From a virus, in IMG/VR virus record IMGVR_UViG_3300034280_000758, positions 1 through 20,960 of that record: a DNA stretch of 20,960 bases; one strand, 5' to 3'. The notes below the pieces were generated by a model. That model had not been told where the DNA came from and made no database searches. It worked only from the letters and a program-made list of their open reading frames with translations. The position numbers were made by a program, and so were the translations under genes. Shown here piece after piece: positions 1 to 20,960 of this stretch (the stretch's first letter is position 1; every line of letters begins with the position of its first letter).

Positions 1-2
1 GA

Positions 3-1142
3 CCGTATGCCATTCTCCCGCCCGACTACGAAGTCATCCAGCAGAACATTGCTGGCGTTCTGGACGCTCCTATGGCGGTCAATGCGGACCTTGAGAATGT
101 TCTTCAAGGCAATCTCTCTCAGTACCGCCAATCGCTCAACAAGCCGTCCGGCAATCCCCGAACTGCCACCGAAGTTCAAGCAATCGTCTCGCAGCAATCG
201 GCAATCGGTAAAACGCAGTTGAGCCGGTATTACGCGCAGCTCGATTCTTTCTTCGAGGAACGGTATCGCCGCGCCTCCAATCCGAACCTGAATCCGATTA
301 CCCGCTCGGATAAGGACGCGATTGAATTCCAGCGTCGTTGCCGTGAGCGTGGCGTTCCGCAGCAGGCTATGCTCGACATCGATTACGTCGAGGCGACTCG
401 TACGGTTGGCCAAGGTTCTCAGTTCGCTAAACAACAGCTTCTCGGCTCGCTCCTCGGCCTGCTTGGTTCTCTCCCCGAGGGTGGCAAGGTCAACCTCTTG
501 CAGGACTACATCGCCGCTCAGGTTGGTCAGCAGATGGTTGATCGGTATCTCCCGAGTCAGTTGCAGACTTCGAAGATTCAAGATCAGACCGCTCTTGCTG
601 TCCTTGAGCATTCCTCGCTTCGCCAGGGCAACATGGCGGTCGTCACGGATACGCAGAATCACATCGTCCACATCGACACTCATTTGGCTGCTGCGAACGA
701 GGCGGCTGCCTCTCTTCAGCAGGGTGGCAATCCGCAGGAGATTGTTCTCTTCCTCCAAGGCATCGGTCAGCACGTTCAGGATCATCTCCAGCGCCTGTCC
801 ACCGATCCTACGCGCAGGCCGCAAGTCGAGGCTTACACACAGCAGTTGCAGATGCTTAGTCAGACTATTGAACAGCTTGGACAGTTGATTCAGGAGCAGG
901 CTCAAGCGATGGCGCAGCAGCAGCAGGCAATGGCCATCCAGCAAGGCTCCGATCCTCGTACCGCCGTGATGAATGCGGAAGTTCAGGCGAAAATCGCTCG
1001 CCAGAACGCCGAGACTATGGCCAACATTGAACGTCAGAACACGAAGGCGATGGCCGACTTGGCTCGCCGGAATGCCAAGACGACGGCGGATATTCAACGA
1101 GCGAACGCAACTGCTGAGTCTAACTTGGCGCGTCAGGGATGA
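3..1142 (+). CDS. Phage portal (head-tail connector) protein, C-terminal part
   Basis: The reading frame is open from base 3, so the gene starts upstream of the window; the first ATG at 72 is internal. About 379 residues are visible. Portal proteins form the dodecameric ring at one capsid vertex through which DNA is packaged and ejected. The visible part resembles the C-terminal half of podovirus-type portals: it is Gln-rich and helical, with a block reading KTQLSRYYAQLDSFFEERY, then a helical region, then a polar Gln-rich tail. The last 49 residues form four 11-residue repeats of the pattern (I/L)xRxNAxxxA(D/N), ending in LARQG, which should make a long amphipathic helix. It overlaps the next gene by 4 bases (ATGA). 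The assignment rests on recognised family character, not on a catalytic motif. Confidence 0.75.
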   Translation, partial: PYAILPPDYEVIQQNIAGVLDAPMAVNADLENVLQGNLSQYRQSLNKPSGNPRTATEVQAIVSQQSAIGKTQLSRYYAQLDSFFEERYRRASNPNLNPITRSDKDAIEFQRRCRERGVPQQAMLDIDYVEATRTVGQGSQFAKQQLLGSLLGLLGSLPEGGKVNLLQDYIAAQVGQQMVDRYLPSQLQTSKIQDQTALAVLEHSSLRQGNMAVVTDTQNHIVHIDTHLAAANEAAASLQQGGNPQEIVLFLQGIGQHVQDHLQRLSTDPTRRPQVEAYTQQLQMLSQTIEQLGQLIQEQAQAMAQQQQAMAIQQGSDPRTAVMNAEVQAKIARQNAETMANIERQNTKAMADLARRNAKTTADIQRANATAESNLARQG

Positions 1143-1768
1143 AATTTATGAGCCAGAACGAAGAACTCGTTTCTCAATTCATCGCAGATCAGTTTCCCAA
1201 GATGGGCGGCTGGTGCGATCAACGCAAAGGCTTTGAAATTGCGAAGCTCGTACTCGACAACAAGCCGCAGCGAATTGCTGAGGTAGGCGTCTTCGAAGGT
1301 AAGTCAACGCTCGCTCTTGCCTACGCTTGTAAATTGAACGGAAGCGGCACCGTCTACGCCATCGACTCTTGGAAGAAAGAGGACTGCATCGATGACGAAT
1401 CCGCCGCCAATCAAGAGTGGTGGGCGACGCTCGATCTGGACAAGCACTACGAATCGTTCGTCGAACACACTGTTCGCGCGAAAGTTGTCCGGCACATCCA
1501 ATACTGCCGCATGTCGAGCTGGGATGCTTCACGTTCTCTGCCCGACATGGACATGGTTCATATCGACGCCAACCACGCCGAATGGCCGTCTACGAGCGAT
1601 GTCGTCAATTGGCTCCCTAAGCTCAAAGTTGGTGGCTATTTGATCATGGACGATGTGAACTGGGAATCCACGCAGACCGCTCTCAAGTTCGTTCTGAAAC
1701 GCTGTGAATTTGTCGCCCGTTACGACCTTGCCGAGAGCTGCTTTGCTGTTTATCGGAAGCTGAAATAA
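1139..1768 (+). CDS. Class I SAM-dependent methyltransferase (Methyltransf_24-like)
   Basis: A 209-residue protein with the Rossmann methyltransferase signature: motif I AEVGVFEGKST at about residues 47-57 (SAM binding), an acidic strand end YAID near 73-76, HIDANH at 141-146, and GGYLIMDDVNW at about 165-175. This pattern fits the Methyltransf_24 group often found next to glycosyltransferases, where the substrate is commonly a sugar or small molecule; the substrate here is unknown. The start at 1139 overlaps the portal stop (ATGA). A second ATG at 1148 would remove three residues and sits better behind the weak purine stretch AGGG. It is first in a five-gene cassette, so a role in glycan tailoring is inferred from context. 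Confidence 0.8.
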   Translation: MKFMSQNEELVSQFIADQFPKMGGWCDQRKGFEIAKLVLDNKPQRIAEVGVFEGKSTLALAYACKLNGSGTVYAIDSWKKEDCIDDESAANQEWWATLDLDKHYESFVEHTVRAKVVRHIQYCRMSSWDASRSLPDMDMVHIDANHAEWPSTSDVVNWLPKLKVGGYLIMDDVNWESTQTALKFVLKRCEFVARYDLAESCFAVYRKLK

Positions 1769-1770
1769 CC

Positions 1771-2373
1771 GTGGAAACGGTCGTCATAACGATGCGCGGT
1801 TCGCCGCGTATCCCGCGTTTAAAAGAGAATCTGAATGCCGCTGGCATTTCGGACTATCGGATCTTCTACGGCCTGAATGGAAAGAAGTCTGGCCTGAAGG
1901 CGAGCATTCCGTACGAGGTCGATAATCCCGGCTCAGGATATCTGATCTGCGCCAAGCATGTCGGATGCACAATGTCACATTGGATGCTCTGGAACGCCCT
2001 AGAGTTCGATCCAAAGACCCCCGACATGGTGATGGTGCTTGAGGACGACATTCTCTTCAGGCCGCACTGGCGAGAGACGGTTGAACGCGCGCTGACAAAA
2101 CTGCCGGAGAACTGGGACTTGCTCTATCCAGGATCATGCTGCGCGCATGGCAAGATTAGCCGCGAGTATGACTCCAATTTGTTCGAAGGAATGCCTCTCT
2201 GCACCCACTGTTACATCGTCAGAAAGAAAGCTCTGAAGACGCTGATCGAAACCAACGAGGCGATTTATGCTCCGATTGACTTGCAGATGTATTTCAACAG
2301 CAGGCAGCACCTGAACTGCTTCACCATTTTTCCGCGTGTTGCCGATCAAGAGGGTATGATTCTAGCCGAATAA
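1771..2373 (+). CDS. Glycosyltransferase family 25 (LPS biosynthesis type), copy 1
   Basis: A 200-residue protein. It opens with the strand VVITM and has VLEDD at residues 89-93, the acidic metal and nucleotide-sugar site of GT25 enzymes. GSCCAH (121-126), THCYIV (145-150) and PID (168-170) follow in an order shared with the second GT25 gene here. GT25 enzymes transfer a sugar, often galactose, to LPS or a protein-linked glycan. The start is GTG at 1771, two bases after the previous stop; the first ATG is seven codons in and would delete the opening strand, so GTG is preferred. The protein is shorter than many bacterial GT25 enzymes but seems to contain the core. Donor and acceptor are unknown. 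Confidence 0.85.
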   Translation: METVVITMRGSPRIPRLKENLNAAGISDYRIFYGLNGKKSGLKASIPYEVDNPGSGYLICAKHVGCTMSHWMLWNALEFDPKTPDMVMVLEDDILFRPHWRETVERALTKLPENWDLLYPGSCCAHGKISREYDSNLFEGMPLCTHCYIVRKKALKTLIETNEAIYAPIDLQMYFNSRQHLNCFTIFPRVADQEGMILAE

Positions 2374-2376
2374 AAT

Positions 2377-2967
2377 ATGGGTTCACCATTCAACGGAGAC
2401 ACTTTCATCGAGCAGGAGTTTCTCTACCTCAAGGAACGCTTCGAACTTACCACTGCGGTTGAAACCGGAACTCACGAAGCTGACACAACCGTTTGGTTGG
2501 CCAAGAACTTCCTGAAGACCGTCTCATGCGAGCTTAATCACGACTTGGTTGAGAGAGCTAAGGAGAAGTTTAAGCGTGAGAATGTCTACGTTGAGATGTT
2601 CGAGGGTAGTAGCGATGCCTGCATGAACTGGTTCATCCCGCATCACGGGGTTGGACACGACACAATCTTCTTTCTCGACGCGCACTGGAACGACTACCTC
2701 CCGTTGCTTGAAGAGCTTGAGGCAATCAATCGGTACGACCTGCATCCGGTAATTGCCATCCACGACTTCAAAGAGCCAACCGGACACCTTGGTTACGACA
2801 GTTACAATGGCCATGACATCTGCTTTGGCTACATCAAGGAGAAGTTGGACGCGATTTATCGAGCAAAGACGCTGACGCAAAAGTACGGCTACAGTTACTA
2901 CTACAACCACCCAAGTCGATGCACAGGCGCTCGGCGTGGAATCATCTACATCCTTCCCAACCGATGA
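2377..2967 (+). CDS. Class I SAM methyltransferase-like protein
   Basis: A 196-residue protein. A SAM-binding-like loop ETGTHEADTT lies at residues 29-38, followed by an acidic strand end CEL at 51-53, EGSSDA at 76-81, FFLDAHW at 98-104 and AIHDF at about 127-131. The order and spacing match Rossmann methyltransferases of the FkbM/Methyltransf_24 kind, although the glycine-rich loop is unusual (G-T-H instead of GxGxG), so activity is likely but not certain. It starts three bases after the first GT25 gene in an A-rich context without a Shine-Dalgarno. It ends in an ATGA overlap with the second GT25 gene, which points to coupled translation and a shared product. Confidence 0.7.
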   Translation: MGSPFNGDTFIEQEFLYLKERFELTTAVETGTHEADTTVWLAKNFLKTVSCELNHDLVERAKEKFKRENVYVEMFEGSSDACMNWFIPHHGVGHDTIFFLDAHWNDYLPLLEELEAINRYDLHPVIAIHDFKEPTGHLGYDSYNGHDICFGYIKEKLDAIYRAKTLTQKYGYSYYYNHPSRCTGARRGIIYILPNR

Positions 2968-3593
2968 GAGTCGATTTCGAGAACACACCGACCTTCATCA
3001 TCTCAAAACCTGAGAGCGAGAAGGAGAAGCGATGCGTCAGATACATGAAGTCGTTCGGAATCGACGCGGTTCCGATCTATGGCTTTCGCTCGCATAACTG
3101 CGGCATCTCGACCGACTACTACCACAATCGGGAAAAGGAGAAGGCGAAGACTAAAACCATCGTCGCCGGACTCAGCCACTTCTCTGCATGGTCGGCCATT
3201 AAATGGATGGTTGAGGCCAAACTGACCGATCATCGCACCTTTCTGATCGTTGAGGACGACGTTGAGTTTCTTGACAAGAGCTGGAAGGCGTTGGCCAACG
3301 ATAACCTTCAATTTGTTCCGAACGACTGGCATGTCGTTTACCTTGGAAGCTGCTGCGCCGATCCGATTGAGGATCATGGCTACATTGCCGCCAACCTTTA
3401 CAAGCTAGTTCGGGGCATGTGTACCCACGCATATCTTGTAAACTATGAGGGGGCTTGTAAGCTCCTCGAAACGAACCAAAAGGTTTGGGGTCCAATCGAC
3501 ATTCAGATGCTGGTTGACTCGATGCCTAGGATGAATTTTTACGGAATTCTTCCAAGATTGGCGACGCAGGAGAACACAAACTTGTATCCATGA
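2964..3593 (+). CDS. Glycosyltransferase family 25, copy 2
   Basis: A 209-residue paralogue of the GT25 protein encoded at 1771-2373. The start at 2964 is chosen because it forms an ATGA overlap with the preceding stop; the frame is open another 15 codons upstream. The acidic motif IVEDD is at residues 95-99. The later blocks GSCCAD, THAYLV and GPIDIQM align with GSCCAH, THCYIV and APIDLQM of copy 1. The two copies have diverged strongly outside these blocks, so they probably add different sugars or act on different acceptors. It overlaps the next gene by 4 bases. Confidence 0.85.
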   Translation: MRVDFENTPTFIISKPESEKEKRCVRYMKSFGIDAVPIYGFRSHNCGISTDYYHNREKEKAKTKTIVAGLSHFSAWSAIKWMVEAKLTDHRTFLIVEDDVEFLDKSWKALANDNLQFVPNDWHVVYLGSCCADPIEDHGYIAANLYKLVRGMCTHAYLVNYEGACKLLETNQKVWGPIDIQMLVDSMPRMNFYGILPRLATQENTNLYP

Positions 3594-4948
3594 TGAGAGA
3601 CATCATCCGAGACATCAGCCTCAAAGCACTCAAACGATTTGCAAACGGTGGCGATGGTCATGCCGATCTTCTCATGCAGATCGAAGACCTCCGCAAGACG
3701 CTGGAGATTCGAACCAAAGAGCATGAAGAACATCTGACCGAGGTCCGCGAGGAGCGCGATCATTGGCTTTCACTGTACGACGAAATCAAATTCGCAGCCG
3801 AGTTTCTAATGAGTTACGCAAAAAATGATGTCCCCAAGCTGGCTGAACAGACTGATTGGGAGGTTGGCAAAATCGTTCTTCCGGCTGAAACCGGGACGTA
3901 CTACTTCAATCCAGCCATCATACAGGAGGCAGATGGACGAATCATGCTTTTCGCACGTCGCTGCCGCAACAAGCGCGAGAAGGACGAGGACGTTTACACC
4001 GAGAAGAACGACATCGTTGCCTTCGAGCTGAGTAAAGATTTACGAGCCACAAAAAAGTCGATCCTCCAGCTCACCTCGAACTACCCGAACGAGCAGTTCG
4101 AAGATCCGCGTGTCGTGAAGTTTGGCGACAAGTACGGCGTGAGTTGCTGCACGTTCGTTCCGTTCAAGAGCTACGCGCATCAGGCGATGTTCCTGCTCGA
4201 TAAGCAGTTCCTGAACGTGGGCCGGTTCGATCCGATCTACGGCAACAACTACGCGCAGGCCATGATCAACGATGGCCATGAGAAGAATTGGCTCTACTTC
4301 GTCCACGATAATGCGCCACACATGGTGTATTCGGCCAATCCTCATGTCGTTGTGCGCCTCAATGGGCGGTTAGAGAAGGATGCCGAGTACGTCACCGAGG
4401 AGTTCAATCCGCTCTGGAAGTTTGGCGAGGTTCGCGGCGGAACAAATCCGATTCTCTGCGACGGCCTTTACTGGACCTTCTTCCACAGCTCGCTTCCCTG
4501 GATCAACGGCAAGCGCCGCTATTACATGGGAGCATACGCCTTTGAAGCCAAGGCTCCGTTCCGCATCGTTCGCATGACGACACTGCCGCTTCTTACCGGC
4601 ACCAATCAGCAGGACTGGTGGCCAGGATTGCCTGCGGTCGTGTTCCCGTGCGGCGCTTTCTTTGACAGCGCGAAGAATCACTTCGTCATCTCATACGGCA
4701 TCAACGATGTGGATTGCGGCTACATGAAGCTGCCACTGGCCGACTTGCTTGAGGTGACAAAGGTGATTCGACCGAAGCGCGATGTCGTCAACAAGGAGAA
4801 CCCTCCAAAGCTGACTGACGTTCTCGATCCGATTCCCGAGCGGCATAAACTGAAACGAAACAAGAAATCAAAGTACAATGAACTGGCTAAAAGGCTTGAC
4901 GAAGAACCCGAGCAAACAGGCGAAGCAGGACCTACTGAATCTGCCTGA
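3590..4948 (+). CDS. Five-bladed beta-propeller glycosidase/phosphorylase-like protein (GH130-like)
   Basis: A 452-residue protein. Residues 1-90 are helical and charged, with a probable coiled coil at about 25-65. From about residue 100 the sequence follows the GH130/GH43-type propeller: NPAI (107-110), EDPR (171-174), GGTNP (283-287), FFHSS where the family often has a Tyr/His-Gly site (297-301), FPCG (352-355) and SYGINDVDC (368-376). GH130 enzymes phosphorolyse or hydrolyse beta-mannosides. Here, fused to a coiled coil and next to glycosyltransferases in a phage, it may bind or trim a glycan instead. The C-terminus is Lys/Glu-rich. The start overlaps the upstream stop, and a second ATG lies at 3593. 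Confidence 0.7.
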   Translation: MMRDIIRDISLKALKRFANGGDGHADLLMQIEDLRKTLEIRTKEHEEHLTEVREERDHWLSLYDEIKFAAEFLMSYAKNDVPKLAEQTDWEVGKIVLPAETGTYYFNPAIIQEADGRIMLFARRCRNKREKDEDVYTEKNDIVAFELSKDLRATKKSILQLTSNYPNEQFEDPRVVKFGDKYGVSCCTFVPFKSYAHQAMFLLDKQFLNVGRFDPIYGNNYAQAMINDGHEKNWLYFVHDNAPHMVYSANPHVVVRLNGRLEKDAEYVTEEFNPLWKFGEVRGGTNPILCDGLYWTFFHSSLPWINGKRRYYMGAYAFEAKAPFRIVRMTTLPLLTGTNQQDWWPGLPAVVFPCGAFFDSAKNHFVISYGINDVDCGYMKLPLADLLEVTKVIRPKRDVVNKENPPKLTDVLDPIPERHKLKRNKKSKYNELAKRLDEEPEQTGEAGPTESA

Positions 4949-5210
4949 GGTAAACCTGAGCGACTGGCAGAACGAGGGCCAACAGGCTGAGCTTGCTGCA
5001 ATTATGCGAAATCCGATCCTTCGCATGGCCATTCGCATCGTGTCGGAATCAATCCCGGTGCCGATGCCGTCTCATGGTAGCAAGGAATCGGATATTATTT
5101 TCGCTGCCGGTGTAACCGCTGGCTACGCGCATTGTCTTGAAAACCTCCGTAAATTGGCCGTAATTGAAACAGCGAAAGAACCTGAAGCAACTTTTGAAAA
5201 ACAGTATTAA
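4878..5210 (+). CDS. Small phage protein of unknown function
   Basis: A 110-residue protein whose first 71 bases overlap the end of the GH130-like gene in another frame. It is helical, with a central block NPILRMAIRIVSES followed by a small-residue helix AAGVTAGYAHCLENL. I do not recognise a function. Its position just upstream of the scaffold-like gene is where phages often carry small head-assembly or head-completion proteins. It has no signal peptide or membrane segment. Confidence 0.7.
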   Translation: MNWLKGLTKNPSKQAKQDLLNLPEVNLSDWQNEGQQAELAAIMRNPILRMAIRIVSESIPVPMPSHGSKESDIIFAAGVTAGYAHCLENLRKLAVIETAKEPEATFEKQY

Positions 5211-5220
5211 ATCTTAAAAT

Positions 5221-6369
5221 ATGGACGAACCCCTGAACTCACCCGTCGTCAGTAATGGCCAGACTCCAGACTTTGGAAGCTCGTTTATCGATGCTTTCAA
5301 GGCAATCGGCGCTGATAACGCGACTCCCGCTGAGAAGCCAGCAGTTACCGCCGCTCCGCAGAAGACTGACAATACACCACCCAAGCTCAGTAAATCCGAA
5401 ATGGATATTGAGCGGATGTTCTCCAAAAAGACCGTTGTTGAACCCGCCGCCGCCGCCGCTAGCGACGACGCGGACATTCCTGAGACAATCAAGTCCACGA
5501 AAGCGGCTGACGCTTTCCGCAAGATCAAAGAGGAGAAGGCACAGTTGGCCAAGCAACTGGACGAGCTGAAGGCTGGTAAGTCTACCAACCCTCAATTCGA
5601 ATCGCAGCTCAAGACCTTGCAGGAGGAGCGTGACGCGCTTTCCGAGCGTGTCCGATTGTTGGACATCGAGCGTCATCCTGACTTCATCAAGAAGTACGAG
5701 GGCAAGATTACCGGCGTGTTCGATTCGGTGAAGAACCTTGTCGGAACCGATGGTGAGCGCCTTGTTTCGCTCCTGAAATCACCCGATAGCGACTATCGCA
5801 ACTCGCAGATCGACGACATCGTTGAAGGTCTTTCACCGTCTAAGAAGGCCAAGCTCGGTGCGTTAATTGTTAAGTACGACGAAATCAATGGCGAACGGTC
5901 TTCAGAGTTGACCGAGGCAAAGGCTGATTACGATGCGGTCATCTCCAAGTACAAGCAGGACAACGAGGAGGGGACGAAGGCTGCACTAGAGTCGGCCAAT
6001 AAGACCTGGCAGAAGGTTTCCACCGATGCTCGCTCGCTCGAAATCTTCGAGCCGCGTGAGAACGATGAGGAGTGGAACACTGAATTGAATGGCCGACTTA
6101 GCCTTGCTCAGCAAATCTTCAATGGTGAGAACAGCGAGGAGGATCTTGCCAAGGCTGCTCTTTGGGCCGCTGCCGCGCCGAAGTACCGCGAACTGCTCTA
6201 TGCCCAGGTTGAGGTGAACAAGCGCTTGCAGGCTGAGCTATCGAAGTATCGAGGAAGCGAACCTGGCGTCACCTCGAAGGCGACATCTGGAGGTTATCGA
6301 CCGGCAAATGCGAACGCCGCGAAGAGCGAAGACTTCGTCGCCAGCGTGATGAAGTCGTTAGGACGCTGA
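5221..6369 (+). CDS. Probable capsid scaffolding protein
   Basis: A 382-residue, strongly charged protein. The N-terminal 100 residues are Pro/Ala-rich and probably disordered. A coiled coil runs through about residues 100-145 (AFRKIKEEKAQLAKQLDELK), followed by more helices and a Gly/Ser-rich tail ending in VASVMKSLGR. The length, acidity, coiled coil and basic C-terminal helix are typical of phage scaffolding proteins, which guide capsid subunits and then leave. It lies downstream of the portal gene, as scaffold genes often do, but the capsid gene itself is on the other strand about 4 kb away. The leader is A/T-rich (taaatcttaaaat) with no Shine-Dalgarno. A terminator hairpin follows 21 bases after the stop. 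Confidence 0.65.
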   Translation: MDEPLNSPVVSNGQTPDFGSSFIDAFKAIGADNATPAEKPAVTAAPQKTDNTPPKLSKSEMDIERMFSKKTVVEPAAAAASDDADIPETIKSTKAADAFRKIKEEKAQLAKQLDELKAGKSTNPQFESQLKTLQEERDALSERVRLLDIERHPDFIKKYEGKITGVFDSVKNLVGTDGERLVSLLKSPDSDYRNSQIDDIVEGLSPSKKAKLGALIVKYDEINGERSSELTEAKADYDAVISKYKQDNEEGTKAALESANKTWQKVSTDARSLEIFEPRENDEEWNTELNGRLSLAQQIFNGENSEEDLAKAALWAAAAPKYRELLYAQVEVNKRLQAELSKYRGSEPGVTSKATSGGYRPANANAAKSEDFVASVMKSLGR

Positions 6370-6390
6370 ACCTACGCTCCAAAACAATTA

Positions 6391-6430
6391 TCCCCCGATG
6401 GTTTTCATTACCACCGGGGGATTTTCGTTT
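6391..6430. terminator. Rho-independent terminator between convergent gene blocks
   Basis: A 12-position stem (tcccccgatggt at 6391-6402 with accaccggggga at 6410-6421) carries one A-C mismatch and a 7-base loop, and is followed by TTTT. It lies just after the scaffold-like gene and just after the end of the minus-strand block (stop at 6434). Upstream A-rich bases (aaaacaa) could provide a weak U-tract for the minus transcript, so it may work both ways. Confidence 0.85.
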
Positions 6431-6433
6431 AAA

Positions 6434-6580
6434 TTACTTACCGCGATACGGTCCGCTGCCGCTCGGAACCGGCTTTGGAGACGGCCTGACCGGCGGCTTG
6501 GGCGGAGGAGACTGCCTGTAAGGTCCGCTGCCGGATGATCGGACGGACGGTGAACCTTTATATGGTGCGTTGTAGCTCAT
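6434..6580 (-). CDS. 48-residue Pro/Ser/Gly-rich small protein
   Basis: A short frame whose start ATG (6580) overlaps the stop of the lipoprotein gene as ATGA. It encodes 48 residues rich in Pro, Ser, Gly and Arg with the motif SGSGPYR present twice, near residues 16-22 and 40-46, flanking a proline-rich centre (QSPPPKPPVRPSPKPVP). The internal repeat, the overlap and the position right before the terminator support a real gene. The function is unknown; the composition suggests a disordered linker or adaptor. It is the last gene of the minus-strand block. Confidence 0.6.
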   Translation of the reverse strand: MSYNAPYKGSPSVRSSGSGPYRQSPPPKPPVRPSPKPVPSGSGPYRGK

Positions 6581-6801
6581 TCCTTTGGAAGCGCATACCA
6601 GCCTTCATGGATGGTAATGCGGTTCTTACTACGCACCGTTTTGCCGCTGGCGTCAACAGTCCAAACCTTTGCTTCGACGCTCTCAGCAAGCCTCACCGGC
6701 TCACCGTGGGGGACGTAAATCACCCGGCTCGCGCAGCTCACGCTCATACTCGCGCACACGATCAAGAAGACCGCGCTTAAGATCGGGTTGCTTCTTAGCA
6801 T
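6577..6801 (-). CDS. Putative outer-membrane lipoprotein, o-spanin-like
   Basis: A 74-residue protein starting out of frame inside the preceding gene. Residues 5-20 are hydrophobic (PILSAVFLIVCASMSV), followed by Cys23, a possible lipidation site. The lipobox MSVSC is imperfect because position -3 is Ser instead of Leu. The mature part (SRVIYVPHGEPVRLAESVEA and onward to HEGWYALPKE) is short and beta-like. A small lipoprotein gene nested out of phase with a gene for a membrane-anchored charged protein, next to holin-like genes, is the classic arrangement of o-spanin and i-spanin, which fuse inner and outer membranes at lysis. The role is inferred from architecture. The stop overlaps the next start. 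Confidence 0.6.
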   Translation of the reverse strand: MLRSNPILSAVFLIVCASMSVSCASRVIYVPHGEPVRLAESVEAKVWTVDASGKTVRSKNRITIHEGWYALPKE

Positions 6802-6880
6802 CTTCGCTCGTCGTGTCCTGCTTCGTCAGAGAATGAAGCCAGATGACCAGCTTCATAACGAGGTCGGCCAGGAAGTTCAT
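6701..6880 (-). CDS. Short membrane-anchored charged protein, i-spanin-like
   Basis: A 59-residue frame. The start at 6880 overlaps the stop of the upstream holin-like gene (ATGA). An N-terminal hydrophobic stretch (FLADLVMKLVIWLHSL, residues 3-18) is followed by a charged helix (KRGLLDRVREYERELRE) and a PPR end. The final 101 bases overlap the lipoprotein gene in another frame. Topology and overlap fit an i-spanin, but known i-spanins are usually above 100 residues with a longer periplasmic coiled coil, so this would be a minimal version. It could instead be a small accessory membrane protein. Confidence 0.55.
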   Translation of the reverse strand: MNFLADLVMKLVIWLHSLTKQDTTSEDAKKQPDLKRGLLDRVREYERELREPGDLRPPR

Positions 6881-7071
6881 TCCGTCTGTTTGACGGGTGC
6901 GGCAGCGGCTGATTGCTTGTTCTTCCAGATCGACCAGACAGCGCCGATCAGAGTGACAGTCGCGCCAGCAATCTCGGCAACCTGATCAGCATTGGCCAAC
7001 CCCTTGGCAACGAGAAAACCGCCGAGCGCGCTAAGACCGTGGCGGAGGAGGGATGAAATATTGGCGTTCAT
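6877..7071 (-). CDS. Putative holin (Pam3-gp28-like)
   Basis: A 64-residue protein. The start at 7071 is chosen because it forms ATGA with the upstream stop; the frame extends 16 codons further. It has two hydrophobic stretches (LSALGGFLVAKGLA near residues 11-24 and AGATVTLIGAVWSIW near 32-46), then KNK and a polar Ala/Gln tail. This two-segment plan fits the phage inner-membrane family named after Pam3 gp28, proposed to be holins. It sits among other small membrane genes in what looks like a lysis cassette. Confidence 0.65.
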   Translation of the reverse strand: MNANISSLLRHGLSALGGFLVAKGLANADQVAEIAGATVTLIGAVWSIWKNKQSAAAAPVKQTE

Positions 7072-7262
7072 TTGTCGTTTTTGAGTTTGCGATAGAGTTC
7101 CACTGCTTTCACGGCGCATGTAAGAAGCGCGGCGAACGCGCCAAGTGCCAATGAGGCAGTCTTGAGATTCGGATCGGTAAATACCGCGTTCCCCAGAATG
7201 CCGATGGCCGGACCACCGACGCCTATTGAGATGTCTCTGATAAAAGCGTGGTGGTCCGTCAT
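7068..7262 (-). CDS. Small membrane protein, possible holin or antiholin
   Basis: A 64-residue protein with a Gly-rich hydrophobic stretch (ISIGVGGPAIGILGNAVF) near residues 12-29 and a stronger membrane helix (ALGAFAALLTCAVKAVEL) near 39-56, ending in the basic tail YRKLKNDK. Size and topology resemble its neighbour. Two such proteins in tandem often act as holin and antiholin, but nothing in the sequence proves which is which. It is translationally coupled by a 4-base overlap with the next gene. Confidence 0.6.
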   Translation of the reverse strand: MTDHHAFIRDISIGVGGPAIGILGNAVFTDPNLKTASLALGAFAALLTCAVKAVELYRKLKNDK

Positions 7263-7276
7263 CGTGCGTGGATGTG

Positions 7277-7444
7277 TTAGTTAGTGGCGGCTGGAGTCTG
7301 AGCCTGCTGCTTAGCCGAATCGAGGATCAGATCGTAGAGAGGAAGTCCGGCTTTCACATTGTTGATGTTGCCAGCCTTCATCCCGATTTCCACGAGTTGC
7401 AGCAGGGTGTTGGTTTGTTCGAGGGTAAGCTCAATTTTAATCAT
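7277..7444 (-). CDS. 55-residue phage protein of unknown function
   Basis: The start at 7444 is preferred over upstream alternatives because it overlaps the preceding stop (ATGA). The product begins MIKIELTLEQTNTLLQLV and forms an amphipathic helix-turn-helix-like pair (LLQLVEIGMKAGN, then GLPLYDLILDSA), with an Ala/Gln/Thr-rich tail. Similar short proteins, with a beta strand and a TxEQxNxLL helix, occur downstream of tail-fibre genes in other phages, but I know no function for them. It is not membrane-spanning. Confidence 0.65.
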   Translation of the reverse strand: MIKIELTLEQTNTLLQLVEIGMKAGNINNVKAGLPLYDLILDSAKQQAQTPAATN

Positions 7445-7890
7445 GCCGCCGGAGCATCGGTGACATCCTGAACTGGCGCAACGATTTCCTGCGCCGAAGA
7501 CGGCTCGGAATCGGCCTGCGTCACCAAAACCGGCGTCACCTGCGGCAGCATCGGAGGGACGATCATCACCGGCGGCACCCACGGCAGCGGCGGAGCGATG
7601 ACCGGCGGGTTGATCTGGTCAGCGATCTGCAACGAGACGTTCGCCTCGATGGCCGCTTGATCGACGCCATTGGCGTAGCACCAGCCAAGCACCTGCTGCT
7701 CGGTCAGATCGGGATACGGCGTGAAGCTGCCACTCGGCGGAGCGAACGAGCAGGAGCCGTAGCAAGTGCCGCTGTACTGATCCTGAGTGCCGTTGCACCT
7801 CCAGTCGGCGGTGATGACGACATCGGAGTAGGTGCCTTCGACTTTGCGGACGAGAAGGCGTTCGATGATCCAGTTGATGGAGATGTTCAT
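7441..7890 (-). CDS. Phage protein with N-terminal DUF7936-like domain and Pro-rich tail
   Basis: A 149-residue protein. Residues 1-85 hold a compact domain: INWIIERLLVRK, VVITADWRC, FTPYPDLTEQQVLGW and a helix ending in LQIADQINPP, followed by LPWVPP. This resembles a domain found beside tail-fibre genes in many marine and freshwater phages, which I recall as DUF7936. From about residue 95 the tail is rich in Pro, Val and Ala (IAPPLPWVPPVMIVPPMLP). Four Cys residues near 32-67 (RC, TCYGSC, WC) are unusual. It starts one base after the tail-fibre stop. A structural or fibre-assembly role is possible. Confidence 0.65.
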   Translation of the reverse strand: MNISINWIIERLLVRKVEGTYSDVVITADWRCNGTQDQYSGTCYGSCSFAPPSGSFTPYPDLTEQQVLGWCYANGVDQAAIEANVSLQIADQINPPVIAPPLPWVPPVMIVPPMLPQVTPVLVTQADSEPSSAQEIVAPVQDVTDAPAA

Positions 7891-7891
7891 A

Positions 7892-9289
7892 TTAGGCGTT
7901 CTTCAGAGCGTTGACTTCAGCAGTGAGTTCCTTGATGGCAGCAACCAGCAGCGGGATGACTTCGGTGTAAGTAACACCCAGTTTATCAGGATTGTTTGCA
8001 ACTGCGGCTTCTGGAAATGCGGCAAGAACATCTTGAGCAATCAAGAATGAGCGACGAGTGCCTTCTGCATCAGTCTTGAACTTACCGATGACAGAACGCA
8101 GAGAGCCAACTTTGGAAACCGCATTAGTAATCGGCTCAATAATATCTTTGAAACGCTCGTCTGAGATAGCAGTCCAAGCGGTTGCAGAAGTGCCATTTAG
8201 GAAAACACCCTGAGTGTTGTTTGCGGTGATGTAGTAATTTAATGGTGCTGCGGCTAAAGGACCAGTAGCCCAACTTGTAGTTCCAGAGTCCGCAGATATG
8301 ATCAACCGTGAACCAAAGCTTCCACTCGTCGTCCCCACCAACAGATTCCCGCTCGCGTCGAGCGTCATCGCTGGGGTGAAGGTGACGGCGTTGCCAGCGG
8401 TACCAGAGGCGGAAATGTACCACGCATGATAACCGTCTTGCTCGTATTGAGTGGCACGTCCGGTGCCCATGTACTTGTAGGCTCCGTCGTAGTAGGTGTT
8501 GCCGAACATCCGGGAGTTAGACACTCCAGAGGATGCAATCGCCAAACCGCTGCCGACCTGAAGAGCCTTGAACGAAGACCACGCACTCGGCGTAACCCCC
8601 ACGCCGACGTTGCCGGTATCTGTTACAACCAATCGGAGATTTGATCCTGTAGAATCGACCAACGCCAAGCAGTTGGTTGCATCAGCATAAATCTGACCGC
8701 GATTGGCTCCGTTTAACTGAAGAACAATCTGGTTGTATCCAAGCGTATCAAGAACCAACGGGCTTTGAGCAGCTCCACCTTTGATATGCAATCGTCCAGC
8801 AGAAGGCGTAACCCCCACGCCCAGCCCCGTGGAGTTCAGGGTCATTCCGAGTCCGGTGCTAACCCCAAAAACGAGCGCACCATTGCTCGCAATACCGAAA
8901 TCGGTTCTGCTGATTCCAGATATTAAAGCTATGCCAGATCCAATATAACCAGTTTCAGCGGTTCCATCAGTGAATCGCGCAATGACTGACGATCCAGTAG
9001 ATTTGAACTGAGAGGTGCTGGCAGAGGCTCCGCCATTGATTTCCAGCGGATAGGCTGCGCTCGTGCCATTAATCCCAACACCTGTACTTGCGACTGTCAG
9101 CTTATTCGTCCGCACCGTCAGATCGCCGGTGATGGTGGCGGTGCCAGGAACGACGATGTTGTTGCCGCTCGGGCCGACTGCCGTGTACAGCTCCGTGAAG
9201 TTCAGATTGCAGTAATCGAACGCTGTACGAAGCGGCGTTCCCGTTCCGTCGTTCGGAGCTGTTCCGATATTGATCGTTTGCTTTGCCAT
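7892..9289 (-). CDS. Tail fibre/spike protein with S74 intramolecular chaperone
   Basis: A 465-residue protein. The N-terminus (QTINIGTAPNDGTGTPLRTA) is a common virion-attachment motif of phage fibres. The middle (about residues 50-375) is Gly/Ser/Thr-rich and beta-repetitive, with recurring GLGVGVTPSAGRL and GNVGVGVTPSAW type blocks. From residue 376 the C-terminus is an S74 chaperone: SDERFKD, the conserved Ser at the self-cleavage point with the nearby Lys-Asp, then GKFK, FLIAQDVLAAFPEAV-like and YTEVIPLLVAAIKELTAEV. This domain helps three chains fold and is then cut off. The protein probably recognises the host surface. Confidence 0.9.
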   Translation of the reverse strand: MAKQTINIGTAPNDGTGTPLRTAFDYCNLNFTELYTAVGPSGNNIVVPGTATITGDLTVRTNKLTVASTGVGINGTSAAYPLEINGGASASTSQFKSTGSSVIARFTDGTAETGYIGSGIALISGISRTDFGIASNGALVFGVSTGLGMTLNSTGLGVGVTPSAGRLHIKGGAAQSPLVLDTLGYNQIVLQLNGANRGQIYADATNCLALVDSTGSNLRLVVTDTGNVGVGVTPSAWSSFKALQVGSGLAIASSGVSNSRMFGNTYYDGAYKYMGTGRATQYEQDGYHAWYISASGTAGNAVTFTPAMTLDASGNLLVGTTSGSFGSRLIISADSGTTSWATGPLAAAPLNYYITANNTQGVFLNGTSATAWTAISDERFKDIIEPITNAVSKVGSLRSVIGKFKTDAEGTRRSFLIAQDVLAAFPEAAVANNPDKLGVTYTEVIPLLVAAIKELTAEVNALKNA

Positions 9290-9315
9290 GTGAAGTATTG
9301 AAGGGTTTGTTTCGG

Positions 9316-9525
9316 TTACAGAAATTCGGTCATGTCCGCCGTGATGATCGTGCTGTCAGCCGTAATCACCGTGTTGTCCGCCGTGATGTCAGCCGTTCCG
9401 CCAAGCGTCGCAGCCTCCCAGAGTAGGCCAATCTCCAGCAGATTACGCTCGCGCGGACTCTTGCACGAAGCGCCGTAAGCCTCGGCGATCAGATTAGCAG
9501 CTTCCGCGCAGGAGATGTTAGCCAT
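9316..9525 (-). CDS. Small tail-associated protein with ITAD repeats
   Basis: A 69-residue protein. The first 35 residues (NISCAEAANLIAEAYGASCKSP) are clearly related to the N-terminus of the upstream gene's product. The C-terminus consists of beta-like repeats: TADITADNTVITADSTIITADMT, with the ITAD step about every 7 residues, encoded by 21-bp tandem DNA repeats at 9334-9387. This looks like a shortened paralogue in which the beta part has been replaced by a microrepeat. It probably belongs to the tail or baseplate periphery, given its neighbours. The next start follows after 26 bases. Confidence 0.6.
   Translation of the reverse strand: MANISCAEAANLIAEAYGASCKSPRERNLLEIGLLWEAATLGGTADITADNTVITADSTIITADMTEFL
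9334..9387. repeat. 21-bp tandem repeats within a tail gene
   Basis: Two full units, at 9334-9354 and 9355-9375, plus a partial unit at 9376-9387. The core is GTC(A/C)GCCGT(A/G)AT(C/G)A(C/T)CGTG on the plus strand. They encode the (S/N)T(I/V)ITAD heptad on the minus strand. The unit length keeps the frame, so copy number can change without frameshift. Confidence 0.7.
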
Positions 9526-9526
9526 A

Positions 9527-9955
9527 TCAGATGATGATGAACCAAGCGGTTCCGTTGCTCATAACCGTCACGCCAGCCCACTGAGAACTCAGCGTGTACG
9601 TCGTAGCGCCGTCAATCGTCTCCGACGCATAACCGTCAACAACCACGTTGTTCGCACCGGCATTGATTCGCTTGAACACATAGATCCGTCCCGGAACAAG
9701 CGCAGCCGGAGGCAACGTAACCGTCACCGCGCCAGCGGTTGAATCGCAGAGCAGAAGATAATCACCACTCGTGACATTACCCGTCGCGCTCACGCTCCGG
9801 TACGCGCCGCGCGTCGCGCCACCGCCCTGGAGATACGCGGCAATACGATTTTCAAGGGCGAGCTTGGCCAGCTCAACCTCCCATGGAGAACGACATCCCA
9901 GCGACGCCGCCTCATTGATCAGCGTCTCCGCCTCGTCGCATGTGATGTTTGGCAT
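9527..9955 (-). CDS. Tail-associated beta-rich protein
   Basis: A 142-residue protein. The N-terminal helical part (NITCDEAETLINEAASLGCRSP) is paralogous to the next gene's. Residues 45-142 are beta-rich: VTSGDYLLLCDSTAGAVTVT, PPAALVPGRIYVFKRINAG, NNVVVDGYASETIDGA and a hydrophobic end TAWFIII. The block from DYLLLCDS to TIDGA is a common decoration found at the ends of phage fibre or appendage proteins. A structural, surface-exposed role is likely; the specific partner is unknown. The gap to the next gene on the strand is 1 base. Confidence 0.65.
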   Translation of the reverse strand: MPNITCDEAETLINEAASLGCRSPWEVELAKLALENRIAAYLQGGGATRGAYRSVSATGNVTSGDYLLLCDSTAGAVTVTLPPAALVPGRIYVFKRINAGANNVVVDGYASETIDGATTYTLSSQWAGVTVMSNGTAWFIII

Positions 9956-9968
9956 ATCGATTTACAAT

Positions 9969-10253
9969 TTAGGCCATCGGACCAGAACCACGGCGCATCA
10001 CCTCAGCGATAAAACCCTCCCCGCCGCCGCCCTCAGCAACCTCCTCCTCCTCGTACTCCTCATCCTCCCCGCGCTCAGCCATCTTCTTGCCCTTGGATTT
10101 TTTCTCGTAGCCAGGGATGACCATGCCATCAATCTCGATGACCTCAGCCTTGCCGCCCTTGCCAAGAACGATAGTCGCCATCGTCTGGAAAGCCTCGCCT
10201 TCCTTCAGATTCTCGGGGATTTCAACGCCTTCGGGGATGGTAAATACCGGCAT
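9969..10253 (-). CDS. 94-residue acidic phage protein
   Basis: The protein begins with a short beta-like part (PVFTIPEGVEIPENLKEGE, then ATIVLGKGGKAEVIEIDGM), followed by a Lys-rich patch (KKSKGKK), a run of Glu (EDEEYEEEEVAE), a Gly stretch and FIAEVMRRG. The first half recalls small phage structural proteins encoded near capsid genes, but I do not recognise a family. It is the first gene after two tandem terminators, so it needs its own promoter or read-through. The leader contains no Shine-Dalgarno. Confidence 0.65.
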   Translation of the reverse strand: MPVFTIPEGVEIPENLKEGEAFQTMATIVLGKGGKAEVIEIDGMVIPGYEKKSKGKKMAERGEDEEYEEEEVAEGGGGEGFIAEVMRRGSGPMA

Positions 10254-10290
10254 ACGGGGAGCATCACTTTGTGGCCTACTCTGTCAATGC

Positions 10291-10329
10291 CAAAAACCCC
10301 CCACCAGCGCGCAACACGCTGATGAGGGG
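10291..10329 (-). terminator. Second terminator downstream of the capsid gene
   Basis: On the minus strand a 13-bp stem with two G-U pairs (plus-strand arms 10297-10309 and 10317-10329) and a 7-base loop is followed by TTTTT (A-run 10292-10296). This is a strong intrinsic terminator in tandem with the one at 10379-10410. Confidence 0.85.
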
Positions 10330-10378
10330 CGAACGTATGATACCACAAAACTAAACCGAGCCGCAATGATGCGTGAAA

Positions 10379-10410
10379 AGAAAAAACCCGCAAGCCTTTC
10401 GACCTGCGGA
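10379..10410 (-). terminator. First terminator downstream of the capsid gene
   Basis: On the minus strand a 9-bp stem with two G-U pairs (plus-strand arms 10388-10396 and 10401-10409) closes on a GAAA tetraloop and is followed by a run of T (A-run 10381-10386). It begins 38 bases after the capsid stop codon. Confidence 0.9.
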
Positions 10411-10447
10411 TCTTTTGAATGCTTAGCGTCAGATGATCCGCGAAGCG

Positions 10448-11695
10448 TTAGCTGCAAATGATCTGGGTCAGAGCGCCGGTGCAGCGGCGGAAGATGATCG
10501 TCATGCCCTGGTTGGTGAAAACAGGCTCAGAAGCATGAATGAACTCAGCATAATGCTGCCCCTTCTTCTCCAACGGATCTTCGCAGTCCGTATTGAACTT
10601 GTAGGCACCAGTCACCCACTGCCACTCGCCCATGTAGTTGGTCGGCATCCAGCTCAAATCACCAACGCGGTTCACAGGACGCACGATGTGCGACTTGAAG
10701 ACGTACGGGGTAACGATAAACGCAGCCTCGTACGGAGCGGTCGTCCAGCTCGGGTTGACGCTGAACACCGTACCCTTCGTGCCGGAAGCACTGGTGAACG
10801 GCTGAACCAGCGTGTACTTGCCACCAGCGTAGGTGAAGCGGGGCGGGAACAGATTCGGCACATGCCGGAAGTTCTTAATGACCCGATTCGCGCCGATGCG
10901 CTTGAGCAACTCCGCACCAGCGCCACTGCCCTGATCAGCGAAGCGCAAGTCATCGCGGAACGCGGGGTTGTTCTGAGCGATGCGCTGCGAAGCCTCCAAG
11001 CCGATGTACAGCGGGAAGATCGGACCATCGCTGGAGTAACTGATGAAGCCGGAGCTGTCAGGATTTGTCGCGCCGTTACGGATCAGCGTGGCGGCAGCGA
11101 CATCAAGCATCTCCTGAGTCAGCTCGGAGGTGGACTGATTGAGCGCCTGACCAGCCGATCCGGTCTGAATCCAGGGGAACTCATTCACGCCAGACGGAAT
11201 CGTCTCAACCTGAGTGAAGGACGAGTCGGCCACAGCCTTGATGGCGAACTTGGCGAAGGTGTTCTGGTAACGAGTCTCCCAAGAACGCTGAGCGCGGATC
11301 GAAAGCTTCTCCAAGTACACGCGCAGGAACGCCTCGACGCGATGATCGAAGGTCAGATCGTCCTTACACAGGAGCGGACCTTTGAGGGCGAAACGCTCAG
11401 GACTCCAGGTGACGGCATTGTAGCCGACCGGAACCTCGCTATAGGTGACATCGCAAGCGCCGCCGTTGTCGCCGGGGTTACCGCTCGCAAGGGTAATGGC
11501 CGACCACTCCTCAGCCGCAGTCGGCTCGATGGAGGTGGTGGTGAACGAGGTCTGGGTCAGACCCGTACCCTGAGGATACTCGCCGCGCTCAATCATGTTG
11601 AGCCACATCGAGCGGTACGAGGCGCGTTTATAAACGTCCTGAGCGAGCGACTCGGTAGCCACCGCAAAGGCGTTGAAGACATTAGGACAAGACAT
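10448..11695 (-). CDS. Probable major capsid protein
   Basis: A 415-residue protein, a usual size for an HK97-fold or podovirus capsid subunit. It begins with a helical N-terminus (SLAQDVYKRASYRSMWLNMI), has a long helical block (RVEAFLRVYLEKLSIRAQRSWE), a region typical of capsid spines (LTQEMLDVAAATLIRNGA), an aromatic Pro-rich middle (FRHVPNLFPPRFTYAGG) and a beta-rich end (AYKFNTDCEDPLEKKGQHYA, then FTNQGMTIIFRRC). The order resembles capsid proteins of uncultured phages that I recall, but no motif is diagnostic. Support also comes from its own double terminator, as expected for the most abundant protein. No Shine-Dalgarno precedes the ATG (tttttcatctc). The strand is opposite to portal and scaffold. 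Confidence 0.75.
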   Translation of the reverse strand: MSCPNVFNAFAVATESLAQDVYKRASYRSMWLNMIERGEYPQGTGLTQTSFTTTSIEPTAAEEWSAITLASGNPGDNGGACDVTYSEVPVGYNAVTWSPERFALKGPLLCKDDLTFDHRVEAFLRVYLEKLSIRAQRSWETRYQNTFAKFAIKAVADSSFTQVETIPSGVNEFPWIQTGSAGQALNQSTSELTQEMLDVAAATLIRNGATNPDSSGFISYSSDGPIFPLYIGLEASQRIAQNNPAFRDDLRFADQGSGAGAELLKRIGANRVIKNFRHVPNLFPPRFTYAGGKYTLVQPFTSASGTKGTVFSVNPSWTTAPYEAAFIVTPYVFKSHIVRPVNRVGDLSWMPTNYMGEWQWVTGAYKFNTDCEDPLEKKGQHYAEFIHASEPVFTNQGMTIIFRRCTGALTQIICS

Positions 11696-11698
11696 GAG

Positions 11699-11821
11699 AT
11701 GAAAAATGTAAACCGACGTTATCTGCGTTATGGCTGGCTATCCATCCACCACACGGTGGCTGATTATCCAACCGCTTCCGATGCGGAGCGTCATTGCCGC
11801 TTAGACGGGGGCATTCAATGA
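11699..11821 (+). CDS. Possible 40-residue protein divergent from the capsid gene
   Basis: A short plus-strand frame starting three bases from the capsid start codon on the other strand. The product looks protein-like: basic N-terminus (KNVNRRYLRYGWLSI), then DYPTASDAERHCRLDGG, a pattern seen in small phage proteins where a strand is followed by a (T/S)xxDAERH helix. It continues a long antisense frame through the capsid gene, so it could be chance. No plus-strand promoter or Shine-Dalgarno is visible. Confidence 0.3.
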   Translation: MKNVNRRYLRYGWLSIHHTVADYPTASDAERHCRLDGGIQ

Positions 11822-11861
11822 CCAGTTGAATGCAACTCTTAAGGTCGTTACGCGGGATGGA

Positions 11862-11881
11862 GCGATAGAAATGCTTATCGC
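11862..11881. other. Small inverted repeat after the nuclease-like gene
   Basis: GCGATA (11862-11867) and TATCGC (11876-11881) can pair around an 8-base loop, just after the stop of the minus-strand nuclease-like gene. There is no T-run, so it is a weak terminator at best. The rest of 11822-11886 shows nothing else beyond a short AGTTG/CAACT hairpin near 11824-11837. Confidence 0.35.
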
Positions 11882-11886
11882 GTCAA

Positions 11887-12414
11887 TTAAAATGTGTCGT
11901 CCATAGGGTTGGCCACTAACTCCGATTGGATGGCGGCGTATGATCGATAACCCTTAATTGTCTCGATCCGATGAGGTGCGATGATCGTCTCCCGCGCTAT
12001 CATGCCACGGTAAGTGTACGGACCTGGGAATGAGCCGGTCATTAGGACATAGAAATCAACGCTATCGGTTTTCGGGCCTTTGCGCGCATCGACTAGTAGC
12101 TTTCCAGTCTCGTACTTGGTCGTTTTGACATCGATGCGATATCCCGGCGGTGGCGGGATTGTCGCGTCGTAGAGCGGATGCGGAGGATCGCGGTCGGTAT
12201 CCAGATCAGGATACACGTTGAACAACTTACAGAACGCTATCTCGCCGCATATACCCTCCAAATCCACAGTCGCAGAATCCTGCGCACTGATCTTCAGGTT
12301 GGTAATGTTGAAATGACGATTATTGCCGTTGCGATTCTTGGCGATGAAGTGGGCCAACTTCCTCTCGGCGGTTGTTAAAGATACAGTTTGACCGATTTTG
12401 ATTTTGTTTATCAT
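11887..12414 (-). CDS. PD-(D/E)XK-like nuclease domain protein
   Basis: A 175-residue protein. The start is ATG at 12414; a TTG two codons upstream is an alternative. It has the order of a restriction-endonuclease fold: a helix with Glu (LEGICGEIAFCKLFNVYP), an Asp in the next strand region (HPLYDATIPPP), then RIDVKTTKYETGKLLVDA, where D-V-K fits the (D/E)xK motif. The C-terminus contains FYVLMTGSFPGPYTYRGMIA, like nuclease cores that end in a beta hairpin. Such proteins occur as solitary phage genes of unknown role; DNA cleavage or packaging help is possible. Confidence 0.6.
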   Translation of the reverse strand: MINKIKIGQTVSLTTAERKLAHFIAKNRNGNNRHFNITNLKISAQDSATVDLEGICGEIAFCKLFNVYPDLDTDRDPPHPLYDATIPPPPGYRIDVKTTKYETGKLLVDARKGPKTDSVDFYVLMTGSFPGPYTYRGMIARETIIAPHRIETIKGYRSYAAIQSELVANPMDDTF

Positions 12415-12595
12415 GGTCAAAAAGGTGGAAAATTTTTGAGGGGGGTATCGTAAACGAAGCCCACCCCAAAAGGGGTCTACCCCCAGGCGTCCAACCTCCT
12501 GCCAATCCCTAGGGAAAACAATCCTTTTTCACCATAAGCAAAACTAATGCTGACTATCAGTTTCCCTACGATGTACAATGGGTGTTATATTCACT
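12415..12595. other. Non-coding gap with a perfect hairpin palindrome
   Basis: About 180 bases without a supported gene lie between two minus-strand genes. It holds the perfect palindrome ACCCCAAAAGGGGT (12463-12476) inside a G/C-run-rich stretch, the minus-strand pairing GGGGT...ACCCC further on, and the self-complementary CCCTAGGG near 12507. I see no convincing promoter. The paired G- and C-runs could attenuate transcription entering the nuclease-like gene. Confidence 0.4.
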
Positions 12596-13054
12596 TTAAA
12601 CCGAGCTGCTGTCCGAGCTGCGCGACTCGTTTACGTTGATCTCAACCGAGCTGCGATCCGGCATCGATCCAAGTAAATTGATCGAAACGGAGGCCGCTTC
12701 GCCCTGTTCGCTCCACCCAAACACAAGCGCCGATCGCTTCGCCACGCTGCCTAGAATAGTCTCACGCACGCTTTCATCTTTGATTCCGTCCAAGTCATAG
12801 CTGTCGATCCTTTCAAGCGTGCTAGCGGCATCGGCAGCTAGTTTGCTGCGGACAAGCGCAGACAGGCTTTCTAGTGAAACTGTTTCTTTAGAGGAAACTG
12901 TATTCCTCATCTCCCGTCTCACCTTGGTGATTCCTTCCTTGCTCGCCTTGCTTGTCAGCGTTGCGAAATTTAGCTTTAACTCCGCTCCAATCGCTTTCCA
13001 CGTCTTACCTGACAGGTAAAGAGCTTTTGCTTGGTTCCATTGGTTTTCTGTCAT
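12596..13054 (-). CDS. Helix-turn-helix protein, putative small terminase subunit
   Basis: A 152-residue protein from the ATG at 13054; the frame is open 21 codons further upstream, but those codons look unlike protein. Residues 1-45 form a homeodomain-like helix-turn-helix (NQWNQAKALYLSGKTWKAIG, then FATLTSKASKEG), the type used by small terminase subunits to recognise the packaging site. A Ser-rich linker, a helical oligomerisation-like region (SALVRSKLAADAASTLERI, then AKRSALVFGW) and a polar Ser-rich tail follow. The large terminase is not in the window, so a transcription regulator remains possible. It is the first gene of the minus block, next to the divergent switch region. Confidence 0.55.
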   Translation of the reverse strand: MTENQWNQAKALYLSGKTWKAIGAELKLNFATLTSKASKEGITKVRREMRNTVSSKETVSLESLSALVRSKLAADAASTLERIDSYDLDGIKDESVRETILGSVAKRSALVFGWSEQGEAASVSINLLGSMPDRSSVEINVNESRSSDSSSV

Positions 13055-13117
13055 GCAAGGTACTTTGCTTGGCAAGGTAGATGTCGGCAACGCCAGTTTT
13101 CCGCCAGTTTTTTCCAC

Positions 13118-13200
13118 CCCATGGGCTTCAACCAGGTTTCAAAAAAAAGTTGAAAAAAGTTTGCACGGAATCGGATTCCGTCGCATTCTCTCCCCGTCAG
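13118..13200. promoter_or_regulatory. Divergent control region with A-tracts and a 15-bp palindrome
   Basis: Genes diverge from here (minus start 13054, plus start 13227). The segment carries two A-tracts (13141-13148 and 13153-13158), an inverted pair TTTCAA/TTGAAA (13137-13142 and 13150-13155), and the perfect palindrome CGGAATC-G-GATTCCG at 13166-13180, a typical size for a dimeric repressor site. TTGAAA at 13150 or TTGCAC at 13161 could serve as a -35 element for the plus strand, but no good -10 follows. Confidence 0.5.
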
Positions 13201-13226
13201 CAGCGCCAAAACGAACAACTCACGCC

Positions 13227-13487
13227 ATGAAATTCACTCTGAAAACCGCCAAAACCGCCGACGGAATGGTCTATCTGGACATTGCCGAACTCGAAGCTTT
13301 CGCGGTTGAAAACTCCGATTCCGACGCCAAGCGCAACGGATTTCCCCGGTTCAGCGTTCACGTCGACGGGGAGATTCTGAAGCTCAACACCAAACAAGCG
13401 TTGCGTAAGCTCTTCAACACGGTGTCAGGCCCGGTTGGTGTTGATGCGTTCCGGAACGCTGGTCATGGCGTGACAATTAAATTCTAA
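13227..13487 (+). CDS. Small phage protein of unknown function
   Basis: An 86-residue protein starting MKFTLKTAKTADGMVYLD; the ATG at 13227 is chosen because the upstream extension overlaps the divergent control region and the minus-strand gene. It is a mixed alpha/beta protein (AELEAFAVENSDSD, FSVHVDGEILKLNTKQALRK), ending GVTIKF. It is the first plus-strand gene after the switch region, a position often held by early-expressed takeover proteins. I do not recognise a family. Confidence 0.65.
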   Translation: MKFTLKTAKTADGMVYLDIAELEAFAVENSDSDAKRNGFPRFSVHVDGEILKLNTKQALRKLFNTVSGPVGVDAFRNAGHGVTIKF

Positions 13488-13500
13488 GCTCTTAAATCCC

Positions 13501-13776
13501 ATGCAAACCGAATCCCATCGAATCCTCACCGCAGTAGCTGACAGCGTGGCCACGGCGCTTCCCGTTGACGTCGCCATCTCATTCGAAAGCGTTGACGCAG
13601 CAATCGCCCTCCTCCGTTCCCGTTTCGTTGACGTGGATTGGGACACCTTTCCCAATCGCGTCACTATCTTCGGAGATGACCAACGAATCGAAGGCGACGA
13701 AGACGAAGGCCTTTGGGTTTTGAACCTCGTTTTCGCCCCCGCCCCGGCTCGCTTTGGCGACGTCAACGCTATCTAA
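13501..13776 (+). CDS. Small acidic protein of unknown function
   Basis: A 91-residue acidic protein with a helical first half (ILTAVADSVATALPVDVAIS) and a beta-rich second half (NRVTIFGDDQRIEGDEDEG, LWVLNLVFAPAP). High acidity and small size are shared with several neighbours. The start context is aaatcccATG with no Shine-Dalgarno. No family recognised. Confidence 0.6.
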   Translation: MQTESHRILTAVADSVATALPVDVAISFESVDAAIALLRSRFVDVDWDTFPNRVTIFGDDQRIEGDEDEGLWVLNLVFAPAPARFGDVNAI

Positions 13777-13779
13777 CCC

Positions 13780-13887
13780 ATGAAACGCTCAACCCTCAAA
13801 CGCATCATCATTGCAGCTGCAATCGTCGCTTTCATCCTCTTTCAAGCTTACCTCGAAACGTCCGCCGGTTTCACTCCTAACCATTAA
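13780..13887 (+). CDS. 35-residue single-pass membrane miniprotein
   Basis: A short frame filling the gap between two genes. It has a basic start (KRSTLKR), then one hydrophobic helix (IIIAAAIVAFILFQAYL, residues 8-24) and the short polar end ETSAGFTPNH. It starts 3 bases after the preceding stop and ends 4 bases before the next ATG, a packing typical of this operon and good support for a real gene. The basic N-terminus suggests it faces the cytoplasm. Function unknown. Confidence 0.6.
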   Translation: MKRSTLKRIIIAAAIVAFILFQAYLETSAGFTPNH

Positions 13888-13891
13888 TCCA

Positions 13892-14248
13892 ATGAACATC
13901 CTTCAAACAGCCCGAAATCACGTAGGCAACGGAGCAGCCATGGAATCATCGGCACGTCTCTGCCTTGCAAGCGCGATTCGCCATCACGACGCAGGAAATT
14001 GGCACCAAGCAGACATGCATGCTGTCCGTTCTCTGTCCTACTCAATTGGCATTTCGCACCCAGACTATCGGAAAGCATGGGCAAAGATTCGCGGAACTGA
14101 AGACGTGAAAATCCCGTCTGCCATTGATTTTATCGAAGCCATTGAAGCAGACGAAAATGCTCCGGTCGAATCCGTTCCCCGCTACGTCAATCAAATCACA
14201 GACATGGGTGTAACAAGCCCATTGTCTCGTTCAATTCGGGTTTTCTGA
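13892..14248 (+). CDS. Small protein of unknown function
   Basis: A 118-residue, mostly helical protein. The ATG at 13892 follows the AATCCA leader seen in neighbours; the frame is open further upstream over the miniprotein gene. It has His/Ala-rich helices (SARLCLASAIRHHDAGNWHQ, ADMHAVRSLSYSIGI) that resemble a tetratricopeptide-like pair, and the end IEAIEADENAPVESVP is acidic. The last bases and the stop lie inside the hairpin element at 14234-14302. No known family recognised. Confidence 0.6.
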   Translation: MNILQTARNHVGNGAAMESSARLCLASAIRHHDAGNWHQADMHAVRSLSYSIGISHPDYRKAWAKIRGTEDVKIPSAIDFIEAIEADENAPVESVPRYVNQITDMGVTSPLSRSIRVF

Positions 14249-14302
14249 TTCCCCGGCCAGCCCATGGGAAACCGTGGGTTGTGCGGGTAATCAAACCCGA
14301 AT
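14234..14302 (+). promoter_or_regulatory. Long hairpin with an alternative fold, element A
   Basis: The outer stem ATTCGGGTTT (14234-14243) pairs with AAACCCGAAT (14293-14302). The middle stem GATTCCCCG (14247-14255) pairs with CGGGTAATC (14284-14292) with one mismatch. The apical 10-bp stem (14258-14267 with 14272-14281) closes on a GAAA tetraloop. In an alternative fold CGGGT (14284-14288) pairs with ACCCG (14295-14299) around a 6-base loop. The stop codon of the upstream gene lies inside the element and the next ATG is 18 bases after it. There is no T-run, so it is not a standard terminator. It matches element B in design. Confidence 0.55.
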
Positions 14303-14319
14303 CAAAAGCATAAAATCCC

Positions 14320-14646
14320 ATGAAGCAAACCGTCACGTCCCATCAATTTGTCGACTCTTTCCGCGCCGCTGGCCGCGAGAGTCAATTTACCCGCGCCGCT
14401 CTGTTCGCTCTGTTCGACTATCTGGAATCTTACGAGGAAGATTGCGGAGTCGAACTCGAACTTGACCCTATCGGCATTTGCTGCGAGTGGGCGGAGCATC
14501 CGTCCGCACTGGCCGCTGCGAAAGAGTACGGTTTCGATGAGGTTTGCGGAGATGACGCGGACTGCGAACCGGAGGCTCTGGAGTGGCTCCGCAACCACAC
14601 GCAGGTTGTCGAATTCACCGGCGGCGTCGTTGTTCAGCAATTCTAA
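14320..14646 (+). CDS. Phage protein of a common uncharacterised family
   Basis: A 108-residue acidic protein. The order HQFVDSFRAAGRESQFTRAA, LFDYLESYEEDCGVELELD, ICCEW, EALEWLRNHTQVVEF and GGVVVQQF recalls a small family widespread in phages, for which I know no proven role. Two Cys pairs (ICC and a later Cys) and a block of acidic residues are visible. It follows element A and starts in the context aaatcccATG. An anti-defence or takeover role is only a guess. Confidence 0.7.
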   Translation: MKQTVTSHQFVDSFRAAGRESQFTRAALFALFDYLESYEEDCGVELELDPIGICCEWAEHPSALAAAKEYGFDEVCGDDADCEPEALEWLRNHTQVVEFTGGVVVQQF

Positions 14647-14664
14647 CCTATTCCCCGCGCATCC

Positions 14665-14997
14665 ATGAATCTCCAATCCATCATCTCCGAATTCCGCATC
14701 CTTGAATCCCAAGGCCTGGTCCGCCTCCGCGCGCTACCGGAAACTGAATCTTACTTTGACGTCTACGGCGAACCGGACTCCGCGCAGGAACGACAGGAAA
14801 TCATCGATCAAATCGAAAGCAGTGGTTGCTGGTTCGTTGTCTCCGAATTCTACGTGGACGGCTCCTGGCATCATGCGGACTCGGTTGGAATGTGCGTTGG
14901 TTATTCGGACGTCCTAGATCCTGCGGAAAACTGCTACATCGAAGGATTAATGGACTCCGCAGTCCGCGCCGCCGAATCAAGCAGCGTCGCGATTTGA
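14665..14997 (+). CDS. Small acidic protein of unknown function
   Basis: A 110-residue acidic protein with a helical start (LQSIISEFRILESQGLVRLR), a middle rich in Glu/Asp (ERQEIIDQIESSG), a beta segment (CWFVVSEFYVDGSWHHAD) and the end AENCYIEGLMDSAVRAAESS. I do not recognise a family. The stop lies inside element B. The start context is gcatccATG without a Shine-Dalgarno. Confidence 0.65.
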   Translation: MNLQSIISEFRILESQGLVRLRALPETESYFDVYGEPDSAQERQEIIDQIESSGCWFVVSEFYVDGSWHHADSVGMCVGYSDVLDPAENCYIEGLMDSAVRAAESSSVAI

Positions 14998-15056
14998 CCT
15001 ATCCTCCGCGCGCCATGCCGAAAGCCTGGTGCGAAAGGGTAGGCCAATCTATCCGC
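14991..15056 (+). promoter_or_regulatory. Long hairpin with an alternative fold, element B
   Basis: GATT (14991-14994) pairs with AATC (15046-15049); CCTATCC (14998-15004) pairs with GGGTAGG (15037-15043); and an apical 9-position stem (15010-15018 with 15024-15032, one mismatch) closes on CGAAA. The alternative is GGGTAG (15037-15042) with CTATCC (15049-15054). The upstream gene's TGA stop is inside the element, and the next ATG is 14 bases later. The layout is the same as element A although the bases differ. Confidence 0.5.
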
Positions 15057-15069
15057 AGCAATCAATCCA

Positions 15070-15669
15070 ATGAAAACCATTCACCAAGTCATCCAAGAAA
15101 TCCAATTCTTCGACCCTGCCGTCCGCGCATTTGACGCGCACGACCTGCCGCAATCCGTCCGCGCGTACCTGCACAACAAGTATTCCATGGATTCACGCCT
15201 GACGGAAGAGGAGCAGCAATTGATCGAAGTCTCATTCGAACCGTTCGCCGATAATCTGCGCGAAACTTTTCAAGATGACCCACGACCGGACGCTACGCGC
15301 TTCTATCTTTTTGACGACCTCAGCCTGTACATCCGCACCAATGCCGGACCGGAATTATGGGCCGACGCGCAGGTGTTTGTCGTGGAGCGAATTCTGCCAG
15401 CTATGCGCCTGACGCGCCTGGAGGCTGATTTGATGCGCGAAATCGGAATGGACGAGCAGGTGTCGGAGGTTCGCGACGACTTTTTCTCCTCCTTCGCGTA
15501 TGTTCTCCACCGCGACTGCGGCATCCCGCATTGCGACGCGCGCGAGCATTGGAACGCCTATTCGCGCCAGCTATCGGATTCCGCGTGCGAGTCAATCGTC
15601 CTGGGCGGCTCCGAATCAGGCCGCGCGGAAGGCATTCGTTTCGCGTCCGAATACACCACCAACGCCTGA
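15070..15669 (+). CDS. 199-residue protein of unknown function
   Basis: The largest of the small-gene group. It is helical and acidic, with segments VIQEIQFFDPAVRAFDA, LTEEEQQLIEVSFEPFADN, LWADAQVFVVERILPAM, a helix rich in Arg/Leu (RLTRLEADLMREIGMDEQV), then HRDCGIPHCDAREHWNAYSR, where Cys and His are close together. A metal site is possible but not shown. It begins right after element B, in the context aatccaATG. No family recognised. Confidence 0.65.
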   Translation: MKTIHQVIQEIQFFDPAVRAFDAHDLPQSVRAYLHNKYSMDSRLTEEEQQLIEVSFEPFADNLRETFQDDPRPDATRFYLFDDLSLYIRTNAGPELWADAQVFVVERILPAMRLTRLEADLMREIGMDEQVSEVRDDFFSSFAYVLHRDCGIPHCDAREHWNAYSRQLSDSACESIVLGGSESGRAEGIRFASEYTTNA

Positions 15670-15676
15670 AAACACC

Positions 15677-15997
15677 ATGAAATCCCAATTCACCCCCGCC
15701 CCTTGGCTTGTCCGATTCGAAGAGGATCGATTCGATTCGAAACTGTCTGTCCTTGAGGTCATCGATGGAAGCGAGGCGTCATTAAATCATCCGCAGGGCG
15801 AGCTTGTCCTTGCGCGAGTCAATGTCAGCGCGTTTGCGCCGCACATGGATGAGCCGCTTACCAACGCCCATTTAATCGCCTCCGCCCCCGATCTTCTCTC
15901 CGCGCTGGAACGTCTCACGCATCCAATGGCCGACGACGACGACCTGGACTACGCGCGCGAGGTAATCAGGAAGGCGAAAAGGGGAGGCCAGCCATGA
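15677..15997 (+). CDS. Phage protein with NAHLIASAPDLLSALE motif
   Basis: A 106-residue protein starting at 15677, seven bases after the previous stop. It starts KSQFTPAPW and later has NAHLIASAPDLLSALERL, a pair found together in many short phage and prophage proteins whose role is unknown to me. The end is acidic (DDDDLDY), then basic (IRKAKRG). It overlaps the next gene by 4 bases. Confidence 0.75.
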   Translation: MKSQFTPAPWLVRFEEDRFDSKLSVLEVIDGSEASLNHPQGELVLARVNVSAFAPHMDEPLTNAHLIASAPDLLSALERLTHPMADDDDLDYAREVIRKAKRGGQP

Positions 15998-16185
15998 AGA
16001 AACACATTCACAAACCAAGGACATTTATCACTCGCTGTTTTGCTGGTCCGGTCGAATCCGACAAACCGAATCCCCGCGCGCACGGCTGGGCGACGGTCAA
16101 GCAAGTCTGCCCTTGCGGCGCATGGCGCATGGTCAACGTGAACCAAGGGCAAAAGGAAACCGGACATTGGCAAACCGAGCAGTAA
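15994..16185 (+). CDS. 63-residue basic protein with CPCG motif
   Basis: It starts in an ATGA overlap, with a strong Shine-Dalgarno GGGGAGG eight bases upstream, one of the very few in the window. The product is basic, has His residues early (HIHKP) and Cys at 15, 39 and 41 (VCPCGAW), suggesting a small metal-binding fold. The C-terminus NQGQKETGHWQTEQ is polar. Function unknown. Confidence 0.6.
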   Translation: MKKHIHKPRTFITRCFAGPVESDKPNPRAHGWATVKQVCPCGAWRMVNVNQGQKETGHWQTEQ

Positions 16186-16219
16186 ATCCAACGAAAACTA
16201 CGCAAAACCGCATCAAATC

Positions 16220-16597
16220 ATGCATCCATTGCTCTTATCCGCTCTCATTCAGGTCGAATCAAACGGAAACGATCATGCGCGCGGCAAACACGGCGAACTC
16301 GGCGCGTTGCAGATTAAGTCGATCATGGTCCGCGACGTGAATCGGATCATGGGGACGCACTACGCGCACGCGCAGGTAACCAATCGGGCCATCTCAATCT
16401 TCATCGCGGAGTCCTATTTCTCGCATTACGGCAAACACCTCAGCGACGAAAGTCTCGCTCGACTCTGGCAAGGTGGGCCAAAAGCCCTTAAAAGATCGTC
16501 CACGCGCGCCTATGGCCGGAGGGTCATGCGCGAGCTTGAGAAACAAACCGCCAAAGAATCCTTGCAAGTTGCGACTCGAAACGAAACTCGACAGTAA
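16220..16597 (+). CDS. Small lytic transglycosylase-like (SLT) protein
   Basis: A 125-residue protein with the core of the SLT/goose-lysozyme-like fold: ALIQVESNG with the catalytic Glu at residue 13, GALQI at 28-32, a helical block with Tyr/His (IFIAESYFSHYGKHL) and LARLWQGGPKAL, matching the usual A-xx-W/Y-N-GGP block. The family cleaves peptidoglycan between MurNAc and GlcNAc. There is no signal peptide. It could be the endolysin, acting with the holin-like genes far away on the other strand, or a virion-associated entry enzyme. The family is usually longer, so this is a compact version. Confidence 0.75.
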   Translation: MHPLLLSALIQVESNGNDHARGKHGELGALQIKSIMVRDVNRIMGTHYAHAQVTNRAISIFIAESYFSHYGKHLSDESLARLWQGGPKALKRSSTRAYGRRVMRELEKQTAKESLQVATRNETRQ

Positions 16598-16636
16598 AAA
16601 CCCTGCTTTCACCGGACGGTAAAACAACAGAAACCA

Positions 16637-16870
16637 ATGAAACTAACCATCCAATCCCGCGACAACGCCCAAACGATTGTCGATCTATTCAACGCAATCA
16701 TCAACGGCGAGTGCGAGACGCCAGGCGTCACCCCGCTCTCGATCTACGACGACGACCGGCATATCTGCTCCCTCATAGACGCGGACGGCCATCAGATCCT
16801 TGAACTGATCATCGAACGCGAGATTGGCGACAAATTGGTTCAAACCGGAGAACCGGAGACGTTGCAATGA
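16637..16870 (+). CDS. 77-residue protein of unknown function
   Basis: It is acidic, with an amphipathic helix NAQTIVDLFNAIINGE and two strands (PLSIYDDDRHICSLID, HQILELIIEREIG). The start context is gaaaccaATG. It overlaps the next gene by 4 bases, which indicates coupling. No family recognised. Confidence 0.6.
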   Translation: MKLTIQSRDNAQTIVDLFNAIINGECETPGVTPLSIYDDDRHICSLIDADGHQILELIIEREIGDKLVQTGEPETLQ

Positions 16871-17172
16871 TCGACAAAAAAACATTTTACCAAAACCTAT
16901 CCGAAAAGGTCCTTGTGCAGGCTAGTACGATGCCGCTTAAGGAGTTGATCGAGAATCTCGAATCACTCGCGCACATGATGCATTCACCAATGCTCCGCGA
17001 GGCGGCGAACCGGCTTCGCAACGCTGATTGCGCGGCGACAATACTGGAGGATTCGCTTTTCTACGCGCGGATGTACCGCGACACGACGAGCGAGGGCGAT
17101 AATCGGCGGAGAATGCTGATCGACGATGCGGAGACGGTTTGCTCGATAATCCGAAAGGGAGGGTGCCAATGA
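16867..17172 (+). CDS. 101-residue helical protein of unknown function
   Basis: The start overlaps the previous stop (ATGA). It is helical throughout (FYQNLSEKVLVQASTMPLKE, then LIENLESLAHMMH, MLREAANRLRNA, ILEDSLFYARMYRD), ending in RKGGCQ. Cys residues are spaced along it (near 54, 91, 100). It overlaps the next gene by 4 bases. It has no membrane segment and no recognised family. Confidence 0.6.
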   Translation: MIDKKTFYQNLSEKVLVQASTMPLKELIENLESLAHMMHSPMLREAANRLRNADCAATILEDSLFYARMYRDTTSEGDNRRRMLIDDAETVCSIIRKGGCQ

Positions 17173-17414
17173 TCCGTAATCAATTCGCCCCGCCAAAATT
17201 CAAGATCCAGATCAGCGGCGCGATTGGCTGGTCCGACATGAAGGAGAAGGTCGTCAGCTACCAGACGGTCGAATTCTCCACGCGCAAGGAGGCGGATCGA
17301 GCGGCCAAGGAGCTGAACCCCGGCGAGTACACGCAAGGTCGGATTCGGGTCGTCCCGTTCGAGATGGCGGAGGACTACGATGTTTATCCGGTGGTGGAGC
17401 GGGTGAAAGCATGA
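17169..17414 (+). CDS. 81-residue protein of unknown function
   Basis: The start at 17169 (ATGA overlap) is supported by a clear Shine-Dalgarno GGGAGGG just upstream. It is a beta-rich small protein: FKIQISGAIGWSD, KVVSYQTVEFSTRKEADRAA and a C-terminal YDVYPVVERVKA. The block TVEFSTRKEADRAAKEL is typical of small phage proteins with a strand followed by a helix. It overlaps both the next frame at 17411 (4 bases) and lies just before the methylase gene. Confidence 0.6.
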   Translation: MIRNQFAPPKFKIQISGAIGWSDMKEKVVSYQTVEFSTRKEADRAAKELNPGEYTQGRIRVVPFEMAEDYDVYPVVERVKA

Positions 17415-18265
17415 AGCCATGCATCATCATTCTCCCATCATCCCTTACGTCAGTCTTTGCTCAGGATACGAGGGCATCGGCCTTGGACTCCAACGCTGTA
17501 TCCCAAATCTTCGAACAGTCGCTTACTGCGAGAGGGAAGCATTTGCCATCGCGAACCTGGTTGCGAAAATGGAAAACGGACTCCTGGATTCAGCCCCTAT
17601 TTTCGCGGACGTTCGAACTTTCCCCTGGAGCAGCTTCACTCGACTCATGGCTGGCGGGATTCTCTCATTCGGTTGGCCATGTCAGCCTGTCAGTGTCGCT
17701 GGACAGCGAAAAGCGGTCGATGACGAGCGGTGGTTGTTCGACATCATTGCAGATGGAATCGCCATCATGCAGCCGGGAATGCTCTTCGCCGAAAACGTTG
17801 AAGGATTGCTCACCGCGCGAATGCCAGACGGTTCTAGCGTTTTCGGACACTGCATCGAGAGATTGGAAAGCCTTCATTACCGGGTTACGGCAGGCATATT
17901 CAGCGCGTCTGAAGTCGGCGCACCGCACCAGCGGAAGCGAATCTTCATCCTGGCCAACCGCATCGGCGCGGGATGGGAAGGATTCACCGGGAGCATGGAT
18001 GTATGCGGTGGCGGATCGGAATCGGGAGGATCAGTTGGCCAGAAAGGTTTACGCGGTCGAGTTTGGCCGAGTCGTCCTGACGAACACCGTTTCGCATGGG
18101 AGCCACCCCGTGTCATCGACATCTCGCCTGAATGCTCGCTGGGTCGAGACATTGATGGGAGTTCCGGTCGGCTGGACTATGCCGAGCTGTGCGTCACCTG
18201 TGACAATAGAACGGATGAACTCCGACTCCTCGGTAACGGTGTTGTCCCAGCAACCGCCGAGCTAG
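17411..18265 (+). CDS. Overlapping second-frame ORF across the methylase gene
   Basis: A 284-codon frame, open for the full methylase length in the +1-shifted frame. Its ATG forms an ATGA overlap with the upstream stop, the same coupling used by confirmed genes here. The product is Ser/Arg/Trp-rich, with WLRKWKTDSW near residue 50, RLKSAHRTSGSESSSW around 165-180 and LNARWVETLMGVPVGWT at 240-256. I recall similar blocks in unannotated phage proteins, but most are exactly the shifted reading of conserved methylase blocks, so their recurrence could follow from methylase conservation alone. It may be a real overprinted protein, a spurious frame, or both in part. No function is known. Confidence 0.4.
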   Translation: MKPCIIILPSSLTSVFAQDTRASALDSNAVSQIFEQSLTARGKHLPSRTWLRKWKTDSWIQPLFSRTFELSPGAASLDSWLAGFSHSVGHVSLSVSLDSEKRSMTSGGCSTSLQMESPSCSRECSSPKTLKDCSPRECQTVLAFSDTASRDWKAFITGLRQAYSARLKSAHRTSGSESSSWPTASARDGKDSPGAWMYAVADRNREDQLARKVYAVEFGRVVLTNTVSHGSHPVSSTSRLNARWVETLMGVPVGWTMPSCASPVTIERMNSDSSVTVLSQQPPS

Positions 18266-18303
18266 CGTATCGAACACTTGCGCGAGAACTTTTCGCCGCG
18301 TAG
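17419..18303 (+). CDS. Cytosine-5 DNA methyltransferase (Dcm type)
   Basis: A 294-residue protein with the family motifs in order: SLCSGYEGIGLGL (motif I, SAM binding, 12-24), an acidic motif II-like CERE (37-40), GWPCQP (motif IV, catalytic Cys88), ENVEG (motif VI, 125-129), QRKRIF (motif VIII, 171-176) and GNGVVP (motif X, 272-277). It transfers a methyl group to C5 of cytosine in a specific DNA sequence. The region between VIII and X, where the target-recognition domain lies, is short. There is no restriction partner beside it, so it is probably orphan: self-protection of phage DNA against host restriction, or regulation. The start is 8 bases after the ATG of the overlapping frame. Confidence 0.93.
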   Translation: MHHHSPIIPYVSLCSGYEGIGLGLQRCIPNLRTVAYCEREAFAIANLVAKMENGLLDSAPIFADVRTFPWSSFTRLMAGGILSFGWPCQPVSVAGQRKAVDDERWLFDIIADGIAIMQPGMLFAENVEGLLTARMPDGSSVFGHCIERLESLHYRVTAGIFSASEVGAPHQRKRIFILANRIGAGWEGFTGSMDVCGGGSESGGSVGQKGLRGRVWPSRPDEHRFAWEPPRVIDISPECSLGRDIDGSSGRLDYAELCVTCDNRTDELRLLGNGVVPATAELAYRTLARELFAA

Positions 18304-18428
18304 AAAGTTAGATGTCCCGTCGGCCACCAATCCGCAGTCAAAACTAGGTCGTCCGACCGATTCGATTCTAGCGCACCCAAACCTATGTCCGCTGTCATCA
18401 CACCATCCAGCAATCAAAACGCATCAGC

Positions 18429-18558
18429 GCGTCGTTTAGAGCGTTTGCGCGGCATTCAAGTCGAGCGATTGAGCGACGCATCTTCATCTTTTTCATCCCG
18501 AACGGTTGCGACACCGCCCTCAAAGGCGGGGAGCAAGCATACCGTTTTCGGGATGAAA
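18429..18558 (+). ncRNA. Candidate structured RNA of two stem-loops
   Basis: Stem-loop 1 pairs 18429-18437 with 18471-18479 (9 bp, two G-U). Stem-loop 2 pairs TTTCATCCCGA (18491-18501) with TCGGGATGAAA (18548-18558), 11 bp perfect, then ACGGT/ACCGT (18502-18506 with 18541-18545), then TGC/GCA, then CCGCC/GGCGG (18514-18518 with 18525-18529) around a 6-base loop. The long, nested pairing is far above what chance gives in coding DNA. It ends at the terminator, as a small-RNA gene would. No known family matched. Confidence 0.4.
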
Positions 18559-18600
18559 CCACCCCTCCTTGGGTTTTTAATCCCAAGGGGGGTTTCATTT
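18555..18600 (+). terminator. Terminator hairpin after the structured stretch
   Basis: CCTTGGG (18567-18573) pairs with CCCAAGG (18582-18588) around TTTTTAAT, extended through a bulged T by CCCC/GGGG, and the flanking GAAA can pair with TTTC. It is followed by TTTCATTTT. The GAAA at 18555-18558 is shared with the preceding stem-loop, so the two hairpins compete for it. It would close the transcript coming from the methylase gene or a small RNA. Confidence 0.65.
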
Positions 18601-18621
18601 TAGTGAAATAGATAACGTGTG

Positions 18622-18680
18622 TAGCTAACCGTGGAAGAGTTGAATCTAACCGAGAAAATGGAAATCTAACTACTGGACCT
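18622..18680. repeat. Three phased CTAAC repeats (iteron-like)
   Basis: CTAAC begins at 18625, 18646 and 18666, so the spacing is 21 and 20 bases, about two DNA helix turns. The first two copies share the longer block CTAACCG(A/T)G. Such phasing places sites on one face of the helix, as in repressor or replication-initiator binding arrays. TTGACA at 18680-18685 follows directly and would be a perfect -35 box, although no clear -10 is seen at the right distance. Confidence 0.5.
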
Positions 18681-18718
18681 TGACAAGGGTCGGTATGAAC
18701 CGCAGACTAGAGTTCGTT

Positions 18719-19285
18719 ATGAGCTATTTGCCATCAGGAAAAACACCAAGAACGATGTTCAGCCAGATGCCACCAAAGCGGCATGATCTGGACCCGAGTA
18801 AGTCGGAAGTTCTGGCCTACATCGGCCAGGAGATGGGTTGCGACTTGGCGGCGGCGATACGGGCGTTCAATTCGATGCGGCATCCGAAGTGTCGGGTGCT
18901 GGTGTTCGACAAGATTGAGCGGCAGTGGAAGGGTTGCGAGTTTCGGCCAGCCGACGCTGAGACAAGCGAGTTGTCGATCATCCGTGAGCATCGCGCTTTT
19001 GAGCGGCAGTTGGCCGTTTTGAAGTCAACTGTGCGCCGGTTGCAAGATGATGTTGAAGGCCTCAAGCGGAAGGTTGCGAAGCGAAGCAAGGGCAAGAGGG
19101 GCGATGATAGGAAGGCCGATGAACCGCATGAGGAGCAGGCAACAAAACCTGTGGCCGACACATCCATCGACGACCTGCTCGCCAAGTTCCGCAATCTTTC
19201 CGAAATCGACGAGAAACCAAGCAAAACTAAGCGCCAGCAACCAGAGAACACGATTGAATCGATGGTTGCCCAGGCATGGAGCTGA
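18719..19285 (+). CDS. Coiled-coil protein of unknown function
   Basis: A 188-residue protein from the ATG at 18719; ATG 18695 and TTG 18680 in the same frame are alternatives. The N-terminal part (KSEVLAYIGQEMGCDLAAAI, then RVLVFDKIERQWKGCEFRP) looks like a small globular domain. A charged coiled coil (HRAFERQLAVLKSTVRRLQD, then DVEGLKRKVAKRSKGKRG) follows, then an acidic/Lys-rich linker and SIDDLLAKFRNLSEI. It lies right after the phased repeats and before the recombination genes, so a role in DNA replication or its control is plausible but unproven. Confidence 0.6.
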   Translation: MSYLPSGKTPRTMFSQMPPKRHDLDPSKSEVLAYIGQEMGCDLAAAIRAFNSMRHPKCRVLVFDKIERQWKGCEFRPADAETSELSIIREHRAFERQLAVLKSTVRRLQDDVEGLKRKVAKRSKGKRGDDRKADEPHEEQATKPVADTSIDDLLAKFRNLSEIDEKPSKTKRQQPENTIESMVAQAWS

Positions 19286-19358
19286 AAATAATTCTGAAAA
19301 CCCTCTTGCAACGACTTGAGACGACTGCAACACTACGTCCGCAACGATGACAATTTTT

Positions 19359-19441
19359 TGGCAACTGGGCATAGAGCGCGTCGAGGTGGCGCGACAGGGC
19401 TTTATTGGATTTTCTGCCCGTGATTGAACACCCAGTTGCCA
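19359..19441. repeat. 11-bp perfect inverted repeat around a TTG start
   Basis: TGGCAACTGGG (19359-19369) and CCCAGTTGCCA (19431-19441) are perfect inverted copies 61 bases apart. The start of the helix-turn-helix gene (19424) lies between them, and a second in-frame TTG (19436) lies inside the right arm. As DNA it could be a paired operator; as RNA the arms could pair and hide the start region. Confidence 0.5.
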
Positions 19442-19756
19442 TCCCCCTTTTCAAACTTGAAAGTCTACACCGCCAAAGCCACAGCAGCGATGCTTCAAAT
19501 CTGCACCGAGACGCTAAGGCGAATCGTTCGCAATGACGGCATCCAGCACAGGAGAATTGGCCGACGAATCCTTTTCACCGAGTCCGACATCGCGGCGATT
19601 CTTGAGAGTCGCGCAATGACCGGAGCCGTGAATCCGTACGCAAGCAAGAAACCAAAACAGCAGAACAACGAGAATACAAATGAGCAGCAACCTACAAACC
19701 AACCTGACGGTAGCAGTGCCGTCTCAAACGCAATCGCTGGCAACGACCAGCACTGA
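19424..19756 (+). CDS. Helix-turn-helix (HTH_17/excisionase-like) DNA-binding protein
   Basis: A 110-residue frame. Residues 14-61 form a MerR/excisionase-type winged helix: VYTAKATAAMLQICTETLRR, then HRRIGRRILFTESDIAAIL, with the usual helix, turn, recognition helix and wing. The rest (KKPKQQNNENTNEQQPTNQP) is polar and disordered. A stop (TGA at 19421) sits directly before the frame and the first ATG falls inside the domain, so initiation must be at a non-ATG codon, most likely TTG at 19424 or 19436. It overlaps the RecT start by 77 bases. Regulator of recombination genes or an excision-type factor; no integrase is visible. Confidence 0.7.
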   Translation: MNTQLPSPFSNLKVYTAKATAAMLQICTETLRRIVRNDGIQHRRIGRRILFTESDIAAILESRAMTGAVNPYASKKPKQQNNENTNEQQPTNQPDGSSAVSNAIAGNDQH

Positions 19757-20513
19757 CAGCGGCGAGTTCTACTCCCGCATCGGGACATCGCTTGAAGCGG
19801 TGAAGGAACTCGGATCTTGGATTGCCAGGAGCGGAGTCTTTAATTGTCAGAAGGATGAGCAGGGGAACATGATTGCCCTTGAGTGTCTGGCCACCCGCAA
19901 GACTCCGTTCGACTTCAAGCGCGAGTTTCATCTGGTCAACGGATCGTTGACGATGCGGTCGGATGCGATGCTTGCTGGTTACCGGACTCGCGGCGGTAAG
20001 GTCATCTGGAAACAGTTCGATTCAAACGCCGCGATTGCTATTTGGAAGTACGACGGCAACGAATGCGAAATCGGATTCACGACTGAGGACGCGAAGCAAG
20101 CTGGCCTATTACCCGCAAAGCCAGGATCTGGCTGGCAGAAAGATCCGTCGGCCATGCTCCGCGCTCGCTGCATCTCGAAGGCTATCCGCATGCTCGCGCC
20201 AGAGGTTGTCGCTGGCGTGTACACCCCAGAGGAAGCCGCCGACTTCAACACCCCATCAACACCCACCGTCGCCGCCCCAACGCGCCAGACGGTCAATGTG
20301 ACGCCGGAATCGACCTTCTCGCTGACAGACAAGCTGGAGCAAATTCTCGAACCGCACAGCGACATCGCCAATGCGTTTCTCATCAGCAAGAACCTGATCA
20401 AGGAAGGTCAGAACTTCCGCGATGTCAGCACCAAGGTGGCCAACATGATCGTGTCCGATCCTGACAGCTTCATCATCAAGGCTAAGGCATTTTCAGCTCC
20501 CACACTCGAATGA
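19680..20513 (+). CDS. recT: RecT-family single-strand annealing protein
   Basis: A 277-residue protein. The central block shows the RecT pattern: GTSLEAVKELGSWIARSGVF, DFKREFHLVNGSLTMRSDAM, GFTTEDAKQAGLL, then SGWQKDPSAMLRARCISKAI and RMLAPEVVAGVYTPEEA, the family's most conserved part. RecT binds single-stranded DNA and anneals complementary strands during phage recombination and repair. The N-terminal 25 residues and the tail after about 200 are polar. It overlaps the next gene (ATGA), which encodes the RecE-like partner. Confidence 0.85.
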   Translation: MSSNLQTNLTVAVPSQTQSLATTSTDSGEFYSRIGTSLEAVKELGSWIARSGVFNCQKDEQGNMIALECLATRKTPFDFKREFHLVNGSLTMRSDAMLAGYRTRGGKVIWKQFDSNAAIAIWKYDGNECEIGFTTEDAKQAGLLPAKPGSGWQKDPSAMLRARCISKAIRMLAPEVVAGVYTPEEAADFNTPSTPTVAAPTRQTVNVTPESTFSLTDKLEQILEPHSDIANAFLISKNLIKEGQNFRDVSTKVANMIVSDPDSFIIKAKAFSAPTLE

Positions 20514-20960
20514 GCATTCTAAACCGCCACGTTAATTTCGACATGCCAGCGGAGAAGTATCACGCCGTTGATGCTCTCTCAAAGTCGATGATGACCAAGA
20601 TCCTCAAGTCGCCAGCGCACTACAAGGCAGCGTTGGACGAGCATCAGGAGCCGACGAAATCCATGCAGCTTGGCACGGCGATTCATACCGCTGTTCTCGA
20701 ACCGCAACTGTACTCGCAAGTCGTCGCCGTGATTCCGCCGGACATCGACGGTCGGAACAAGGAGGGCAAAGCGTGGAAAGAGCAACATAAGAGCCGCATC
20801 CACCTGACTCATGCCGAGGACATTGATGTCCAGGGCGTCGCGAACAGTGTCCGACGCCATCCGTTCTGGGACATCATCAACCTGCCACACAAGATCGAGG
20901 CGAGTGTCTTCGCTCAAGATGAGGAGACTGGCCTACCTCTGAAAGCTCGTCCCGATCTGT
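20510..20960 (+). CDS. RecE-like exonuclease (PD-(D/E)XK, DUF3799-like), partial
   Basis: 150 residues of a frame that runs off the window. The opening VNFDMPAEKYHAVDALSKSM, MTKILKSPAHYKAALDE and SMQLGTAIHTAVLEPQLY match the N-terminal nuclease part of RecE/exonuclease VIII-type proteins, where GxxxH belongs to the active site; LKARPDL near the end fits the next Asp. Such enzymes resect 5' ends so that RecT can anneal the exposed strand. Gene order and overlap with RecT support the pairing. The remaining catalytic residues lie beyond the window. Confidence 0.85.
   Translation, partial: MSILNRHVNFDMPAEKYHAVDALSKSMMTKILKSPAHYKAALDEHQEPTKSMQLGTAIHTAVLEPQLYSQVVAVIPPDIDGRNKEGKAWKEQHKSRIHLTHAEDIDVQGVANSVRRHPFWDIINLPHKIEASVFAQDEETGLPLKARPDL

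Follow-up and report, generated by a model that had tools for sequence, protein, structure and literature searches.

The small polypeptide of the E. coli methyltransferase M.EcoHK31I (YGGCCR) is reportedly read from an alternative frame within the gene of the large one, and both polypeptides are said to be required in vitro, a finding credited to Lee et al. in 1995. M.AquI, another C5 methylase made of two chains, is split after motif VIII, within the variable region. In M.EcoHK31I the large polypeptide carries motifs I-VIII and X, and the small polypeptide alone carries motif IX (PMC3404938). Complete overlap of two C5 methylase products read in different frames has also been described for the S. 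thermophilus 5093-group phages, phage MM1 and Tn5252 (PMC5601072), and the kind of system considered here is therefore already known. The phage locus analyzed in this report very probably encodes, as judged from its sequence, a two-polypeptide DNA cytosine-5 methyltransferase of the M.EcoHK31I type whose subunits, hereafter alpha and beta, would be read from fully overlapping frames (Table 1). The window, by which we mean the whole stretch of DNA analyzed, is a virus record of 20,960 bases in which a RecT-like annealing protein is encoded downstream of the methylase gene.

Table 1. Positions in the window of the overlapping methylase frames, their start region and the motifs read from each frame
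Feature	Position	Strand	Remarks
Alpha ORF, methylase frame	17419..18303	+	294 aa; C5 cytosine methyltransferase catalytic subunit (predicted), motifs I-VIII and X, without motif IX
Beta ORF	17411..18265	+	284 aa; frame +1 relative to alpha; read as second subunit
Paired start site ATGAAGCCATG	17411..17421	+	alpha ATG 8 nt downstream of beta ATG
ATGA, beta start overlapping stop of upstream gene	17411..17414	+	
Small upstream gene	17169..17414	+	81 aa, no family
Alpha motif I	17455-17487	+	
Alpha motif IV, catalytic Cys (GWPCQP)	17671..17688	+	P87, C88 and Q89 invariant in 39 sequences
Alpha motif VI (ENV)	17791-17805	+	
Alpha motif VIII (APHQRKR)	17920..17940	+	same DNA in beta frame begins SAHRTSGS
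Beta WPTASARDGKD module, WPTPTARDWKD-like	17951..17983	+	single copy here, several in relatives
Beta motif-IX block LNARWVETLMGVPVGWT	18128..18178	+	identity 0.93 in +1, 0.59 in alpha frame
Alpha motif X (LGNGVVP)	18229..18249	+	other frame, 17 codons past end of beta block

The sequence-only reading from which this work started had described two frames open over about 890 bases. Both frames are open, but the overlap ends with the beta stop at 18265 and not with the alpha stop at 18303. Its description of the second frame as 284 codons starting in an ATGA overlap with the upstream ORF was accurate, the beta ATG lying at 17411, and the product is Trp/Ser/Arg-rich as had been said (18% Ser, 7% Arg and 3% Trp). 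The small upstream gene is probably translationally coupled to beta.

The catalytic features lie in alpha, where all the motifs claimed for the methylase frame were located, namely the C5 cytosine-specific family motifs I, IV (PCQ), VI (ENV), VIII (QRxR) and X (GNxV), and they are conserved in 39 sequences. Alpha matches PF00145 with an E-value of 7e-26 and 91.8 bits (cut-off 22), in profile positions 4-164 of 324 only, that is, over motifs I-VIII; the match to TIGR00675 (74.6 bits) is under the cut-off of 100.65 and is likewise aligned over motifs I-VIII only. By fold, alpha matches M.HhaI and M.HaeIII over the large domain, and in the AlphaFold model the large domain and motif X are well modelled, whereas residues 191-273, the recognition and motif IX region, are not. 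Motif IX (RxLTxxExxRLQGFP) was looked for in the alpha chain and is absent, unlike in the monomeric controls. In these controls, six ordinary phage or plasmid methylases plus that of streptococcal phage P0095, motif IX (RRLTPRECFRLQGFP) lies in frame 0, in most of them as RxLTPRECxRLQGF, and the +1 frame holds 9-35 stops. Dual-frame relatives from Shinella, Salmonella, a Klebsiella phage, a Stenotrophomonas phage, Bacteroides, a cyanophage and a mycobacteriophage also lack motif IX in frame 0, and carry LNPxWVEWLMGFPxGW or a close variant in +1.

The LMGVPVGWT block of beta fits methyltransferase motif IX in position and pattern. The methylase frame lacks this motif, and beta is therefore most plausibly the other subunit of one enzyme with alpha; the best explanation of its sequence is that it carries the missing motif-IX block together with a WPTP-type recognition-region module. 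The sequence-only reading was right to regard the second frame as a possible selected protein, but it missed the resemblance of the block to motif IX. Each of the 39 window-type betas has matches to both phrog_1008 and phrog_26627, while the beta block has no match in Pfam, NCBIfam or PDB sequences, and a search of PDB sequences with a beta profile gave nothing even at E=10. The structure of beta alone was predicted poorly, with a pLDDT of 42. When canonical IX-X regions were compared by profile with the beta-type C-terminus, motif X aligned firmly and motif IX weakly and over a short stretch (LMGFP to LQGFP in L165). At the profile level phrog_116 is the stronger link of the beta-type C-terminus to canonical methylases, as it covers the latter end to end and also spans single chains and split second subunits.

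The sequence-only reading had weighed a conserved overprinted protein against a database-wide shadow of conserved methylases, an untranslated +1 ORF that only mirrors the methylase codons, without deciding between them. The two readings of the DNA are coupled mechanically, DGxxGRLD giving LMGxPxGWT when shifted, and annotation libraries ignore the +1 frame, both of which favor a shadow, but the stop counts, the conservation of the +1 product and the codon-position tests reject it statistically. Frequent stop codons in homologues had been named as the result that would count against the second frame; instead, not one of 77 viral loci has a +1 stop between the alpha start and a point a few tens of codons short of the end of alpha, or the end of the contig, and the +2 frame of these loci contains 5-52 stops. 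These homologues were gathered by the alpha protein alone, and openness of the +1 frame was therefore not selected for. When synonymous codons were shuffled within each gene, the +1 frame of the window gene remained open in 0 of 400 shuffles (mean 3.1 stops), and 45 homologous genes together showed no +1 stop against 263 expected, stops in +2 matching expectation; the suggested avoidance of stops beyond a codon-shuffled expectation is thus borne out. Aligning both frames across homologues, as had also been proposed, showed that the constraint from alpha does not account for all the conservation of beta: pairwise +1 identity averaged 0.462 over 39 non-redundant genes, whereas resampling codons under an unchanged alpha protein gave 0.253 (sd 0.002). 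This excess spans nearly the whole gene and is maximal at WVETLMGLPVGWT (0.93 in +1 and 0.59 in alpha), and for the block LNPRWVETLMGLPVGWT the identity is 93% in +1, 59% in the methylase frame and 28% in the null (z=56). The LMGVPVGWT block had been singled out as the most informative one because its methylase reading looked poorly conserved, and the mean identities (0.93 against 0.59) agree with that choice. Moreover, synonymous change in alpha is suppressed. The third positions of alpha codons, and with them its fourfold sites, are second positions of beta, and in the more diverged pairs (L009, L011, L014, L017 and L018) the alpha fourfold-site divergence was 0.10-0.13 against about 0.2-0.9 in neighbor genes of the same loci, a comparison in which phage mosaicism makes single neighbors unreliable and in which some neighbors are equally conserved in the closest pairs. 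The ratio of third- to first-plus-second-position changes was about 0.7-0.9 in alpha and 1.5-2.2 in neighbors of similar protein identity. Together with the conserved paired starts described below, these statistics indicate that the second frame encodes a genuine protein under selection; that it is a methylase shadow we regard as extremely improbable.

How the two frames are started bears on whether they give one chain or two. The beta ATG lies 2, 5, 8 or 11 nt before the alpha ATG or GTG in 72 of 74 loci, in forms such as ATGTG, ATGACATG, ATGAAGCCATG and similar, and starts of the AUGUG type can initiate both frames in E. coli (PMC9841429). Conservation of these pairs points to two independently started proteins rather than to a product of programmed frameshifting, in which translation would start in alpha and shift to +1 after motif VIII, giving a single chain with motif IX. 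Such a shift would complete the enzyme in the related split genes (Wile gp75/gp74, Phlei), and single-chain versions do occur. However, beta owns an ATG adjoining the alpha start and is conserved over its full length, including the catalytic-domain region that the shifted product would not use, and motif X remains in the alpha frame, so that two opposite shifts would be required; we consider frameshifting highly unlikely. Nearly as unlikely, in our estimation, is that selection maintains beta as an overprinted protein for a role outside methylation, such as that of a regulator or an anti-restriction factor. It is true that the long N-terminal half of beta is conserved and matches nothing beyond beta-type profiles, and that its N-terminal 150 residues have no counterpart in single-chain relatives, so that this part may do something else. 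Nevertheless, the motif-IX block complements the defect of alpha, M.EcoHK31I offers a precedent, and in bacterial genomes the beta motif is found with a methylase gene. The fusions also argue against an unrelated job: in a 729-aa protein from a bin (L178) and in the mycobacteriophage proteins Wachhund gp69 and Shauna1 gp67, two families occur in one frame, that of the methylase (phrog_363) N-terminally and that of beta (phrog_1008, E down to 9e-73 in single chains) C-terminally, which is Rosetta-stone evidence for beta as part of a methyltransferase. The beta-type block of these single-chain relatives lies in the catalytic frame, directly before motif X. A further single-frame relative (L165) matches PF00145 over 2-323, running through motif IX; its sequence comes from a metagenome bin and may contain a frameshift error. 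In an archaeal-labelled contig of a Euryarchaeota bin (L168, 1789-2900) an M.AquI-like split was observed, in which alpha stops after motif VIII and the +1 ORF bears WPTP, motif IX and motif X.

For the second frame as part of a methyltransferase, a parallel was found in cellular genomes. A query built from three C-termini was used to scan 84,980 bacterial and archaeal species genomes for the beta motif without consulting the methylase frame; of the 208 relatives found, 80 were kept, and in 54 of these 80 the motif lies in +1 inside a C5 methylase ORF. These 54 loci contain no +1 stop, against 105 expected, and 367 stops in +2. The +1 frame is open across the whole methylase domain in 33 of them; most of the remaining loci show it open from about 50-65 codons onward. 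The hosts include Pseudomonadota, Bacillota, Actinomycetota, Spirochaetota, Planctomycetota, Acidobacteriota, Verrucomicrobiota and Bacteroidota. The M.EcoHK31I locus itself, sought in E. coli genomes by DNA similarity, was not found, but other dual-frame methylases were present there in prophages. A prophage homologue in E. coli PT62 (L184) pairs an alpha of about 245 aa with a +1 frame that is open. In E. coli EC20 (L185, 1189-2358) frame 0 of such a gene is open throughout, and RefSeq annotates it as two incomplete pseudogenes; on this one case examined, such enzymes may be miscalled elsewhere. In a prophage copy in E. coli PCP07014 (L183, 1201-1962), annotated as a pseudogene, alpha is interrupted by an in-frame stop, and beta has a stop close to the same position.

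We propose that alpha would fold as the large catalytic domain, with SAM binding, the PCQ cysteine, ENV and QRxR, plus the motif X helix, and that beta would contribute motif IX and part of the small, target-recognition domain. Ribosomes may initiate at both neighboring starts, probably by reinitiation after the upstream ATGA or alternatively by ambiguous initiation, and both chains would thereby come from one message. The two chains are then predicted to assemble into one active C5 methyltransferase, presumably a heterodimer, which most likely methylates phage DNA at a specific site and may thus protect it from host restriction. As the beta block resembles ordinary motif IX in position and pattern, it is possible that the beta reading near the 3' end is the older one and that of alpha the newer. 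A wider proposal, which we hold to be rather doubtful as a whole, is that of a widespread class of cytosine methyltransferases, spread over many bacterial phyla and phages and encoded twice on the same DNA, in which both frames contribute to target recognition, tandem WPTP modules, read in two frames, pair up for recognition and determine specificity by their number and sequence, and subunit stoichiometry is fixed by the paired starts.

A same-strand overlap that is nearly gene-long across viral homologues, and that is paralleled in bacterial phyla, makes this an unusually strong case of dual coding, the more so as both products probably belong to one enzyme. 'Hypothetical' protein families with WPTP and LNPxWVEWLMGFP would be explained as methylase subunits, and Pfam and NCBIfam hold no beta model. 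Elsewhere in the window, 1139-4945 (+) encodes a methyltransferase (Methyltransf_24), two glycosyltransferase-25-like proteins and one GH130-like protein in genes linked by short overlaps, possibly a phage glycosylation or surface-modification module. A 462-codon open frame at 10433-11821 (+) is antisense to a 415-aa ORF without a family match at 10448-11695 (-). Downstream of the methylase gene, a terminator-like hairpin (CCTTGGGTTTTTAATCCCAAGG followed by a T-rich stretch) was read by eye at 18567-18600 (+).

Among the described systems, the window locus resembles M.EcoHK31I in that a large subunit with motifs I-VIII and X is accompanied by a second polypeptide with motif IX, encoded in an alternative frame overlapping the first. 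It differs in being phage-borne and in its beta, which is near the length of alpha (284 and 294 aa), extends over the region of the catalytic domain and begins at a paired start, upstream of alpha; no restriction enzyme was recognized among the scanned neighbors of the window methylase. M.AquI and the split mycobacteriophage pairs Wile gp75/gp74 and Phlei gp64/gp63 are similar to it as C5 methylases over two chains, the second with motif IX. Unlike in the window, where motif X stays in alpha, these second chains carry motif X as well, and the two genes share no more than about ten to twenty bases. Wachhund gp69, Shauna1 gp67 and the L178 protein share the catalytic domain, PTP repeats, motif-IX block and motif X with the window locus, but have everything in one frame, with stops in the others. 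The streptococcal type (Tn5252, 5093 group), with its own motif IX in the main frame and an internal +1 ORF, also differs; in phage P0095, compared directly, motif IX (RKLTPRECWRLQGFP) is kept in the main frame and the +1 ORF lacks the LNPxWVE block. In P0095 (L181, 1583-2002) and in a Dorea phage (L089), SLSDILEEQVEDKYFLS-like peptides were seen in +1, and the corresponding LVDILEKDVDESYYLS of Staphylococcus phage IME-SA4 (L097) lies in frame 0; this seems to be a second, different recognition-region segment that swaps frames. As far as the literature consulted shows, what the window locus and its relatives add to these known systems is an overlap that runs the length of the gene and has paired starts, the statistical proof that both frames are selected, and breadth.
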